Origin: a virus
Length of the DNA stretch: 58,930 nt
Virus record (IMG/VR): IMGVR_UViG_3300021389_000024
Coordinates: 1 to 58,930 of that record
Strand: one strand, 5' to 3'
Shown: one piece after another, positions 1 through 58,930 of the stretch
Layout: every line of letters starts with the position of its first letter
How positions within the stretch are numbered: position 1 is the stretch's first letter
Made by a program: the position numbers and the translations under genes
The notes under the pieces: model-generated
The model's input: the letters and a program-made list of their open reading frames with translations, nothing else
The model's database searches: none
What the model was told of the DNA's origin: nothing

Positions 1-1099
1 ACTGTACGTAGGACTGGGCCCCTGAACCATTGCTTGCGTTTGACCCAACAACCATACCAGCAGCTGACTTACTACCATTAGACTCAGTTGCAACTTGCAG
101 TACAAACATAGCATTAAGATCGCCTGTATGACTAGCTGTAGTAGTATTTAATGTGCTAATCGAACTGGTGTTGCCATTAACAGTAGAGGTCAAACTAGTC
201 ACAGAAGACGCAGTAGAACTTTGTGCATTTGTAACAGTAACAATGTCTGACTGAGCGGTAGCCATAGCCGCAGTTAAAGTACTGCCAGTAAAACTTGTAC
301 TTCCAAATACATTAACTAACGTTGCATCACGTCCTGCTACCCAAGCATTGTTTGATGTGTTTCTTGTGTATATTTGACCATCGTCTGTATCAAACCAAAT
401 ATCATTGGGTTGTAAAGCATCACCGTTTGTTCTAGTGCTAGGTTCGCTAGAACTTTTAATAATAGTCGCTGCGGTTGTACTAGTGGCTAATAAGTTATAT
501 CCAGGTAAGTCTGCTAATGTTTCGCTAAGGGCGGCCATAGTCGCCCCTATGTTTTCTACGGTTGTAGCACTAGCCATGTTTGACCAAGGCCCTGGAGTAT
601 TAGAAGTGCTTACAAATCTTACCCAATAATAATACGTACTATCATATTCAAGCCCTTTATCTGTGTATATAAAAGCACTAGTAGTACCAACCAATACTGC
701 ACTGCTTAGATCTTCGCTTTGTGATCTCCAGATTTCTGTAAAAGCATGATTTCCATAAGGAGCAGTATTAGTAGACTGATTCCAAGACAAAAGAACATCG
801 GTAAAAAGGCCACTAGCAGTAAGCACCGTAGGAGCTGGTGGTACAACTACATCTCCCGGTTTTTCTCTAAGTGGAGCAAAACCAGTTGCGCCAGTATTTG
901 GGTTGTATGGTTCTTGGGCTAGATCTGTAGCTAAACCGCTGTCTATAAGCTCGCGTAAAGTTACGGCTCTATCTTTAGGATCACCCCGTCTACCAAGCCG
1001 CACTTCAAGCGCTTCTTTTATAGACTCTAAAGCTAGTCCTGTTTCTCTATCTACTTGAGCCGGAATATTTTTAAGGGCTGGAATTTTGGTTTCAGCCAT
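1..1099 (-). CDS. J-like tail fibre / host-specificity protein, N-terminal part (runs off the window)
   Basis: An open frame starts with ATG at 1099 and stays open for 366 codons to the window edge, so the C-terminus is missing. The first ~75 residues (KEALEVRLGRRGDPKDRAVT) match a conserved podovirus fibre N-terminus. A fibronectin type III domain follows (about residues 85-180, ending in the YYYWVRFVS strand). Next comes a stretch typical of phage lambda J C-terminal regions (IWFDTDDGQIYTR, then NNAWV) and the start of a DUF1983-like segment (AAGMVVGSNAS). Such proteins sit at the tail tip and recognise the host surface. The start overlaps the stop of the upstream tail gene as TAATG, so the two are translationally coupled. 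Confidence 0.82.
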   Translation of the reverse strand, partial: MAETKIPALKNIPAQVDRETGLALESIKEALEVRLGRRGDPKDRAVTLRELIDSGLATDLAQEPYNPNTGATGFAPLREKPGDVVVPPAPTVLTASGLFTDVLLSWNQSTNTAPYGNHAFTEIWRSQSEDLSSAVLVGTTSAFIYTDKGLEYDSTYYYWVRFVSTSNTPGPWSNMASATTVENIGATMAALSETLADLPGYNLLATSTTAATIIKSSSEPSTRTNGDALQPNDIWFDTDDGQIYTRNTSNNAWVAGRDATLVNVFGSTSFTGSTLTAAMATAQSDIVTVTNAQSSTASSVTSLTSTVNGNTSSISTLNTTTASHTGDLNAMFVLQVATESNGSKSAAGMVVGSNASNGSGAQSYVQ

Positions 1100-3114
1100 T
1101 AGATTCCTCTTATTTCATCTATTGATTCGGCAATACAAACTTCATTAACTACTTTCGCAGAAGATACTTCTATTGCAAAATCTTTAAAAACTCTAGGGGG
1201 TAGCCTAAGAATGGGTTCGGGTATATTAGTAGAACTTATACTTACAGTACTACCGGCAGCATTAACATAACTGCCTGAGACTGAGTGTTGTGTACCAGAA
1301 AGAGCAATAGTGCCTGTATAGAACAAAGTGCCATCTCCATAAACTTTTACTGTAACAGGAAAGGCTTCAGCATCTACTTTTACAAAACCCATGCTGGTTG
1401 GTTTAGGCGTAACAAAATCTTTAGACTTCCAAGTGTAGGTTTGATCCGTTGTACCACCTTGAAACTTTTTAATTTGGTTTGCAATAATTAAGTATGCATT
1501 GCCATCATCAGGATCTGTAAATGTACCTCTTACAAGCGCACTGGCTGTTAAAGTAGTAAAAACTTTATTTCCCCCTCGAGGATCAAATATAAAACCACCA
1601 AAACCAGAACCCGTGTTGTAAAAGCCCAAGTACCTACCTTTCCACAAAGTAGCATTAATAGTGCTTGGGTAATATTCAGATTGCCACTGGTCGGGAGTAA
1701 TCAAACCCTCTGTAATTGTTTGCACATTATTACCTGCTGCTGCTACCAAACCTTCTGTACCTGCATATAAAACTACTGTGCCTAAATCTACAATAGAAGT
1801 TTTACTCAAACAGGCTTGCGGGGTTTCCATACGAAGTGCGCTCATAGAAGCAGGATCAGTACCAGCTATAAGATAGGGCCTACCTTCAGTAGTTACAATT
1901 AAACCATTTCCTATAGAAGCTATGCCCACTATGGGGTCTTCTAGTGTAAGCCTATAGCTTGTGGGCCAGGCATGAGGTAAAAACTTTTCTGAAAAACATA
2001 AACGCTTGCCTGTAAAGCCCGCCATTACTCCATTTGGCATTGCAGTTAAACCCTTCATTGGCCCATCTGGATATACATTAGTATCATCGTCTGGTGGTGC
2101 AATCCAATAAGTTGAAGGGATTATCTCTGACAACTCATCATTATCAGATGTATCATCATAACTAGTAGTTGCCATTGCAACTTCTGCAACAAACTGAAAA
2201 GCTGTTGTATTAGAGCCCGTATTAGATCTGTATATACGTTTTGTACCAGCACTAGAACCAAAATTATTATTTGATTTAGCACCGGCTGTTGATAAGTTAC
2301 TCACAGTAATTACAGCGTTGTCATCAGTTGTGATCACTGTAGAAGCTGCCGATGGGGGTCCTTCTTCCCCATAGGAACTTACAAATGTATAAACATAAGA
2401 AGTAGAAAAATCTGGCAAAGCATCTGTTGTAGCATTAAAAGTAGCCCCGTCAGTTACACTACTAGATGTACTAGCCCCAGTTGCGTCTACTGAAACTTTG
2501 ATAGTCAGTGTTGTAGCACTAGGTACTGTTAATATGCGATGTTCTTGATTTAAGTTGTCTGCAGGAACAGCATTTTGAGCACTAAATCCTGCAAGCTTAA
2601 CATATTCTCCAACCGAAGCTCCGTGATTACTAGCCGTGGTAACTGTTATTGAAGGAGAGCCAGTGACCGTAGTTAAAGTAGCGTCAATTGATACCGGTGT
2701 TTTAATTGCAACGGCTGGAGTATTTGGAGGGGCTTCAATTCCCAACCTAAAAAAAGCGTTAGGGTATACAGATCCTCCAATAATATTAGTGCTTCTGCCC
2801 ATACGGGGGAAAGATTGACCAGTCCAATAGACTGTATTGTTAGTGTCGCCGGCAATTGGACCAGGTACAACGTCTACGTCTTCATCAAACTGCAGCCATT
2901 GAGTATCAGTGTATTTATATATGCTTTGTCTATTAGAATTAGACAAAGTGGTTACATCTGCTTTTGGGTTTACAACTGTGTCATCAGTTATAGGGGTTAA
3001 ACGCTGACTTTCTAAGTTAACGTTGGAAGCTGTTTGGGCTAGAGTTTCTTCTAGTAATCGAGGTGAGACCTGCGGAGCAATTCCACCAAACTGGATAAGT
3101 TTAAAATACGCCAT
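1099..3114 (-). CDS. Large tail/structural protein of a podovirus family
   Basis: A 671-aa protein whose N-terminus (LIQFGGIAPQVSPRLL) and central core (FSEKFLPHAWPTSY, then LIVTTEGRPYLIAG and VVLYAGTEGLVAA) match a virion protein family common in short-tailed phages. The family has repeated beta-strand blocks suggesting a propeller-like fold. Its exact role is not known to me; tail hub, stopper or fibre-anchor are all possible. A Thr/Ser-rich insertion lies around residues 140-235. It is the gene directly before the J-like fibre and shares a TAATG junction with it, which supports a distal tail role. No cysteine-rich or enzymatic motif is visible. Confidence 0.7.
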   Translation of the reverse strand: MAYFKLIQFGGIAPQVSPRLLEETLAQTASNVNLESQRLTPITDDTVVNPKADVTTLSNSNRQSIYKYTDTQWLQFDEDVDVVPGPIAGDTNNTVYWTGQSFPRMGRSTNIIGGSVYPNAFFRLGIEAPPNTPAVAIKTPVSIDATLTTVTGSPSITVTTASNHGASVGEYVKLAGFSAQNAVPADNLNQEHRILTVPSATTLTIKVSVDATGASTSSSVTDGATFNATTDALPDFSTSYVYTFVSSYGEEGPPSAASTVITTDDNAVITVSNLSTAGAKSNNNFGSSAGTKRIYRSNTGSNTTAFQFVAEVAMATTSYDDTSDNDELSEIIPSTYWIAPPDDDTNVYPDGPMKGLTAMPNGVMAGFTGKRLCFSEKFLPHAWPTSYRLTLEDPIVGIASIGNGLIVTTEGRPYLIAGTDPASMSALRMETPQACLSKTSIVDLGTVVLYAGTEGLVAAAGNNVQTITEGLITPDQWQSEYYPSTINATLWKGRYLGFYNTGSGFGGFIFDPRGGNKVFTTLTASALVRGTFTDPDDGNAYLIIANQIKKFQGGTTDQTYTWKSKDFVTPKPTSMGFVKVDAEAFPVTVKVYGDGTLFYTGTIALSGTQHSVSGSYVNAAGSTVSISSTNIPEPILRLPPRVFKDFAIEVSSAKVVNEVCIAESIDEIRGI

Positions 3115-3115
3115 A

Positions 3116-3403
3116 TCATCTGAAAGTATACATTATTCCGGCCATAACCGCTGAAAAGACAATCCAAAACACACGTTCACCGTTGCTTACGTCTTTTTTA
3201 TTTAGTTTAGCAGTTTGTTCAACAGTTTCGACTCTGTCTTCAAGTCTATCTAAACGCATAATAAACCTTTCGTTTTGTTTCAATACAGTGGTTACCCTTT
3301 CCTCTATACGAGCAATAGTTATGACAGCGTCTGCAAGCCTGTCTATTTTGTTTTCTAATTTATCTAATCTATTTGATACGTCGTCGATCACTTGTAACTC
3401 CAT
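3116..3403 (-). CDS. Coiled-coil protein with C-terminal membrane anchor, spanin/lysis-accessory-like
   Basis: 95 aa. Residues 5-70 form a heptad-patterned helix with many Glu, Arg, Leu and Val residues. A single hydrophobic segment ends the protein (VFWIVFSAVMAGIMYTF). This topology is seen in small phage membrane proteins beside endolysins, including spanin-like or holin-accessory proteins. It overlaps the 3' end of the M15 endolysin gene by 16 bases and lies two genes from the holin, so a lysis role is inferred from context. It lacks a signal peptide or lipobox, so it is not a typical o-spanin. Confidence 0.6.
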   Translation of the reverse strand: MELQVIDDVSNRLDKLENKIDRLADAVITIARIEERVTTVLKQNERFIMRLDRLEDRVETVEQTAKLNKKDVSNGERVFWIVFSAVMAGIMYTFR

Positions 3404-3768
3404 ATATGTGGTCGAGGTCTACTTGGTTGTGCATCGAGCGTGTCAAGATGTATGAACCGGCTATCGCCATGCTGTTTTACTCCCAGCCCTGTAATACCAT
3501 GTTTAAGGGCTACTTCAATTAATTTTAAAGCGTCCTTGCCACGTATTAGTATGTCGATTGCTTTACCAGAAGCATGGGCTCCTGGTGTTTTTTTCTTGGC
3601 TTCTATTGGATGAGTTTTATCTCTATAAGCGCTGGTTACTATAAAAGGCACTCCTACCTCTTCTCGTATTATATCTAGTTTATGCATGAAGTCATCATCC
3701 ATTTTGCATAAACCTGTATGTTTACACTTTACTTCGTCTTCAGAAAAATATTTCCAATTAGCCATCAT
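3388..3768 (-). CDS. Endolysin, M15-family peptidase
   Basis: 126 aa with the M15_3 (VanY-like) arrangement: SAYR at 46-49, then GAHASGKAID giving His65 and Asp72, then FIHLD with His107 and Asp109. These are the expected zinc ligands and catalytic neighbours of D,D- or L,D-carboxypeptidases and endopeptidases that cut peptidoglycan cross-links. The length is normal for the minimal catalytic domain, with no cell-wall binding domain and no signal peptide, so release would need a holin. The holin-like gene is two genes upstream. The start overlaps the preceding small gene by 11 bases. Confidence 0.88.
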   Translation of the reverse strand: MMANWKYFSEDEVKCKHTGLCKMDDDFMHKLDIIREEVGVPFIVTSAYRDKTHPIEAKKKTPGAHASGKAIDILIRGKDALKLIEVALKHGITGLGVKQHGDSRFIHLDTLDAQPSRPRPHIWSYK

Positions 3769-4003
3769 CTTCCTCTTGTGGGTTAGGTTTAATTTTATCT
3801 TCTTTAATAAAAGCTTTTACCTCTTCAGAGATATGTAGCTGTGCACTTTGTTTAACTTTTAAATCAAACGCAAGTTCTGCTATAGCGCCCTGCAACTTAA
3901 TCAAAAGGTTAAGATGCTCTAAAACCCTAGGGGTAAGATTTTCTATTAAATACTGTTCACCATTGAAATTGACCGAATCAATTTCTTGTTTTTTATCTGA
4001 CAT
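3758..4003 (-). CDS. Small conserved phage protein (DUF6447-like)
   Basis: 81 aa. The pattern VNFNGEQYLIENLTPRVLEHL followed by a helix and KQSAQ resembles the small DUF6447 proteins found near lysis or tail genes in marine phages. It is acidic at the C-terminus (QEEDDG). No enzymatic motif is visible. It sits between the holin and the endolysin, overlapping the latter, so it may be part of the lysis cassette. The family assignment is from memory and only moderately sure. Confidence 0.55.
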   Translation of the reverse strand: MSDKKQEIDSVNFNGEQYLIENLTPRVLEHLNLLIKLQGAIAELAFDLKVKQSAQLHISEEVKAFIKEDKIKPNPQEEDDG

Positions 4004-4006
4004 AGG

Positions 4007-4492
4007 TTACTCCTTATTTTTGCCGGATGAGTTGGAAGCTCCAAAGTAAAAAGAAATAACAGCACTAGCTAGGCCTCCTAAATACCCCAAAACCAAGTTA
4101 ATTAAAGCCTCACTATTTTGTTCTGGTGGTTGTAGAGTTACTAAAAATATATAACCCATAAACCCAGAAATAGTAATAAACCCTAAAGTTCTTGTTGTCC
4201 AATCTTTACTAAACTTAACACGTGCGTCTTGTTTATCTTCGGTTTCTAAAGCAAAAATATCAACTTCTAGTTCTTTCATTTGAACTTCAAATTGTTTTTC
4301 AGCTTTTTTAAGTTCAAGCATTTGTTCTGGACTTGCAGTTTGTATTGCCTGACTAATTGCTTTAGGTTCTGGGGCACACCCAAGTACCTGCGCAACGACT
4401 GAAGCCGCTTGCCCACCTAAAGGCCCACCTAAAGCAGATCCTAGTGTTGGTGCAACTGCACCTATTACGTTCTTAATTAAATTAAACTTCAT
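4007..4492 (-). CDS. Holin-like protein (3-TM, GTA-holin type)
   Basis: 161 aa. The N-terminus has a Gly/Ala-rich amphipathic segment (TLGSALGGPLGGQAASVV), then a charged helical linker (about residues 48-100), then two strong membrane segments (TLGFITISGFMGYIFLVTL and LINLVLGYLGGLASAVISFY). This is the layout of the three-helix holin family known from gene transfer agents and many proteobacterial phages. Holins form inner-membrane holes that time lysis. It lies just before the small DUF6447-like protein and the M15 endolysin, which strongly supports the call. Confidence 0.75.
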   Translation of the reverse strand: MKFNLIKNVIGAVAPTLGSALGGPLGGQAASVVAQVLGCAPEPKAISQAIQTASPEQMLELKKAEKQFEVQMKELEVDIFALETEDKQDARVKFSKDWTTRTLGFITISGFMGYIFLVTLQPPEQNSEALINLVLGYLGGLASAVISFYFGASNSSGKNKE

Positions 4493-4511
4493 GTTTACTC
4501 CTTATTATAAA

Positions 4512-4772
4512 TTAGTTAGCTGCAATATATGCTTTGCCGGTTGTAATTGCCGTTGTATAGCTAGACTTATCTGATGAGTCTCCTACTACGTCAGGTTCTG
4601 TATAAGCCAAGATAAGCTCAAGATGGTCTACATTTCTTTGTATCATCTCGTTAATTTCTTCCTGAGACATGCCTAGAACTACATGAGCAGATGAACTGCC
4701 ATTATCGTTTACATCATTTATCAAATTTACAGAATCTGTTGCTGATGTTAATACTTCTGTTACTGTTTGCAT
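4512..4772 (-). CDS. Small conserved phage protein of unknown function
   Basis: 86 aa. The sequence EEINEMIQRNVDHLELILA resembles a short family found downstream of fibre genes in marine phages, where a conserved Arg-Asn-x-x-His-Leu-Glu stretch is typical. No membrane segment or signal peptide is visible. It follows the S74-type fibre gene with a one-base gap and has a ribosome binding site-like AGAGGGAT before the ATG. It may be a fibre chaperone or a lysis-linked protein; I cannot assign a function. Confidence 0.6.
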   Translation of the reverse strand: MQTVTEVLTSATDSVNLINDVNDNGSSSAHVVLGMSQEEINEMIQRNVDHLELILAYTEPDVVGDSSDKSSYTTAITTGKAYIAAN

Positions 4773-4773
4773 A

Positions 4774-6606
4774 TTATCCCTCTAGAGTTTCAATTCTTGC
4801 TGTCAAAGCATCTATCTTATCATCAGCTTCTTGCAATGCTTTTACTAGCATTGGTATGAGTGCAGCTTCTCCTAAACTTTGTAACCCGCCATTATCTGCA
4901 TCCTCTGACCATAGTTCTACTTTTTCGGCAGGAATACTTTCAGCATCTAGCGCAGCTTTTACTTCTTGTGCAATGAATCCGTTCATCCAACCTTGATCGT
5001 AATCTTCTACTTCTTCGTCTTTCCAAGGCGCAGGTAATTCGCTATTTAATTTAAGTTTGTAGTTAACTGGTCTTAATCTATTAATGAAAGATAGACCATA
5101 AGTACAATCTTCTATGTTCTTCTTAATTCTTTCATCAGAACTTGCAGATACTGTAGTACTTCCTGTGAGTAGTCTTACATAAGCTGAACTTCCATTATGT
5201 ACTGACAATGCATAGTCCTGTGTATTTTGTCCGCCCGCATTGTTGTAACCTATAGCAAACCTATGATTTGCATTACTTGGTATGCTTACGCTATAGCCAA
5301 TCGCTACATTTCTATAACCATTTCCTGTGTGATACCCTGAACTGTAACCTATACAAGTATTAGAATGCCCAGAAGAACCGTTATATAAGCTGTGTACGCC
5401 TATAGCAACATTATATCCACCGCCAGTTTGGTTGTAGAGAGCTTGATGTCCTATTGCTACATTTCCATTTACTGCACCTGTACTGCCACTTCCAGCATTG
5501 TCTCCAATCATGACATTTTCATTACCAACACTTATGGCATAACCTGCAGCTTTACCAATACAAACATTACTAGAGCCTGTTGAGTTTGTATACAAAGCTG
5601 TATAACCTACAGCAGTATTACTTGAGCCTGTTGTTGAATTGAATCCTGCATTAGAACCAACCCAAGTGTCATAATCACCAGTTGTATGCAAATAACCTGT
5701 TTGTTTTCCTAGAGCAGTACAATTTGATGCACCATTAGATGTTTGCATTGCCAAGCCACCAATTGCAACATTTGACCCTGAAGTCGCTTCTGTTTTTAAA
5801 GCTTCAGAACCTATTGCAACATTCCAAGAACTATTACTTGCAGATAATGCTTTATAACCAACTGCTACGTTGTTAGCACCTGTAGTGTTTGCTGTTAAAG
5901 CTGTATAACCTACAGCTGTATTGTTACTTGCTGTGGTGTTTGCAAATAAAGATTTAAAACCAACCGCTGTGTTGTTATCTGCACCATTTAAAGTTTGCAA
6001 AGCTCTTGCACCTAAAGCAGTATTATAATTATTACCATCTTCAGTAAATAAAGCTGCATAACCAACCGCAGTGTTTTCACGACCTGTTGTAACATCTGTT
6101 CCTGCTAAGTGTCCAACAAAAGTATTCTGCAATCCAGTAGTAAGTGCATTACCTGCACTTTGTCCAATTGCTGTATTACTATCACCACTGGTTAAAGCTG
6201 CAAAAACATCTACACCAACACCAGTATTATTATCAGCAGCATCTATTGTTCCTGTAGCATCGTCTCCAATCATTATGGAGGATGTACCAAAGGTTTTAAA
6301 TGTAGGACCACCAGCAGGTGCATCTTCCCAAGCAACTCCGCTACCAGTAGATGTTAGAAGTTGTCCATCTGTGCCTTGACCGCCGTTGATCTTAAAATTC
6401 TGTCCGTCAACCAATGGGCTTGTAACTGAGGTAGCAATCGTTACAGCATTTTCTATCTTTGCCCCTGTAACAGCATCATCAACTATAGATGCTGTTACTA
6501 CAGCATTAGATGCTAACTTATCTGCGTTTACCGCATCATCCGCAATCTTAGCCGTAGCAATTGCATCATCTGCTATTAGTTCACTTGGTATTTTTGTGTT
6601 TGCCAT
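4774..6606 (-). CDS. Tail fibre with YadA-like head repeats and S74 intramolecular chaperone
   Basis: 610 aa. Residues 1-60 are a repeated IADDA module shared with the neighbouring Gly-rich fibre. Residues ~110-440 carry many ~14-residue left-handed-roll repeats of the type NTAVGYxAL and NVAIGxxAL, as in trimeric YadA heads. The C-terminus is a peptidase S74 (endosialidase-type) chaperone: Ser490-Asp-Glu-Arg-Ile-Lys495 is the expected Ser/Lys cleavage dyad, followed by FIAQEV and a final coiled coil ending ETLEG. Such chaperones trimerise the fibre and then cut themselves off. It should be a host-binding fibre. Confidence 0.88.
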   Translation of the reverse strand: MANTKIPSELIADDAIATAKIADDAVNADKLASNAVVTASIVDDAVTGAKIENAVTIATSVTSPLVDGQNFKINGGQGTDGQLLTSTGSGVAWEDAPAGGPTFKTFGTSSIMIGDDATGTIDAADNNTGVGVDVFAALTSGDSNTAIGQSAGNALTTGLQNTFVGHLAGTDVTTGRENTAVGYAALFTEDGNNYNTALGARALQTLNGADNNTAVGFKSLFANTTASNNTAVGYTALTANTTGANNVAVGYKALSASNSSWNVAIGSEALKTEATSGSNVAIGGLAMQTSNGASNCTALGKQTGYLHTTGDYDTWVGSNAGFNSTTGSSNTAVGYTALYTNSTGSSNVCIGKAAGYAISVGNENVMIGDNAGSGSTGAVNGNVAIGHQALYNQTGGGYNVAIGVHSLYNGSSGHSNTCIGYSSGYHTGNGYRNVAIGYSVSIPSNANHRFAIGYNNAGGQNTQDYALSVHNGSSAYVRLLTGSTTVSASSDERIKKNIEDCTYGLSFINRLRPVNYKLKLNSELPAPWKDEEVEDYDQGWMNGFIAQEVKAALDAESIPAEKVELWSEDADNGGLQSLGEAALIPMLVKALQEADDKIDALTARIETLEG

Positions 6607-6607
6607 T

Positions 6608-6925
6608 TTATGTTACCTCGTCCCATGCTTTTGTTGTTTCGTTCCATGTATATATCTCACCATCACTAGGATATGCAACTGGACATTCCCATTGACAAGT
6701 GCTTTCATTCAAAGTCCAAGATGGGTACGGTTGTGGGGCTATAAAAGCATCTTTTGCTGAATCATAAGAAAAACCTATGCCTGCATAATTTTTTCTTATA
6801 GAGCCATCTATTTTAGTTTCTATCCATTGTCCTGGAGTATTATCATAAAAAGTATTAAAGAAACTTTCTTCTGCTGTTATTACATTTACTACTTTTCCAT
6901 CGATTACTTTTGCGTAATGTGCCAT
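6608..6925 (-). CDS. Small fibre-associated protein (cyanophage-type family)
   Basis: 105 aa. It begins MAHYAKVIDGKVVNVI and contains NYAGIGFSYD, then DAFIAPQPYPSW and TWNETTKAWDE. This arrangement is a widespread family in cyanophages and other marine phages, encoded next to fibre or structural genes. No catalytic motif is visible. It lies between two fibre genes, with a two-base gap to one and nine to the other, so it is probably co-translated with them and may cap or assist a fibre. The exact role is unknown. Confidence 0.72.
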   Translation of the reverse strand: MAHYAKVIDGKVVNVITAEESFFNTFYDNTPGQWIETKIDGSIRKNYAGIGFSYDSAKDAFIAPQPYPSWTLNESTCQWECPVAYPSDGEIYTWNETTKAWDEVT

Positions 6926-6934
6926 ATTTTCCTC

Positions 6935-8110
6935 TTATGTTGCGTATCTAAAGATTACTATTCCTGAGCCGCCAGCTTTACCAGCGTAATTCTGTCCGCC
7001 ACCGCCTCCACCGCCTGTGTTAGCTGTGCCAGCTACTCCATTATCAGATCCACCGCCGCCACCGGCACCACCACCGCCAGTACCGCCTGCACCTCCACTA
7101 CCACCATAGCCGGCGCCACCACCGCCGCCTGCGTAGTATGTTCCATTTAACCATTGTTTTCCTGCGCCACCTGCACTACCGTCAGCAGACCCACCAGCCG
7201 AAGCTGCAGCAGATTTGCCTCCACCGCCACCGCCGCCATAAGTTCCACCATTACCACCAAGATTACCTTGACCTGATGTAGCATCCCCAACATTAGCACT
7301 TGTACCACCTGAACCTCTGTAACCAGATGCACCGCCACTTGAGCCACCTGCATTACCTCTACCATCACCACCGTTTGCCCCAGTGTGACCACCGCCACCA
7401 CCACCACCAACTGCTGTTGTTAGAGCTAATCCTGAAACCGAGGAAACGCCTCCATCACTTCCATCTGCTTGGAATCCGCCACCTGCACCGCCTGCACCAA
7501 CTACTACAGTATGAGTTCCACTTAGTGTTTGACCTGTGTATTCAAGCATACCACCAGCACCGCCTCCGCCAGCATAGTATCTACCTCCACCGCCACCACC
7601 TCCGGCAACGATTAGTATATCTACACTACCTTTATCGACTGGTGCAGAAATTGTTCCACTAGATGTAAAAGTGTGGTATGTATACCCACCTGCTGTTGAT
7701 GTTGTACCACCAGTTACAGGAAATGACCCTATCATTGTTGAACCATATCCTATATTTGACCATGCATTAGCATTGCTTGTAGCATCAGTGCAACACCACA
7801 TATTTCCACTATTCTTATTAAGCCACAAAGTACCAACTCCTGTAGATGGGTTTGTGTTTGTTGCAGGATCAGAGGTTGCTACTGTTACATCTGTTAAATC
7901 AGCAAAAGCACTAGCTGCATCTGCAAAAGATAAAGTTCCACTACCATCTGTTTTTAAGAATTGACCATCAGAGCCATCGCTTACATTTAAAGCTGAAATA
8001 CCAACTGCATCGTCTGCAATTAAAGCACTTGTAATAGCATCATCTGCAATCGCAGCAGTGGTTACTGCATCGTCTGCTATTACTCTTGATGTGATCTTAG
8101 TGTTTGCCAT
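6935..8110 (-). CDS. Glycine-rich tail fibre / adhesin
   Basis: 391 aa. Residues 1-65 share the IADDA repeat module and the DGQFLKTDGSGTLSF segment with neighbouring fibres. From ~150 onward it is dominated by glycine runs (GGGGGGG), which in phage adhesins form polyglycine-II helix bundles with variable tip loops. The end GGSGIVIFRYAT is a hallmark of this family. It probably makes a receptor-binding tip. Unlike its neighbours it has no S74 chaperone. The Gly-rich coding stretch gives long spurious frames on both strands. Confidence 0.85.
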   Translation of the reverse strand: MANTKITSRVIADDAVTTAAIADDAITSALIADDAVGISALNVSDGSDGQFLKTDGSGTLSFADAASAFADLTDVTVATSDPATNTNPSTGVGTLWLNKNSGNMWCCTDATSNANAWSNIGYGSTMIGSFPVTGGTTSTAGGYTYHTFTSSGTISAPVDKGSVDILIVAGGGGGGGRYYAGGGGAGGMLEYTGQTLSGTHTVVVGAGGAGGGFQADGSDGGVSSVSGLALTTAVGGGGGGGHTGANGGDGRGNAGGSSGGASGYRGSGGTSANVGDATSGQGNLGGNGGTYGGGGGGGKSAAASAGGSADGSAGGAGKQWLNGTYYAGGGGGAGYGGSGGAGGTGGGGAGGGGGSDNGVAGTANTGGGGGGGQNYAGKAGGSGIVIFRYAT

Positions 8111-10645
8111 TTATCCCTCTAGTGTCTCTATTCTTGATTTTAAATCTTCAATTTCTGTCATAGCTTCTTGTAATGCTTTAATAGCCATAATGTACATTTG
8201 CTGTTCTTTAACACCCTTACGAATTACAGCATCTTGAGCAGCAGTTTTTGTATCACCAACTGAAACGCCTTCTGGTAGATCATCTTCTTCTGTCCATAGA
8301 ACTTCATCCTTTGATTGTACTTTAGTGTGTTCGGTAATTAACTCAGGATTAGTCGTTTCAATTTCCTGTGCTATAACTCCTAATCTTTTATCATCTGAAT
8401 CCTCATCTTCATTATAATGAAACTTTTTAAGTTCCCAAGATTTAACAGAATTCCAAGTGCTTGATAATACTTCTATATTTTTCTTTTCTCTTTCATCACA
8501 AAGATTGGAATTGTTTGATTGATAATTATGTAATCCCCCATTTGATTGTAGAGATGCTTTTTGTCCTGCTGTATCGTTGCAGGTCCAAAATTGAGATTGT
8601 GTATTATTAGGAGCTCCACCATATAGCCAAAAGTTTGCACAGTTTGCATAATAGGTACTACCATTTCTAATAAGTACAGTTGTTAAAGCACCATCATTTG
8701 AATTTATCTCATGATATTTACTTACGCTGTTAAAATACGCTCCACTTGTACTTTTTACTTTCCAAGCACCATGCAAATTAAGACTTGCTCTTTCTGTAGT
8801 TCCATAATAAAACCTCATTGCAGAAGAACCTGCTTGTGCACCTATTCCTATTCCTGCTGTTGCCCCACTTGCTTCAAAATTAATAAGAGGCACATTATCA
8901 GCACCACCTATCTCTAGTTTAGAGCTTGATATTGATGGTGTTCTATTAATTCCAACTCGTCCAGAGCTATCAATTCTCATGCGTTCTGAGCCACCTGTAT
9001 TCAAGGTAACTACATCTCCGCCAATATTCATAGTACGCCATGCAGAGCTTCCTCTGTCATAAGAGTTCATGTTTACAAAACCGCTTGATTCGTTTGGTGT
9101 AACTTCTAAACTTGTTCCATTTGTTCCATCGCCTACAACAAAATTGACTTGAGGAGATAGATTACCAACTCCAATATATCCTGACTCATCTATAACAACT
9201 TTTTCAGTTAATGATGACCTTGCTCCACCGCCTGAAGTAGAAGTGCTGAATGTTAATTTACTTGCACCTACACTTCCTACAGCTATTGATTTAATGCTAG
9301 AAGTAACTCCTGCTGCTGAAGTACCACCATCTTGATCAAAGAAATTAATTGCACCAAATACATCATCAGCAGATACGCTAGACCCTGCTGCATCAAGCAC
9401 TAAGTTAGTTCCGTCAAATCTAAGATTAGCCTCACCCTCTAATGTATTAGCTGTACCACTACCAGTTATGATTCTGTTATCAGCGTTGTTGTTGATGGTA
9501 GTACCACTTACTGTTGAGAACGATAAAGTGCCAGAACCATTTGTAGATAAAACCTGGCCATTAGAACCATCTGCTGCTGGAAGCACCCATATCTTATCTG
9601 CTGATAAGGCAGGAGCTTCAAAGCCTACATAGTTAGACCCCTCATAGAACCTTAGTTCGTTGTTGCTACCACCAACAGATAAGTGACCGCCAGTAGTAAC
9701 ATCACTGGTAAAGGTGACTTTCTCATTAGAGTCAATAGTAATTGCTGTAGCGTCTGCACTTGTGCTAATTGACGTAGCTGATTCTAAAACATCAGACACC
9801 AAAGATTTCTTTAATGCACTATCGGTTGCATCAAAGATCATAAAGTGATCCGCACCTACGGCTGTAACTTGTGTTAAGCCTGACACGAATGATGCTGGTA
9901 GAGTGTTTACATCAGTTTGGGTAAAGGTCATGACCTCTAAGATTGCACCGTTTGCTGGTGCGGTATCCATGGTTAAGGTTGTACCACTTACTGCATAGTC
10001 TGTCTTTTGTTGGTAAACACCATCTAAAAATACTTGTGTATTGTTTTCGTGTATTGGAGAAAGACCAAGCGTAAAAGCTGTAGTGCTTCCATTACAAGTA
10101 AATTGATTGTGAGTTAAATTATTTCCTGAAACTAATGCTGCTACATGATAAACAATAATGTTGCGACTATTAGCAGGTGCAACATCAAATGTAAGTGTGG
10201 TTCCTGAGAGAGTAAAGTCTCCGGGGTTTTGATAAACACCCTCAATAAATACAATTAAGTTATCTTCACTTGCTGGTGCAACGCTTAGTGTAAATGCGGT
10301 TGCACTACCATTACCTGTAAATGTATCAACAGTTAGTGTAGAAGTAACATCGGTCTTAACGTCCTCTAATAAAGCCGCAACTACCCTTAACTCTGCCTTA
10401 TCGCCAGAATTAAAAGCTCGTGCAGTTGTATTATCATGCCCCCGAACCACGGTCAGTGTGTTACCACTTCTTGCTGTTACCTTTACGATCTCCTTGTTGG
10501 TAGTATCATCAAAGGTTACATAGAAGTGATCACTACCTGTTATGGTAGGGAAAACAGAACCATCGGTTACAGCGATGCTCGTGACGCTGCTATTGATTCC
10601 TGCGGCAAGAGTTGTCGCTGCGTTGTTGGTAAACTTAACAGCCAT
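8111..10645 (-). CDS. Large tail fibre with C-terminal S74-type chaperone (Cys in place of Ser)
   Basis: 844 aa. The N-terminal part has beta-rich repeats typical of fibres, including two copies of a block containing GNGSATAFTL or CNGSTTAFTL, then VFLDGVYQ or VFIEGVYQ. The middle is a beta-helical stalk. The C-terminus is an S74 chaperone domain with DEREKKNI, RLGVIAQEI and a coiled coil ending ETLEG, but the nucleophile position is Cys716 (TGT) where Ser is usual, with Lys721 conserved. It is the largest fibre and lies closest to the tail adaptor genes, so it may be the main fibre. Confidence 0.85.
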   Translation of the reverse strand: MAVKFTNNAATTLAAGINSSVTSIAVTDGSVFPTITGSDHFYVTFDDTTNKEIVKVTARSGNTLTVVRGHDNTTARAFNSGDKAELRVVAALLEDVKTDVTSTLTVDTFTGNGSATAFTLSVAPASEDNLIVFIEGVYQNPGDFTLSGTTLTFDVAPANSRNIIVYHVAALVSGNNLTHNQFTCNGSTTAFTLGLSPIHENNTQVFLDGVYQQKTDYAVSGTTLTMDTAPANGAILEVMTFTQTDVNTLPASFVSGLTQVTAVGADHFMIFDATDSALKKSLVSDVLESATSISTSADATAITIDSNEKVTFTSDVTTGGHLSVGGSNNELRFYEGSNYVGFEAPALSADKIWVLPAADGSNGQVLSTNGSGTLSFSTVSGTTINNNADNRIITGSGTANTLEGEANLRFDGTNLVLDAAGSSVSADDVFGAINFFDQDGGTSAAGVTSSIKSIAVGSVGASKLTFSTSTSGGGARSSLTEKVVIDESGYIGVGNLSPQVNFVVGDGTNGTSLEVTPNESSGFVNMNSYDRGSSAWRTMNIGGDVVTLNTGGSERMRIDSSGRVGINRTPSISSSKLEIGGADNVPLINFEASGATAGIGIGAQAGSSAMRFYYGTTERASLNLHGAWKVKSTSGAYFNSVSKYHEINSNDGALTTVLIRNGSTYYANCANFWLYGGAPNNTQSQFWTCNDTAGQKASLQSNGGLHNYQSNNSNLCDEREKKNIEVLSSTWNSVKSWELKKFHYNEDEDSDDKRLGVIAQEIETTNPELITEHTKVQSKDEVLWTEEDDLPEGVSVGDTKTAAQDAVIRKGVKEQQMYIMAIKALQEAMTEIEDLKSRIETLEG

Positions 10646-10663
10646 TAGCTAACTCCTTAAAAA

Positions 10664-11089
10664 TTAACTAACTGTTACAGTCCAAGTAATTGTCATTGAG
10701 TCAGACGCACCCTTATTAACTACTGAAAAAACAGTTCTACAAAGTAAGTCACCGGAAGAAGAGGCATTTAAAATACCCGCTTCAGTCACAGCACCAGTAC
10801 CAGTACCAGCTCCAAAGGTAGCTACGTAAGTCACAACAGCACCCGATACAGTAGTACTTGTTAAAGCAACACGACCTAGTTGATTTCCTAAAGCGGAATC
10901 GCCAGCTGCGGCTGCTGTAGAACCACTACCAATTGCCATGTGAGACATAGCAGTTGCAGTAGCATCTTTCATTCGAGAGGCAACATATTCCTTTCCATCA
11001 GTAACTACAAGGTTATTGACTTCTTGGACTGTTTCTCCGTTAAGGGCAATTTTTAACTTACCTGTAAGTTTTAAACCGTCGTTTAACAT
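10664..11089 (-). CDS. Tail/structural protein, small beta-rich
   Basis: 141 aa. It starts with NDGLKLTGKLKIALNGETVQEVNNLVVTDGKEYVASRM and has the pattern MAIGSGSTAAAAGDSALGNQL, a virion protein family commonly found among fibre genes in podoviruses and siphoviruses. It is Ala/Thr/Ser-rich with no charged catalytic cluster. It is flanked on both sides by fibre-type genes, so a tail-fibre connector or tail decoration role is likely. A clear SD (GGAGAAATT) precedes the ATG. Confidence 0.65.
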   Translation of the reverse strand: MLNDGLKLTGKLKIALNGETVQEVNNLVVTDGKEYVASRMKDATATAMSHMAIGSGSTAAAAGDSALGNQLGRVALTSTTVSGAVVTYVATFGAGTGTGAVTEAGILNASSSGDLLCRTVFSVVNKGASDSMTITWTVTVS

Positions 11090-11102
11090 AATTTCTCCAA
11101 AT

Positions 11103-12563
11103 TTAATTTAATACACTAGTGTTAAATGCAGAGGTGTTAAGTACACTACTTGATCCGGAGACCAATACCACATTTATCGATTCTGTTATTGTAGCACTAT
11201 CTGATAAAGATTTACCAAAAGTATGTGCTAAACTTTCTGAGATAGAAGCACTCTCCGTAAAAATATTTCCAGCGCCAGAAGTAAAAACATCAGCTAAACT
11301 TAGAGTCTCACTAAAAGATGTTGAGAATGAATGAGCAATACTCTCTGTAATTGTAGGGGTGTCTGCAAAACTAGTTGAAAAAGTAAGTACAGGAGCACTG
11401 TCACCCACACCCACAATATTTCCTTTGTTTATACCAAAGTCTGTTTGCAGATCATCAGAAGCACTAGCAGTATCGTCTAATGCATAACTGTCTGAAAAAG
11501 CCCGTGCAAATGTAGCTACACGACTAAATGATTCGGACATAACCACAGATTCAGCAACTTGTACGCTAACTGCACCGCCCATACCACTGTGGTTTGTACA
11601 ATAATAATGTAAAGACGCTGGTGTAGATCCAGTTACTTGTATCTCTACGTAAGCACCAGAAGACCCAGGTGTGCCACTTACAGTCACATTAGTTGTGTAT
11701 GCAGAACCCCCACCGTGTGATCCATTTGCTGTTTCTGAAAATCTAAATGGGTGCCCGCTAACACTAGAGTCCGATAAATCAAACTTATATGTTTTACCTA
11801 CATCTAACGTTAGTGCTGGGCTATTAACGCCATCAATGTGATATTTATTGCCTGATCCATATGAGTTTGTAGCAGAAGCAACGGTTACTGTATAAGTAAC
11901 TGTACCGCTTTCTGGTATTGCTTTACCTACCCCCAACACATTGGACTCAGATATAGTAGCTGTTTCAGAGTGCGGTAAACTAATATCTAAAGCAGGCGTA
12001 TCAGAGATTGACAAGGTATCGCTTTTAGCGGGGTCTATACTCAATACTTCTACATCGCTAAAAGATAAAGTATCACTTTTTGCTGGTTCTATACTTAATG
12101 CAGGAGCATCAGACAGTGTACTACTATCATCAAATGCTGTACTAAAAGCAATTGCAGGGGCATCTGCAAGTGTTGGAGTGTCACTAAATGCTCTAACAAA
12201 ATCTACTACTCTACTAAGAGATTCAGTAATACCAACGGTTTCAGATTTACTGCTAGCAAATGCTGAAGCTAGTTCTTCTGCTATAGAAACAGTTTCTGTT
12301 TTTGTTGTACTAAATGTAAGTGCTGGTGCGTCGGTTAAACCAAAACTTTCAGCATTTGGGTGTCCAGAAAGAAAGTAAAGGTTTTTACTATCTGCATCTA
12401 ATAATACATTTACAGCCGATAAATCTACGTACTGTAATGACGTTTGTAAATTTGTAAACGTAACAAGGGATCTAAGATTTTGAAAAACAGAAACGGGTTG
12501 AATCGAATCTGTGTCAACAGTAACCTTTAGGTTGACATAATCAACTGTAAACTTGATGGCCAT
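11103..12563 (-). CDS. Repeat-rich tail protein with embedded cupredoxin-like domain
   Basis: 486 aa. The protein is built from ~17-20-residue repeats of the form SDTPTLxDAPALSFSTA and SESLAHTFSTSFSETL. Inserted at residues ~220-335 is a cupredoxin-like domain with GHPFRF (His271) and YYCTNHSGMG (Cys322, His325, Met328). These are in the order and spacing of type-1 copper ligands. Similar domains are known in marine phage fibres. The start overlaps the stop of the next gene at 12563. It probably forms a virion fibre or decoration; copper binding is only inferred from the residues. Confidence 0.75.
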   Translation of the reverse strand: MAIKFTVDYVNLKVTVDTDSIQPVSVFQNLRSLVTFTNLQTSLQYVDLSAVNVLLDADSKNLYFLSGHPNAESFGLTDAPALTFSTTKTETVSIAEELASAFASSKSETVGITESLSRVVDFVRAFSDTPTLADAPAIAFSTAFDDSSTLSDAPALSIEPAKSDTLSFSDVEVLSIDPAKSDTLSISDTPALDISLPHSETATISESNVLGVGKAIPESGTVTYTVTVASATNSYGSGNKYHIDGVNSPALTLDVGKTYKFDLSDSSVSGHPFRFSETANGSHGGGSAYTTNVTVSGTPGSSGAYVEIQVTGSTPASLHYYCTNHSGMGGAVSVQVAESVVMSESFSRVATFARAFSDSYALDDTASASDDLQTDFGINKGNIVGVGDSAPVLTFSTSFADTPTITESIAHSFSTSFSETLSLADVFTSGAGNIFTESASISESLAHTFGKSLSDSATITESINVVLVSGSSSVLNTSAFNTSVLN

Positions 12564-12937
12564 TAATCGAAGTCATCACGCACTTTAAATTTTATAAAAT
12601 CTTGTACTGTTTGAATACCAGATCCAGAAGTTGTGTGTTCGATTTCGCCTTCAAAAGTTCCTGCAGTTGTCCACGTTCCTGTAGGGAATGTTAATGCACA
12701 AGTGCCATTAGCAGCGCTTGTTATAGTAGCAGTGATGGTAGAAAGAACCGTTGTTGACCCTACCTCACGAATGCGTAGTTTTACAGTTGCACCAGTTAAG
12801 TTGATTGGTGCCCAAGTAGTTTCGTCTTCTACATCTAACGTAGCCCCAGACGCAGCAGTGTTGCTGTCTTTTAGGGTAAAAGTTAGTTCAGGAAGAGTGT
12901 CTCCTACTACTAATTTAATTGTGTCTGAATATGCCAT
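12563..12937 (-). CDS. Ig-like virion protein, BppU N-terminal-like
   Basis: 124 aa. It opens with DTIKLVVGDTLPELTFTLKD and continues with the pattern INLTGATVKLRIREVG and TAGTFEGEIEHT. This fits the small Ig-like domain seen in baseplate upper proteins and many phage structural proteins. It lies between the giant ejection protein and the cupredoxin fibre, overlapping the latter by one base (TAATG). It probably forms part of the fibre base or a decoration on the tail. No other features are visible. Confidence 0.65.
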   Translation of the reverse strand: MAYSDTIKLVVGDTLPELTFTLKDSNTAASGATLDVEDETTWAPINLTGATVKLRIREVGSTTVLSTITATITSAANGTCALTFPTGTWTTAGTFEGEIEHTTSGSGIQTVQDFIKFKVRDDFD

Positions 12938-12957
12938 AAATTACCTCTTAGTATAAC

Positions 12958-15900
12958 TTAAAAAATAGACGCCGCAAAAGGTAGGTAGTCTTTAGTGTTG
13001 ATTGTTCTGTCAATGAATATATCATCAAAGCGTTCTGCTGTTGGGCCCAATGCAGGTAAGAACCAAGCATCGCCATAACGTTCAGCTTGTGCCATAGGCA
13101 ACAATAAACCGAATGGCCCATAAATACCAGATCTATCTAGTAGCTCAAACATGTAAGTGCCCCACGGCATTTTATCTGATCTAAAAGCTCTGTCTGCGCC
13201 AGCTTCATCACCTATTGCGCTTCGTCCTAAAAATTTAATAAACTCTCTTAGTTCTAAACCAATAGCAGTTAAAGGTAATAGAAGAGTTGCCATTATTATA
13301 ACGGGCATTATTCTACTGCTTAATTGCCCATCACTTCTATATTTATTTCTGCCCTCTCTAATAGCACCACCAACTATGTTTTTACCGTAAGCATAGAAGA
13401 AAGATTTTAATTGCCATACCAAAGCAAAGTATGGGTTTGAGGCCCACACAGGTCTTTCTGCAGCATTTGGCCTTACAATTGATTCTTCTACAAATCTACC
13501 TAAAGCTTCTTGTACTTTTTTCCCGCCTTCGGTGTCAAACCTTTTTTGGCCGTTTTTATTAGCGCTAGCCCATTCTAATACTTCGTCTGGGGTTAAATTC
13601 TTTTGAAGTTCTCCAAGATGTCTAATTGCAGTTTCATCGCCGTCTTTAGCTTTTTGAGCAAGTCTTATTAAATATTGTTGACCCATACCCGCTGCAAACA
13701 CACGTGTAAACTTAGTGTACTGTTCTAACAAAGTTATTCTAAAAAAGCCTCTTGCGTAACGTTTAGTGTCCTCTGTCATAAACCCAAGCTCTGCAGCGTT
13801 TATGTACATAGTTTCTATTGAGTCATGAGTAACAACTCCTAAATCTCTAGCAAACTGTTCTGCTTCTTTTTTGTTTTTAATTGTGTATTGAAGTTGTTCT
13901 ACAATAGTTCCAAACTTGTCATTCATGTCTTTTGATCTAAGAACTGGTCCTGCTAAATCAGGCAAGGAAGCAATTGCAGCAAAAGTTAAAAGTGTAACCA
14001 TATTACCTAAAAGGGCCCAACTGTTTAATTGACGCATAACTGGGCTCATGTTCATTCCAACTTTACCAAGTTGAGCTTCTATAGCTTTTCTAGCTCCCTC
14101 TCTGCTTGCATCATCTTCTATTCTAGAAAGCAAAATTTCCATAGCTCTCCAACCAGCTACTTCTGTTTCTCCCTCTGCTAACTTTGTTAAAACTTCTGCT
14201 TTGTTTTCACCGTACAACTCTTCTAATTTAGCTTTATCTGCTTCCGTTGGAGCAACAGTAATAGCTTTTTCATACTCTAGTTTTTTAGTAATGCTTTCTA
14301 TGTATGATTTAATTGCAAAATCAGCAGGTGCTAATAAGCCTGCATCTCCTTCTGCATTTATATCACCATTTGCATCTAATCCTCGTCGGGCTGCATGGTT
14401 AGGAATTTTGTCAAAGTATTTCTTTCTTTCTTGAGCCATACCAACAGAAAGTGTAGAAGCATCTTCTTCTGCACTTTGTTTTTCATTTCCTGTTGAATCA
14501 CTATCCTCGTCTGTTATTGCCCACGCTTCAACAAACGCTAACCAACTTTCAAACCCTTTAGGTTTTGCAACTGTAGGGTTGTATTTTGCTAATAGATCAG
14601 CAAGTTTTTGACGTTTTTGTGGGTCATTGACTATTGAAGATAAAAGCCAATGCCTACTAAAGAAATTTTCTTTGTAACGTATATTAGGGTTGTTTGGTGT
14701 TATGTAGGTTTCATAAAAGTCTTGCAAAACTTTTCTCATTGCTTTTGCAGCAACGGGTAAATCATTTGTGTTTACTCTGTCATCTTCTGCTTGTAGTGCA
14801 GCTTCTGCAATAAGCTCAATGTTTAATTCACCATTGCCATCTCTAAAAACAAGATTGCCATTTTCATCCCTAGTATCATACAAAGAGTTTAAATTTTGGT
14901 TTGTTATTAAAGTTCTTGCATTAATAAACCCAAACTTATCTTTAGAAGAAGAACGAGAATATAATTTTTTTGCTATATCTTTTCCGGCTTCACCTAATCC
15001 CCTTAAATACCCATCAGAAGTTTGTAGTAAATATGCAACAGACCAGTAGCCTTTGTCAGTGGTTTGTCCAGGAAGTTTAGCTCGAAGCATTTGTATAACT
15101 TTAGTTTTAATGCTTTCTAATGTTTGTCTACTTACAGATTTACCAGACTCTTTTATTGTTTCTTCGATTACATTTCTAACTTGTACTTCTTGCCCAAAAC
15201 TCATACCTTGCAACGAATCATGTAGGCTTTGATAAGTTCTTCCATTTTCCATAACTTTATTTACATAGGTTTCAAAATCCCCAAAACCAGATGCGGTTTC
15301 TGAAAACCTTTCTCCAAACACAAGATTTCGCATTTTTTTATAAACGTTTTCTATTTTTTTAAATAGCCTAGTAAAGTACCCGCTAACAAAATCGCCGCCT
15401 CGTGCTGTTTCTCCTGTTCTAATTTTCTTTAAAAGTACCGTTGCAAGTTTATCTGCAAACCACTCTTCAAACCCGTACTTAGAATTGTATTGTTCTTTTG
15501 CTTTTGGGTCTGTTGTAGTATCACGTTCTTTTTCAAAAGCATCCATTAAAAACTTTAAACCCCGTTGGTTTTTAAAAAGAAGTTGAAGTTCCGTTCTAAA
15601 CACTGCGTGGCCCATTTCATGTGTTAACGCCAACATTGCAACTGGTAAACTAACGCCATCTAACCTCTGTTGACCTGCTGTAGTTAAATCTGCGTTTTCT
15701 ATTCTGTTTTCTTCAGGAGATATTTCTCCAAACCTATCTGCAAAAAGAATGCCTTCTCTAGGTTGATTATAAAGCCCCGATACCCTACCACTAAACCCTC
15801 TGATTCTTTGTATATCTATTAGAATGACATCTTCATCTGTATCTGGCAGATACACATACTGCGCAAGTTTTTCGTCCTCTTGCATTTTTCTTGCATAAGT

Positions 15901-18900
15901 AAACAAAGTTCTATCTCTAAAAGATTCTTGTGTATCTTCAAGAAACGCATAATGCCCTACTTTTGTTGGCGTCATTTTTGATACTCTTTTAGACATCTGA
16001 GTCTGTTGAATTAATTCTTCTGGAGTTATCATAGTCAGCTTTCTGTTGTATTTAAAAATGCTTTTTGTAACTTCTAAAAGTTTATAAGCAAAATTGTTTT
16101 TAGAATCAGCGCTTTTACTAGGTTTTTTAGTTGGATCTGGGTTGTTGAAATAATCACTTACATTAGGCGAAATTGTTGCGCCTTGTAGCTTTAAAGGTCT
16201 TGTTGTGGTTTTTGGTTGGTTTTTTTGCGCAAATGCTTTTAAAGATTCTGCATGGTTTGGTCTTTGGTTAATATAATATAAAATTGTTTTGCCGGCTAAT
16301 TTACCTTCTGCTATTTGGTCTAAAACCCACTGTCTTCTTTCTTGTTTAAAATCTGTGTGGGCAGTGCCCTCTAGCCATTTTTCATATTGAATTACACTGT
16401 CTTCTAGATTTTTAGTTTTTCTTGCATCTCTAGCATTTGGTAAATGGCTAAAAGGGTTGCCGTAGTGTTTTTCGCCTGGTTTTCGTAAAACACTTATTCC
16501 CTCATTGTTTGCTTCTGCAGTTTTTACAGCTTGTACTCCATTTAAATATTTTATAGTTACTGCTCTAGTTTTGTCAGCATCTTCAGCTATTCTTTGTTGT
16601 AAATTGTTAAACCATGTTTGATTTAATACATCTACTGTATCTTCTTGATCATATTCACGTTCCGCGCCCTCAATTTGCTCTCGTTGTGCAGGCCCTGGGT
16701 CGGCGTAAAGGCTTGGATCGCCTATAGCAAACTCGTTTAAAGTTATATAACCCGCTCTGGGTTCATTTAATTCTGGATAATTTTCAACAAGAAAATCTAA
16801 AATAGCTTCTTGGTCAGTTCTGTCAAAAACAAGAGGAGAAAATGCAGGTCCCCGATCAACAGTATCAACGCCTGGAATTGATTGTTGTGGGTTAACATTT
16901 ACTGGGTCAGTGGGAACAACTTCTCCTGGAAACCTTTTGCTTATTTCATCTCTAAATAACCGATCACTTAAACCTTCTGGTGCTCCTACTTTTTCTATTA
17001 TTTGAGCTATAAACCCCTCTTTTCCAACGGCAGGGCGAGGGGCTCTTATATTCTGCCCACCTGGAAATTCAGCAGAAGGAACCCTTAAACCCTGACGAAT
17101 TGTGTTTTTATTAAATTTAACTCTACTATTTCCATCATCTATTTCTGTTATATTTTTAACCGTGCCACCGGGCCCATACTCTACGTCTATAGGAGCAATA
17201 ACAATTTCTTGTGAAGCGGTGTTTAAATATTCGATAATATTTTTTTGACTTCCCTTTACACCATAATGTAAAGGTCGGCCAATTGCTTCTAAATCAGCTA
17301 TTAAGGTAGGCAAAGCTTGCGCGTATCTAGCTTCTCTTGATATATTTAAATCAATCCCATCTCGGTCAATAATAAAATCAAGTAACTGAATAATACTTAC
17401 ACCATTTGTTCTACCATAAAGTTGATCCGGAGCAGCTGTTTTAGGTCTTAAGTTTTCACTAAACAGATTTGGTTGCGCATATACCCCACCCCTTACTGTA
17501 GGTTCTACAGCATCCATTTTTGTTGCAACAAGAGGGACATTAAAACCTGGTAGTTTATCTAGCCCAGTATCAGACGCATATTTTTTTCTTAAATCATCTC
17601 GAAGGTGTTGAGGATTAGTAGCATTTTGAATAGCCACATTTAGATCTTGATCAAAACTGCTTGATAAAACTCTTGCGTTGTAAGCTAGCTCACCCGCGTC
17701 ATTTTCTTGCACTTCTATACCAACATCTAAAGATGGGTCTCTTTTTTTAGCCTTCATTACCTCTGTAATAAGGTTTAATGGCACGTTATCAAAGTTAACG
17801 GTGCTTACTTGTGGGCCTATTGCATCTAAAAACTCTTGTTTTTCTTGTTCGGAAGGAGTTTCTTTTTGTTTTAAAGTATCACTTTCATATGCGCTAATAG
17901 CCCTTTTGGGGACTGAAAACAACAAAGTCCCCTCTACAAACTTGCCTGTTTGTAAAGTTTCGTCTCCTGCATCTGCAAAAACCCTACCATCATTATCATC
18001 ATCAGTTGCTTCTTCTGTTGGAGTTGTTACTCCTTCTTGGCTATCTCCCTCTGCAAATATATCTTCGGCAGTAGCAGCATTATTAGCCATAGCATCGGCC
18101 AATGCTTCATCTCTATCTTCCCCTAAATCTCTTGTTATTGGGCTAGAGCGTTGGACAAAATCTTGTATTGGGCTAGTAGTTTCTCCTTCGCCTTCTTCTT
18201 CTAACCTACGCGCTTCATACTGTGCTTCAAAAGAATCTTCTTGGTCTGCTAGTGGAGTAGCATTACTATCAACTAAATTAACAATATCATCTACAGTGTA
18301 TGTTTTTTGTCCATCTGGACCCGCGTTATCTTCTCTTAAATAACCTGCGTCTACAGCGGCTTCTATCAGCTGATCAACTCCCATGCCACCAGTTTTTGTA
18401 TAACTAAAAGTGCCCCTATCTAATCTATCTCTTAGTTCAGCAACCCCTACCGCTTTAGGATCAAGTTTGTTGTTTCTAAGAAAAGTTTTAAATGGTACAT
18501 TCTTTTTAACAGGTTTAGCTTTAGCTTTTGGTTTTCGTTTAGCTTTTGGTTTTAATGTACGTTGAAACCTTGAGGGCCTAGACCCCTGTAACTCCGCATC
18601 TGTTTCTTCACCAAAAAACAGTTCTTCTTGTAAAGGTTGAGTACGTTCAAAAAAGTCTGTTTCTGTTTCTGCTACGATTTCTGCATTAGGATTATTAGCT
18701 TGTAGGTTCCTAGAAGCGGCTTCAATAGATGCTTCGTCAGCAGGAACAGCTTCATAATCAATGGTTCTGCCTTTGCTATCAATGGCGCGTATGATAATGT
18801 CACCAGATTCAGGAAGTGCACTTAAGTTAAATAAGCCTTGAAATGTTTCAGGGTTAGTAAAATCATTTTCAAAAGCAGTACCTCTTTTTTCTCTACTAAC

Positions 18901-20427
18901 CTCGCTGTTTTGATCAAATACCAACACCCCACCAGCAGCCTCGTTTATAATCAAATTAGCGTCGGGAAATTTTTCTAAAATACTTGCTACATCAGCCCTA
19001 GTTTTATTTGGCATCCACACTAATGCTCTTTTAGAAGCCGGATCTAACATTGCTTCTATTTGCCCTTCATAATCATCGTCGGTTAATTCAACTTTGGAAG
19101 GATCAATACTACCAGTAAGGTTGTTATTAGTTATTCTAGCCTTGGCTTCATTTTGCAAATCTTGCTGCATTTCGCCGCCAGTAGAAATCATTTTATAAGC
19201 TTCTGCTATAACACCAGAAGGTGCTCCCCTTGCGCCACCAGCCATAGCACCCATAAACAAAGCTTCTATACCCCTAATTTTAGCTTCAGCTTTTGTGTAT
19301 TCTGGGTCTATTGCAAATCTTTGTTGGATAAGTATTTCTTCTTGTGCACGTTCAGTTAAACCCTCTGCTACTGCACTACCTGCAAAACCGACAGCGCCGG
19401 CTTTACCTAAATCTAATAAAAACTCACCTGCAGTAGAATCACCCGCAGCCTTTCTTAAAACTCTAAGATCTTTTTTAGAAAGTTCTCCTGGTTTATCTAA
19501 AATTTGTCTGACCGTGCTATTTTTCACTAAATCGCCTGTAGCTTTTTTAAACAAAGGCGCAAAGAAAGCCGCTTCTCCAACGACGTCTAAAACGGCTTGG
19601 GGAAAACCTAAAGCAACAGCCATTTTGGCTTCTTTTGCAGTTAGTTTATATCCAGCGTCGTCATACTCTTTAAATGATTGAGAAGCACCTACTATCTCGC
19701 CTTGTGTAAGTGCGCCTGTTACTGCACCTATAGTGGGAAGGCGCAGGCTTTCTGCTCTTGCTCTAGCATATTTATTACCCGCAACATCAAACATACCCCC
19801 TTTTCCTACTGGAGCTGACTTAGCATATTTTAAGCCATCAAACGTTGTATCTAAAATTTCTTGTTCTGCTTTAGTCAAACCTGGACCTCGGCCCAAATTA
19901 CCCATAACTTTTTTTCTTTGTATGTCTAAAAGCATTTGTTTGGCGTATGTTTTACCGCCCTGGCTTATAATTTGTTTACCTAAAAACCCAGCTAAAAGAC
20001 CAGTCCCCGCCGAAGCAAAAGAAAACATTGCCTGCGGAGTAGTCATTGTTATAGCTTTGGTACTTTGATCTAAAAAACCAGAAAAAGTAGGTTCATCTAA
20101 AAATTCTTCAAACTGTCCAAACGGCTCTAAAATAGTAGAAAAACTCTGTTCAAGTTCTCTTGAACGTTCCATTTTAGCTTCGGCAGCATCGGTATTGCCC
20201 CTCAAATAATCAACGATAGCACCAGCGGTGATTATGTCAGATTCAACTTGTTGTGCCCCAGCGCGTAAACCCGCAGATACTTGTCCACTAAAGCTAGTTG
20301 GGCCTACTACTGGGCCTTTTTGGTCAGGTTGTCCTACACGAGTTGGGCCTTTAACAGATGATAAAGATTCAACGTCTTGTTTTTGTACTGCAAAAAATTC
20401 AGCTAAAGGGTTAGAATTGTCAGCCAT
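12958..20427 (-). CDS. Giant internal virion (ejection) polyvalent protein with metallopeptidase motif
   Basis: 2489 aa, the largest product here. An N-terminal hydrophobic stretch lies at ~130-160. A low-complexity Lys/Pro segment lies near 630-650. A region near 1310-1395 (YGNPFSHLP, then GKLAGKTILYYINQ) resembles DUF4326. A zincin motif His1603-Glu-Met-Gly-His1607 is followed by a conserved FEEWFADK. The C-terminal ~400 residues have hydrophobic segments (~2140 and ~2370) and the ERPVWASNPYFALVWQLKSF pattern seen in other podovirus internal proteins. It would be injected with the DNA, possibly digesting wall or host proteins. It is joined to the previous ejection gene by TAATG. Confidence 0.8.
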   Translation of the reverse strand: MADNSNPLAEFFAVQKQDVESLSSVKGPTRVGQPDQKGPVVGPTSFSGQVSAGLRAGAQQVESDIITAGAIVDYLRGNTDAAEAKMERSRELEQSFSTILEPFGQFEEFLDEPTFSGFLDQSTKAITMTTPQAMFSFASAGTGLLAGFLGKQIISQGGKTYAKQMLLDIQRKKVMGNLGRGPGLTKAEQEILDTTFDGLKYAKSAPVGKGGMFDVAGNKYARARAESLRLPTIGAVTGALTQGEIVGASQSFKEYDDAGYKLTAKEAKMAVALGFPQAVLDVVGEAAFFAPLFKKATGDLVKNSTVRQILDKPGELSKKDLRVLRKAAGDSTAGEFLLDLGKAGAVGFAGSAVAEGLTERAQEEILIQQRFAIDPEYTKAEAKIRGIEALFMGAMAGGARGAPSGVIAEAYKMISTGGEMQQDLQNEAKARITNNNLTGSIDPSKVELTDDDYEGQIEAMLDPASKRALVWMPNKTRADVASILEKFPDANLIINEAAGGVLVFDQNSEVSREKRGTAFENDFTNPETFQGLFNLSALPESGDIIIRAIDSKGRTIDYEAVPADEASIEAASRNLQANNPNAEIVAETETDFFERTQPLQEELFFGEETDAELQGSRPSRFQRTLKPKAKRKPKAKAKPVKKNVPFKTFLRNNKLDPKAVGVAELRDRLDRGTFSYTKTGGMGVDQLIEAAVDAGYLREDNAGPDGQKTYTVDDIVNLVDSNATPLADQEDSFEAQYEARRLEEEGEGETTSPIQDFVQRSSPITRDLGEDRDEALADAMANNAATAEDIFAEGDSQEGVTTPTEEATDDDNDGRVFADAGDETLQTGKFVEGTLLFSVPKRAISAYESDTLKQKETPSEQEKQEFLDAIGPQVSTVNFDNVPLNLITEVMKAKKRDPSLDVGIEVQENDAGELAYNARVLSSSFDQDLNVAIQNATNPQHLRDDLRKKYASDTGLDKLPGFNVPLVATKMDAVEPTVRGGVYAQPNLFSENLRPKTAAPDQLYGRTNGVSIIQLLDFIIDRDGIDLNISREARYAQALPTLIADLEAIGRPLHYGVKGSQKNIIEYLNTASQEIVIAPIDVEYGPGGTVKNITEIDDGNSRVKFNKNTIRQGLRVPSAEFPGGQNIRAPRPAVGKEGFIAQIIEKVGAPEGLSDRLFRDEISKRFPGEVVPTDPVNVNPQQSIPGVDTVDRGPAFSPLVFDRTDQEAILDFLVENYPELNEPRAGYITLNEFAIGDPSLYADPGPAQREQIEGAEREYDQEDTVDVLNQTWFNNLQQRIAEDADKTRAVTIKYLNGVQAVKTAEANNEGISVLRKPGEKHYGNPFSHLPNARDARKTKNLEDSVIQYEKWLEGTAHTDFKQERRQWVLDQIAEGKLAGKTILYYINQRPNHAESLKAFAQKNQPKTTTRPLKLQGATISPNVSDYFNNPDPTKKPSKSADSKNNFAYKLLEVTKSIFKYNRKLTMITPEELIQQTQMSKRVSKMTPTKVGHYAFLEDTQESFRDRTLFTYARKMQEDEKLAQYVYLPDTDEDVILIDIQRIRGFSGRVSGLYNQPREGILFADRFGEISPEENRIENADLTTAGQQRLDGVSLPVAMLALTHEMGHAVFRTELQLLFKNQRGLKFLMDAFEKERDTTTDPKAKEQYNSKYGFEEWFADKLATVLLKKIRTGETARGGDFVSGYFTRLFKKIENVYKKMRNLVFGERFSETASGFGDFETYVNKVMENGRTYQSLHDSLQGMSFGQEVQVRNVIEETIKESGKSVSRQTLESIKTKVIQMLRAKLPGQTTDKGYWSVAYLLQTSDGYLRGLGEAGKDIAKKLYSRSSSKDKFGFINARTLITNQNLNSLYDTRDENGNLVFRDGNGELNIELIAEAALQAEDDRVNTNDLPVAAKAMRKVLQDFYETYITPNNPNIRYKENFFSRHWLLSSIVNDPQKRQKLADLLAKYNPTVAKPKGFESWLAFVEAWAITDEDSDSTGNEKQSAEEDASTLSVGMAQERKKYFDKIPNHAARRGLDANGDINAEGDAGLLAPADFAIKSYIESITKKLEYEKAITVAPTEADKAKLEELYGENKAEVLTKLAEGETEVAGWRAMEILLSRIEDDASREGARKAIEAQLGKVGMNMSPVMRQLNSWALLGNMVTLLTFAAIASLPDLAGPVLRSKDMNDKFGTIVEQLQYTIKNKKEAEQFARDLGVVTHDSIETMYINAAELGFMTEDTKRYARGFFRITLLEQYTKFTRVFAAGMGQQYLIRLAQKAKDGDETAIRHLGELQKNLTPDEVLEWASANKNGQKRFDTEGGKKVQEALGRFVEESIVRPNAAERPVWASNPYFALVWQLKSFFYAYGKNIVGGAIREGRNKYRSDGQLSSRIMPVIIMATLLLPLTAIGLELREFIKFLGRSAIGDEAGADRAFRSDKMPWGTYMFELLDRSGIYGPFGLLLPMAQAERYGDAWFLPALGPTAERFDDIFIDRTINTKDYLPFAASIF

Positions 20428-22517
20428 TATTCAGGCTCTTTATTTTCACCAGCCATCGCATTAAGTAGCTCTAGCCCAGCAGGACCAAGCTCTTGACCAG
20501 CCTGGTAAACTGAGATTTTTGCCCCAGTTATAGCCCCGTTTTGATCTAAAAATTCAAAATAAGGCCTACTATCCCCTCTATCAACTAAACGAATATTAGC
20601 TTTAATTGAAAACTTAGCTGCATCTGGCCCACTAGCTTGACCAAAAGATGCAATTTTTCTCCAAAAAGAAACTTTTCCGTTTGCTTGTGCCCATTCTTTT
20701 ATCCATTGGCTAGCTTTAACTTCATAAGCTAACTTTCCAGCTGCATCATTATTTGCAATTGCTTGGGCCCCAAAGCTGGTTAAGTCTGTTAAATCAGTAT
20801 TTAATGCTCCGTCATTATCAAATACTTTAAATTTGTTTATTTCATTCCTAAAGTAATCAGTGCCTTCTCGTTTTGCATTCATTCTGCCAGTTTCGGCAGT
20901 CATTCTGTTAGTTTGAGCTTGGAAATCTAAAACACCAAACTGTGCCATGCTTATAATTGCATCCATATTTCCAGACATTAATTCTGGGTCTGCAGAAATC
21001 ATAGCCATAACAATACCCTCATTGACTTGTTTCTGAAGTCCTACAAGCCTAATGTTATTTTGTGCTTTTTGTAAGTAACTAACTATTTTCTTTTGTAGTT
21101 CGTTAGAAGGAGGTTTTCCTCCAGTTATAGTGTTTATTGCAGCTAAAATAGTTTGTTCATCACCACTAAATATAGCTGTTTTAAAAGCGTCTCTTTGTTT
21201 AGAAGTTAAGGAAAACCCTTCTTTTTTAAGGTCTTTATTTGTAGAGGTAGTCACTTCAGTAGGAAGTTTAGTTCCTAATTCAGCTGTTATACCATCTCTT
21301 TCGTTGGTTTTAGCTTCAATTTGAGCTTCTATGCTTGCCCTATTTCTATCAGAAACATTTCCTTTTAACTGGTTTTGAAGACTTGTAATTTCTTCAGTCA
21401 ACTTGGTTTCTTTTGTGTTTTGTACTTTTACTAAAGCCTCGTAAGAATTTTGTGCACTTTGTTTTATGTTATTAAGGGTGTCCTGTTGAGATGTTAAAAG
21501 CCTGTTTAATCTTCCTTGTTCATTGGCACTTAACTCACCCTTGTTTTGCAATTCTTGTATTGCATTTTGATTAGCTATATACACTGATTTGTATTTTCTT
21601 GATTTAGATAGACCCCCAACTGCGGTACCGCCGCTTGGCCATTCAGCTATTTCTTCTTTTGAATATGCGACGGTTGGATCAAGGCTATTTAGAACATTTA
21701 TTCTAGATTGATTAATAGCCAGTTCAGTTTGGCCTTCTTCTTTTGTTCCTGTTGGTGATGATGTATCAAGACCATCATCAGTAGGTGTTGGTCCAGTGCC
21801 AGCATCAACTTCTTCAAAAAAAGCTGCGATTCCTCCTTCTTCAGAAAATAGAGCATTGTCTAATGTTTTAGAAAAAGTAGGTATGTCTTTTATGTATTCG
21901 CCTGCTACGTTACCGCCGATTGCTCCTGTTATAGCGCCTTTAACTGATTTGTATCCATCATTTAAAAGACTGATAGGAACGAGCTCTACCATATCTTCTT
22001 TTACAGCTTCCTCGCCGCCTGCTGCATTAACATCAACTGCGTCCTTTCTACTTTTCGTTATAGGAGCATTATCATAAGATTCGCCAGTATTGGTATTAGT
22101 AACTTTAACAGGTAGCTTTAAAAAACCCTCGCCGTCTATCTTAGTAAAAGTAGAGTTTTTAAAATCAAACTCTTTCATAACGCCTTCTCCTCCGCCCAAA
22201 AGCGCTTGTGCTGCTAATGTTTCGTTATAGGCTATTTCGGATCCCTTTTCAAACCCATACAAAGTTATAAAATCAGAAAACTCTGGGTTTCTTATGTCTT
22301 TTATAGTATCAAGCTCTTTTATTCTTTCTGGAGACGCATTTTGTCGTTCAGCTATAGCATCGTCACCAAATTGAGCTTCTACGGCTTGAAATTTTTTATT
22401 GGATTCTTCCTTTTTTGCAAGAAGACTAGACCTAGCCATTTCTTCATTGTATTTTCTTTCTGCTAAACTAGGGGCTTTTCTAGGTGCTTGACCAAATATA
22501 TTATCTAAAATTCCCAT
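20427..22517 (-). CDS. Internal virion / ejection protein
   Basis: 696 aa, largely helical, with a coiled coil at ~330-420 (repeated Gln, Asn, Lys and Glu) and a mid-protein Gly/Ala helix (GAITGAIGGNVAGEYI). No catalytic motif is visible. It lies between the giant polyvalent protein and the small gp14-like protein, in the position of T7 gp15-type internal core proteins. It is therefore inferred to be an ejected core protein. It has no signal peptide. Spacing to both neighbours is very tight (overlap with one, three bases from the other). Confidence 0.7.
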   Translation of the reverse strand: MGILDNIFGQAPRKAPSLAERKYNEEMARSSLLAKKEESNKKFQAVEAQFGDDAIAERQNASPERIKELDTIKDIRNPEFSDFITLYGFEKGSEIAYNETLAAQALLGGGEGVMKEFDFKNSTFTKIDGEGFLKLPVKVTNTNTGESYDNAPITKSRKDAVDVNAAGGEEAVKEDMVELVPISLLNDGYKSVKGAITGAIGGNVAGEYIKDIPTFSKTLDNALFSEEGGIAAFFEEVDAGTGPTPTDDGLDTSSPTGTKEEGQTELAINQSRINVLNSLDPTVAYSKEEIAEWPSGGTAVGGLSKSRKYKSVYIANQNAIQELQNKGELSANEQGRLNRLLTSQQDTLNNIKQSAQNSYEALVKVQNTKETKLTEEITSLQNQLKGNVSDRNRASIEAQIEAKTNERDGITAELGTKLPTEVTTSTNKDLKKEGFSLTSKQRDAFKTAIFSGDEQTILAAINTITGGKPPSNELQKKIVSYLQKAQNNIRLVGLQKQVNEGIVMAMISADPELMSGNMDAIISMAQFGVLDFQAQTNRMTAETGRMNAKREGTDYFRNEINKFKVFDNDGALNTDLTDLTSFGAQAIANNDAAGKLAYEVKASQWIKEWAQANGKVSFWRKIASFGQASGPDAAKFSIKANIRLVDRGDSRPYFEFLDQNGAITGAKISVYQAGQELGPAGLELLNAMAGENKEPE

Positions 22518-22520
22518 TGT

Positions 22521-23072
22521 TTAACCTCCACCTCCGCCACCAGTTATAACTTTACCAACAGTACCGGCAATATTACCTAAAAATCCGTAGTAACTACGTT
22601 TAGCCCCAGCCCTTGCTTTAGTGTATTGATTCTCTCTAGCCACTCCAATATCTCTAAAAGATTGTAATTGTGCTAAAGCAGATTTAACTCCGCCCTGTAA
22701 AAATTCAGTAATTGCAAGAGTATTTGCTAAATTTATTTCATCGTCAGATCTTCTAGCTAAATTCATAGCCCCCGAAACTGTAGAAGCTTCAGCCAAAGAT
22801 CCTATTTTAGTTAATTCTTTTTGTTCAGCGCCGGTAAGTTGAACTCCGTAACGGCTTCTGTTACGTGCTGCTTCTGCTTGTGCCCTTTCGTTTGCGGCTA
22901 TAGCTTTATTTTGTTGTTTTTCAACAGTATCAATATCTGTCATAAGCGCTTGCTCGGCTTGCCCTAATCTTTGAACATTATCTTTAAGAACAATTCCATT
23001 TTCTGTTTTATATGACTTTTTGATGTCTTCAAGTTCTTCGTTTTTATATTGTAAATTACTTAAGTTAGCCAT
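22521..23072 (-). CDS. Small internal virion protein (gp14-like)
   Basis: 183 aa, Ala/Gln/Arg-rich and helical. It has an N-terminal charged coiled coil and a C-terminal Gly-rich hydrophobic tail (FLGNIAGTVGKVITGGGGGG). Residues AANERAQAEAARNRSRYGVQLTG resemble T7 gp14-type core proteins, which form an outer-membrane channel after ejection. Its position beside the larger ejection proteins supports this. The evidence is composition and order rather than a firm signature. Confidence 0.65.
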   Translation of the reverse strand: MANLSNLQYKNEELEDIKKSYKTENGIVLKDNVQRLGQAEQALMTDIDTVEKQQNKAIAANERAQAEAARNRSRYGVQLTGAEQKELTKIGSLAEASTVSGAMNLARRSDDEINLANTLAITEFLQGGVKSALAQLQSFRDIGVARENQYTKARAGAKRSYYGFLGNIAGTVGKVITGGGGGG

Positions 23073-23074
23073 TA

Positions 23075-23836
23075 TTACGATCCGGGAGTACGAGTTTTAC
23101 CGTCAACTTCTGAAATTTCAAGCGTTTGACTTGGGTCTAGTCTTGAAAGAGTAGATAAAGGGTTAACAGCACTATAAATAGGGTCTCCTGTATTAAAGCC
23201 AAATGTCTTCTTTTGTTCTTTTTGGTAGTAGGGTTGATTACTAGAAACTCGTTGCTCAAACTGTTCTGATGTTAATGGATTACCATCTTTGTCATAATAT
23301 GTACTTTTGTTGGTATCTACATCAACCCCTGCTTTTTTTGCCTGGCCCGCAACTAAACCACTAATAAAGGACCTTCCAACACCAGATCTAGCTTCTGCTA
23401 TGCTATCTTTTGCAACAGCACTGGTTAAACTTTTACTGGCTTCTTGTTGAGCAGTTTTAACTTGACCACCACTTTGTATTAAATCTGATTCATATTGGCT
23501 TTTTACAAAAGCTAAATTTCTTTGGGCTTTGTCTCTTTCCTCTAGGTTATTTCCCGCGGCTTGAATTTGAGTTTGAATAGTAGCTAAATTTGCGGCTTGA
23601 TCTAAACTTTTAGCAGCATCATACCCCGCAACTTTATTTGCAACTCTTGCATCTAAGTTCATTGCGCCGGCCGCTTGGCCTTCTCTATCAATTTGAGCTT
23701 TTTCACCCAATCGCTGTTGTGATTGGTTAAACTTCTGCTCAAACATAGCATAAGACTTTTCGGTTGTTTCTTTAGCCATGCGCTCTGCAGGCGTCATAGT
23801 TGTAAAGTTTTTCTTTTTTACTTTTCTGCTTCCCAT
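23075..23836 (-). CDS. Putative internal virion protein
   Basis: 253 aa. It begins with a basic segment (MGSRKVKKKNF), then a long Ala/Gln-rich helical region (residues ~20-150), and ends with a Ser/Pro/Thr-rich tail. I recognise no family. It is very similar in style to neighbouring ejection proteins and separated from them by only two to four bases. That suggests another core or ejection component, or a chaperone for them. Confidence 0.6.
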   Translation of the reverse strand: MGSRKVKKKNFTTMTPAERMAKETTEKSYAMFEQKFNQSQQRLGEKAQIDREGQAAGAMNLDARVANKVAGYDAAKSLDQAANLATIQTQIQAAGNNLEERDKAQRNLAFVKSQYESDLIQSGGQVKTAQQEASKSLTSAVAKDSIAEARSGVGRSFISGLVAGQAKKAGVDVDTNKSTYYDKDGNPLTSEQFEQRVSSNQPYYQKEQKKTFGFNTGDPIYSAVNPLSTLSRLDPSQTLEISEVDGKTRTPGS

Positions 23837-23840
23837 AACT

Positions 23841-24284
23841 CTATAATTCTTTTCTAAATGTGTAACTAATTAAATCAAAGCCCATTGTAGGGGCTTCTTT
23901 TTTCCAACCTTCTCGGCTACTTTCAAATTCAATAGCAACAGCGTTATATTCGCTTGCTAGTTTCTCTAAAAAAGTAAAACCAACATTTCTATAATTATAC
24001 TCCGGTTTTTGGTAAGTTGCCCATATGTGTAGGGTGACCTCACCACTTTTGTTTTTAAGGAACTGCACAATTAAAAAGCCTACGTACACATCCTCTTTGT
24101 AGAACATATACAAAACAGCTTCGCCTTCTCGCAAGGCTACATAAACATCAGAAGTGATCCAGTCAGCTCGCGCTTTTTTTATGACCTTCTTTAGGTGAGG
24201 TTCAATTTTCTCGAAAGAATACTTTACTTCACTCTGAGGAATTTCTTCAATTGAGATCCCATCAATAATCGATCTCTGAACCAT
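23841..24284 (-). CDS. GNAT-like virion-associated protein (T7 gp13-like)
   Basis: 147 aa. The order of strands and helices (AVLYMFYKEDVYVGFLIVQFL, then a Leu/His/Trp strand, then GFTFLEKLASEYN) fits a GNAT acetyltransferase fold. Similar proteins are encoded at this position in many podoviruses and relate to T7 gp13, which is needed for virion maturation. A full acetyl-CoA binding loop is not obvious (NYRNVGFTFL in place of the usual Q/RxxGxG/A), so activity is doubtful. The 5' end overlaps the tail adaptor gene by 23 bases. Confidence 0.65.
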   Translation of the reverse strand: MVQRSIIDGISIEEIPQSEVKYSFEKIEPHLKKVIKKARADWITSDVYVALREGEAVLYMFYKEDVYVGFLIVQFLKNKSGEVTLHIWATYQKPEYNYRNVGFTFLEKLASEYNAVAIEFESSREGWKKEAPTMGFDLISYTFRKEL

Positions 24285-24945
24285 ATCTCTTGTACCTTTT
24301 ACGAGGGGCTAGTCCTGCGCCTCTATATCTAACTGTTCTTTTAACGCCTAAATCTCCGCCTCTAGCTTTAAGTTCTGCTTGTACAATTTCTTGATTAAAC
24401 AAACCTAAATAGTCTCTTGAAGCATTTATATCAGTCCAGTCTTTAGAAGGTATTCTTAATAGTCTATATAAAGTGCCGTAAACAATACCATCTCTGTAAC
24501 TGTTTGAAAAAGAAGTGTCAATATTACTTGTGGTTCTACTAGGCTTTAAAGCAACTGATACTTGAATCCCATTAGTGACTGCACTACCAGGAACTGGTAT
24601 TAGCCAAAACGTACTTGGGTTTTTTTGCAAATAAACTTGTGGTACTGAGGTTTTATTTCTCCAATCAGAATAATTTAACTCTAAGCTTCTAGGACTGATA
24701 GGATCTAAATCGTGCCCATCATAAGTCATCCATAAAATTGCATGCACATCTGTGCCCGAAGGTTGATCGAACTCATATTCATACACCCCACTAATACTTG
24801 TAATTGGGTCTAAGTCATATACATAAGCTTTAGATCTTTCTGCAAATTCAATACAAGCCGACCTTAAAGTTGATTCAACTAAAGCATCTGGACAATTAGG
24901 TACGTACGGAAGTACATCTTTTACTAAAGAATCAAATGAAGCCAT
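24262..24945 (-). CDS. Tail adaptor protein (tail tubular A-like)
   Basis: 227 aa. The opening FDSLVKDVLPYVPNCPDALVESTLRSACIEFAERS is the helical gatekeeper/adaptor signature found in podovirus head-tail connectors. The C-terminus is basic (GLAPRKRYKRYGSEIDY). Such proteins form a dodecameric ring below the portal. It lies between the DUF6682-type adaptor and the GNAT-like protein, sharing a TAATG-type junction with the former. Confidence 0.72.
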   Translation of the reverse strand: MASFDSLVKDVLPYVPNCPDALVESTLRSACIEFAERSKAYVYDLDPITSISGVYEYEFDQPSGTDVHAILWMTYDGHDLDPISPRSLELNYSDWRNKTSVPQVYLQKNPSTFWLIPVPGSAVTNGIQVSVALKPSRTTSNIDTSFSNSYRDGIVYGTLYRLLRIPSKDWTDINASRDYLGLFNQEIVQAELKARGGDLGVKRTVRYRGAGLAPRKRYKRYGSEIDY

Positions 24946-25661
24946 TATCTAACCCCCTGTGTTACAGGTTGTGGAGCATTAGTTTTATCAGTGTTTGGAT
25001 CAAGTAAATTTTTAGCTTGTCCTCCACCACTTAAACTAGAAACAAATAATTGATAGTGTGTATTGGCTCTTTGTTGACTGCCTGCAAATTCTGCATCTTT
25101 CATATAACACCTATATAAAACATAATCTACAATAGCATTACCATAAATATCATCGATATAGATAGTGCTACTTGTAGCGCTTAAATCTGTAGGGTTTCTA
25201 GCTGTTACCAATTCTACATAAGCATTTAATCCAGACTTTACACCCGGATATACATAAAATTTTCTAGGGTCATCTGGATCATAAACATAGTGTTTAATAA
25301 CAGAACCGTGAGCTGCATCCCCCGTAACAGTAGGGTCATGCCAGTTTGGTTCTATAGAATTTAAAACTTCACCATCAACAAGCCTAATACTTCTTTTGCC
25401 TGTTGCACTACCACCAGCAGCACTCATGTTGCGTACTACTTTTATTAAAGACAAAGCCACATCTGGTATAGATTGCTCTGTACCAGTAGCTAATTGTACA
25501 TTTGAATGATCAGCTGCAGCTTCTGGTCTAAAGTTTACTACTTCTCTTTGTGCATCATTTATAGAACGAAGCAATTCAGCTTCAGTCCATCGAACGCCAG
25601 TTGTATCCTGCAGGGTGTCCTGGATTCTGGATATTAAATTAGCGCCCGTTAATGTACCCAT
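24945..25661 (-). CDS. Head-tail adaptor, DUF6682-like
   Basis: 238 aa. The N-terminus LISRIQDTLQDTTGVRWTEAELLRSINDAQREVVNFRP is a clear DUF6682-type signature of phage adaptor proteins. The middle FYVYPGV strand and the later YGNAIVDYVLYRCYMKD helix also fit. It follows the capsid-associated Lys-rich gene and precedes the second adaptor. A ring-shaped connector below the portal is the expected role. Confidence 0.78.
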   Translation of the reverse strand: MGTLTGANLISRIQDTLQDTTGVRWTEAELLRSINDAQREVVNFRPEAAADHSNVQLATGTEQSIPDVALSLIKVVRNMSAAGGSATGKRSIRLVDGEVLNSIEPNWHDPTVTGDAAHGSVIKHYVYDPDDPRKFYVYPGVKSGLNAYVELVTARNPTDLSATSSTIYIDDIYGNAIVDYVLYRCYMKDAEFAGSQQRANTHYQLFVSSLSGGGQAKNLLDPNTDKTNAPQPVTQGVR

Positions 25662-25978
25662 TATTTTTTAGCAGTTTTCTTTACCGTTTTTTTAGCAGCC
25701 GGCTTTTTCTTAGCGGGTGCTTTACCATCTACATAGGCTTCGTTTATATCAGGTGTAGAGGGATCGTCAGGAATATAATGTCCTTTTTCATCTCTAGCTC
25801 TAATAGGTTCGCTTGGCTTTTTATCTTTAATTGAATGGGGTTTGTGTTCTGTACACCCCTCTTGCAAGCACAATAGGCCTATGTCATGTCCAACTTCTTT
25901 TGGTACGCCAGCTTCCAGTCTGATTGATGCGCCCCAGGTGGTTGAGATATACCTGTCAATATCTGATACTACTATCAT
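25661..25978 (-). CDS. Head-associated small protein with Lys-rich tail
   Basis: 105 aa. Residues 1-45 hold the pattern LEAGVPKEVGHDIGLLCLQEGCTE, seen in small proteins downstream of podovirus capsid genes. The last 20 residues are a histone-like run (PAKKKPAAKKTVKKTAKK). The basic tail could bind packaged DNA or the capsid interior. It has a good SD (GGAGTAAAAG before ATG) and follows a strong terminator after the capsid gene, so it may be expressed at a lower level than the capsid. Confidence 0.65.
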   Translation of the reverse strand: MIVVSDIDRYISTTWGASIRLEAGVPKEVGHDIGLLCLQEGCTEHKPHSIKDKKPSEPIRARDEKGHYIPDDPSTPDINEAYVDGKAPAKKKPAAKKTVKKTAKK

Positions 25979-25989
25979 CTTTTACTCCT

Positions 25990-26019
25990 AAAAAAGGGGT
26001 GGCTCAAAATGAACCACCC
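25990..26019 (-). terminator. Rho-independent terminator downstream of the capsid gene
   Basis: On the minus strand a 9-bp stem (GGGTGGTTC / GAGCCACCC, one G-T pair) with an ATTTT loop is followed by CCTTTTTT. It lies 12 bases after the capsid stop. It should end most transcripts and let the capsid mRNA accumulate, with some read-through to the adaptor genes. Confidence 0.85.
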
Positions 26020-26031
26020 ACAAAAACATAC

Positions 26032-27177
26032 TTAGTATGCAACGTCCAATCTAATGACACCAAAGTCTTCAACGCCACCATTGTAGTCGCTGTTAAACTT
26101 AGGCTTCTTAAGACCGAAGATTTTACCAATGGAGATACCATTTTGGTTACCATAGTCGAAAGTATCTTCAACTATTTGTGGTAGACCAATATCTGCCATA
26201 GCAAGAGCTTGAGCTCCACAGAATAAACAAGCAGAACCGTTGACATCAGCGTCAGCGCCCCATTTGTATCCAGCAGAACCGGCATTTGAAGATGTTCCAG
26301 TAGTTGCATTAGCAGTGTTAAACACATGTCTAAACTCATGGACCATAATACCGTCAACCATTAGACTTGAAGAACCAGCGAACAAGCTGTTGCTTGGTCC
26401 TCTGACTCCAGCATTTCTGACGTTAGCCAAGAAATCTGAATCAAGTTTAAGGTCAGCCATTACTTGAGGTGATACAAATAAATGATACATCTCATCTCCA
26501 CCTGCGCCTCTTACTCCACGGATGTAGTTGTCTTTAGCATAAGCTTTAAGAGCAACTAAACACTCGTAAGTAATGGTGTCAGCAGCTGCAACTGCAGTTA
26601 CGTCACCAGCAACAAGTTTACTAGTAGCATCCCATCTTCTATGTCTGTTAGAAGTTGGAGCTGTTACATCTGAACCAAAAGTCATGTCGCCAAGATTTTG
26701 TCCTGAAGTCAGAACAGGTCTCAAAGCACCACTGTTTTTGATTGTGTAAGAAATACCAGAAAGCGTTAAGAACGCTAATTGGTCAATACGATCTGCCATT
26801 GCATAAGCAAGTGCATCACGTGAGTTCTCACGGAAATTAACAACTGATTTTTGATCAGCTAATCTACCAGAAAGTCTATTAGCAAATCTCAATTGATCGA
26901 GTTGTACAACAATGTCGTAGGCTCTTAAGGTCTCTTCATTACCTTCTAAGGTGTTGTCTCCAACGATACCGTCACCAGTCATGTCAGCTAAAAGTGTTAA
27001 TACAGCTCTAGCTCCTTTTTCTGATTGAGTAAGTTCAGATATTCTCTGAACCATAGCATTAGATCCGCTACCTGCGAATTGGTTAATGAAGGACATATTC
27101 CTAGCGACACGCCAAAAATCACGTGACCAGATAGTTAATTGTTCGCTGGTCAACGCGCTAAAGTTTGTGTTAGCCAT
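26032..27177 (-). CDS. Major capsid protein (N4 gp56-like)
   Basis: 381 aa from ATG 27177, chosen because GGAGG lies eight bases upstream; a longer TTG start adds only five residues. The segment VLTLLADMTGDGIVGDNTLEGNEETL, then VQLDQLRFANRLSGRLADQKSVVNFRENSRDAL, is the conserved N4 gp56-type capsid signature. The fold should be HK97-like. It sits between the scaffold and the adaptor genes and is followed at once by a strong terminator, as expected for the most abundant virion protein. Confidence 0.9.
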   Translation of the reverse strand: MANTNFSALTSEQLTIWSRDFWRVARNMSFINQFAGSGSNAMVQRISELTQSEKGARAVLTLLADMTGDGIVGDNTLEGNEETLRAYDIVVQLDQLRFANRLSGRLADQKSVVNFRENSRDALAYAMADRIDQLAFLTLSGISYTIKNSGALRPVLTSGQNLGDMTFGSDVTAPTSNRHRRWDATSKLVAGDVTAVAAADTITYECLVALKAYAKDNYIRGVRGAGGDEMYHLFVSPQVMADLKLDSDFLANVRNAGVRGPSNSLFAGSSSLMVDGIMVHEFRHVFNTANATTGTSSNAGSAGYKWGADADVNGSACLFCGAQALAMADIGLPQIVEDTFDYGNQNGISIGKIFGLKKPKFNSDYNGGVEDFGVIRLDVAY

Positions 27178-27229
27178 TGGGCTATCCTCCAAAAAAAATA
27201 ATACCTAGCCAACTTATTGGAGCGGCTAT

Positions 27230-27340
27230 TTACCCGTATACCCTTTTTCGTTGGGGAGACGCTTTCATAGTTTTACGAACATGACCTCGATCAGTTTTAC
27301 GCCGTGACAGGCGAAAACGTTTTTTAGTGGAACGACCCAC
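27230..27340 (-). CDS. Possible basic micro-protein (36 aa) between scaffold and capsid genes
   Basis: An open frame with a GTG start at 27340 and TAA at 27230 encodes 36 aa, 16 of them Lys, Arg or His (TKKRFRLSRRKTDRGH near the start, QRKRVYG at the end). The rest of the 27178-27386 gap has no other frame. Codon use is CGN-rich, unlike the AGA-rich genes around it. No good SD precedes the GTG, so the start is uncertain. It could be a tiny DNA-binding or scaffold-related head protein, or chance. Confidence 0.42.
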   Translation of the reverse strand: MGRSTKKRFRLSRRKTDRGHVRKTMKASPQRKRVYG

Positions 27341-27386
27341 ACTAATTATCGTATTAGTACCGAATTCTTATATCTTATACCAAGCC

Positions 27387-28454
27387 TTAACCAAAGTCAC
27401 CACGCATTCTGCGCAATGTTTCGGCTGGAAGAGCATCAAACTCTTCACTTGATAACAGCGATAAATCTATTTTCTTTTCTGTTTTGCTCTCACCTTTCAT
27501 TGCAGGTGGTTGAGCATCAGCAGCTTTTAATTTTTTAGTTACATTAGCCACTTGTTGTTTTTCTTGGGCCGTTGTATCTACTTTTTTAGTTGGGTTTTCA
27601 ACTGCCGGATTTAGTAATTCTGGTTTTTGAGCTGCAATTGTGTATTGAGTAGCTTTTCCTAATGCATCTGCAGGTGAATAACCTTGAGACATAAAAGCAT
27701 CTCGCAATTCAACTACCTCTGCTTGCAAATTAGCATCAAAAGAAGGGTCATTTTCACTTAACATAGGGTAAGTAGCCTCAATTTCAGCTGCTTTTGCTTG
27801 TAATTCAGTCATTTCTTGACTTTGTTGCACTGTTTGACCCATTTTTGCTTGTACTTCAAACATAAATTGGTCTTTTTCAGCTTGTCTTATCTGATTTCTT
27901 AACTCTACGGCCTTTTCAGTCTCTCCATTAAGCACTAAATCCTGATATTCAACTTCTTTTGCATCAAAATCATACTCTGGAGCGTTTTCTGCGGCAGCTT
28001 TTTCAGCTGCAGTAGCTTCTTCTAGCTTTTTTTGCATAGCTTTGTTTTTTGCTAACACTTCATCAAGCCTAGACTTAGGCACCATAGGCGCTTTTACTTT
28101 TTCTTGCTCGTCAAGGCTTTGCTCGCTTCCTTCAACTGCTGGAATATCTGGTTGTGGAGTTGACTCGCTGTCTTCAACCACTCCTTCTTCGCTAATATCT
28201 TCTGGTTCAACTGCTTCTTCTTCTTTAGCTTCTGGTTCTGGTTCTTCCGCAACAGCCTCTTCTTCTGGAGCGGCGTCAACTTCCTGTTCGACTTCTTCAT
28301 TTTCTGCTTCCTCCTCTGGAGCATCTTCTTCAAAATTCAAATCTACTTCAAATGGTTTTGCGTCTTCTTCCGAAACTGCATCTGCCCCCGGCATTACATC
28401 CATAACTAGATCGTCTTTTGCTTCCGTATTATCTTGTTTTTTACTTTTAGCCAT
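27387..28454 (-). CDS. Scaffolding protein
   Basis: 355 aa, very acidic in its first 130 residues (long Glu, Ala and Pro runs such as EEDAPEEEAENEEVEQEVD), then helical and Gln/Ala-rich, with a basic C-terminal end (RRMRGDFG) that could touch the capsid. Composition, length and position between portal and capsid genes are those of podovirus scaffolds such as T7 gp9. No protease motif is visible, so the scaffold is probably recycled, not digested. Confidence 0.85.
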   Translation of the reverse strand: MAKSKKQDNTEAKDDLVMDVMPGADAVSEEDAKPFEVDLNFEEDAPEEEAENEEVEQEVDAAPEEEAVAEEPEPEAKEEEAVEPEDISEEGVVEDSESTPQPDIPAVEGSEQSLDEQEKVKAPMVPKSRLDEVLAKNKAMQKKLEEATAAEKAAAENAPEYDFDAKEVEYQDLVLNGETEKAVELRNQIRQAEKDQFMFEVQAKMGQTVQQSQEMTELQAKAAEIEATYPMLSENDPSFDANLQAEVVELRDAFMSQGYSPADALGKATQYTIAAQKPELLNPAVENPTKKVDTTAQEKQQVANVTKKLKAADAQPPAMKGESKTEKKIDLSLLSSEEFDALPAETLRRMRGDFG

Positions 28455-28455
28455 T

Positions 28456-30567
28456 TTATTTACCTCCTGTAGGTTTCATGGCGGCGGTTGCAATTTTTGC
28501 AGCCGCTGCTGTTTGTGTTTGCTCGCTTCTTATCTGATTAGTCATCCCTGACAACCTTTCACGTAAGTCGAGTTCTTCCTTCTTCATTTGAAGTTTGCTT
28601 TGTAAATCCGCAACTCTAATTTGTGGATCACTTGAAGTGGATTGAGTTTTAGCCATATTTAGCTGTGCCTCAGAATTTAATCTTTGTACTTCTGCTTCTA
28701 ACTTAGCAATTTCAAGTTGTGTTGCTCTAATTGCAGCTTCTTGCTGGAATTGTTGTATCTGCATTTCAGCTTCAGTTGGAGGGTTCATACCCTCTGCTAT
28801 TCTAATTCTTTCTGCAATTTCACCTTTACGTGCTAAGTGTGAGTATTCAACAATTAAGTCATTTGGAATTGGCACTCCAACTTTTCTAAGTTCTATAGAC
28901 TCAGCAAATTGTGTTTCTTCAAAAGTATCTCTTGAAGGAGCATCTCCTATAACTACATCATATTCACCTAGAGTCAAATTATTAATAATCTGACCTTCTG
29001 GTGTTACTTGATTTACAACCATAGGTTGTTTTGGTTTCATTGGATTATTTTCATCAGTAATTTGTATAACCCTTTCTTCTGTGTAATAAGATTGTACTAA
29101 GTTTAAAATTCTTTCTGCTAAATACTGACGAGTCTTTCGTAAGTTATCTAATGGCACCTGTATCATTAACGCGCCACGAGTTTGTTTTTGTTGAATAGCA
29201 ATTCCAGATACTTCCGCCCCATCTGTACCTAACATTGCATCACTTATGCCGCTTATTTGTTTTATGTTAGCGGAAGCTTTTTGTGCAATTCTATCTAGAC
29301 CGGTGGGAATCTGGTTTGGCGGTATTTTACCAGGGGGAGTACTACCGCGATTAAACTCGAGTACTAAACCAGTTTCCGCACCGTGTTCTTCTAAATCATC
29401 TGCATTCATTCCAGTTAAAGAACCTGACTCTACAATCCAACCACTATTAGCAGTTGTATTAACTATATGTAGTTCTTGAGATGAAATTTTGTTTAGTTGT
29501 TCTTGGGGTGAAATTAAATTTCTAACCATTCCAAAAGGTTTACCCCTTCTAAAATACGGAAAGTAAGGTACTAAAGTAAAATGGTCATAGGGAGACCAAT
29601 CATCGTGCAATACAACAGTGTCAGCAGTTACTGTCCAACGGACTTTTTTAACCATTTTTTCTGTTATATATAAACCGTAGTCATCTGCAAATTTTTTCTT
29701 TTTGCGTTCCCCCCAATTATAAGGTACGGGCCTTTTATCGCCTGTTACTGGGTCAACATAAAACATACATTTCTTTAATTTATAATGTTGTCTTTCTATA
29801 ACTCTAATTGACCGTAAAGCTCTAGCTTCGTCTGGATTATTTGGATAATGATTTGTAGAGCCTTCATAGTCCCCTTTTGTATCCCCGTAAGTTTCATCTT
29901 CAAACTCCATAGAATCTGCACCAAGTGTAGAACCTACTTCAGCAATCATACGCAACTTATCTGCTTTGTCTTGCCCATAAGTCTCTTCTATTTCTTCTAG
30001 GCTCATCCACTTGCTTTCAAAAATTTCATTCCAAGTTTTTGGATCATATTCTTTAGCATCTGGGTCAATTAAAATATCTAGGGGATCTTTTTGTGTAATT
30101 CTAACTTCACCTTTTACATGATCAGAAAAATCTATACGGACATCAAACCAACCCCGGTCTTGAATTAAGCCGTCAGCAAAAACCTGGCCCTCTACCCATT
30201 CTAATTTATTATTATCAGAAATTTGCATGTACAGTTTTGTTAAGGTATCGGAAATTTCCTGGACACCAGAACCACGAGGTTTAAATTGTACATCTGCTCT
30301 TCGCGTACTTTGTTCGCCAAGAACTGTGTTAACTGTAGGTAAAATTGTGTTGATTGTTAATGCTGGTCGACCCTGATCGTCAAGCGCTGCTATGTCAGCT
30401 TCGTCCCATTGTTCCCCTCTATAAAAGGCATCGCATTTTTTTGCTGTATCAATATATTCTTCATGGCCGCTGTCGCGTGCTCGTGTGTAACACTCCCATT
30501 GACGTTTTGCAAGGGTTAAGGATTCAGCTTCACTTAGCTTCTTTTTTTTATTTTTGTACTCTGCCAT
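28456..30567 (-). CDS. Portal protein (P22-like family)
   Basis: 703 aa. The N-terminus DTAKKCDAFYRGEQWDEADI, then RPALTINTILPTVNTVLGEQ, is the signature of P22/N4-like portals. Further signatures include PFGMVRNLISPQEQLNKISS and the helical barrel region QQKQTRGALMIQVPLDNLRKTRQYLAERIL. A C-terminal coiled coil (residues ~600-680) is typical of this family's barrel. It sits at the unique capsid vertex and threads DNA during packaging. TerL and portal share a one-base overlap. Confidence 0.92.
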   Translation of the reverse strand: MAEYKNKKKKLSEAESLTLAKRQWECYTRARDSGHEEYIDTAKKCDAFYRGEQWDEADIAALDDQGRPALTINTILPTVNTVLGEQSTRRADVQFKPRGSGVQEISDTLTKLYMQISDNNKLEWVEGQVFADGLIQDRGWFDVRIDFSDHVKGEVRITQKDPLDILIDPDAKEYDPKTWNEIFESKWMSLEEIEETYGQDKADKLRMIAEVGSTLGADSMEFEDETYGDTKGDYEGSTNHYPNNPDEARALRSIRVIERQHYKLKKCMFYVDPVTGDKRPVPYNWGERKKKKFADDYGLYITEKMVKKVRWTVTADTVVLHDDWSPYDHFTLVPYFPYFRRGKPFGMVRNLISPQEQLNKISSQELHIVNTTANSGWIVESGSLTGMNADDLEEHGAETGLVLEFNRGSTPPGKIPPNQIPTGLDRIAQKASANIKQISGISDAMLGTDGAEVSGIAIQQKQTRGALMIQVPLDNLRKTRQYLAERILNLVQSYYTEERVIQITDENNPMKPKQPMVVNQVTPEGQIINNLTLGEYDVVIGDAPSRDTFEETQFAESIELRKVGVPIPNDLIVEYSHLARKGEIAERIRIAEGMNPPTEAEMQIQQFQQEAAIRATQLEIAKLEAEVQRLNSEAQLNMAKTQSTSSDPQIRVADLQSKLQMKKEELDLRERLSGMTNQIRSEQTQTAAAAKIATAAMKPTGGK

Positions 30568-32213
30568 TAAGCGCTCATTGATGATTTACGTTTTCCATCT
30601 TTTACTAAATGTTTTAATCCATCTCTCCACGACGGAACATGCTCAGGTCTTTCAAAAAATGTAGCAAATTCTGTCATCATTAAACCGATCCACGCCAAGG
30701 CATCCACCTGGTCGTCATGTGTACCATTTGGAAAACGTAATAGCTCTGCAACCATTGGTCCAGTCCAAACAGCATCTTGTGGAAAGTATACCATACCTTG
30801 TTGCATTCTACCCTGGATTGCTCGTGCACGTAACTCCTTATCTCGCCTACCAACTTTTAAGTCTTTAAAGTAAGCTTCAGATAGGCCCCGCTCTCTTGTT
30901 CTTTTTTCTAGAAACGGCCCCAGGGCCATCTCAATATGACCTCTTTCTATTCCCACTATACCCGGACGCCATAGTTCGTACAAGTCTAAAATTTGTTCTA
31001 CTAATTCAAAGCCATCGTACTTACCGCGAACGACGTCAACAACAAATAAATTATCGTATTCATCGACACCGACAACAATACCAACTGAGTAATCGTTCCG
31101 GTCACGCTGTCCGATCGCAAGATCCCACGCGCAGTAGTAACGAAGTTTTGAAGTATCGATTTCATCGAAGTCATAATATGCGATCATGTCGCGGTTAAAG
31201 TAATCGCCTTCGTCAGATACTGGATTCTGTTGGTATAGAGCAGACCAATCGCGCGGGCCGATGGCTTTCCTTATCTGCTCGAGAGCGTCCACATTATATC
31301 TCTCTGGGTGTAAACTTTCACCTGTTTTCCTAAAATTTTCGTCTTCTTCTGCAATGGCTGGGTAGCGAATGACTTCCCATTCATCTGCGCCTTCTTCTGC
31401 TTGGGTCAACAAGCGACCGGCCAGGTCGTCGTCGTGCCAACGCGTAAGAATTACAAGTATGCCTCCACCTGGGGATAACCTTGTATAAGCTGTGGATGTA
31501 TACCAATCCCAGGTCGCATCTCTGTTATTATCAGATTCTGCATCTTCTCTGTTTTTTACTGGATCATCTATCACCATTACGTGCGCACCTTTACCAGTAA
31601 TACCACCACCAACACCCGCTGCTACATAACCGCCGCCTTGAGTCGTTTGCCATGATTCTACTGACTGAGAATCTTTATCTAGTCTAGATTTTTCAAACAC
31701 ATTTTTGTATACTGGTTCTCTAAGCAGTTGACGTACTTTTCGTGAAAAGTTCATAGCCAAAGAGCCTGAATAAGAACAACTTATAAACTCATGCTCGGGA
31801 TGCCGGCCCAAGTGCCAGGCAGGGAAAGCAATACTAGCTAACGTAGATTTACCATGTCGAGGTGGCATAAAGAGCATCAGTCTTGGTGATTCTTTATTCG
31901 CAACCTGTTCGCTAAATTTCTCTAGTCGTTGACAAATATCTTTGTGTACCCAACCTGCTTGATAGTCTGTATTAAATCGTTCAACAAATGGGAGTAATCT
32001 TTTACGTGCTAAGACTCTTTTCGCTAATTCTTGTTCTGCTTTTGCTTGAGCAGAAAGTTCTGCTTTTTTTGACTTCTGATCAGTCAGTTTTTGGGGCTCG
32101 GGTATTGCTTCAACTTCGTCAGCTCGACAGTATACGCAAATTTCGTCAATAAGAACTAAGTTCTCCGGATAGAGCCCGCGACATCTTTTACATTCAGTCT
32201 TCGTTACTTCCAT
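30567..32213 (-). CDS. Terminase large subunit
   Basis: 548 aa from ATG 32213 (GGAG five bases upstream; a longer TTG start is less likely). A zinc ribbon opens the protein (Cys8, Cys11, Cys26, Cys29). The ATPase follows: Walker A PPRHGKST, Walker B VMVIDDP, motif LVILTRWHDDDLAGRLL. The nuclease has CAWDLAIGQRDRNDYS with catalytic Asp, a second acidic site near GIERGHIE, and THDDQVDALAW. It packages DNA and cuts it at the end. The gene overlaps TerS by 20 bases. Confidence 0.93.
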   Translation of the reverse strand: MEVTKTECKRCRGLYPENLVLIDEICVYCRADEVEAIPEPQKLTDQKSKKAELSAQAKAEQELAKRVLARKRLLPFVERFNTDYQAGWVHKDICQRLEKFSEQVANKESPRLMLFMPPRHGKSTLASIAFPAWHLGRHPEHEFISCSYSGSLAMNFSRKVRQLLREPVYKNVFEKSRLDKDSQSVESWQTTQGGGYVAAGVGGGITGKGAHVMVIDDPVKNREDAESDNNRDATWDWYTSTAYTRLSPGGGILVILTRWHDDDLAGRLLTQAEEGADEWEVIRYPAIAEEDENFRKTGESLHPERYNVDALEQIRKAIGPRDWSALYQQNPVSDEGDYFNRDMIAYYDFDEIDTSKLRYYCAWDLAIGQRDRNDYSVGIVVGVDEYDNLFVVDVVRGKYDGFELVEQILDLYELWRPGIVGIERGHIEMALGPFLEKRTRERGLSEAYFKDLKVGRRDKELRARAIQGRMQQGMVYFPQDAVWTGPMVAELLRFPNGTHDDQVDALAWIGLMMTEFATFFERPEHVPSWRDGLKHLVKDGKRKSSMSA

Positions 32214-32715
32214 CTGGCTCCAAGTAGTTCGTATCGTTACCGGCAAGTTTCAAAAGTTGCGCATCAGTTAATTTTTCTAACTGTTCTACTTTCTCTACAT
32301 TTATATTAATCATGGTTGCTTGTTCAGGAATGTGTAGACCGTGGAGCTTGCACAACGAATCAACAACGTTCTTTTCTTCCGTCGAGTTGGCTGCTTTTGA
32401 ATGAGCTTCTAAGTACATGCCAGTTGCTGTGTTCTTATCGAACTTTACCTCTTCGCGCATTTCATTACGTAGATAGGTTAGAGCTTTTTGCATTTTAGGA
32501 GTTTTGAATATTTGGTAAACACGGTCCATGTCCTTGTACCCCGCAGCACGTCCGGCGGCTGCTTTGCTCATTCCCCTTAGATGAAACAAAACCAGCCGCT
32601 CTTCCTGAACCGAAAGCTCGTTAAGTTGTAAACCGGCATAAGGCAGGTGAGATTGTAACTCAGTTCTATCTTGTTCGGTCATATCTGTGGGTCTATCTTC
32701 GTCTAGTAATCGCAT
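32194..32715 (-). CDS. Terminase small subunit
   Basis: 173 aa. A helix-turn-helix-like region is visible at ~40-75 (ERLVLFHLRGMSKAAAGRAAGYKD, then VYQIFKTPKMQKAL), followed by a helical oligomerisation part. This is the pattern of TerS proteins that read the pac or cos site. The position just before and overlapping TerL supports it. The C-terminus is acidic (YLEPDGSNED), possibly the TerL contact. Confidence 0.8.
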   Translation of the reverse strand: MRLLDEDRPTDMTEQDRTELQSHLPYAGLQLNELSVQEERLVLFHLRGMSKAAAGRAAGYKDMDRVYQIFKTPKMQKALTYLRNEMREEVKFDKNTATGMYLEAHSKAANSTEEKNVVDSLCKLHGLHIPEQATMININVEKVEQLEKLTDAQLLKLAGNDTNYLEPDGSNED

Positions 32716-32729
32716 GCTGAAAGATTATA

Positions 32730-33185
32730 TTAAAAATTTTCCTTGTGTGTAACTATATTTTTACACCACCAATATAATTCATCTTCTGTCATTGTATGCT
32801 TAATTAAGTTAACACGCCAACAAACGAGTTGAATGTTAGTTATCATGTATTCGATGTTGGGGTCAATTCTGTCAATTGAAACATTAGTATTGCGTTTTTC
32901 TCCACCCTTGTGCCACGTCATGATGATCCCGGACAACGCACAACGTCCGTCTTGTTTGTCCCATAAATCATTAAGTTGTTCTGGAGTTATTTCAAATAAC
33001 ATGCCCTCTTCCTTTTCTCTTGAGTACTTAAGTTGGTTCCATAAATTTTTTAAATATTTATATGGGCTTGAACTTTTGGCAATATTAGTAAGTGACAAAG
33101 CACAAGCTCTACACACCCTTCGATGATTCTCAAAGTCTTTTTTAGGTAGACTTTTTTCACACCTATCACATATTTTATCTGCCAT
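32730..33185 (-). CDS. HNH endonuclease
   Basis: 151 aa. The N-terminal half has CDRCEKSLP and CRACA zinc-knuckle pairs. The C-terminal half has CALSG, then VSIDRIDPNIEYMITNIQLVCWRVNLIKH, the HNH core with the Asp/His-type catalytic loop (the first His appears as Ser-Ile-Asp, so the site may be variant). It may assist TerL in cutting concatemers or be a free-standing homing-type nuclease. It is the first late gene, next to the divergent promoter region. Confidence 0.75.
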   Translation of the reverse strand: MADKICDRCEKSLPKKDFENHRRVCRACALSLTNIAKSSSPYKYLKNLWNQLKYSREKEEGMLFEITPEQLNDLWDKQDGRCALSGIIMTWHKGGEKRNTNVSIDRIDPNIEYMITNIQLVCWRVNLIKHTMTEDELYWWCKNIVTHKENF

Positions 33186-33437
33186 AATTTTTCTGTGAAA
33201 ATTTTTTAGTAAAAAAACTATACCATATCACGTTCTCCTCTTCTCCTCGTTGTGCATTCAAAGAGGTTATCCCCCGATCCCGATTTCTACATCCAGCGTT
33301 TAACTTTTAGAGCTTTGGAACCTTGTCCCAGAAAATTCAGCTCCTCGAGGCTCGGACCTGATCTCTATCTCTTTATGATTTATATAGATTAGAAACTTAA
33401 TTCTTCTCTATCTTTAGCTCATCGAGCGGGAGACATT
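33186..33437. promoter_or_regulatory. Divergent intergenic region between late and early genes
   Basis: 252 bases between the minus-strand HNH gene and the first plus-strand early gene. On the minus strand a TATAGT -10-like box with upstream TGG lies ~40 bases before the HNH start. On the plus strand a duplicated box (see next entry) lies 58 bases before the early gene. There is also a GAGCT / AGCTC inverted pair near 33308-33345. No gene is seen. Promoter calls are by eye only. Confidence 0.55.
33358..33379 (+). promoter_or_regulatory. Duplicated promoter-like box, copy 1
   Basis: A 22-base segment ending TATCTCTTTATGAT is identical to 34878-34899. TATGAT fits a host -10 box. Both copies lie just upstream of a plus-strand gene with little else shared around them. 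A shared early promoter or activator site is inferred. Confidence 0.55.
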
Positions 33438-33812
33438 ATGTCTGAATCAAAACAAGGTCGACGCCCTGACCTAAAACTGGGCCTTAAGCAACATACTCTT
33501 AACGGCTGGCAACCAGCTCCTGAGTATCTTAGCGTTAGCATCTACTTCAACGATGATGACCCAGCGTTCTTCGCTAAACTATCATCATTGGTAGAGACTG
33601 GCGGTATATCGCTAAGCGGGGACATCCATCCTCAAGTGAAACTCGTTGAATATTCTCAAGAGTATACAAACTGCTTTAACGGCAAAACTCAAAAGAATGA
33701 CGCAACGCGTAGAGCCTTTGCACCCAACGAATTAGTTGGCTATGTCAAAGTTCCTGAGAAAAAGGAATCTTCAGCACCTGCTGACGAGCAGAAAGAGTTG
33801 AGCTTCAAATGA
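33438..33812 (+). CDS. Early protein of unknown function
   Basis: 124 aa. The sequence has a central core (LSVSIYFNDDDPAFFAKLSSL, then GISLSGDIHPQVKLVEY) and a Lys/Glu/Ser-rich tail ending ELSFK. A nucleic-acid-binding (SSB-like) fold is possible from the strand pattern, but I do not recognise a family. It is the first gene of the plus-strand block, preceded by GGGAGACATT and the duplicated box. Its stop overlaps the next ATG as ATGA. Confidence 0.6.
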   Translation: MSESKQGRRPDLKLGLKQHTLNGWQPAPEYLSVSIYFNDDDPAFFAKLSSLVETGGISLSGDIHPQVKLVEYSQEYTNCFNGKTQKNDATRRAFAPNELVGYVKVPEKKESSAPADEQKELSFK

Positions 33813-34024
33813 GCCAGCTAGATAAACCTACATTCCTCAGAATCGTTCGCGATCTGGGGAGTTTAACTGCTAAAACAGCTAGCCTTACTATCATCGGTAC
33901 TGGCAAACTGCTTGGCGGTGCTCATACAGCTGTTGATAAATTAACTGCTTTAACCAAAGAAGGTTATAGATCACAGCGTTCGTTACCTGCAGAGTCTAGA
34001 TCGCAAGATATTGACAATGCTTGA
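33809..34024 (+). CDS. Small early protein of unknown function
   Basis: 71 aa, with a central stretch of moderate hydrophobicity (LTAKTASLTIIGTGKLLGGAHTAV) flanked by charged ends. It could be a membrane-associated or amphipathic protein. It is coupled to the upstream gene by ATGA and overlapped by the next. No family is recognised. Confidence 0.55.
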   Translation: MSQLDKPTFLRIVRDLGSLTAKTASLTIIGTGKLLGGAHTAVDKLTALTKEGYRSQRSLPAESRSQDIDNA

Positions 34025-34238
34025 ATATAAACCTTGGGGGGCTTCGGTCCCCCACGCTATTGGGGATACTACTATCACCTATATGTATGATGTATATTCA
34101 TATAGCTACTACTGCGGAAGACAGCGAGTTGTCGCTAGCTACCGAACCTTAGAACTAGCCTTAGATAAAATCAATAGGCTTAAGCAACAGGGGAGACATC
34201 CCCATTACAAACGGAGAATATTATGCTCTACACCTTAG
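34017..34238 (+). CDS. Small early protein, Tyr-rich
   Basis: 73 aa from ATG 34017 (a TTG two codons earlier is less likely). It is rich in Tyr and Ser (DVYSYSYYCGRQRVVASY), with a basic end. It overlaps the upstream gene by eight bases, typical of this operon. No family is recognised. The start is chosen because of overlap coupling. Confidence 0.5.
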   Translation: MLEYKPWGASVPHAIGDTTITYMYDVYSYSYYCGRQRVVASYRTLELALDKINRLKQQGRHPHYKRRILCSTP

Positions 34239-34327
34239 CATGTATCGCCTTATCCATGATGATCATTTCATGGACAGTTTCAGTTATCGCCCTGATAGCT
34301 GGCGTCTATTTTTTCACCAAAGCTTAA
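34223..34327 (+). CDS. Single-pass small membrane protein
   Basis: A 34-aa frame with a good SD (GGAGAATATT before ATG). Almost the whole product is a hydrophobic segment (LACIALSMMIISWTVSVIAL, then IAGVYFF), ending in TKA. Small membrane peptides of this type are common in phage early regions, but their roles are unknown. The frame overlaps the preceding gene by 16 bases. A strong terminator follows. Confidence 0.55.
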   Translation: MLYTLACIALSMMIISWTVSVIALIAGVYFFTKA

Positions 34328-34343
34328 TCAAGCATTCACATCG

Positions 34344-34364
34344 TATGGGGGGAATCCCCCCATA
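34344..34364. repeat. Perfect inverted repeat with G6/C6 arms
   Basis: TATGGGGGG and CCCCCCATA flank an AAT loop, followed directly by another C6 run at 34365-34370. It lies between the last small early gene and the terminator. It could be a hairpin in RNA or a protein site; the run of G could also favour G-rich structure. Its function is unknown. Confidence 0.6.
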
Positions 34365-34381
34365 CCCCCCTTAAAGCAAAT

Positions 34382-34410
34382 GTCGACGCAAGGCGTCGGC
34401 TTTTTTTATT
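34382..34410 (+). terminator. Rho-independent terminator ending the first early operon
   Basis: GTCGACGC and GCGTCGGC pair (eight bp, one G-T) around an AAG loop, followed by TTTTTTT. It lies 55 bases after the small membrane gene and just before the iteron region. Confidence 0.85.
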
Positions 34411-34487
34411 GAATGCTTCGTTCAACGTGTGCCCTACTACTATCATCACGTAGTGATGTGGACGGTGCTTGCACCACGGTGAGAAAA

Positions 34488-34776
34488 TGTTCCACATGTT
34501 CCACGCAAAAATCACCTTGTGGAACAAGTATGTGGAACACAACTTTAGTTGCAACCACGGGTGTTCAACGTGTGCTAGCACCGAAATGTTCCAATGTTCC
34601 ATCAAAAACAGAACTTGCGTAAGACTGACCGTCGACCGTTGTTATTTGTTCTTTAATTTTGTTAACCAAAAAGTACTGGAACACATGGAACATTTCCCAT
34701 TTATCCAGTAACCAAGCACCTTTCGCGTGTTCCACGAGGCCCATTTTACGTGGAACATTGTGGAACACGTGGAACA
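34488..34776. repeat. Iteron array, candidate replication origin or operator cluster
   Basis: Twelve copies of TGTTCCAN (both strands) lie within 289 bases. Plus-strand copies start at 34488, 34497, 34587, 34595 and 34728. Minus-strand copies lie at 34519, 34532, 34676, 34685, 34750, 34760 and 34769. Eight are exact TGTTCCAC. Several pairs are 8-10 bases apart, near one helical turn. A further TGTTCAAC at 34562 is a near match. An AT-rich stretch lies at 34638-34676. The 34411-34924 interval shows only overlapping low-quality frames on both strands, so it is judged non-coding. Confidence 0.75.
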
Positions 34777-34877
34777 TTTGTTTCAAAACAGAAACCACTG
34801 GGCTTCGGTCTGGCTTCTTGGTTCTTTTAGCTCTGTTAAATAACCAGCTTTCTCTTAAACCCAAGCTTGGGTGGTTT

Positions 34878-34899
34878 CTGATCTCTATCTCTTTATGAT
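34878..34899 (+). promoter_or_regulatory. Duplicated promoter-like box, copy 2
   Basis: Identical over 22 bases to 33358-33379, ending TATCTCTTTATGAT. It lies 25 bases upstream of the next ATG and ~100 bases after the last iteron. It probably starts the second early operon. Confidence 0.55.
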
Positions 34900-34924
34900 C
34901 TTAATTTTTTATCCAGGAGAATAT

Positions 34925-35206
34925 ATGACTAATTATTACAACAAACTTAGCTTACACGACAAAATGGCTGTTTTTCGTAGTCCAATGGAACAAAGCGAAC
35001 ACTGTCCAATATGCGACAAACATGTTCCTGATGTTCGATACAAAGGCACAGTGCATGAGTTAAAGCAAGTAAATGACGATGCATGGATTTTGGCTGATGG
35101 CTCAATCGCATGTGAAGATGGCCACGGCGGATTGATGGTCGAGTTATGCGTAGACTGTATTCAAGCCGGCAAACAACTTATCGAAAGATCAATAACCAAG
35201 ATTTAG
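34925..35206 (+). CDS. Small zinc-binding-like early protein
   Basis: 93 aa from ATG 34925, preceded by AGGAGAATAT. Two Cys pairs are visible, CPIC and CVDC, separated by a region with an acidic loop (CEDGHGGLMVEL). This suggests a small zinc-binding protein, perhaps a host-takeover or transcription factor. It is the first gene after the iteron array and the second copy of the duplicated box. No family is recognised. Confidence 0.6.
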   Translation: MTNYYNKLSLHDKMAVFRSPMEQSEHCPICDKHVPDVRYKGTVHELKQVNDDAWILADGSIACEDGHGGLMVELCVDCIQAGKQLIERSITKI

Positions 35207-35215
35207 GAGTTTGTC

Positions 35216-35431
35216 ATGAATAAACAAACAGTTGCAAAAGATATTGTTTTTGATGTACGAACAAAAGCTTATGAGTTGTTACAAAAACAAGAGAATCTTT
35301 TATGGGATTCTATGTATCTTAGCTCAAATGAAATAAAACAAGCTAAAGCATTAGTGCATAAATTAAGAACAGCACTTCAAGCTTATGACCATAAAACTCT
35401 AAAAGCTCTAACTAACTATTGGGCTTTTTAA
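35216..35431 (+). CDS. Small helical early protein
   Basis: 71 aa, all-helical and Lys/Gln/Leu-rich (YELLQKQENLL, then IKQAKALVHKLRTALQAY). It has an SD (TTAGGAGTTTGTC before ATG). No family is recognised. It lies in the second early operon and is followed by a hairpin terminator. Confidence 0.55.
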   Translation: MNKQTVAKDIVFDVRTKAYELLQKQENLLWDSMYLSSNEIKQAKALVHKLRTALQAYDHKTLKALTNYWAF

Positions 35432-35502
35432 CTCTTTTGATTTAAGGCTTTATTAAGTATTTGTTACTACCTAGTTTCAAATTAGCTTTAAATCATTTAA
35501 CC

Positions 35503-35536
35503 GCATAAGCTCCACTACTTGGGGCTTGTGCATTTT
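35503..35536 (+). terminator. Hairpin, probable terminator
   Basis: GCATAAGCTCC and GGGGCTTGTGC pair (11 bp with two G-T pairs) around ACTACTT, followed by ATTTT. It lies ~70 bases after the helical protein gene. The T-tract is short, so it may be leaky. Confidence 0.6.
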
Positions 35537-35567
35537 ACTAACCATTCTAATAAATATAGGAGTTTAT

Positions 35568-35741
35568 ATGAATGAAATAACCATTGATGAATCTATTCGT
35601 CAACAAGCTAATAACTACAGCTTTATACCTGAGACTATCTCAAGTTTAAAACTACTAGTTATTAATCGTAATCCTACTAGTAAATCAAACCTAGTAGATA
35701 ATATTAATTACTCTCACGCCACAGGAGGTAAACATGAGTAA
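35568..35741 (+). CDS. Small early protein of unknown function
   Basis: 57 aa from ATG 35568, chosen for the ATAGGAGTTTAT upstream; an upstream alternative start is poorer. Ser/Asn-rich (SKSNLVDNINYSHATGGKHE at the end). It overlaps the next gene by eight bases. No family is recognised. Confidence 0.5.
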   Translation: MNEITIDESIRQQANNYSFIPETISSLKLLVINRNPTSKSNLVDNINYSHATGGKHE

Positions 35742-36495
35742 AAGAACTAATCAAACTTTCGTCGATCCAGACGATATCGGTGAGGCTTCACCAATGGAGT
35801 ACAAAACGGAGTCTACTTTAGACGACGCTTCTCCTGATACCAATGGTGATCCAGTAGGTTCTGAAGAAAGAGCCAAACAGGATCCAGTTAAAATGCCTTT
35901 ATGGTATTTTGACAAGTATGATCTTGATGGCAATGGTAAGCCTATCCCAAGCGTTGCACATGTAAATGCTATTATGGATATGCTTCCTCAAAAGATTGAT
36001 ACCGAACCATTCTTTGGTAATGATAAAACAGCAAGTGCAAAGCTTGCTAAGCAATATGACGCTGATGTCAAAGCATTAGTTGATGCGTATCGACCATTGC
36101 TTGCGTATGAGGCTGGTGACACTGGCTTCAACTTCATGATGTTTGCAAATGCTACTTGGGGTAAGTATCTTACTGCTCTTGTAGAATTTGGTAACGATGT
36201 ATCTAGATTCAGTGATCAGGAAATGCCTGACTGGTTAGTTACGCGTGAAGACAATGCATTTGGCATGGGTCGTAAAGCTAGGCTAGTCAGAGATGTCCTT
36301 GCGATTCTTTCTGATGAATTCAAGCTTAAAAATGCTGTCATTACACCAGCCAATGTTAGATCTGCAGTGCAACGCCATTTGCAAGGTTTAGCTACTTGGA
36401 CTTTCAACAAGCATGCTGATTCTAGCGCTAGAGTATCTGGCAAGCTAAATGAGGCTAATGCAGAGTATGTCCAAGGTACATTGGCTTCTATGTAA
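35734..36495 (+). CDS. Early protein of unknown function (253 aa)
   Basis: 253 aa with an acidic N-terminal ~50 residues, then a helical core (KQYDADVKALVDAYRPLLAYEAG, then LTALVEFGNDVSRFSD) and KARLVRDVLAILSDE. There are no catalytic motifs, zinc pairs or signal peptide. It has an ideal SD (ACAGGAGGTAAAC). It is followed by a ~250-base structured non-coding region, so its mRNA may carry that structure at its 3' end. A core host-takeover or recombination role is possible but unsupported. Confidence 0.55.
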   Translation: MSKRTNQTFVDPDDIGEASPMEYKTESTLDDASPDTNGDPVGSEERAKQDPVKMPLWYFDKYDLDGNGKPIPSVAHVNAIMDMLPQKIDTEPFFGNDKTASAKLAKQYDADVKALVDAYRPLLAYEAGDTGFNFMMFANATWGKYLTALVEFGNDVSRFSDQEMPDWLVTREDNAFGMGRKARLVRDVLAILSDEFKLKNAVITPANVRSAVQRHLQGLATWTFNKHADSSARVSGKLNEANAEYVQGTLASM

Positions 36496-36499
36496 TAAT

Positions 36500-36723
36500 A
36501 TAGTGGTGGTTGAACGAATCAGAAAGTTCTGCACCACTATTAATGGGATATAAAGGGCTAGGCCAGAACCGATGACCCCTTTATGTCGCCCGTTGTCCGT
36601 GAACCGTTAACCACGTGAAGGTTGCTGACCTAACAGCCATGTAGGGATGAAAAGCCCTACACTTTCTACCCTAGTTAACAACGCTCCCCTGTGCTAGGCA
36701 AGAAATAAAAATAACAGGGGAGC
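36500..36723 (+). ncRNA. Candidate structured non-coding RNA (A)
   Basis: The 252-base gene-free gap at 36496-36747 is packed with paired segments: ATAGTGGTG / CACCACTAT (36500 and 36532), an 11-bp GATATAAAGGG / CCCTTTATGTC (36547 and 36577, one G-T), TGTAGGG / CCCTACA (36640 and 36655), and GCTCCCCTGT / ACAGGGGAGC (36683 and 36714). CCTAG at 36670 can pair with CTAGG at 36694 in the last loop, or with CTAGG at 36558. The last hairpin is followed by ATTTAATTT and an AGGAGG. It could be a stable RNA, a leader or a processed 3' end. Confidence 0.55.
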
Positions 36724-36747
36724 ATTTAATTTCTATAGGAGGAAATT

Positions 36748-37257
36748 ATGGACATTACGTCAAGATACTACTCAGTCAAAGACAGAGTCAGGAGCGCATT
36801 TATATCTAAAACTAATGCTTTATCTAAAAAAATAGAGTATGTAAACGAACGCTTTAGCGTGGTTTTACGCAGTAATAGAAGACTAAAAGAAGATTTAGAT
36901 TACGAAGTTAATCGAGTTGATATTTTAGTTCATGAGTTGTCTCATTTAAAAGATAACTTTCAGCGTCTAATTGGTGAAAACAATTTGCGTCAAACCAATC
37001 AAATTAATGAGGCTGAAATACCCCGCTCTAATTTGCACGACGCTCATGCAATTATTAAGCGTCTAAAAGGAGATATTGATACTGAGTTTTATAACTATTA
37101 CGACAGCATGACTACTCCAGAAGAGCGTAGGTTGTATCATGCTATGCTTTCAGGTGTTAAATCTGCTTGTAATAATCTAGACACTGAAATCAGTGAAATA
37201 AAAAGTGGCAGACAAGATCAACTTGATGACGCTTGGTATGAATCAAGAGACGCTTAA
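36748..37257 (+). CDS. Coiled-coil early protein
   Basis: 169 aa, nearly all helical with long charged coiled coils (DYEVNRVDILVHELSHLKDNF, then IKRLKGDIDTEFYNYYDSM) and an acidic tail. An ideal SD (AGGAGGAAATT) lies right after the structured RNA region. No enzymatic motif is visible. It is followed by a terminator hairpin. The role is unknown; a scaffold-like or anti-host factor is possible. Confidence 0.55.
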   Translation: MDITSRYYSVKDRVRSAFISKTNALSKKIEYVNERFSVVLRSNRRLKEDLDYEVNRVDILVHELSHLKDNFQRLIGENNLRQTNQINEAEIPRSNLHDAHAIIKRLKGDIDTEFYNYYDSMTTPEERRLYHAMLSGVKSACNNLDTEISEIKSGRQDQLDDAWYESRDA

Positions 37258-37281
37258 TTTCTTCTCCCTGGAGAAAACGGT

Positions 37282-37314
37282 TGGTAGTTATCCGCAAAAC
37301 TACCATATTTTTTT
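37282..37314 (+). terminator. Rho-independent terminator
   Basis: TGGTAGTT and AACTACCA pair perfectly (8 bp) around ATCCGCAA, followed by TATTTTTTT. It lies 25 bases after the coiled-coil gene. A small perfect repeat TTCTCC-CT-GGAGAA lies just upstream at 37262. Confidence 0.85.
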
Positions 37315-37335
37315 GCAAATAAATAGGAGTTGTGC

Positions 37336-37737
37336 ATGAATGAAGTTAAATATTGTTTTGTTATTGATCCCCAAAAAGAGGAAATCAGAGTTGTAGATCT
37401 GCCTGGCGACAAGCTAGAGCTAGCTACTATTTATGATTTATTGGAGTGTGCTACTTTTGATGTGCACCCATTAACTGCAGATACTGATTTGTTTATTGAT
37501 GATGAAGGATTGCTTGTTGAAGAACAACGATTCTTTAGTATTGACAACAAGGTATTTGCCGGCAACGGTTTAATCGTTGGCGCTGTTAACGAAGAGGGAC
37601 ATTCAACCACCCCTACCTACCCCGATGATTTCTTACCTGTAACTTTTATGCCTAAAAGCTATCAAATGGAAATAACCGCGGATGATTTAAACATTGAAAT
37701 CAGGAGGTCAGATGACACAACATACCAAGAAGCTTGA
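37336..37737 (+). CDS. DUF3846-like early protein
   Basis: 133 aa from ATG 37336 (AGGAGT seven bases upstream). The pattern FVIDPQKEEIRVVDL, then LECATFDVHPL, LFIDDEGLLVEEQRFF and NGLIVGAVNEEGH fits the DUF3846 family, which occurs in phages and plasmids. Its biochemical role is unknown. It is acidic. Its end overlaps the next small gene by 26 bases. Confidence 0.62.
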   Translation: MNEVKYCFVIDPQKEEIRVVDLPGDKLELATIYDLLECATFDVHPLTADTDLFIDDEGLLVEEQRFFSIDNKVFAGNGLIVGAVNEEGHSTTPTYPDDFLPVTFMPKSYQMEITADDLNIEIRRSDDTTYQEA

Positions 37738-37882
37738 ACAACGAAGGAAGGAAATCGAACAAGAAAAAGCTAACAACACAATTGTTCAATGGGAATACCA
37801 AAAGGGTGGGGGGTTACATTTTAGAAAGGTAACTTACGCCAGCGGTAGAGTTGAGACTATTGAGTTTGGAAAAGAAAAGTAA
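37712..37882 (+). CDS. Small charged early protein
   Basis: 56 aa from ATG 37712, with AGGAGG five bases upstream. The N-terminal half is a Lys/Arg/Glu helix (KKLEQRRKEIEQEKANN) and the C-terminal half looks like short strands (LHFRKVTYASGRVETIEF). It resembles small nucleic-acid binding proteins in shape, but no family is recognised. A long structured gap follows. Confidence 0.5.
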   Translation: MTQHTKKLEQRRKEIEQEKANNTIVQWEYQKGGGLHFRKVTYASGRVETIEFGKEK

Positions 37883-37884
37883 TT

Positions 37885-38346
37885 GACCGGGCGGTCGCAA
37901 GAGCTCACAAACTAGAACAGACATTGCAGCGATTCTATATTAAGCCCCCGATATTACTTTTTTAGGCAAAGGGTTTATTTTATTCCCCTTCATAATATCT
38001 TTGAAGTGCAGGTATTGCCAAAAGCACTTCACTTACAACATGGGTTTTGATTGGTAGTATACAACAAGCAGTCACTGAGTAGCCAACTGCACAAAACCCT
38101 CCTTTTTCGATGCAAGACTGGCAAGGTTAAGCAGTATTCGCCTAGTGATACTGGAAAAAGATAATGAAGCGCCAGCTCTTGTGCTCTTGTAAAGCTTCAT
38201 TATTGCACTAGGCACTATACAAAATTCCTCGCGGGATAGGGGGTTACACCAAAATAGAAATGACTAGCGTGTGTAATCAAATAGTCTAGGCAGGTAGCTC
38301 CTGCAATGTCCATTGTTCCCCCGCTTTTTAACACACAGGAGGTGTG
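37885..38346 (+). ncRNA. Candidate structured leader RNA (B) before the MoxR island
   Basis: The gene-free gap at 37883-38349 (467 bases) has nested perfect stems: GACCG / CGGTC (37885); TGAAGTGC / GCACTTCA (38002 and 38024); GGGTTTTG / CAAAACCC (38042 and 38092) enclosing GCAGT / ACTGC; GCCTAGTG / CACTAGGC (38140 and 38206) enclosing ATAATGAAGC / GCTTCATTAT (38161 and 38194), whose loop holds two tandem GCTCTTGT. Then GGTTACAC / GTGTAATC (38242 and 38271), GACTA / TAGTC (38262 and 38282), GCAGG / CCTGC (38290 and 38300), and a final hairpin over the SD. No open frame fits it. Confidence 0.65.
38332..38346 (+). promoter_or_regulatory. SD-containing hairpin, CsrA-site-like and possible riboswitch platform
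   Basis: CACAC and GTGTG pair around the loop AGGAG, so the SD of the next gene lies in the loop and its last bases in the stem. CsrA sites typically present GGA in such a loop. GTGTGT at 38269-38274 could instead pair with ACACAC at 38331-38336 and release the SD, as in riboswitch expression platforms. Confidence 0.5.
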
Positions 38347-38349
38347 CTC

Positions 38350-38670
38350 ATGGAAATAGCCAATATTCATATACAAGTATCTGTTGATCCAGAAGAAGTT
38401 GTATGCAGAGAAAATGACTTTACAACTTTAAGTCAAGTTACTAAATATTGTTTAGCTTGGAAAAGTGATGTGCTTGAAGAACAAGATCTTGAAGCTCAAC
38501 TTGTGCATGTTATACGTACTTACAGAGAACACAATCAATTATCTAATAATGTTCCACTACTAGTAGGGGTGTGGTTTGAAACCCCATTTCCAGAACCCCA
38601 AATTGAGTGGGAACCATTATTAAACACACAACCTGATTTACGAGTCATACAAGGAGGTAAAAATGACTAA
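38350..38670 (+). CDS. First gene of the MoxR island, unknown function
   Basis: 106 aa from ATG 38350; GTG 38344 is an alternative, but the AGGAGG seven bases before 38350 decides. There is no recognised family; the N-terminus reads IANIHIQVSVDPEEV and the centre has Leu/Ala helices. The 5' leader is the structured RNA described above, so translation may be regulated. It overlaps the next gene by eight bases. Confidence 0.55.
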   Translation: MEIANIHIQVSVDPEEVVCRENDFTTLSQVTKYCLAWKSDVLEEQDLEAQLVHVIRTYREHNQLSNNVPLLVGVWFETPFPEPQIEWEPLLNTQPDLRVIQGGKND

Positions 38671-38851
38671 ACAAATTAAATGGCGTGCTACTTTAAACTA
38701 CAAAAACCAACAAATAACTGTAGAGTTTCAAGCACCGCCTTATGACAAAAACATAAACTACTCACACTTAGCGCGAGTAGAATTTGTACGCATGCTTAGA
38801 AATTATGCATCGCCTTTAAAAATAACCAATGTTGAGCCTGTTGAAAGATAG
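38663..38851 (+). CDS. Small protein of the MoxR island
   Basis: 62 aa, alternating strands and one helix (IKWRATLNYKNQQITVEF, then HLARVEFVRMLRNYA). The SD region ATACAAGGAGGT at 38647 matches 11 of 12 positions of the published CsrA consensus RUACARGGAUGU, although the SD itself explains part of this. No family is recognised. Confidence 0.52.
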   Translation: MTKQIKWRATLNYKNQQITVEFQAPPYDKNINYSHLARVEFVRMLRNYASPLKITNVEPVER

Positions 38852-38877
38852 GCTTACTCAAATCTATAGGAGGATTT

Positions 38878-39900
38878 ATGAACAACATTAACCCAAACGA
38901 TCTTAAACAAGAGATCAAAGATAACATCCGTACAGGACTTAACACCATGATATGGGGTGGGCCAGGTATTGGTAAGTCAGATATACCACAACAGGTAGCT
39001 GATGAACTAGATATACCTTTGCTTGACTTTCGTGCCAACTTATTCGACCCAGTCGATGTGCGTGGCATACCTCACATTATGCAAGAACAAGAAACAGGGA
39101 AGCGTTTTACACGTTGGGCAGTGCCTGATGTGTTTCCTATTGCATCACGTGATGGCGAAACGGGAATTCTCTTCATCGACGAATTGCCAACTGCACCACC
39201 AGCTACGCAGAACGCTTTCCTGCAACTCTTGTTAACTCGACAAATTGGCGATTATGAAATGCCAGTTGGCTGGTCAATTGTTGCCGCAGGTAACAGACTG
39301 ACTGACTCAGCTGCTGTATTCCAAATGCCAACACCAGTACGTAATCGTCTATTGCATTACGAACTCGAAGCAAGCATTGATGACTGGGTTGAATGGGCTT
39401 TCAAAAATGGTATTAACTCAGAAGTTATTGGCTTCTTACGTTACAGACCTGGTTTACTTAACAGTTTCAAAGCTGACGAATATGCATTCCCAACACCACG
39501 TTCGTGGGCATTTGTTGACAAAAAGCTAGCCAATCGACCGTCGACCGCCAACGACGATACATTGTTCTTTGGTGTCGCAGCGACAGTCGGCGACGGCCCA
39601 GCTGGCGAGTTTGTTGCTTACAAACAAATAGCTGACAAGCTACAAGATGTCGACGAACTTATCAAAGATCCTGGTAAATACAAGAAAGATGACAACCCAG
39701 CTGTCTTGTATGCACTTTCAACATCTATCGCCACCCGAGCGAGTGATGACACTCTCGAAAATATTATCAAAGTATGCAACAAACTCCCATCAGAGTTCCA
39801 AGTAATACTAATGAAAGGTATTTTTGCAATCAACAAAGACTTTATCAAGAATCAATTTTGTACTAAATGGATTCAAGATAATCACGGCTTATTATCATAG
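38878..39900 (+). CDS. MoxR-family AAA+ ATPase
   Basis: 340 aa. Walker A GGPGIGKS lies at ~24-31, Walker B GILFIDELP at ~96, sensor-type VAAGNR and an arginine-finger region PTPVRNRLLHYEL. This order and the inserted LLLTRQIGDYEMP segment mark MoxR AAA+ ATPases, which act as chaperones for partner proteins together with VWA-domain proteins. The VWA/metallopeptidase partner is encoded 1.2 kb downstream. It follows an AGGAGG SD. Confidence 0.88.
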   Translation: MNNINPNDLKQEIKDNIRTGLNTMIWGGPGIGKSDIPQQVADELDIPLLDFRANLFDPVDVRGIPHIMQEQETGKRFTRWAVPDVFPIASRDGETGILFIDELPTAPPATQNAFLQLLLTRQIGDYEMPVGWSIVAAGNRLTDSAAVFQMPTPVRNRLLHYELEASIDDWVEWAFKNGINSEVIGFLRYRPGLLNSFKADEYAFPTPRSWAFVDKKLANRPSTANDDTLFFGVAATVGDGPAGEFVAYKQIADKLQDVDELIKDPGKYKKDDNPAVLYALSTSIATRASDDTLENIIKVCNKLPSEFQVILMKGIFAINKDFIKNQFCTKWIQDNHGLLS

Positions 39901-39909
39901 GAGGTAAAC

Positions 39910-40668
39910 ATGAGCACAGTAAGAATGTCAGATCAACTACAGCGTGATATTGCAAGAGAAGCAATAAACACTTACGACAAAGCAAACCCAGAACGAGAAA
40001 TTCCTTCTGATATGGGTAACAAAATGTATGACAAATATCTAAAACAAAAGCATGAAAACATGCAAACGTTTTTACTTTCTAAAGAAAATGTATCAGTTAT
40101 AGATCCTGCTTATGCAAAAATTAAATCTATATCTTCATTGCGTTTACGAATTGCGTACAGCGATATTGAAGAACAAACTGATTATGATGGCAACGCTACA
40201 ATGGAAATTGTTGACCAACATATGGATTTTAATTTAGATGTATCTAACAGAGAAGTTATGACTTTGTTATCTAAAAACCCTGATGGTTACAATGACCATG
40301 TAACAGTTGCACTTAAAATAGATATTACTGGTAACAACGAAGATGAAAATCCATGTAGAGAACATGTTGATCTTAGTTGTCCTTTAGTTGCTGAATTAGT
40401 TTCTATTCGAGAATACAACGATAAAGTTTATACAGGCGGTAGGCAGTACAAAGAAAAAGTACGAGAAACCATTGCAGCTTTTACAACTTTAAACCAAGCA
40501 CTCAAAGCTTGGCCTGCGCTTAAAGATTTTGTATCTCAATCTAAATTAGACAAAGTTTACGAGAAAGTAGAACGCAAGGCTAAACAACAGCAACAGCGAG
40601 AAGCTATTGAGATACAAGAACAAGAACTTAACTCAGTTATCTTAACTGCATCATTACTAGGAGACTAA
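39910..40668 (+). CDS. MoxR-island paralog 1, unknown function
   Basis: 252 aa. The N-terminal STVRMSDQLQRDI, the region TTLNQALKAWPALKDFVSQSKLDKVYEKV and the end LNSVILTASLLGD recur in the protein at 42726-43568, so the two are paralogs. The middle is beta-rich. No catalytic motif is visible. It lies between the MoxR ATPase and the VWA protein and could be an adaptor or substrate of them. Confidence 0.65.
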   Translation: MSTVRMSDQLQRDIAREAINTYDKANPEREIPSDMGNKMYDKYLKQKHENMQTFLLSKENVSVIDPAYAKIKSISSLRLRIAYSDIEEQTDYDGNATMEIVDQHMDFNLDVSNREVMTLLSKNPDGYNDHVTVALKIDITGNNEDENPCREHVDLSCPLVAELVSIREYNDKVYTGGRQYKEKVRETIAAFTTLNQALKAWPALKDFVSQSKLDKVYEKVERKAKQQQQREAIEIQEQELNSVILTASLLGD

Positions 40669-40670
40669 TT

Positions 40671-41045
40671 ATGTTAGAAATAGGCCCACCTAAATACAAC
40701 CAAGGCGACTATGTGCGCATAGACTTTGGCTCTGGTCATTGCAAAGCTATGATCAACAAAGTCAAGCGTAATCGTAGACATGACAAAGATATGCGCGAAG
40801 GACGCGTACATCAATGGCATGCAAGACATAACCCAAACGGTTGGTTTTACGAAGTAGCTAAACATTATGGTACTGGTATAGAAGATGTACCTGATCTACG
40901 TAACGCTCACTGGTCTAGAAACTTAAAACTAGTTATTAGTGAAGCTGAAATTTTTAAACTTATACCTGCTACTAAAGATTTTAAACTTGAACATCTTAGT
41001 GAAGGTATGACTGCAGATACTGAAGTATTAGTAATAAGTAATTAG
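40671..41045 (+). CDS. Basic MoxR-island protein of unknown function
   Basis: 124 aa. Residues 1-60 are basic (KAMINKVKRNRRHDKDM, then GRVHQWHARH) with a possible SH3-like start (YNQGDYVRIDFGSG). It lies tightly between paralog 1 and the VWA protein. No family is recognised. Confidence 0.55.
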   Translation: MLEIGPPKYNQGDYVRIDFGSGHCKAMINKVKRNRRHDKDMREGRVHQWHARHNPNGWFYEVAKHYGTGIEDVPDLRNAHWSRNLKLVISEAEIFKLIPATKDFKLEHLSEGMTADTEVLVISN

Positions 41046-41054
41046 GAGTAACTT

Positions 41055-42152
41055 ATGAGTCAGAATTTTACAAATGCACGCACACAACTTGTGCTCAACC
41101 AGCCATTCTTTGGCACCCTTTGTCTTCGCCTCAAACCCGTTGAACGTGATGACATGGATACGGGTGCCACAGATGGTGTGCATCTTTTCTATAATCCCAA
41201 ATGGTTTGACAAATTGCAACCATTAGAACGTATTGGTTTTCTTGCGCACGAAGTTATGCATGTTGTGCTTATGCACATATTTCGTAGAGAAGAACGTCAA
41301 CCACAAAAGTGGAATGTTGCATGCGACTATGCAGAAAATTATTTACTCAAAGAAGCTAACTTTATATTACCTAAAGGTGCTTTGCTTGATTTGCAATACG
41401 ACAACATGAATGCTGAAGAAATATACAACTTACTTCCTGAGCCCGAAGGTGGCTGGGAATCGTTGGCCGCTGACTTTGGTAATTGTGGCGCTGTGCTTGA
41501 TCATCCTGGCACTGACGACGGTAGCATTGGTAAAGCTAAAGCAGAACTTACTGTTGCAATCAATCAAGCAGCAGAAAGTGCACGCAAAGCTGGCAAGCTA
41601 CCTGGCTCACTAGAATCTATACTTGATGAAATTAAAGAACCCAAAGTATGTTGGAAACAAGTGCTTGCTAGATTCTTGCGTTCTAACAACACAGACGACT
41701 TTAGTTGGCAAAAACCTAATCGCCGTTTTATTGGCCAAGGTTTGTATCTACCTTCTATGTACAATCCATCAGTCGATGAGATTGCAGTTGTGTCTGACAC
41801 ATCAGGTTCTAGAACTGACGAAGAACTAAATCAAGACCTTGCAGAAATTTCTTCTATTATTCTTGATGCCAATCCTACTAAAGTTCACTTTCTAGAAGTT
41901 GATACTGAAGTACAAAATTACACTGAGTACACACGCGAGTCTCTTCCTCTTAAAACTACTATGGTAGGCAGAGGTGGAACTTGTTTCTCACCTGGTATTG
42001 AATACATAAACGAAAATTATCCAAATGTTAGTGCTTTGATCTATCTTACAGATCTTGAATCTAACGACTTTGGAGAACAACCAAATTATCCGGTTTTGTG
42101 GATAACAACTCATGAAGGAGAAGCCCCTTATGGCGAAATCATCAAAATTTGA
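41055..42152 (+). CDS. Metallopeptidase-like / VWA domain protein (DUF2201 type)
   Basis: 365 aa. The N-terminal half carries a zincin motif His65-Glu-Val-Met-His69 with a following VLMHIFRREER helix, as in DUF2201-type putative metallopeptidases. The C-terminal half is a von Willebrand factor A fold with an intact MIDAS start (VVSDTSGSRTDEE, near residue 247) and GRGGTCFSPGIEYI. These proteins pair with MoxR ATPases in bacteria and phages. The gene is followed by three small membrane-protein genes. Confidence 0.85.
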   Translation: MSQNFTNARTQLVLNQPFFGTLCLRLKPVERDDMDTGATDGVHLFYNPKWFDKLQPLERIGFLAHEVMHVVLMHIFRREERQPQKWNVACDYAENYLLKEANFILPKGALLDLQYDNMNAEEIYNLLPEPEGGWESLAADFGNCGAVLDHPGTDDGSIGKAKAELTVAINQAAESARKAGKLPGSLESILDEIKEPKVCWKQVLARFLRSNNTDDFSWQKPNRRFIGQGLYLPSMYNPSVDEIAVVSDTSGSRTDEELNQDLAEISSIILDANPTKVHFLEVDTEVQNYTEYTRESLPLKTTMVGRGGTCFSPGIEYINENYPNVSALIYLTDLESNDFGEQPNYPVLWITTHEGEAPYGEIIKI

Positions 42153-42309
42153 ACAGAACTTTAAAGATTATGGAATTTCTGTTCTAACTGGCGGTGTTGT
42201 GCTGCTTGCTTTACTAGCTATTGCAAGTACTACTCACTATTTTATTACTCTAACTTCTATTGCATTTTTGCTTGGAGTTAGTATTTACACTATTTGGAGA
42301 AACATATGA
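42130..42309 (+). CDS. Small membrane protein 1 of the MoxR island
   Basis: 59 aa from ATG 42130 (AAGGAG upstream inside the VWA gene). Two hydrophobic helices (ISVLTGGVVLLALLAIAS and FITLTSIAFLLGVSIYTIW) end in WRNI. It overlaps the VWA gene by 23 bases and couples to the next gene by ATGA. The role is unknown. Confidence 0.58.
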   Translation: MAKSSKFEQNFKDYGISVLTGGVVLLALLAIASTTHYFITLTSIAFLLGVSIYTIWRNI

Positions 42310-42455
42310 ATAGTCTTGTAACAAGCGTAACCACAGCTTTGTGGATACTTATCGAAATCATTCAATTTGCCTATATGGCATATATGACATGGAGGTCTAG
42401 AAATGCTAACAATAGGCATAGTCAGCGCGTTAGGGCTGCTTTTACTTACGCTTAA
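42306..42455 (+). CDS. Small membrane protein 2 of the MoxR island
   Basis: A 49-aa frame from ATG 42306, overlapping the previous stop as ATGA. One hydrophobic segment (LWILIEIIQFAYMAYM) is followed by an Arg/Asn-rich tail (WRSRNANNRHSQRVRAA). It overlaps the next gene by 53 bases, so it may be a translated linker peptide or a true small protein. Confidence 0.45.
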   Translation: MNSLVTSVTTALWILIEIIQFAYMAYMTWRSRNANNRHSQRVRAAFTYA

Positions 42456-42723
42456 AGCGGGCGGACGTAAAACAATAGGTAATGACATTTTTGTCGACGT
42501 ACTAATTACCCTCACTTTAATGGTGTGTTTTTACGGTACATTTAGTGGCATGGCTGCTGCTATGGTAGGTGGTTTGACAGCATCTGTTGTGTTATTTGTT
42601 ATGAAAAAAACAATGGTGCACGAAAAATTAACATTTGTTAAACAACCACGTAAATTTTATAAATTGGATTTTTCTACTCCTAAACCCACATGGGTAGAAG
42701 TCCAGCCAGATTGGAGGAAATAA
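42403..42723 (+). CDS. Small membrane protein 3 of the MoxR island
   Basis: 106 aa with a GGAGGTCTAGAA SD. Three hydrophobic helices (IGIVSALGLLLLTL, IFVDVLITLTLMVCFYG, MAAAMVGGLTASVVLFVM) are followed by a basic cytosolic tail. The motif GTFSGMAAAMVGGL resembles small membrane proteins of marine phages. It could be a holin-like or host-membrane factor; the function is unknown. Confidence 0.58.
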   Translation: MLTIGIVSALGLLLLTLKAGGRKTIGNDIFVDVLITLTLMVCFYGTFSGMAAAMVGGLTASVVLFVMKKTMVHEKLTFVKQPRKFYKLDFSTPKPTWVEVQPDWRK

Positions 42724-42725
42724 TT

Positions 42726-43568
42726 ATGGCAAGTGTAAGAATGAGTGGTGAACTGCGAGATAAAATTTTTAAGAATTTTGAACAGCAACTTTATAAAGTG
42801 TATGAAAACAATAGTGGTCTGCAAGACTATCTTAAATCTATTCTAGAATCTTTTTATTCAGTTGAAGAACGTCAACTAATGAAAGATTATTTAGATGTGC
42901 ATGAGCGTTTGTTTAGAATGAAATACCCTAAAAAAAATCACGAAGAGTTTTCTCCTAAAAAGTATTTTGGTACTGTTTATGGTAATCGAAATTCAGATTT
43001 TAATTGGGTAAGAGAAGTGCATTTTATTATTAATCCAAATCGTCCAGCTGAAGAATCATTAACTTTTATGGTAGGCGACGATTGGCATGAAGAATATACT
43101 AATTCGTATAATGATAAATTAACACCACCAAGTAAGAATTATGTAACTGGTGATTATTGTTTGACATTAAAGTTAGAAGAACCTATTCAACTTGTACAAC
43201 AACATAATTCTTCTCAAATATGGGCCGCTGAAGGCAGAGTAAGTTCTTTTACAAACCCTATAATTATTTCATCTGATGTAGATGTAGATAATATAGAAAA
43301 GTTTGCTGAAGGCACTATAAAAATTAACGAATCTAAAACTCAAATAAAACATTTATTAGAAAGCTGTACAACACTTAAACGTTTTTTAGATACGTGGCCT
43401 GCAGGTAAAGATTCTGTACCACAAGAATATCTAGATAAAATGTTTGAAACAGCTACACCAGCTACGCCTTCTACTTTACCTAAGTTTGATCCAAATGCTA
43501 TCTTACCTGATGAGGTTAAAGAACAAATGAACAGTACTGTGTTAACTAGTAAATTAATGGAGGGTTAA
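42726..43568 (+). CDS. MoxR-island paralog 2, unknown function
   Basis: 280 aa from ATG 42726 (GGAGGAAATAATT upstream). It shares with paralog 1 the start SVRMSGELRDKI, the TTLKRFLDTWPAGKDSVPQEYLDKMFE stretch and the end MNSTVLTSKLMEG, with a divergent middle. The two probably arose by duplication around the VWA/membrane genes. No catalytic motif is visible. Confidence 0.62.
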   Translation: MASVRMSGELRDKIFKNFEQQLYKVYENNSGLQDYLKSILESFYSVEERQLMKDYLDVHERLFRMKYPKKNHEEFSPKKYFGTVYGNRNSDFNWVREVHFIINPNRPAEESLTFMVGDDWHEEYTNSYNDKLTPPSKNYVTGDYCLTLKLEEPIQLVQQHNSSQIWAAEGRVSSFTNPIIISSDVDVDNIEKFAEGTIKINESKTQIKHLLESCTTLKRFLDTWPAGKDSVPQEYLDKMFETATPATPSTLPKFDPNAILPDEVKEQMNSTVLTSKLMEG

Positions 43569-43570
43569 TT

Positions 43571-43792
43571 ATGGGAGCTATGAAACGTTGGATGCATGAC
43601 GTGCATGACGATTGTCTATCTATGGGTGTTCGTAACACTGCTAAAAAGTATGACATTTCTGCTGACGATGTTAAAACTGCAACCATGAACCATGTTCAAT
43701 GGAAAAAAACTTGGTCTGAGTTTGTTATTGAAAATGATATAAAACAAACAATGGCTAATGCAAACGAAGCAGCAAAAAAAAGGGGCCTATAA
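43571..43792 (+). CDS. Small helix-turn-helix-like protein
   Basis: 73 aa. Residues GVRNTAKKYDISADDVKTATMNHVQWKKTW look like a helix-turn-helix pattern, so it could bind DNA. It closes the MoxR island and meets a minus-strand gene tail-to-tail across a shared hairpin. The start has no strong SD. Confidence 0.5.
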   Translation: MGAMKRWMHDVHDDCLSMGVRNTAKKYDISADDVKTATMNHVQWKKTWSEFVIENDIKQTMANANEAAKKRGL

Positions 43793-43801
43793 AGACCCCT
43801 T
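43772..43801 (-). terminator. Terminator for the minus-strand structural gene
   Basis: On the minus strand AAGGGG and CCCCTT pair around a ~10-base loop, followed by T8 from the A-run at 43773-43780. It lies 16 bases after the stop of the 43817-44227 gene. On the plus strand it also ends the small HTH gene, but without a T-tract. Confidence 0.75.
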
Positions 43802-43816
43802 CAAGATTTGCTTAAT

Positions 43817-44227
43817 TTACGATACGTAAATCCACATTTCTAATGTGCCAGTTGCAACATCGCCTGCAGGTGCTACTTGACAAGTAATGTCAATAGTATC
43901 ATCTGAAGAATAAACGATAGGTGCAAGGTTTGCATCTTCATGGTCAATACCACCGGCTTGGCCGATTGTAGAACCATCAATAAATCTATCTGAATCTGAA
44001 CCATCACCGACGTCAAGTACTAAACCTGAGCCTGTGTCTAAATCAGAAGATTTAATTTTGATGTCATGTAAAGTTTCACCAGCAAAGATATCTACCATTT
44101 GGTATACATCAGCAGCATTTGGTGCAGCAGTTACATTAAACTTAGCGTATCTTACGCCAATCGCACCACTAGGAAATGGTTTGAATGACTGGTTACCTGA
44201 AACAGGATCACTTGTAAAAGTTGCCAT
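43817..44227 (-). CDS. Orphan structural-type protein (decoration/tail-like)
   Basis: 136 aa from ATG 44227 (AAAGGTGA upstream; longer starts are less likely). The pattern VRYAKFNVTAAPNAADVYQMVDI, then LDTGSGLVLDVGDGSDSDRF and the beta-rich end DVATGTLEMWIYV, fits small decoration or virion proteins. It is the only minus-strand gene within the early block and has its own promoter and terminator, so it is a separate transcription unit. Confidence 0.65.
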   Translation of the reverse strand: MATFTSDPVSGNQSFKPFPSGAIGVRYAKFNVTAAPNAADVYQMVDIFAGETLHDIKIKSSDLDTGSGLVLDVGDGSDSDRFIDGSTIGQAGGIDHEDANLAPIVYSSDDTIDITCQVAPAGDVATGTLEMWIYVS

Positions 44228-44275
44228 ATTTTCACCTTTATTGTTATATAACACTTAATTGTGTCATACTTAAAA

Positions 44276-44303
44276 AACATAAAGCATTCAGGATGAATGT
44301 CAA
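44276..44303 (-). promoter_or_regulatory. Host-like promoter with overlapping palindromic operator
   Basis: On the minus strand TTGACA (44303-44298), a 16-base spacer, then TATGTT (44281-44276) lies 49 bases before the orphan gene. The palindrome CATTCA-GGA-TGAATG (44285-44299) covers the spacer and touches the -35 box, so a repressor could block this promoter. Confidence 0.65.
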
Positions 44304-44312
44304 CTGTAAATT

Positions 44313-44525
44313 ATGGATAATCGAGTCTACGTAAAACGTAATCCCTTAGCCTATTATCGGTACAACACTCCTGAACATCTTCCCTATATACAGTGGAGAT
44401 TGGTCAGCAAAGGTGTTGCCTACAATATGGTCCACAGTAAACAAGTTGGATGGGAGCGTGCAAAGAAGGGGGAGTATGAGGACTGGTGTGTTCGCATGGA
44501 AAAATTAAGAAAGGAAAACTTATGA
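44313..44525 (+). CDS. Small protein upstream of the polymerase
   Basis: 70 aa, basic, with the pattern LPYIQWRLVSKGVAYNMVHSKQVGWERAKKG. No family is recognised; the Trp/Lys content suggests a small nucleic-acid partner. Its stop overlaps the polymerase start as ATGA, so the two are coupled. Confidence 0.5.
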   Translation: MDNRVYVKRNPLAYYRYNTPEHLPYIQWRLVSKGVAYNMVHSKQVGWERAKKGEYEDWCVRMEKLRKENL

Positions 44526-46321
44526 ATTTATTATACTTAGACTTTGAAACTTATTACGACGTACAATTGTCCCTGACTAAAATGACAACTGTACAATACG
44601 TTAACCACCCTGATTTTAAAATATGGGGAGTAGGTTTAAAATTTAATGAGGGAAATACAGAGTGGTTTGGAGAAGACCAATACCAAGATGCTCTTGAACA
44701 AATACCCTGGGAAGAAACCGCAGTTGTATGTCACAACACTTTGTTTGATGCTTACATACTTACACAGTACCTGGGCTTTTACCCAGCGTACTACTACGAC
44801 ACCGCCTCCCTGAGTCGGGGCGTGTACCCAAATCAATCTGCACGACTAAAAGATGTAGCTGTCCGTTGTTTTCCAAACGATGAAAGCTTACGTAAAGGAG
44901 AAGAACTTGTTAATGCCAAAGGCATACGTGATTTAGATCCTGACCTCGATGCACAAATTGGTGGCTATTGTATACAAGATGTAGATATAACTTATCAGAT
45001 ATATCACAAAATGATGGAAGGTTATCCACAAACTGAGTTAGATATTATCGATATGACTGTGCGTATGTTTGTAGAACCCAAGCTTATCTTAGATAAAGAA
45101 ATGCTTATTGCACACAAAGAAAAAATTAAACAAGAAACAGCACAGGCAATTGAAGATTCTGGTACAACCCGCGAAATTATGGCTTCGCAACAAAAGTTTG
45201 CACAGTATTTAGAAGAACTTGGCATTACCGTACCAACGAAAAAAAGTCCTACAACAGGCCAACAAATTCCTGCGTTTAGTAAAACTGACTCTGCATATAT
45301 ACAAATGCAAAACATGTATCCTCAATACAAACACCTTTGGGACGGTAGAGAAGCAGTAAAATCACGTATTGAAGAAACTCGCGCACAAAGATTTTTAGAA
45401 AGCACTAACCCTGATGGCACTTTTTCTGTACCGTTACGTTATTACGCAGCACACACTGGCCGTTTTGGTGGTACAGAAAGTATTAATTTACAAAACTTAC
45501 CCAGAGGATCTGCATTACGTACAGCAGTTATGGCTCCTGAAGGACAACAACTATATGTTGTAGATTTATCAAACATCGAAGCTCGCATGCTTGCGTGGTT
45601 AGCTAAAGAAGCTGACTTACTTGATGCATTTGCAGCTGGGCGTGACGTATACAGTGAGTTTGCATCTCAAATATATGGTAGACCTGTAACAAAAGCTGAC
45701 AAATTAGAACGTTACGTAGGTAAGACCGCTATTTTAGGTTTAGGTTATGGCATGGGCCCTGATAAATTTAGAGACACTCTTAAAAATGGGTCACCATCTG
45801 TTGATGTAGGAGAAAGTACAGCTATATCAATTGTTGCCCAGTACCGTGCTATGTACCCAAATATCCCCAGGCTTTGGAATGCATGCAAACAAGCACTATT
45901 TACAATGCGCCACACAGGTAACCCAGAAGGGCGACCGTATGGACCCCTGATTATTAAACCAGGTTGCATACAACTACCTAATGATATGTTCTTAAAATAT
46001 CCAGAACTAGATTTTATTGATGGTAATTTTATGTACAACTCAGGTAAAACAATGGTAAAAACGTATGGTGCAAGACTAACAGAAAACATTGTACAAGCTC
46101 TGGCCCGTATAGTTATTGTAGAACAAATGTTAGAAGTACAAGCTATGCCTGAAGTTCAAGTTGTTTTGCAAGTACACGATGAAATTATATCAATTGGATC
46201 TAATGTAGATTGTGACAAGACACTAGATAAAATACTAGCTATAATGAAAACACCTCCTTTTTGGTGTTCAGATTTACCACTAGATGCTGAAGGGGGATAC
46301 AGCCAACGATATGACAAATGA
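44522..46321 (+). CDS. polA: Family A DNA polymerase with 3'-5' exonuclease
   Basis: 599 aa from ATG 44522 (AAAGGAAA upstream). The exonuclease has LDFET, CHNTLFDAYIL and YCIQDVDITYQIY as motifs I-III. The polymerase has motif A VVDLSNIEARMLAWLA, motif B RYVGKTAILGLGYGMG and motif C QVHDEI. The position matching E. coli Phe762 is Leu405, so the enzyme belongs to the Leu762 group. There is no 5'-3' exonuclease. It replicates the phage genome with the primase-helicase two genes downstream. Confidence 0.95.
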   Translation: MNLLYLDFETYYDVQLSLTKMTTVQYVNHPDFKIWGVGLKFNEGNTEWFGEDQYQDALEQIPWEETAVVCHNTLFDAYILTQYLGFYPAYYYDTASLSRGVYPNQSARLKDVAVRCFPNDESLRKGEELVNAKGIRDLDPDLDAQIGGYCIQDVDITYQIYHKMMEGYPQTELDIIDMTVRMFVEPKLILDKEMLIAHKEKIKQETAQAIEDSGTTREIMASQQKFAQYLEELGITVPTKKSPTTGQQIPAFSKTDSAYIQMQNMYPQYKHLWDGREAVKSRIEETRAQRFLESTNPDGTFSVPLRYYAAHTGRFGGTESINLQNLPRGSALRTAVMAPEGQQLYVVDLSNIEARMLAWLAKEADLLDAFAAGRDVYSEFASQIYGRPVTKADKLERYVGKTAILGLGYGMGPDKFRDTLKNGSPSVDVGESTAISIVAQYRAMYPNIPRLWNACKQALFTMRHTGNPEGRPYGPLIIKPGCIQLPNDMFLKYPELDFIDGNFMYNSGKTMVKTYGARLTENIVQALARIVIVEQMLEVQAMPEVQVVLQVHDEIISIGSNVDCDKTLDKILAIMKTPPFWCSDLPLDAEGGYSQRYDK

Positions 46322-46503
46322 GCAATCTAGTATTAACAAGACGGAAACATGACTCAATAGTTTTACACCAGGATGGTGAAGAACTATGTGTTATTACCGT
46401 TACTGCATTAGGACCTAAGCAAACTAAGCTAGCTTTTAATGCAAAAGAGTCTGTTAAAATAGATAGACACGAAGTATACGAAGCTAAACAAGCTAACAAT
46501 TAA
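46318..46503 (+). CDS. csrA: CsrA-family RNA-binding translational regulator
   Basis: 61 aa with the full CsrA pattern: LVLTRRKHDSIVL at the N-terminus, then VITVTALGPKQTKLAF and SVKIDRHEVYEAK. The RNA-contacting residues (Leu4, Arg8/Arg9 in LTRR, and Arg50 in IDRHEVY) are present. CsrA dimers bind GGA in hairpin loops near ribosome binding sites to repress or activate translation. It overlaps the polymerase stop by ATGA. Its targets may include phage leaders (see the 38332 hairpin) or host genes. Confidence 0.88.
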   Translation: MSNLVLTRRKHDSIVLHQDGEELCVITVTALGPKQTKLAFNAKESVKIDRHEVYEAKQANN

Positions 46504-46515
46504 TCGGAGAATTAT

Positions 46516-48972
46516 ATGGAATTAGTTTTCTTAAAAGCAAAGCAACGCCTTGCAAAAGAAATATCAAACAAAGGTACTACACCTTACCCACTTACTAAAA
46601 ACTTTACATCTGAACATGTACAAGTATCTAAAACTAAAAAAGGTTTACACACTTTATTAAAAACTTTACAAACCCAAGCAGCATCTGGTGCTTGTTTGCA
46701 TAAAGGTTTGTTAAAACGCCCACTTGAAAACGAATCACGAGCTATGATGGCTGACCGTGTAGCGTCAACAGAGTTATTAGTTCTTGATATAGATGGTATA
46801 CAAATGCCAGGCAGCCTGACAGATGTACGCACAGTAGCAGAAAAAATAATTGCACAACTACCAGAGTGTTTTCAAGATGTAAGTTATATAGCCCAAGCAA
46901 GTGCATCTTTAGGATTTAAAAAAGATAAAGTATCTATGCACTTTTTCTTTTTATTAGATCAACCCACCCAACCTAAAATACTAAAAGAATGGTTTAAATT
47001 ATTAAATTACGAAACAGACATCTTGTCATCTCAACTGTCTTTGTCTGCAAACGGACAAAGCTTATCTTACAAATTAGACCCCAGTGTTGCTGAAAATTCT
47101 AAAATAATTTATATAGCACCACCTACTTTTAAAGATAACATACAAGATCCCATCTCATCAGATAGGTTTGTACTAGTCGAACGTGGTTCGGTAACCATAG
47201 ATCCTAGACCCTTGTTAGTTCATGTTAACCCAGAACGCGTACATAACTTAGGCGTTCAGGTTAAAGATGGACTGCGTAAAAAACTTAATTTACCTAAAAA
47301 AACAAGCAAACTAAGCACTGTAAGCATTGGGGGAGAAGCACAAGAAGTGTTACAAAACCCAGACAAAATGACTATTGAAATATCAAGAGTTAATGAACCC
47401 TATGTTAACTGTAATGTTAACGGAGGCGACAGCAACGGCTACTACTTTGTATTAACTAACCCCCATTACATGTACAACTTTAAAGGCGAACCTGTATGGG
47501 AGATACAAAAAGCCGACCCAGATTTTTATCGAAACATATTTGAAATTTTTGCAGATAAAATTGATAAAGATAAAAAAATAAAACCAGTCGCATTACGTGA
47601 CTTTTACACTGACACTTACTATAACGGAATATACGATGAAACAACCCAACAATTTACCAACGACTACCCCCTCACGCCCACCAATAAGCAGTCTATTGAT
47701 GACTTTATGCGCTCTCATAATCGCCCTTCCTTGGATTACATTCCTGATGCTAGGGTCGTATTTGATCCAAGCAATAACAAAGGTATTGAGTTAGACGAAG
47801 CTCCTTACTACGTAAACTTGTATAGAAAAACTGAGTACATGTTAAAACAAGAAGAACATGTATCGGAGTTAACTTACGGGGGAGCTGAAAAATTACACAC
47901 AATAACACCACACATAGCACAGCTTTTGATGCATGTATTGGGTAATGGTAAAACTGAGTTTGAACACTTTATTAATTGGTTAGCTTATATTTATCAAAAC
48001 AAAAACAAAGCTATGACTGCTTGGATATTTACAGGCGTACCTGGAACTGGCAAGGGCTTATTTGTACACAAAGTACTTAAACCTTTATTTGGTGAACAAC
48101 AAACACCAATGCGAGCTTTAGAAAACATTGAAGAACAATTCAACTTGTACATGAGAACAGCACTCTTTTTAGTAGTAGATGAATTTAGAATGGGAGACGC
48201 AGGTAGCATAGGTAAAATGGCTGACAAACTTAAACACCAAATTACTGAACCCAACCTAACTATTCGTGCAATGCGTTCTAATCAAATAGAACTACCTAGC
48301 TTTTGTAACTTTTTGTTTTTAACTAATAGAGCAGACGCAGTCAAAATAGAGGAAGGCGATCGGCGTTACAACGTAGCCCCACGCCAAGAAGTAAAGCTAG
48401 AAAATGCTAACGCAGATCTTATTAACAATATGGATAAACTTGAACAAGAACTTTATATATTTGCTGGTGTGTTAAACAAGTTCCAAGTAGATCAGCGTAT
48501 GGCTCATACAGCTTTAGAAAATGAAGCTAAAATACAAATGAAAAACATTTCAATGTCTGTACTTGAAGAATTTGCAGCTGCAGTACGACAACGCAACCTT
48601 GAATATTTTACAGAAGTATTAGATATACCTCTTACAAATACTTTTGATGCTGGAGGTATTAGTACAGCACAAAGATACCTTAAGTATTGGATAGCAGAAG
48701 TAGGTAATGAAATAATTATACCTATGTCTCAGTTTAAATTAGTGTATGACATACTTACTGACAGTCGTAACAAATTATCTACAAGAGACTTTACAAAAGC
48801 TATGTCTAGGTTAAATATTAAAACTTCTAGAAAACGTGTAAGTGCAGATAAAAATGCCTCTATACCTAGAGGGGTTGTATTAACTTGGAAATTAGACGAC
48901 AATATTCGTAATTCTTTAATTAAAGAACATTTTGAAGATAGAGATAATTTACTATTACAAAAAACTAGCTAG
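46516..48972 (+). CDS. Primase-helicase (AEP-like primase plus SF3-type helicase)
   Basis: 818 aa. The N-terminal half has an archaeo-eukaryotic primase-like core: LLVLDIDG near residue 92 and KVSMHFFFLLD near 137. The C-terminal half is an SF3/D5-type AAA+ helicase with Walker A GVPGTGKG (~507), Walker B ALFLVVDEFR, sensor FCNFLFLTNR and the Arg region GDRRYNV. It would prime and unwind at the origin. It lies between CsrA and the nuclease-helicase genes. Confidence 0.88.
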   Translation: MELVFLKAKQRLAKEISNKGTTPYPLTKNFTSEHVQVSKTKKGLHTLLKTLQTQAASGACLHKGLLKRPLENESRAMMADRVASTELLVLDIDGIQMPGSLTDVRTVAEKIIAQLPECFQDVSYIAQASASLGFKKDKVSMHFFFLLDQPTQPKILKEWFKLLNYETDILSSQLSLSANGQSLSYKLDPSVAENSKIIYIAPPTFKDNIQDPISSDRFVLVERGSVTIDPRPLLVHVNPERVHNLGVQVKDGLRKKLNLPKKTSKLSTVSIGGEAQEVLQNPDKMTIEISRVNEPYVNCNVNGGDSNGYYFVLTNPHYMYNFKGEPVWEIQKADPDFYRNIFEIFADKIDKDKKIKPVALRDFYTDTYYNGIYDETTQQFTNDYPLTPTNKQSIDDFMRSHNRPSLDYIPDARVVFDPSNNKGIELDEAPYYVNLYRKTEYMLKQEEHVSELTYGGAEKLHTITPHIAQLLMHVLGNGKTEFEHFINWLAYIYQNKNKAMTAWIFTGVPGTGKGLFVHKVLKPLFGEQQTPMRALENIEEQFNLYMRTALFLVVDEFRMGDAGSIGKMADKLKHQITEPNLTIRAMRSNQIELPSFCNFLFLTNRADAVKIEEGDRRYNVAPRQEVKLENANADLINNMDKLEQELYIFAGVLNKFQVDQRMAHTALENEAKIQMKNISMSVLEEFAAAVRQRNLEYFTEVLDIPLTNTFDAGGISTAQRYLKYWIAEVGNEIIIPMSQFKLVYDILTDSRNKLSTRDFTKAMSRLNIKTSRKRVSADKNASIPRGVVLTWKLDDNIRNSLIKEHFEDRDNLLLQKTS

Positions 48973-48988
48973 GAAGGCTATATAACAA

Positions 48989-49744
48989 ATGACCGAGCTT
49001 GTACAAAACAAGCGCCCAGATCTCATAAATGTAATAGAGACTGAGGCCCCAAAAGAGTTGGGATTAATCCCAGCCTGGTCCTACTCCGCTTTAAAAACCT
49101 ACGAAACTTGCGCTTATCGCTCTTATATAAGTAAGGTAAAACGCATACAAGAAGACTTCGGCCCGGCCGCTGCACGCGGTACTGACATTCACCAGCAAGC
49201 TGAAGACTACGTACGTGGAGATTTAAAAGAATTACCTGATACACTTAAAAAATTTCAAACACAATTTGAAGAAATGCGTGAAGGTTTTATAAACGCCACA
49301 GTAGAACTAGAGGGCGAGTGGGGTTTTACAATCGATTGGGAACCCTGTGGTTGGATGGAAAAAGGTGTATGGGCAAGAGTAAAACTAGATGCTTATGTAG
49401 AAGAAACAGAAACATCAGCACGAGTAATAGATTATAAAACAGGCAGACAATACGGTAATGAAATAGCTCATTCACAACAAGCACTTACATATGCCATTGG
49501 TAGCTTTTTACGCTACCCAGATTTAGAAATAGCTAAAACAGAAATGTGGTATTTAGATCATGGAACTACTATGGAAAAAACATACACTAGAGATCAAGCT
49601 CTTATGTTCTTACCAAAACTACAAGAGCGAGCAATTGCTATGACAACAGCAACTAAGTTTCCACCTAATCCTTCTAAAAACAGTTGCAGGTGGTGTTCAT
49701 TTGGTAAAGGAGAAAACCCCTATTGCGAATGGGCTATAAACTAG
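48989..49744 (+). CDS. Cas4/RecB-like PD-(D/E)XK exonuclease
   Basis: 251 aa. WSYSALKTYETCAYRSY opens the RecB-nuclease fold. The active site uses KLDAYV and DYKTG, with the QxxxY-type QALTYAI helix. Cys41, Cys233, Cys236 and Cys246 are placed as in Cas4/AddB iron-sulfur clusters. It probably resects DNA ends in phage recombination and replication. It is followed by a promoter-like box and the SNF2-like helicase. Confidence 0.88.
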   Translation: MTELVQNKRPDLINVIETEAPKELGLIPAWSYSALKTYETCAYRSYISKVKRIQEDFGPAAARGTDIHQQAEDYVRGDLKELPDTLKKFQTQFEEMREGFINATVELEGEWGFTIDWEPCGWMEKGVWARVKLDAYVEETETSARVIDYKTGRQYGNEIAHSQQALTYAIGSFLRYPDLEIAKTEMWYLDHGTTMEKTYTRDQALMFLPKLQERAIAMTTATKFPPNPSKNSCRWCSFGKGENPYCEWAIN

Positions 49745-49750
49745 TATAAT
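49723..49750 (+). promoter_or_regulatory. Sigma70-like promoter before the helicase gene
   Basis: TTGCGA (49723-49728), a 16-base spacer, then a perfect TATAAT (49745-49750). It overlaps the end of the nuclease gene and lies 58 bases before the helicase ATG. It is a strong host-type promoter candidate. Confidence 0.65.
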
Positions 49751-49759
49751 AACTAAACT

Positions 49760-49789
49760 TAACATCCATCCAACTAACACCGGATGTTA
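49760..49789 (+). other. Leader hairpin downstream of the helicase promoter
   Basis: TAACATCC and GGATGTTA pair perfectly around a 14-base loop, ten bases after the TATAAT. It would sit at the very 5' end of the helicase mRNA, possibly stabilising it or acting as a protein site. No T-tract follows. Confidence 0.55.
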
Positions 49790-49808
49790 CAACAGAGGAA
49801 AACGAACA

Positions 49809-51167
49809 ATGACTGACGAACAATCTATACCCCTACCCTATGAGCATCAAGCTAATACCACTAACTTTATTCTTAACCACCCCAGATGTCTTATTACATC
49901 AGATCCTGGTACAGGTAAAACACGTGCTGTTCTTGACGCCCACGTTAACCTATCAGGTAAAACGCTTGTTCTTGCCCCTCTGTCAATACTAGAAGCAGCA
50001 TGGGCAGAAGACGTACGTAAGTTCCAACCTGATATTAATTTCGGAGTTGCATATGCTAAAAACCGCAAAAAAATATTTGAAGACGATTCATTTGACATGG
50101 TCATCACTAACTTTGAGGCTGTCAATTTTTTACAAAAAAATCCACATTATGTTAAAAAGTTTTCTACAATCGTTATTGATGAGTTTACTGCTTTTAAAAA
50201 CCAATCAGCACAACGCAGTAAAAATATTAGATCGCTTATCTCACATTTTACTAATAGGATTGCCATGTCTGGTACTCCTAATAGTAATACTATTCTAGAC
50301 CTGTGGCACCCAGTACTTCTTGTAGATGACGGAGAACATCTAGGAGACCGGTACTGGGCCTTTCGTAACCAGGTTTGTACACCCCGTTTTAATGGTTTTG
50401 CTAACGAATGGATTGACAAACCTGGTATCGAAGAAGCAGTCGCTGCTAAACTAAGCGACATTACTATTCGCTATGCATTAGAAGATTGCATAGACCTCCC
50501 AGAAAATATAGTCCGAACCGTACGTACAAAGTTATCCACAAAGGTACAAGCTATGTACGACATTTTTGTTAAAGAATCTGTTTTATATACCAAATCTGGC
50601 ACTATTAATGCTGTACATGCAGGGGCCCGGGTTAAAAAGTTACTACAACTAGTATCAGGTGGCGTATACGATGAAGACGGCAATGTTCAATATTTACACC
50701 AAGAACGTTACGACATTGTTATGGAACTTGTAGCGGCACGTAAACATTCTATTGTTGCTTTTAATTGGAAACACGAACGTGATGCTCTTATAGAAATAGC
50801 AGAAAAACAAAATATTACATACGAGCTTATAGATGGATCAGTACCTGCACACAAACGCAAAGATATTGTAGAACGCTTTCAAGCCGGTCACATACAAGTA
50901 CTTTTTTGCCATCCACAATCAGCGGGTCATGGACTTACACTTACAAAAGCTACCACAGCTATATGGTGTTCACCTACTTACAATGCTGAACATTTTCAAC
51001 AATTTAACAAACGTATACATAGATCTGGCCAGCAAAACAAAACAGAGACTATTCTTATTGCTGCACATAAAACCTGGGAAGAAGATGTATACAAAAAACT
51101 AGACAGCAAATTAGGCAAAATGGAAAACTTATTACACATACTAACGGCACTAAACAATGACAACTAA
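49809..51167 (+). CDS. SNF2/DEAD-like superfamily 2 helicase
   Basis: 452 aa. Walker A SDPGTGKTRAV lies at ~33, DExx box VIDEFTAFKN at ~122, motif III MSGTPNSN, and the C-terminal lobe has QSAGHGLTLTKATTAIWCSPTYNAEHFQQFNKRIHRSGQ with the arginine fingers. The order is that of SNF2-type SF2 helicases found in phage replication modules. It may remodel or unwind DNA during replication or recombination. It has its own promoter-like box. Confidence 0.9.
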   Translation: MTDEQSIPLPYEHQANTTNFILNHPRCLITSDPGTGKTRAVLDAHVNLSGKTLVLAPLSILEAAWAEDVRKFQPDINFGVAYAKNRKKIFEDDSFDMVITNFEAVNFLQKNPHYVKKFSTIVIDEFTAFKNQSAQRSKNIRSLISHFTNRIAMSGTPNSNTILDLWHPVLLVDDGEHLGDRYWAFRNQVCTPRFNGFANEWIDKPGIEEAVAAKLSDITIRYALEDCIDLPENIVRTVRTKLSTKVQAMYDIFVKESVLYTKSGTINAVHAGARVKKLLQLVSGGVYDEDGNVQYLHQERYDIVMELVAARKHSIVAFNWKHERDALIEIAEKQNITYELIDGSVPAHKRKDIVERFQAGHIQVLFCHPQSAGHGLTLTKATTAIWCSPTYNAEHFQQFNKRIHRSGQQNKTETILIAAHKTWEEDVYKKLDSKLGKMENLLHILTALNNDN

Positions 51168-51426
51168 AAACAACGACATACCGTTTGAAAGATTACAAGA
51201 ACTTATGAAAGACGCAATTCTTGATATTTTAAAACGACCACCTGAAGCAGTTGCTATTGCATTAGTATTTGCAGTAACTGAATTAGTACACACCCGTGCT
51301 ACTAAAGAAGAAGAATTACCAGACACTATGGAAGAACTTATTTCACAGGCCGGCAAGGAGGCTTTAATGTTAACTGATGAGGTATACCTTGCAAAACCAC
51401 CCTCAGAAACGGAGACCATACACTAA
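51157..51426 (+). CDS. Small protein of unknown function
   Basis: 89 aa. A mostly helical product (FERLQELMKDAILDILKRPPEAV, then LVFAVTELVHTRATKEEE), acidic toward the end. It overlaps the helicase end by 11 bases and the next gene by TAATG. No family is recognised; a helicase cofactor is possible by position. Confidence 0.55.
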   Translation: MTTKNNDIPFERLQELMKDAILDILKRPPEAVAIALVFAVTELVHTRATKEEELPDTMEELISQAGKEALMLTDEVYLAKPPSETETIH

Positions 51427-51791
51427 TGAATATGGATGAAATGCTAAATGAATTAGCCACAACCCGACAATCTATTGTCGATTTACATGAACAAGAGAAA
51501 GTCCTTAAAGCAAAAAAGGATGATCTAGAAACACAGATTGTTATCAGCTTAAAAGATCAAGGAATTGATCGAGTTGGTAATGATGCGTGTACTGTTTCCA
51601 TTAAACAGGAAATAGTCCCTACAGTACGTAACTGGGACGCAGTGCATGAACACGTACTTGCCACTGGGCAGTTCGAGTTAATGCAAAAACGCATGTCAGC
51701 AACAGCCTATAGGGAGCTAATACAAATGGGACATGAAGTCCCAGGCGTAGAAGCAACTGAACTGACCCGAATGAATTTCAGGTCGAAATAA
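51426..51791 (+). CDS. Coiled-coil replication-block protein of unknown function
   Basis: 121 aa. An N-terminal coiled coil (MLNELATTRQSIVDLHEQEKV) is followed by a beta-rich part (TVSIKQEIVPTVRNW) and a C-terminal EVPGVEATELTRMNF. Proteins of this layout recur in marine phage replication blocks next to the single-strand binding protein. Its function is not known to me. Confidence 0.58.
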   Translation: MNMDEMLNELATTRQSIVDLHEQEKVLKAKKDDLETQIVISLKDQGIDRVGNDACTVSIKQEIVPTVRNWDAVHEHVLATGQFELMQKRMSATAYRELIQMGHEVPGVEATELTRMNFRSK

Positions 51792-51820
51792 TAATATCAA
51801 CGAAAAACGGAGAAATAACG

Positions 51821-52480
51821 ATGACTGATATTACACTAGTAAGCGATAAAGTGCCGGCGCATGTACAAAAAGGCAGCGGGTTGGGTAATGAAAACATTAC
51901 TGCAGCTCATTTACAAACTCCCAGAGTTAAGCAATTACAACAGCTTAGCAATGAGGTTGACGAGCAACACAGTGAGTACATTGAGGGGGCCAAAGTTGGC
52001 GACTTCATTAATACTGTAACGCGAGAAAACTATGGACAGTCAATCTATGTGTTAAACATACGGTTTACTGAAGAGTTTGTAGCGTGGAAGAAGCGTGAAA
52101 AGGGTGGAGGACTAGCAGGTAGCTTTGCAAGCAAAGAAGATGCTATTGAATCTCTTAAAGCTCAAAATCTTAATCCAGAAGATTATGATATTACTGAGAC
52201 CCATTCACACTTGTTACTTAGAAAAGATGCGGAATCAGGAAGCCTGGACGTACCTTTCCTATTTGACTGTGCGTCTTCTAAGTTGCGAGTATCCAGAGAA
52301 TGGAATACTCAAATCGCAGGTCTAAGTGGAGATCGTTTTTCAGCATTATGGAAAATGTCTTCTGTTAGAACAGAAAATAGAACAGGTCAAAAGTTCTATA
52401 ACATCCAAGTTGAAAAGGTTGGATGGGCAACTGACGACGATTACAACAATGCAAAAACAGTGTTTGAAAGCATTAAGTAA
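51821..52480 (+). CDS. Putative single-strand DNA-binding protein
   Basis: 219 aa. The pattern VPAHVQKGSGLGNENITAAHLQTPRV is typical of a phage family often found beside replication nucleases. The later strands (YVLNIRFTEEFVAWKKREKGGG, then RFSALWKMSSVRTENRTGQKFYNIQVEKVGW) suggest an OB-like fold. The role is inferred from position between helicase and nuclease genes. A clear hairpin follows the stop. Confidence 0.55.
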   Translation: MTDITLVSDKVPAHVQKGSGLGNENITAAHLQTPRVKQLQQLSNEVDEQHSEYIEGAKVGDFINTVTRENYGQSIYVLNIRFTEEFVAWKKREKGGGLAGSFASKEDAIESLKAQNLNPEDYDITETHSHLLLRKDAESGSLDVPFLFDCASSKLRVSREWNTQIAGLSGDRFSALWKMSSVRTENRTGQKFYNIQVEKVGWATDDDYNNAKTVFESIK

Positions 52481-52490
52481 TCACTTTACG

Positions 52491-52523
52491 TACATGGTGC
52501 GACATATACTGTCGCATCATGTA
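52491..52523. other. Long near-perfect hairpin after the SSB-like gene
   Basis: TACATGGTGCGACA and TGTCGCATCATGTA pair over 14 bp (one G-T) around TATAC. There is no T-tract, so it is more likely an mRNA-stabilising 3' structure or a protein operator than a terminator. It is followed by GTATAC and the next small gene. Confidence 0.6.
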
Positions 52524-52533
52524 TACTAATTAA

Positions 52534-52683
52534 ATGCCTGATACAAAACAAAAAGGTTGGTTCTGGGATGACGTAAACAGACGCATGTATCGTTGGCATG
52601 ATCTACAACTCCTCATGAGAGAGCGAGTATTAAAAGTTGAAAGAAAAGGACTTCATAAACAAAATCCACAAAAAACTTCCTAA
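52534..52683 (+). CDS. Small Trp-rich protein (49 aa)
   Basis: A frame from ATG 52534 with KGWFWDDVNRRMYRWHDLQL and a basic end. No SD is visible, and it overlaps the nuclease gene by 47 bases, so it may be a short real gene or chance. The Trp/Arg pattern is more protein-like than random. Confidence 0.42.
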   Translation: MPDTKQKGWFWDDVNRRMYRWHDLQLLMRERVLKVERKGLHKQNPQKTS

Positions 52684-53035
52684 AGAAATTTATAAGTGGA
52701 AAATCAACGACCCATATCATGGGGGTGTTCCTGACGCATTCTACTCCGGCCCTGGCGGCTTTTGTTTTGTAGAATATAAATATGTGCAATCCTTACCTGA
52801 CCGTGGTACGTCGAAAGTACCCATCAATCTTTCTCAACAACAACGCCTCTGGATCCAGCGGGCGCACACACATAAATTACCCGCGTACATAGTCCTGGGA
52901 TATCCAGACGGTGTTTGTATAACAGACAACCCACTAGCAGAATTTTTTTATTTAGATTGCTTTTTAAGGTGTGCCGTGACTTTTGAAGCATATATCGATA
53001 GAATAAGCAACATATGTTTAACTATTAAGGAGTAA
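52637..53035 (+). CDS. VRR-NUC-type nuclease
   Basis: 132 aa from a TTG at 52637 (chosen because no ATG fits and GGAGTATTAAAAG-like purines precede). GGVPDAFYSG gives the first Asp, FCFVEYKYV the Glu-x-Lys pair, and SQQQRLWIQRA the following helix. This is the VRR-NUC branch of PD-(D/E)XK nucleases, found in phage replication modules and possibly acting on flaps or junctions. Confidence 0.8.
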   Translation: MKEKDFINKIHKKLPKEIYKWKINDPYHGGVPDAFYSGPGGFCFVEYKYVQSLPDRGTSKVPINLSQQQRLWIQRAHTHKLPAYIVLGYPDGVCITDNPLAEFFYLDCFLRCAVTFEAYIDRISNICLTIKE

Positions 53036-53038
53036 TAG

Positions 53039-53251
53039 ATGGATATGGTAAATCAACCACCTCATTATAATCAAGGTGGTATTGAGTGCATTGACGGAAT
53101 AGAAGCAAGCATGAGCAAGGAAGCGTTTGCTGGTTACTGTAAAGGCAATGTTATAAAGTATTTGTGGCGTTACGAGTATAAGAACAAAGTTGAGGACTTA
53201 AAAAAAGCTCAATGGTACTTAGACAGACTCGTTAAGTCGCAGGAGGAGTAA
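53039..53251 (+). CDS. DUF3310 protein
   Basis: 70 aa with the family pattern NQPPHYNQGGIECIDGIEAS, then AGYCKGNVIKYLWRYEYKNKVEDLKKAQWYLDRL. It is widespread in phage early regions, sometimes loosely annotated as a nucleotide kinase, but has no proven function. It follows an AAGGAG SD and ends one base before the DUF1289 start. Confidence 0.85.
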   Translation: MDMVNQPPHYNQGGIECIDGIEASMSKEAFAGYCKGNVIKYLWRYEYKNKVEDLKKAQWYLDRLVKSQEE

Positions 53252-53527
53252 ATGAAAGAGGTAGGAATTTTTACCAATCTTTCAAAAACACTAGGACGTT
53301 GTACAAGTATTGCAGATTGTCCTTGTGTCGGTATTTGTAGTTGCACCCAATGGGGTGATGACCGTTGTAGAGGTTGCGGACGAACCGCGACCGAGGTTCG
53401 AGATTGGAATACTTTCTCTAAAATAGAGAAAAAAATCATAAATCTACGAAATGCGGCAGAAAACTATGGTATTAGGCAGCTACAAAGGGGACCCCGCGTA
53501 GAAGGGCCTGAGAAGGCCGCTAGTTAA
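53252..53527 (+). CDS. DUF1289-type protein (zinc-knuckle)
   Basis: 91 aa. CVGICSCTQWGDDRCRGCGRT is the DUF1289 signature with Cys residues in a likely zinc knuckle. The remainder is helical and basic. DUF1289 proteins are found in proteobacteria and phages; their role is not established. It is the last plus-strand gene. The following 94-base gap has no strong terminator, only short repeats (GGTG / CACC and ACCC / GGGT). Confidence 0.75.
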   Translation: MKEVGIFTNLSKTLGRCTSIADCPCVGICSCTQWGDDRCRGCGRTATEVRDWNTFSKIEKKIINLRNAAENYGIRQLQRGPRVEGPEKAAS

Positions 53528-53621
53528 TTATTGGCCTAACGATACCAATTGCATTGACCTACTGGTGATATGCGCACCTGTGGCATCCTGAGCCCACGTT
53601 TTTCTAAAAAGCCCTTAAAAT

Positions 53622-53960
53622 TTACCCAGATAGAGGGTTTTTGTTATTTTCTGCTATTTTTTGCTCTAAAGAAGAAATTTCAGCTTTAATTGTAGCTATA
53701 TCAGTTTTAATTTCAGTGACATCTGGAATTTCTACCCCATCAATTTCTTTTTCTAAAAACTGTACAGACGTTTCTATAGATGCAAAACGTTCTTCAATAG
53801 CTTTTTGTGCTTGTTTTGTATCGCCTATACCACCAATTTTAGCTTCTAAGTTTGTTATACGGTTTACATAGGTAGCTCCTGTGTAACCAAACCCCGCAAG
53901 AGTAGAAACAATTCCTACTAAAGCAATTACCTGTGTTGTTTTACTTTGTAACCAATCCAT
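53622..53960 (-). CDS. Membrane-anchored coiled-coil protein
   Basis: 112 aa. One N-terminal membrane segment (VIALVGIVSTLAGFGYTG) precedes a long coiled coil (IEERFASIETSVQFLEKEI, then IKTDIATIKAEISSLEQKIAE). It has no signal peptide cleavage site and no lipobox. It lies directly after the Glu-rich secreted gene, so it may work in the envelope with it. Its function is unknown. Confidence 0.62.
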   Translation of the reverse strand: MDWLQSKTTQVIALVGIVSTLAGFGYTGATYVNRITNLEAKIGGIGDTKQAQKAIEERFASIETSVQFLEKEIDGVEIPDVTEIKTDIATIKAEISSLEQKIAENNKNPLSG

Positions 53961-53969
53961 ATAGATCTC

Positions 53970-56030
53970 CTAAAATGTTGGCTGCATTTCTTTTAGTTTA
54001 GTAAGGGTATTAATATTAGTACCCGCTAATTGATAAAACGCAGCTGTGTTATCTTGAATAGTATTAGTAGTATAAATGCTTTTAGGTTCATACCAAACTT
54101 CTTTTTCTGGCAAACTAACTAACCTATAATTATTAAATCCAGGAACAAAACCCATAACAGCTATAATAGCATTTTCAGATCCATACTCTCCCGTCTCTTC
54201 TTGTTGTGCTTGTACTTCTTCTTGTGCATTTTGTAAGTTTTCTGCAATTATATTTTCTACTGTTGTGTCTGTATCAGAATCAGTGCTAACAGAATTAACT
54301 GATATGTTTAAACTGTCTTGGCTAGATACAGTTGATACCGTTGCAACAGTAACTTCAGTAGTAGTAGTTTCTGTTTCAACTGTGCTTGTGCTTATAGAAG
54401 TATCAGCTACAGCAGTACTACTCATATCAAGAACTTGATTAGTTTGGGCTGTAGAGGATGCAAACTGATCTGACATACTAGGAGAACTGCTAGTACTAAT
54501 ACCAGAGTTAGAAGAAGAACTTACTGCGTTACCAGCTGCAGCGCTATTACCCGTAGCATGAACAGATGTGCCTGCAGTTGTACCACTAACACTGGCTTGT
54601 GCGGTAGCTAAAGTAGATGAAACAACATTTAAGGCCATTTCTTTACTTATAGAACTTTTTCCCTCAGAAGCTATAAGTTCTTCTTCTATAACTTCTTCTA
54701 TAACTTCTTCTTCAACAATCTCTTCAATAGGTTCTTCCGCCGGCTCTTCTGCATGCGCAAGTTCTTCCTCCATTGCTGTCTCTTCCTCAAACCACTCCTC
54801 CAATTCCTCAATGGTTTCTAATTCAATAAATGTTTCGGGCTCTCTAAAATCTTCTACAAGAAAAGTTTCTTGAAAAATAAACTCTTCAATCATTATATCT
54901 TCTATTGGTAAAAAAACTTCTTCTTCATGCATTGGTAAATCGTGCATAACTTCAAGTGGTTCATAATATTCTTCTTGCGAAAACAGCTGTTCAAATATTA
55001 TTTCTTCTTCAAAAATAAATATGGGTTCTTCAAAGTATTGTTCTTCAAACTCAAAAACAAAATCTTCAAACAATGGTTCTTCTTCATACCCAAAGTCTTC
55101 TTCTTCATACCCATAATCAAAATATTCTTCTTCTTGAAAGTAAGCGATAGAGTCTTCTTGCCTGTAGCCTTGACAAAAGGGCCCATATTGAGGATCAAGA
55201 TCACATTGCCAATCATCATAAGCATCCCAATAATAAGGGCACGACTCTGAATACAGTTGATCTATATTACATTGTTGAGTTTGATAAGCATCAGCATAAC
55301 CTGCACAACTTGTATTATTTAAAGGGTTGCTACAATCTATGTTATTACCACTACCAGAACCATATAAAGAACCACCATTTTCTAAATTTGTATTTTTATC
55401 TGAGCTATTCCAATCAGTATTCACACAAGTGCTAGAGTTGGTTGAGCCTGTATTACATTCATCATGGTAATAATAGGTATATGAGTTATCTTTGTTAGCC
55501 CCTACCTCACCTATAAGAACATCGTGATTAATTATATCTAATTCACGATAACGTAAATCAAAAGAATTATTGTTCCAAAGTATTATTTCAAAGCTATTAT
55601 CTGATGCCCGGTTGTACTCTCTAAGGTTATACCAACCAAAGATCATTTTGTCAGAGTCTCCGTATGATTTCATACGCGAGCCCGAGTCTCTAATTAAATC
55701 AGTCCAAAAGGCGTATATGGTATAAGTATGCTGTCCATTGATAGGGTCAGGAGTATAGTCATTACAATAGCTACCACTAGAACCAAAATGGAGACATCCA
55801 TTAGTTGCCATTCTCGCTTGGCTAAATGTAGACCCATAAAAAGAAAAATCAAAAGAAAGGTCAATTGCAGGAGAAATTCCATCGTCAGATACTGAGTAAG
55901 CTAACTCACCCTCAAAGTTGTTGGCATTAGCATTAAGGTCGTAAAGGTCTTGGTTATTTTCATAAACATATTGAGCTGATAAATTACTTGTGAGTAATAA
56001 ACAACATATTATTTTAAAGCAGCGATACAT
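53970..56030 (-). CDS. Secreted Glu-rich protein with nidogen-like domain
   Basis: 686 aa. A Sec signal peptide (FKIICCLLLTSNLSA) opens it. Residues ~50-185 fit a nidogen (NIDO)-like domain (DFSFYGSTFSQARMATNG, then YTIYAFWTDLI and NSFEIILWNNNSFDLRY). Residues ~290-450 are a repetitive Glu plus aromatic region (FEEEIIFEQLF and similar). A Ser/Thr-rich part and a conserved-looking C-terminus (IIAVMGFVPGFNNYRLV, then YTTNTIQDN) follow. The C-terminus resembles a family in marine phages. It may act outside the inner membrane, e.g. in exclusion or surface modification. Confidence 0.7.
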   Translation of the reverse strand: MYRCFKIICCLLLTSNLSAQYVYENNQDLYDLNANANNFEGELAYSVSDDGISPAIDLSFDFSFYGSTFSQARMATNGCLHFGSSGSYCNDYTPDPINGQHTYTIYAFWTDLIRDSGSRMKSYGDSDKMIFGWYNLREYNRASDNSFEIILWNNNSFDLRYRELDIINHDVLIGEVGANKDNSYTYYYHDECNTGSTNSSTCVNTDWNSSDKNTNLENGGSLYGSGSGNNIDCSNPLNNTSCAGYADAYQTQQCNIDQLYSESCPYYWDAYDDWQCDLDPQYGPFCQGYRQEDSIAYFQEEEYFDYGYEEEDFGYEEEPLFEDFVFEFEEQYFEEPIFIFEEEIIFEQLFSQEEYYEPLEVMHDLPMHEEEVFLPIEDIMIEEFIFQETFLVEDFREPETFIELETIEELEEWFEEETAMEEELAHAEEPAEEPIEEIVEEEVIEEVIEEELIASEGKSSISKEMALNVVSSTLATAQASVSGTTAGTSVHATGNSAAAGNAVSSSSNSGISTSSSPSMSDQFASSTAQTNQVLDMSSTAVADTSISTSTVETETTTTEVTVATVSTVSSQDSLNISVNSVSTDSDTDTTVENIIAENLQNAQEEVQAQQEETGEYGSENAIIAVMGFVPGFNNYRLVSLPEKEVWYEPKSIYTTNTIQDNTAAFYQLAGTNINTLTKLKEMQPTF

Positions 56031-57001
56031 TCTCTTTTCTTTTGAGTAGAAGAGTGCCAGACTTGCTTACATCTTTGTACCTTTTCTTTATACCAAACTT
56101 TATAGTCTGGTCTGTCTTGTTTGTTTTCTTCCCAAGCAACTGTAGCTTCTTTACCTATTTTACCTTGATAAGGACACGGTGTGCCGGCCATTTCCATAGC
56201 AGTAAAAACCCTTTCATCAGCACAAAGTAAACTAATAGAAGCCACTTTCATACCCATATCGTAAAGGTATTTAGATAGTTTTAATCTTTCGCAGTTTTGA
56301 TCTCTTACGGTTTTACCACCAGAAAAGCCAAACACTTGGCCTTGGAACGCGCCCGATCTACCTACAGTACATAAGTCTTGTGAATAAGACATTATAGATG
56401 GAGCAATAGCAGATGCAGGTGGTGCTTCTGATTTTACGTTTTGGTTGATTGTTTGAGTTGAATTCGACTCATTAATGTTTCTGTTCGTGTTGTCAGATTT
56501 TGAGTTGTTCTCATTAACATTCTTATTGTTAGTTGTAACATTTGAATCAGACGTCGATTGATTGATATTCGTATTGTTGTTAGTGTTAGTGTTAGTGTTG
56601 TTAGAAGTGCTCGTATTGTTGACATTTTGATTTACCGTAGAATTAACAGTTGAGTTAGAAGTCGAAGTATTAACATTGTTGTTTGTATTGGTGTTATTAG
56701 AAGTCGACGTATTTGTATTGGTGTTATTGTTGGTATTTGTTGCCGTATTAATGTTTGTGTTTTGATTAGTACTAACATTTGTGTTTGTATTTACATTAGT
56801 ATTTGTATTTACGTTGGTATTACTATTGGTATTGTTGTTGGTGTTAGTATTAGTATTGGTGTTATTTGTGGTGGTATTGTTAGTAGTATCCAAACTATTT
56901 TGCTCGCAATACTGAGAGCCAGCAGTACAGTTACCTGTCTGATCCCCATAAGAATTAAAAGAGAATACCAATCCTAAAGTTAGAAGTGCACGTTTGTTCA
57001 T
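56009..57001 (-). CDS. Secreted Asn/Thr-rich repeat protein
   Basis: 330 aa. A Sec signal peptide (LLTLGLVFSFNSYGD) precedes a ~150-residue tract of NTNTN, NNTNT and similar repeats, coded by near-tandem AAYACN units. The C-terminal ~110 residues have a conserved family pattern (DLCTVGRSGAFQGQVFGFS, then KYLYDMGMKVASISLLCAD and MEMAGTPCPYQGKIG) known from proteobacterial phages. It overlaps the Glu-rich gene by 22 bases, so the pair is coupled. The function is unknown; surface or periplasmic. Confidence 0.72.
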   Translation of the reverse strand: MNKRALLTLGLVFSFNSYGDQTGNCTAGSQYCEQNSLDTTNNTTTNNTNTNTNTNNNTNSNTNVNTNTNVNTNTNVSTNQNTNINTATNTNNNTNTNTSTSNNTNTNNNVNTSTSNSTVNSTVNQNVNNTSTSNNTNTNTNNNTNINQSTSDSNVTTNNKNVNENNSKSDNTNRNINESNSTQTINQNVKSEAPPASAIAPSIMSYSQDLCTVGRSGAFQGQVFGFSGGKTVRDQNCERLKLSKYLYDMGMKVASISLLCADERVFTAMEMAGTPCPYQGKIGKEATVAWEENKQDRPDYKVWYKEKVQRCKQVWHSSTQKKRECIAALK

Positions 57002-57010
57002 AAGTTTTTA

Positions 57011-57307
57011 TTAACATTTCCAACGTCTTCTAGCCTGCCTTAGCCTTGAGTTAGGGTTTTTTGCAGCTTTGGGGAATTTTTTCATCTGCCCTGCAGATCT
57101 AGCGCAAAAAGACTTACGTCTTTTAGCAGCTTTACTTCCCTTTTTAACTTTTCCTGTTACTGCGGTTTTTAATTTAGATCCTGGGTTTGCTCTACGATAA
57201 GCGGCTACGCCTTTCTTAGTCATGCCAGCACCCGACTTGGTTTTTCGGTAGTTGGCGCCCTTACCTCTTGTTGTTTTTCGTATTGGGTTTTCTTTTTTGC
57301 GGGGCAC
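57011..57307 (-). CDS. Basic small protein (DUF6321-like)
   Basis: 98 aa, GTG start at 57307 with AAGGAAG upstream. The sequence GAGMTKKGVAAYRRANPGSKLKTAVTGKVKKGSKAAKRRKSFCAR fits a small Lys/Arg-rich family in cyanophages and other marine phages (DUF6321 by memory). It may bind DNA or act in the capsid. It overlaps a possible smaller frame upstream. Confidence 0.75.
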   Translation of the reverse strand: MPRKKENPIRKTTRGKGANYRKTKSGAGMTKKGVAAYRRANPGSKLKTAVTGKVKKGSKAAKRRKSFCARSAGQMKKFPKAAKNPNSRLRQARRRWKC

Positions 57308-57416
57308 GTTTCTTCCTTACTGGTTGTTTTAAATTCTTCTTAAACAGCTTTGCATAGGCTTTTTTTACCTTATCCAAAAACTTTTCAATATATTCTATAT
57401 ACATAATTATACTCAT
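57261..57416 (-). CDS. Possible basic micro-protein (51 aa)
   Basis: An open frame from ATG 57416 to TAA 57261. The N-terminus is a helix (YIEYIEKFLDKVKKAYAKLF) and the C-terminus is basic (RKKRAPQKRKPN). No SD is visible, but a TATACT box lies just upstream. It overlaps the DUF6321-like gene by 47 bases. It accounts for most of the 57308-57454 gap. Confidence 0.4.
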   Translation of the reverse strand: MSIIMYIEYIEKFLDKVKKAYAKLFKKNLKQPVRKKRAPQKRKPNTKNNKR

Positions 57417-57437
57417 TAATAAAAGAGCTAAGACAAT

Positions 57438-57446
57438 AGTATAGCA
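57438..57446 (-). promoter_or_regulatory. Extended -10 promoter candidate before the secreted-protein genes
   Basis: On the minus strand TGCTATACT is an extended -10 (TGn plus TATACT). No clear -35 is seen. It lies at the end of the DUF5872-like gene and before the DUF6321 and secreted genes, so it may boost their transcription. Confidence 0.5.
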
Positions 57447-57454
57447 AATTACAG

Positions 57455-57745
57455 TTATTTTCGTCTCCTAGTAGTCTTTTTTTTAGCCATTGTTCTGACT
57501 CTTGTAGGTTTACCGCCTACACCTTGAGCTTTAGCGCGTTTGCGTTTAACCGCACTTCGTTTTTGTGCAGCTGTCATGCTAGCCGCTTTAGACTTAGGGA
57601 CACATTTAGGATAACCTTTTTTCTTAGTAGAAGCTTTTTTTCTACCACAGGGTGCATGTCCACCACCTTTTTTCTTTCTTCCTATATCAACCCATTCTTC
57701 TTTAAACCATTTTGTTAAGCCACCTTTGGGTTTAGCACTAGCCAT
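57455..57745 (-). CDS. Basic small protein, DUF5872-like C-terminal half
   Basis: 96 aa. GGLTKWFKEEWVDIGRKKKGG, then CGRKKASTKKKGYPKCVPKSKAA and MTAAQKRSAVKRKRAKAQG are typical of the DUF5872 region known in phages and giant viruses. It is very basic, ending KKKTTRRRK. It begins by TAATG at the stop of the 45-aa gene. Confidence 0.72.
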   Translation of the reverse strand: MASAKPKGGLTKWFKEEWVDIGRKKKGGGHAPCGRKKASTKKKGYPKCVPKSKAASMTAAQKRSAVKRKRAKAQGVGGKPTRVRTMAKKKTTRRRK

Positions 57746-57882
57746 TACTTGTACTTCCCGCCCCTAGCTTTATAGGTTTTAGTTAACCAACCAGACGCAT
57801 AAGCGGACGGCCAAACTTTGTATTTTCTTTTAGCCTCTGCTTTTACTCTTGCATACAGTTTTTTATTTGTAGGTGTCGCCAT
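57745..57882 (-). CDS. Basic small protein, DUF5872-like N-terminal half (45 aa)
   Basis: A frame from ATG 57882 to TAA 57745: PTNKKLYARVKAEAKRKYKVWPSAYASGWL and ending KARGGKYK. Its pattern resembles the segment that precedes the DUF5872 part in some larger viral proteins. TAATG overlaps join it to both neighbours, which supports it as a true gene despite its size. Confidence 0.72.
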   Translation of the reverse strand: MATPTNKKLYARVKAEAKRKYKVWPSAYASGWLTKTYKARGGKYK

Positions 57883-58130
57883 TATGCTCTCCTTGCTGTT
57901 CGCGTTCTTTTAAAAGAACGATTTGATTTCTTCTTTTCCATTCTAATATTTTTAGGGTTATTGTTCAAAGGGTTGTTGTCTTTGTGTGCAACATCTTTAC
58001 CGTCACCTTTTTGAGCTTTACCCTTACGAATCATTAAACGGCGTGCTTTATTACGCCCCGCTCTTCGCCTTTTTTGCGCAGCTGTACCTTGATATCTGTC
58101 GTATTCTTTACGGTAGTTTCTTCTGGCCAT
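57882..58130 (-). CDS. Basic small protein with HNH-like segment
   Basis: 82 aa. The N-terminal half RNYRKEYDRYQGTAAQKRRRAGRNKARR is very basic. The C-terminal half DVAHKDNNPLNNNPKNIRM resembles the HNH/AP2-type metal loop, though the full nuclease core is absent. It is a common small protein in marine phages. Whether it binds or cuts DNA is unknown. Confidence 0.72.
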   Translation of the reverse strand: MARRNYRKEYDRYQGTAAQKRRRAGRNKARRLMIRKGKAQKGDGKDVAHKDNNPLNNNPKNIRMEKKKSNRSFKRTRTARRA

Positions 58131-58321
58131 TACTTGCCAGTTTTATTCATAGCCTTTTTGTGTGCTTGTCTCATGGTATCACCCATAAGCATACGCCTCT
58201 TCATAAAAGCCATGTGCTTTGCACTATGATGTTTGCTGTGTCTTTTTAGGGATGCCTCTTGGCGTTTAGAAATGCTTTTTTTTCTAATTTTTTGAGAAGG
58301 TCTTTTGCGTGTTCTAGGCAT
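58130..58321 (-). CDS. Basic small protein of a marine phage family
   Basis: 63 aa. The pattern RHSKHHSAKHMAFMKRRMLMGDTMRQAHKKAMNKTGK is a recurrent phage motif (His-rich and Met-rich helix). It is strongly positive. Its function is unknown; it may be a capsid-internal DNA-binding protein. Confidence 0.72.
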   Translation of the reverse strand: MPRTRKRPSQKIRKKSISKRQEASLKRHSKHHSAKHMAFMKRRMLMGDTMRQAHKKAMNKTGK

Positions 58322-58509
58322 TATTTTTTAGGTTTTTTAGGTTTATAAACAATGTTGTCTAGCTTTTCTGATACTTCAGCCTCACTCATTAAAGTATAAC
58401 CATCAGTAGAAAGTTCTTGGTTAGGCACATTAGGTTTCATTTTAGTTTCTTCAACCTTCATATCTCCCACTTTACCGGGTTTTTTTGGTCCTGGTGTTCT
58501 AGACGCCAT
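58321..58509 (-). CDS. Small protein of unknown function
   Basis: 62 aa from ATG 58509, chosen because AGGAGAAACC precedes it; a TTG further upstream is unlikely. Lys/Pro-rich ends frame an acidic-helical part (LMSEAEVSEKLDNIVY). It overlaps the previous gene by 11 bases and couples to the next. Confidence 0.62.
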   Translation of the reverse strand: MASRTPGPKKPGKVGDMKVEETKMKPNVPNQELSTDGYTLMSEAEVSEKLDNIVYKPKKPKK

Positions 58510-58723
58510 CTGGTTTCTCCTGTGCAATTAAAAAATCAACTAACTTTATTTTATCATTAATCTCAACTAATTTACCAACCAGCTGATCTAAGTACTCTGT
58601 AAAGTTAGTGTGCTCTGGTATTGAAGTAGCGTTTGAAGTAAGAACTTCTAGGTCTAAACTGACCTGGGCCCGTTGTCCTTCAAGCGATGCTTTATAAGTT
58701 GTATAGATAGATCCTTTATCCAT
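58499..58723 (-). CDS. Small helical protein
   Basis: 74 aa, largely helical (YKASLEGQRAQVSLDLEVL, then YLDQLVGKLVEINDKIKLVDFLIAQ). It starts after AAGGAGAGATAA. No family is recognised. It belongs to the small-protein chain. Confidence 0.6.
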   Translation of the reverse strand: MDKGSIYTTYKASLEGQRAQVSLDLEVLTSNATSIPEHTNFTEYLDQLVGKLVEINDKIKLVDFLIAQEKPDGV

Positions 58724-58765
58724 TTATCTCTCCTTAGAAGTGTTCTATTACTTCATCTTCCACGG

Positions 58766-58855
58766 CTAGTAACCGTATGAAGATTTCTTTTTACCTTTTT
58801 TAACTGGCTTTTTCTTTTTAGCAGGCTTCTTTTTGTACATTCCTTTCATACCCAT
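58766..58855 (-). CDS. Lys-rich micro-protein (29 aa)
   Basis: ATG 58855 is preceded by GGAGG ten bases upstream, giving MGMKGMYKKKPAKKKKPVKK and a Ser-Ser-Tyr-Gly-Tyr end. A start eight codons earlier has no SD. It has the histone-tail-like Lys runs seen in other tiny phage proteins. Confidence 0.6.
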   Translation of the reverse strand: MGMKGMYKKKPAKKKKPVKKGKKKSSYGY

Positions 58856-58890
58856 TTGATTTATACCTCCGCATTTCATAGTTTACATTA

Positions 58891-58929
58891 TTACCCATAG
58901 GGGTTGGCTAAGTCAATATCATCTTCTGT
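58891..58929 (-). CDS. C-terminal fragment of a gene running off the right edge
   Basis: The last 12 codons read TEDDIDLANPYG and stop at 58891. Only this tail is visible. It may be the end of the J-like fibre or another late gene; the frame is open to the edge but too short to be certain. Confidence 0.45.
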   Translation of the reverse strand, partial: TEDDIDLANPYG

Positions 58930-58930
58930 T

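Follow-up and report, generated by a model that had tools for sequence, protein, structure and literature searches.

A probable replication origin in uncultured marine phages whose repeated word changes with the C-terminal domain of the phage primase-helicase

In satellite phage P4 a single protein, alpha, combines priming and unwinding with the binding of origin repeats by a winged helix (PMC4234260). Those repeats, 8-bp type 1 elements that in the P4 record mostly read TGTTCACC, are found on either strand, flank an AT-rich stretch at ori and crr and are spaced 9-11 bp within groups. In PICI origins, likewise, an AT-rich region has one set of iterons on each side (PMC6092414), and both SaPI Rep and SCCmec Cch2 recognise their origin by the C-terminal domain (PMC7581432). 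The window, by which we mean the whole stretch of DNA that was analysed (IMG/VR virus record IMGVR_UViG_3300021389_000024, 58,930 nt), holds an array of comparable layout together with a protein of comparable predicted domain composition. By analogy, the window system would work like P4 alpha with its ori and SaPI/PICI Rep with its ori, although we claim membership in neither. P4 has two cis sites where the window has one array, the words differ (TGTTCACC versus TGTTCCAC), and no credible alignment of P4 alpha with the window protein or its C-terminal domain was obtained by BLASTP or hhalign. Unlike the window protein, P4 alpha carries a Toprim-type primase (PMC4234260). The SaPI, PICI and Cch2 origins lie directly downstream of the rep gene, whereas the window array (34488-34776) lies 12 kb upstream of the gene that encodes its inferred initiator (46516-48972). 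Moreover, the SaPI, PICI and SCCmec elements are satellites and mobile islands while the window is an ordinary tailed phage.

Closer relatives are found among phages, the nearest named ones being Aeromonas phage phiA008 and the Pseudomonas KPP25 group (Kochitakasuvirus). The latter shares a homologous primase-helicase (30%), terminase and polymerase with the window, and like the window it has an intergenic array in the early region, here of the related word TGTTACGA, in which an 8-bp tandem pair adjoins an AT-rich stretch. The word itself differs, the geometry is looser and a second copy of the array lies on the opposite side of the genome. In KPP25 itself (NC_024123.1) the two arrays occupy 7621-8052 and 39484-39769, a separation of about 31.9 kb on the circular map of 64.1 kb; both are unannotated, both have the tandem pair beside the AT-rich stretch, and the phage records annotate no feature under the first. 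A dense CAGCCCAGC-type tandem repeat also occurs in KPP25 at 11065-11530, inside the coding region annotated as gp37. No description of an origin was found in the paper on the KPP25 relative CRPAP1904, and no report of the window array turned up among the open-access papers listed.

The structural genes of the window are read leftward until about 33.2 kb and the early and replication genes rightward, with a family-A DNA polymerase, a DUF5906 primase-helicase, a PD-(D/E)XK exonuclease and an SNF2-like helicase at 44.5-51.2 kb. The array stands 2 kb from the terminase genes. Two further proteins of the early region, a MoxR-type ATPase (38878-39900) and a VWA/metallopeptidase DUF2201 protein (41055-42152), are conserved in related phages.

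Within the 289 bp from 34488 to 34776 the word TGTTCCA occurs twelve times exactly, five times on the plus strand and seven times on the minus strand, and eight of the twelve sites extend to TGTTCCAC, the other four extending with A, T, G and T. The initial annotation had listed twelve sites on both strands with eight of them exact, some only 8-10 bases apart, and both the count and the neighbour spacings hold. Measured from the first site, the offsets are 0+, 9+, 32-, 45-, 99+, 107+, then the AT-rich stretch, 189-, 198-, 240+, 263-, 273- and 282-. Sites 1-2, both TGTTCCAC and spaced 9 bp, thus lie at 34488-34503 on the plus strand and face sites 3-4 at 34520-34539 in reverse orientation (spacing 13 bp); plus-strand sites 5-6 (34587-34601, spacing 8 bp) form the left edge of the core region and minus-strand sites 7-8 (34677-34692, spacing 9 bp) the right edge of the AT-rich core; and site 9 (34728-34734, plus) faces sites 10-12 (34751-34776, minus, spacings 10 and 9 bp). 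The repeated sites of the proposed iteron array are therefore real, but they are arranged as three groups of converging sites, with the AT-rich core inside the middle group, and not as plain direct iterons. No other 7-mer of the window is as clustered as TGTTCCA. Its 20 copies in the window compare with a mean of 8.75 and a maximum of 16 in shuffles, and as twelve of them are in the array, the remaining eight are at the level expected by chance. In 100 Markov-1 simulations TGTTCCA never exceeded three copies per 289 bp and no 7-mer reached twelve.

Between site pairs 5/6 and 7/8 lies a stretch of 73% AT (34636-34676), a candidate DNA-unwinding element, which bears out the AT-rich stretch that had been noticed in the array. 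It is overlapped by a core element around GACCGTCGACCGTTGTT (34626-34643, plus strand) that alignment shows to be kept across most dialects, as we call the alternative site words described below. The terminator said to precede the array is recognizable as an intrinsic-terminator-like hairpin 5' of it, with an 8-pair stem and then a T run (34382-34400, plus strand). Just 5' of the array in many relatives, ACTATCATCA is also kept, sometimes repeated (L015, L180) and often within TACTATCATCA; in the window it occurs at 34439-34448 and again at 33578 and 12123. Mechanical ORFs of 60-99 aa cross the array region. Relatives differ there by indels of 1-9 bases and diverge strongly between the sites, which argues against translation, so the region is probably non-coding as first described. 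GC skew reaches its minimum at 34-35 kb, which is at the array, but this minimum is confounded by the change in gene direction near 33.3 kb and we do not use it as evidence for an origin.

Relatives gathered by scans with neighbouring proteins and by terminase alignment show that the repeats persist. Each of the 25 terL contigs that extend 3.5 kb or more upstream of terL had the array, and besides the window about 60 array-bearing contigs were found in all. The word itself varies among them: (A/G)TGTTCCAC, GGTTCCAC / TGGTTCCAC, TGTTACAG and KGTACC. Most sites of an array are written in its own dialect (11-12 of 12 in TGTTCC arrays, 7-11 of about 12 in GGTTCC, 9-12 in TGTTAC and 12 in KGTACC), although GGTTCC arrays retain up to five TGTTCC sites. 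That all or most sites change together fits a single protein reading them all. In the TGTTCC and GGTTCC groups the order, strand and spacing of the twelve positions are nearly constant, in spite of small flanking genes that are poorly conserved; in the TGTTAC group the geometry is looser. The clearest change is the spacing from site 9 to site 10, 23 bp in the window versus 14 bp in many GGTTCC phages, a shortening of 9 bases or approximately one helical turn.

Listed as part of a Neomarinimicrobiota MAG, a 60.8-kb contig (PBPT01000002.1) carries both an array and a primase-helicase of this phage type, and is for that reason probably phage DNA binned with the MAG. No comparable array was found by the scan of Aeromonas phage phiA008, whose primase-helicase is 33% identical, nor in bases 1-50000 of Roseobacter phage CRP-7, the part scanned. 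Between its genes at 2800-3230, phiA008 has 415 bases that combine an AT-rich stretch with inverted repeats (CCCTCTAGAG..., ACGGTGGTA...); this may be an origin of another kind.

The inferred initiator is the primase-helicase, an 818-aa protein of the DUF5906 / D5-type SF3 helicase class encoded on the plus strand at 46516-48972 (Pfam PF19263, E 2e-17). Residues 467-700 match the primase of Nitratiruptor phage NrS-1 in the PDB (6k9c/6k9e, E 4e-29), so that an SF3/D5-type helicase is encoded on the same replicon as the array; the NrS-1 primase-polymerase is related in this helicase domain, and the C-terminal domain lies outside the match. A PHROG profile for 'replication origin binding' matches residues 8-228, and the primase part is assigned from PHROG primase matches and an N-terminal DxD motif only. 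Residues 725-818 (48688-48969, plus strand) are predicted to form a winged-helix domain, which AlphaFold models and the dialect tracking described below mark as the putative iteron-binding part. The model has the order strand-helix-helix-strand-wing-strand at a moderate mean pLDDT of 69; in it, helix 756-765 would be the recognition helix and residues 775-784 (48838-48867, plus strand), including the dialect residues A777 and K779, would be the wing. No sequence match to this domain was found in PDB or Pfam, and structure searches with both C-terminal models returned nothing at E 0.001. The best structural match in the PDB, still a weak one, was the winged helix of RFX bound to DNA (Z 5.1, 2.7 A, 60 residues), which at this score may reflect merely a common arrangement. 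The RFX DNA-binding domain contacts DNA largely through its wing. Profile comparison of the C-terminal domain with P4 alpha or KPP25 was not significant; with that reservation, the tail of the KPP25 primase-helicase aligns in register and has a short wing like that of the TGTTAC phages.

In the 26 genomes that have both an array and a primase-helicase, the wing and the word go together. Residues 777 and 779 are A or S and K in all five TGTTCC genomes (wing A/S-x-K), the 19 GGTTCC genomes without exception have K and R there (wing K-x-R), and both TGTTAC genomes have a shortened wing along with K769T and R772V. Most GGTTCC genomes belong to one clade, so the number of independent switches is small, about four when counted by eye on the tree. 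A tree of residues 1-640 places the GGTTCC phage L132 and the TGTTAC phage L147 as sisters (support 100/98), beside the TGTTCC phage L134. Per 40-residue block L132 and L147 are 75-97% identical to about residue 720 and 55% identical in 761-800; sister phages that are alike over most of the primase-helicase therefore differ in both dialect and C-terminus.

We also compared eleven proteins from five genomes for dialect-shared residues, using a mirror control. In the primase-helicase 28 residues are common only to both TGTTAC phages, 18 of them past residue 600, versus 3 in the mirror control, and none of the other ten proteins in these five genomes shows a clear excess. Among the proteins compared, then, it is solely the C-terminal end of the primase-helicase that follows the dialect. 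In one TGTTAC phage, G029, most proteins resemble those of its GGTTCC sister; the exceptions, its HNH gene and a small ORF next to the array, resemble those of the other TGTTAC phage. This suggests a swap in separate tracts, one with the array region and one with the C-terminal domain. A strict rule by which R779 means G at base 1 is weakened by the KGTACC phage L180, which has a K-x-R wing but eight T and four G at that base, and also by the TGTTCC sites that GGTTCC arrays keep. Further wing and helix types (NVVTRRKRVSSDK, NVLIKRKRVSSDK) were seen in the primase-helicases of L141, L146, L149, L151, L157, L160 and L165, and no array was seen on these seven contigs; on their sequences, such types would predict more site dialects.

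We propose that the array is very probably a replication origin. Its iterons would be bound by the phage primase-helicase through the C-terminal winged helix, and this protein would melt the AT-rich core. The constant geometry, the AT-rich core and the concerted change of the sites all support the candidate origin of initiator or repressor sites put forward in the initial annotation, and the primase-helicase that it had named for testing is the one compared protein whose C-terminal domain covaries with the word. The other reading offered there, that the sites are operators through which a separate small DNA-binding repressor or activator controls the promoter of the early operon, is unlikely. 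Spaced sites are typical of operators and the array does sit between a terminator and the early genes. However, the early promoter-like box reported beside it is at chance level (10 promoter-like sites per 4 kb versus 10.4 in shuffles), the small flanking genes vary between phages of the same word without any of them following the dialect, and the word is followed by the primase-helicase only. Nor is the protein encoded just downstream of the array (35734-36495) a better candidate, as its identity is unrelated to the word: 34-38% between several phages of the same word and 71% between two phages of different words. We consider it similarly improbable that the origin doubles as an autoregulatory or packaging site, used by the primase-helicase or the terminase to switch between replication, transcription and packaging. 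The closeness of the terminase genes and the position upstream of the early operon would suit such a dual role, and sites 1-4 and 9-12, being outside the AT-rich core, could have a second function; but the terminase small subunit has just two conservative differences that follow the word and no excess of dialect-shared residues. A packaging site was rejected because the dialect is not followed by this subunit.

That the array binds DnaA or ParB of the host is far less probable still. The sequence TGTTCCACA is one base off the DnaA box TTWTNCACA, yet every site has G at position 2 and the other dialects fit worse. TGTTCCAC is half of a parS-type palindrome; the 16-bp form TGTTNCACGTGNAACA is absent from the window array and occurs once each in L016 and L084, GGTTCC relatives whose arrays contain, near site 6, the complete palindrome TGTTCCACGTGGAACA known from bacterial parS sites. 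Against either host protein, closely related phages have their sites changed in concert to GGTTCCAC, TGTTACAG or KGTACC, which are further from both motifs, and the word follows a phage protein. Least probable of all is a structured RNA in which the opposed sites, complementary by construction, pair into three hairpins. All of its hairpins would need one common stem sequence, and in 23 aligned arrays the pairing of opposed sites is 0.90-0.97 over motif offsets 1-6, drops to 0.71 and 0.66 at its two edges and is 0.36-0.53 outside; complementarity that ends so sharply at the site edges is as in protein sites and unlike RNA stems.

Hypothetically, replication from this origin would begin with binding of the sites by the C-terminal winged-helix domain. 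The convergent site groups could then load two helicase assemblies, one on either side of the AT-rich core, and the helicase would melt the core and unwind outward. The primase-helicase would prime DNA synthesis and the family-A DNA polymerase of the phage would extend the primers. A switch of dialect would come about when recombination or mutation exchanges the array along with the domain that reads it. On a more specific reading our confidence is evenly divided: that this marine phage family keeps a rigid 12-site scaffold on which the word has been swapped repeatedly along with the wing of the initiator, the two parts being about 10-12 kb apart, and that the wing, not the recognition helix, picks the word.

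Phage origins and their initiators are mostly unknown, and here comparative data alone point to both an origin and the domain that reads it, in a large group of uncultured marine phages and, less firmly, in isolated Pseudomonas phages of the KPP25 group, whose records annotate no origin. The paired dialects are ready-made swaps from which to learn what lets a winged helix select its DNA and in what way origin and initiator shift their specificity jointly. If the specificity-switching origin code is true, the origins of closely related phages would be incompatible, and such a switch in replication specificity could affect which phages are able to exploit, or to interfere with, one another when they infect a cell together.

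Follow-up and report, generated by a model that had tools for sequence, protein, structure and literature searches.

A modular array of pseudoknotted RNA elements at the stop codon of a phage gene, possibly a barrier to RNA decay

The window, that is, the whole stretch of DNA analysed, is the IMG/VR record IMGVR_UViG_3300021389_000024 of an uncultured phage (58,930 bases), and the interval under study comprises positions 37885-38346. In the ORF list it is flanked on the + strand by a small ORF of 57 aa (37709-37882), whose stop codon anchors the array of structures described here, and by a gene of 106 aa without a family (38350-38670), which is followed by a 62-aa ORF and then by a MoxR-type ATPase gene (38878-39900). 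An earlier sequence-only reading of the DNA had called the interval gene-free, and this was borne out: the longest ORF fully within it has only 47 aa and lies on the minus strand, and no conserved small protein was found. A search for tRNA and tmRNA returned none, and no toxin family was present among the scanned window proteins near the array. The TerL protein had matches only in two MAG contigs of low coverage and, at 56%, in a gammaproteobacterium (Parendozoicomonas).

All of the stems named in the sequence-only reading were found at their coordinates, and the stems are real and above chance. Perfect stems of at least 8 bp within 90 nt numbered 4, compared with a mean of 0.40 in dinucleotide shuffles (0 of 300 as high), and those of at least 7 bp numbered 6, compared with 1.67 (1 of 300 as high). 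An advantage in folding energy over dinucleotide shuffles, which had been proposed as a check, did not appear, the minimum free energy of the interval being no better than theirs (z -1.29, with 13 of 100 folding equally well; z -1.45 for the minus strand). The energy is unremarkable because several key helices are pseudoknots, which lie outside the model of the energy program, and single-sequence folding is misleading for this interval. Rfam, likewise suggested as a check, yielded no family: the whole window had no match at the gathering threshold, and the region searched at E up to 10 gave chance-level snoRNA and lncRNA matches only.

Thirteen IMG/VR loci were gathered via the MoxR protein and their intervals compared, and the modules E1, E2 and E3b were then sought in other phages by pattern scans of viral contigs. 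Homologous intervals differed by insertion or deletion of entire modules. The order in the window is E0-E1-E3a-E3b-E2-SD hairpin, whereas it is E0-E1-E2-SD in L002 and L013, E0-E1-SD in L007, and E0-E1-E1′-SD with an extra gene in L004; L003 possesses the same upstream and downstream genes as the window and retains the SD hairpin without any array. Such comparison demonstrates, at the level of sequence, the independence of the modules, and the interval as predicted from it links separable RNA modules into a chain, most of them with relatives elsewhere. The small gene added in L004 (3077-3460 of that locus) brings a further SD hairpin with it and separates the E1 tandem from the 38350-type gene.

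The first module, E0 (37873-37963), consists of a closing helix, P0, and inner helices. P0 is an 11-bp helix formed by AGAAAAGTAAT (37873-37883) and ATTACTTTTTT (37953-37963), and it spans the TAA stop codon of the upstream ORF (37880-37882). The interval originally delimited is indeed structured, but its start at 37885 was misplaced, as the structure begins at 37873, within the last codons of the preceding ORF. Two inner helices are formed by GGGC (37889-37892) with GCCC (37944-37947) and by TCGC (37895-37898) with GCGA (37929-37932). The sequence of P0 varies between clades while its pairing is retained (AGAAGTAG/CTACTTTT in L023; TAAAGAATAGT/ACTATTCTTTA in L005, L007 and L008), and the inner helix GGGC/GCCC is changed to AGAC/GTCT in L002. 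A different E0 immediately ahead of E1 was seen in L028, L038, L046, L100 and L102; its hairpin loop, GCTAGG, can pair with CCTAGC past a second hairpin to give a loop-to-downstream pseudoknot.

Module E1 (37965-38030, + strand) is predicted to be a three-way junction of helices P1, P2 and P3 with a pseudoknot and a UUU loop. P1 pairs GGCA (37965-37968) with TGCC (38016-38019), P2 pairs AAGGG (37969-37973) with CCCTT (37986-37990), and P3 pairs ATATC (37995-37999) with GGTAT (38011-38015), while the 7-bp pseudoknot joins the loop of P3 (GAAGTGC, 38003-38009) to a downstream strand (GCACTTC, 38024-38030). The consensus of the commonest class reads GRCA (P1), P2 hairpin, short joiner, 5′ strand of P3, UUU, 7-nt arm, A, 3′ strand of P3, UGYC (P1), GAAA, 7-nt arm and ACC. 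A covariance model was built from P1, P2 and P3 only, leaving the pseudoknot out, and run over all loci; it matched the window at 37957-38034 (93.2 bits) and recovered 41 distinct copies in viral contigs. The pseudoknot was formed in 41 of these 41, with compensatory variants at 7 of its 7 pairs, although the copies are not independent events, because most loci were fetched by patterns that fix part of the pseudoknot arms, so that arm conservation is partly enforced, and because many are near relatives. Six sequences of the 5′ arm occur among the 41 copies (GAAGTGC, GAAGTGT, GAGGTGT, GAGGTAT, GAGATGT and AGAGCGC), and a seventh arm pair, GAAGCGC/GCGCTTC, was seen in L039 and L043. The unbiased part of the arm evidence consists of the degenerate positions and of class 3, AGAGCGC/GCGCTCT (L089, L098, L100 and L102), which was found by the model alone and by no pattern.

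Covariation was counted on 12 representatives with their real flanks and on a register set by hand, because MAFFT over all 23 hand-registered copies misplaces P1 and P2. In the 12-sequence MAFFT alignment, 98.3% of cells were paired and 7 pairs had changed on both sides, a level of covariation reached by 0 of 500 shuffles; controls slid out of register were 36-43% paired. Across the 23 copies, the pairs of P1, P3 and the pseudoknot were all standard with the exception of one cell, omitted from the count, in L039a, which is one base shorter. P2 begins immediately after P1 throughout, apart from a one-base delay in L023a, and comprises 121 Watson-Crick pairs, compared with 74 ± 5 in shuffles. 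P3 retains U-G pairs in 15 of the 23 copies, which on the opposite strand would read as A-C mismatches, and comparison thus demonstrates the + strand as that of the predicted RNA as well as the fold itself. Among the unpaired letters, conservation mainly concerns a U-rich loop 1 and an A-rich linker, as is usual for a simple H-type pseudoknot, and no extended conserved motif resembling a ligand pocket was found in E1. This structural description of E1, drawn from aligned sequences, is almost certainly correct. The claim of a genuine, maintained structured RNA was therefore upheld by covariation among relatives, and this comparative evidence marks E1 as a new family of RNA that selection has maintained in phages; no description of such an element was found in the literature.

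Downstream of E1 lies E3a, a perfect stem of GGGTTTTG (38042-38049) and CAAAACCC (38092-38099) around GCAGT/ACTGC, which had been named correctly and for which no homolog was found. E3b (38132-38213) begins with the hairpin CAGTAT (38132-38137)/ATACTG (38148-38153), whose loop, GCCTAGTG (38140-38147), pairs with CACTAGGC (38206-38213), and a further hairpin, ATAATGAAGC (38161-38170)/GCTTCATTAT (38194-38203), is inserted between them. The nested 8- and 10-bp stems described previously are therefore both present, but simple nesting does not hold, as the outer stem uses the CAGTAT/ATACTG loop and is a pseudoknot. E3b has relatives in the phage contigs L127 and L128 (79% identity over 95 nt), with CAGTAT/ATACTG and GCCTAGTG/CACTAGGC identical and the inserted hairpin changed to GTAGTGAAG/CTTCACTAT, that is, by one compensatory and one G-U change.

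The last module, E2 (38224-38329), follows a first hairpin, ATTCC (38224-38228)/GGGAT (38233-38237), with helix A, GGGGG (38239-38243)/CCCCC (38318-38322), which encloses an H-type pseudoknot of helix B, TACAC (38245-38249)/GTGTG (38269-38273), and helix C, GACTA (38262-38266)/TAGTC (38282-38286), as well as a variable hairpin D, GCAGG (38290-38294)/CCTGC (38300-38304), and it ends with GC-TTTTT. The covariance model of E2 matched the window at 38223-38328 (102.9 bits). In 8 distinct copies 96.9% of pairs were standard, 4 pairs had changed on both sides, and covariation exceeded that of 500 of 500 shuffles. The case is weaker than that for E1 because helix C hardly varies, and comparison supports the predicted folds of E2 and P0 less strongly than that of E1. 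E2 was seen only in the phage clan of the window, with one occurrence at another locus (L075). GACTA/TAGTC recalls P7 of a group I intron, a candidate rejected as P4-P6 are absent and Rfam has no match; an HDV-like fold was also rejected, its helix order not matching.

Separate from the array is the hairpin that carries the SD of the downstream gene in its loop, as the sequence-only reading had described: CACAC (38332-38336), loop AGGAG, GTGTG (38342-38346). It is retained in L003, where the array is absent, and reads TACAC-AGGAG-GTGTA, a compensatory change, in L007. CsrA/RsmA sites are hairpins with GGA in the loop, and CsrA sites place the SD GGAG in or next to a hairpin loop. The SD hairpin resembles these and the phage itself encodes CsrA (46318-46503; Pfam PF02599, E 6e-10), as do seven of 15 other virus records searched, but the likeness is confined to this hairpin. 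The array was considered as a CsrA sponge and rejected, its GGA loops being too few. For several early-region genes, a perfect hairpin holds the SD GGAG within its loop or next to it (36730-36748, 38332-38346 and 38860-38878), namely TAATTTCT-ATAGGA-GGAAATTA ahead of 36748 and AAATCT-ATAGGA-GGATTT ahead of 38878 in addition to the one above.

E1 occurs in unrelated phages. The window clan has no proteins in common with group B of the E1 carriers, only TerL (34%) in common with group C, and only one small protein (49%), DUF3310, in common with group D, and groups B, C and D are interrelated to varying degrees. This near-absence of common proteins suggests that E1 was either exchanged independently of genes or retained while all else diverged. 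Tandem E1 copies were found in L004, L023, L034, L039, L042 and L043. The E1 core pattern occurred in none of 84,980 bacterial and archaeal genomes, and blastn with E1 (two class 1 copies and one of class 2) and E2 against 50,697 phage isolates gave chance-level matches only. A search with the R1 model of the genome contigs linked through TerL, the first 50 kb of an Aeromonas phage and two Pelagibacter phages gave nothing below E 0.03.

The position of E1 relative to genes is consistent. An upstream ORF could be called for 39 of the 41 copies, and all 39 follow the stop codon of a same-strand ORF; the two others are a second tandem copy and a copy close to a contig end. P1 mostly lies 45-120 nt beyond the stop codon (83 nt in the window as well as in several of its close relatives), and second tandem copies lie 140-160 nt beyond it; the 8 nt called automatically in L112 disagrees with the stop context, TAATCGCGAACAGG, that its class shows. 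In 8 contigs (L028, L029, L038, L046, L089, L098, L100 and L102) the gene that comes next is convergent, with its stop codon a few bases off, and L069, L070, L091 and L102 possess the same upstream gene and E0-E1 followed by different genes. Comparison thus demonstrates the post-stop position of the predicted element and, with the next gene convergent or variable, suggests that E1 is part of the preceding gene's 3′ UTR, which we consider very probable from these gene arrangements.

This position bears on the proposal, made in the sequence-only reading, of a riboswitch-like leader and expression platform for the 38350-MoxR operon. The array does precede the operon and its SD-in-loop hairpin, and GTGTGT (38269-38274) and ACACAC (38331-38336) are both there, so that two alternative pairings are possible in the window sequence. 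However, E1 goes with the upstream gene and is followed by convergent genes in the eight contigs, and the pairing on which mutually exclusive states would depend is not conserved among relatives, being 6 bp only in the window and L013, 5 bp in L075, 3-4 bp in L002, L017 and L008, and 0 in L005 and L074, whereas the competing helix B is kept through compensatory changes. A conserved ligand-like core and an Rfam family are also lacking. As the pairing is unconserved, helix B is selected, and L003 with both neighbouring genes presumably expresses the downstream one without the array, a riboswitch or attenuator leader is very unlikely. The chief competing explanation is termination, given the U-tracts found after many E1 copies: the modules would be intrinsic terminators elaborated by pseudoknots, each terminal one stopping transcription at its own U-tract. 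About half of the distinct listed E1 copies are closely trailed by a run of at least 4 T, E2 ends with a GC helix before its GC-TTTTT, and termination would be expected in the convergent contexts, of which there are several. On the other hand, a scan of 37885-38346 on the + strand for a GC-rich stem with an immediate U-tract found none, the stem on the 5′ side of the U-tract is formed by a pseudoknot arm and set off by a short spacer, and U-tracts are absent where E2 follows E1, after the E1 of the window and after the first member of the tandems in L039, L042 and L043. A + strand scan for sigma-70-like promoters, with phage-type promoters outside its scope, likewise found none between the array and the MoxR genes, and we regard termination as unlikely.

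An RNA that is bound by protein or acts in trans, whether as a landing site for an RNA-binding protein of phage or host, a 3′-UTR-derived sRNA or a decoy, for instance an RNA that mimics the antitoxin of a type III toxin-antitoxin defence, would suit the spread of E1 among unrelated phages, and 3′-UTR-derived sRNAs are common in bacteria (PMC9438474). Its small tandem pseudoknots resemble type III antitoxin RNAs (ToxI), for which phage carriage is possible, phage PhiTE having escaped ToxIN using pseudo-ToxI mimics (PMC3475682). E1, by contrast, is present in one or two dissimilar copies rather than numerous identical repeats, has no Rfam match and, among the scanned window proteins near it, no toxin family, and its tight link to the stop codon suggests action in cis, leaving such a role distinctly improbable. 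A new class of self-cleaving ribozyme setting mRNA ends would also be small, pseudoknotted, intergenic and phage-borne, as several ribozyme classes are, but the conserved unpaired letters are few beyond the U-rich loop and the A-rich linker, and the freedom of all pseudoknot pairs to change leaves little for a catalytic core; we give this reading little credence. Least credible, with the riboswitch, is an element acting as DNA, with palindromes for recombination, packaging or module exchange. Exchange points do fall at module boundaries (L069 versus L070; presence or absence in L002, L003 and L007), yet G-U pairs are conserved on one strand only, the pairing changes obey RNA rules, and the strand is constant relative to the upstream gene.

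The explanation we favour, and hold tentatively, is that the interval is a modular 3′-UTR or intercistronic array of pseudoknotted elements, anchored at the stop codon of the phage gene before it, which would act as a barrier to RNA decay. Once the ribosome departs from the stop codon, P0 and the pseudoknots would fold and serve as mechanical barriers to exonucleases; where the mRNA is cut or terminated nearby, a stable, defined end might result, and the half-lives of the adjoining cistrons would be uncoupled. For E1 in particular, a mechanical block that sets or protects message ends is a reasonable though uncertain proposal, which we infer from its H-type conserved positions, its helix layout, its tandem use and its attachment to stop codons. 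The U4-U7 runs after many copies, which also suit termination, count against the barrier reading, and the array is not essential in L003, which lacks it.

Compared by helix layout only, E1 resembles the flavivirus exonuclease-resistant RNA (xrRNA): both have a three-way junction, in E1 kept at P1, P2 and P3 through compensatory changes; loop L3 pairs with a strand just 3′ of P1 in 41 of 41 copies; and the element is located in a 3′ UTR with tandem copies. The 7 bp of its pseudoknot are within the 2-7 bp reported for xrRNAs (PMC5760640, PMC8571300). A flaviviral xrRNA blocks even the bacterial RNase J1 in vitro, suggesting that such a fold can serve as a general block (PMC5760640). Because E1 has this layout, a 5′-to-3′ block (RNase J type) is as plausible as a 3′-to-5′ one (PNPase/RNase R type). 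The differences are that E1 lacks an Rfam match and that its carriers are DNA phages, not RNA viruses. An xrRNA also has a conserved junction C and a ring made by pairing of its 5′-end nucleotides with the junction, a 2-nt interaction that would be indistinguishable from chance in the E1 sequences. That E1 might be the first exonuclease-resistant RNA of DNA bacteriophages, halting host exonucleases in the manner of an xrRNA and yielding stable 3′-UTR RNAs during infection, is a bolder proposal by analogy that we consider doubtful. REP/BIME elements are repeated extragenic stabilisers after stop codons that can stall 3′-to-5′ exonucleases. The array is similarly repeated, extragenic and post-stop, but those are plain chromosomal hairpins, whereas its elements are phage-borne, covarying pseudoknots. 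GOLLD and ROOL are likewise long, heavily structured phage non-coding RNAs; they are single large folds, however, in contrast to small modules gained and lost independently, and the array has no Rfam match (PMC12286853).

If E1 does block decay, DNA phages would have evolved the mechanical trick of flaviviruses, and a small stabiliser of bacterial mRNAs would be available for testing. Otherwise, the array still shows that pseudoknotted RNA elements can be put together as modules in the 3′ UTRs of phages, which protein-based annotation misses. As an RNA family E1 is new, with compensatory changes at all pseudoknot pairs, carriers that have almost no proteins in common, and a core pattern absent from the bacterial and archaeal genomes searched.

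Two further structures lie upstream of the array. At 36585-36665 there is a conserved structured module with the hairpin GTAGGG-ATGAAAAG-CCCTAC, about 77-89% identical in many relatives and changed to GCAGGG/CCCTGC in L002 and GTGGGG/CCCCAC in L025; a module of this type stands immediately ahead of an E1 in L002 and L005, though not in the window. At 37282-37305, between two same-strand genes, a terminator-like hairpin, TGGTAGTT-ATCCGCAA-AACTACCA, is followed by TATTTTTTTG.
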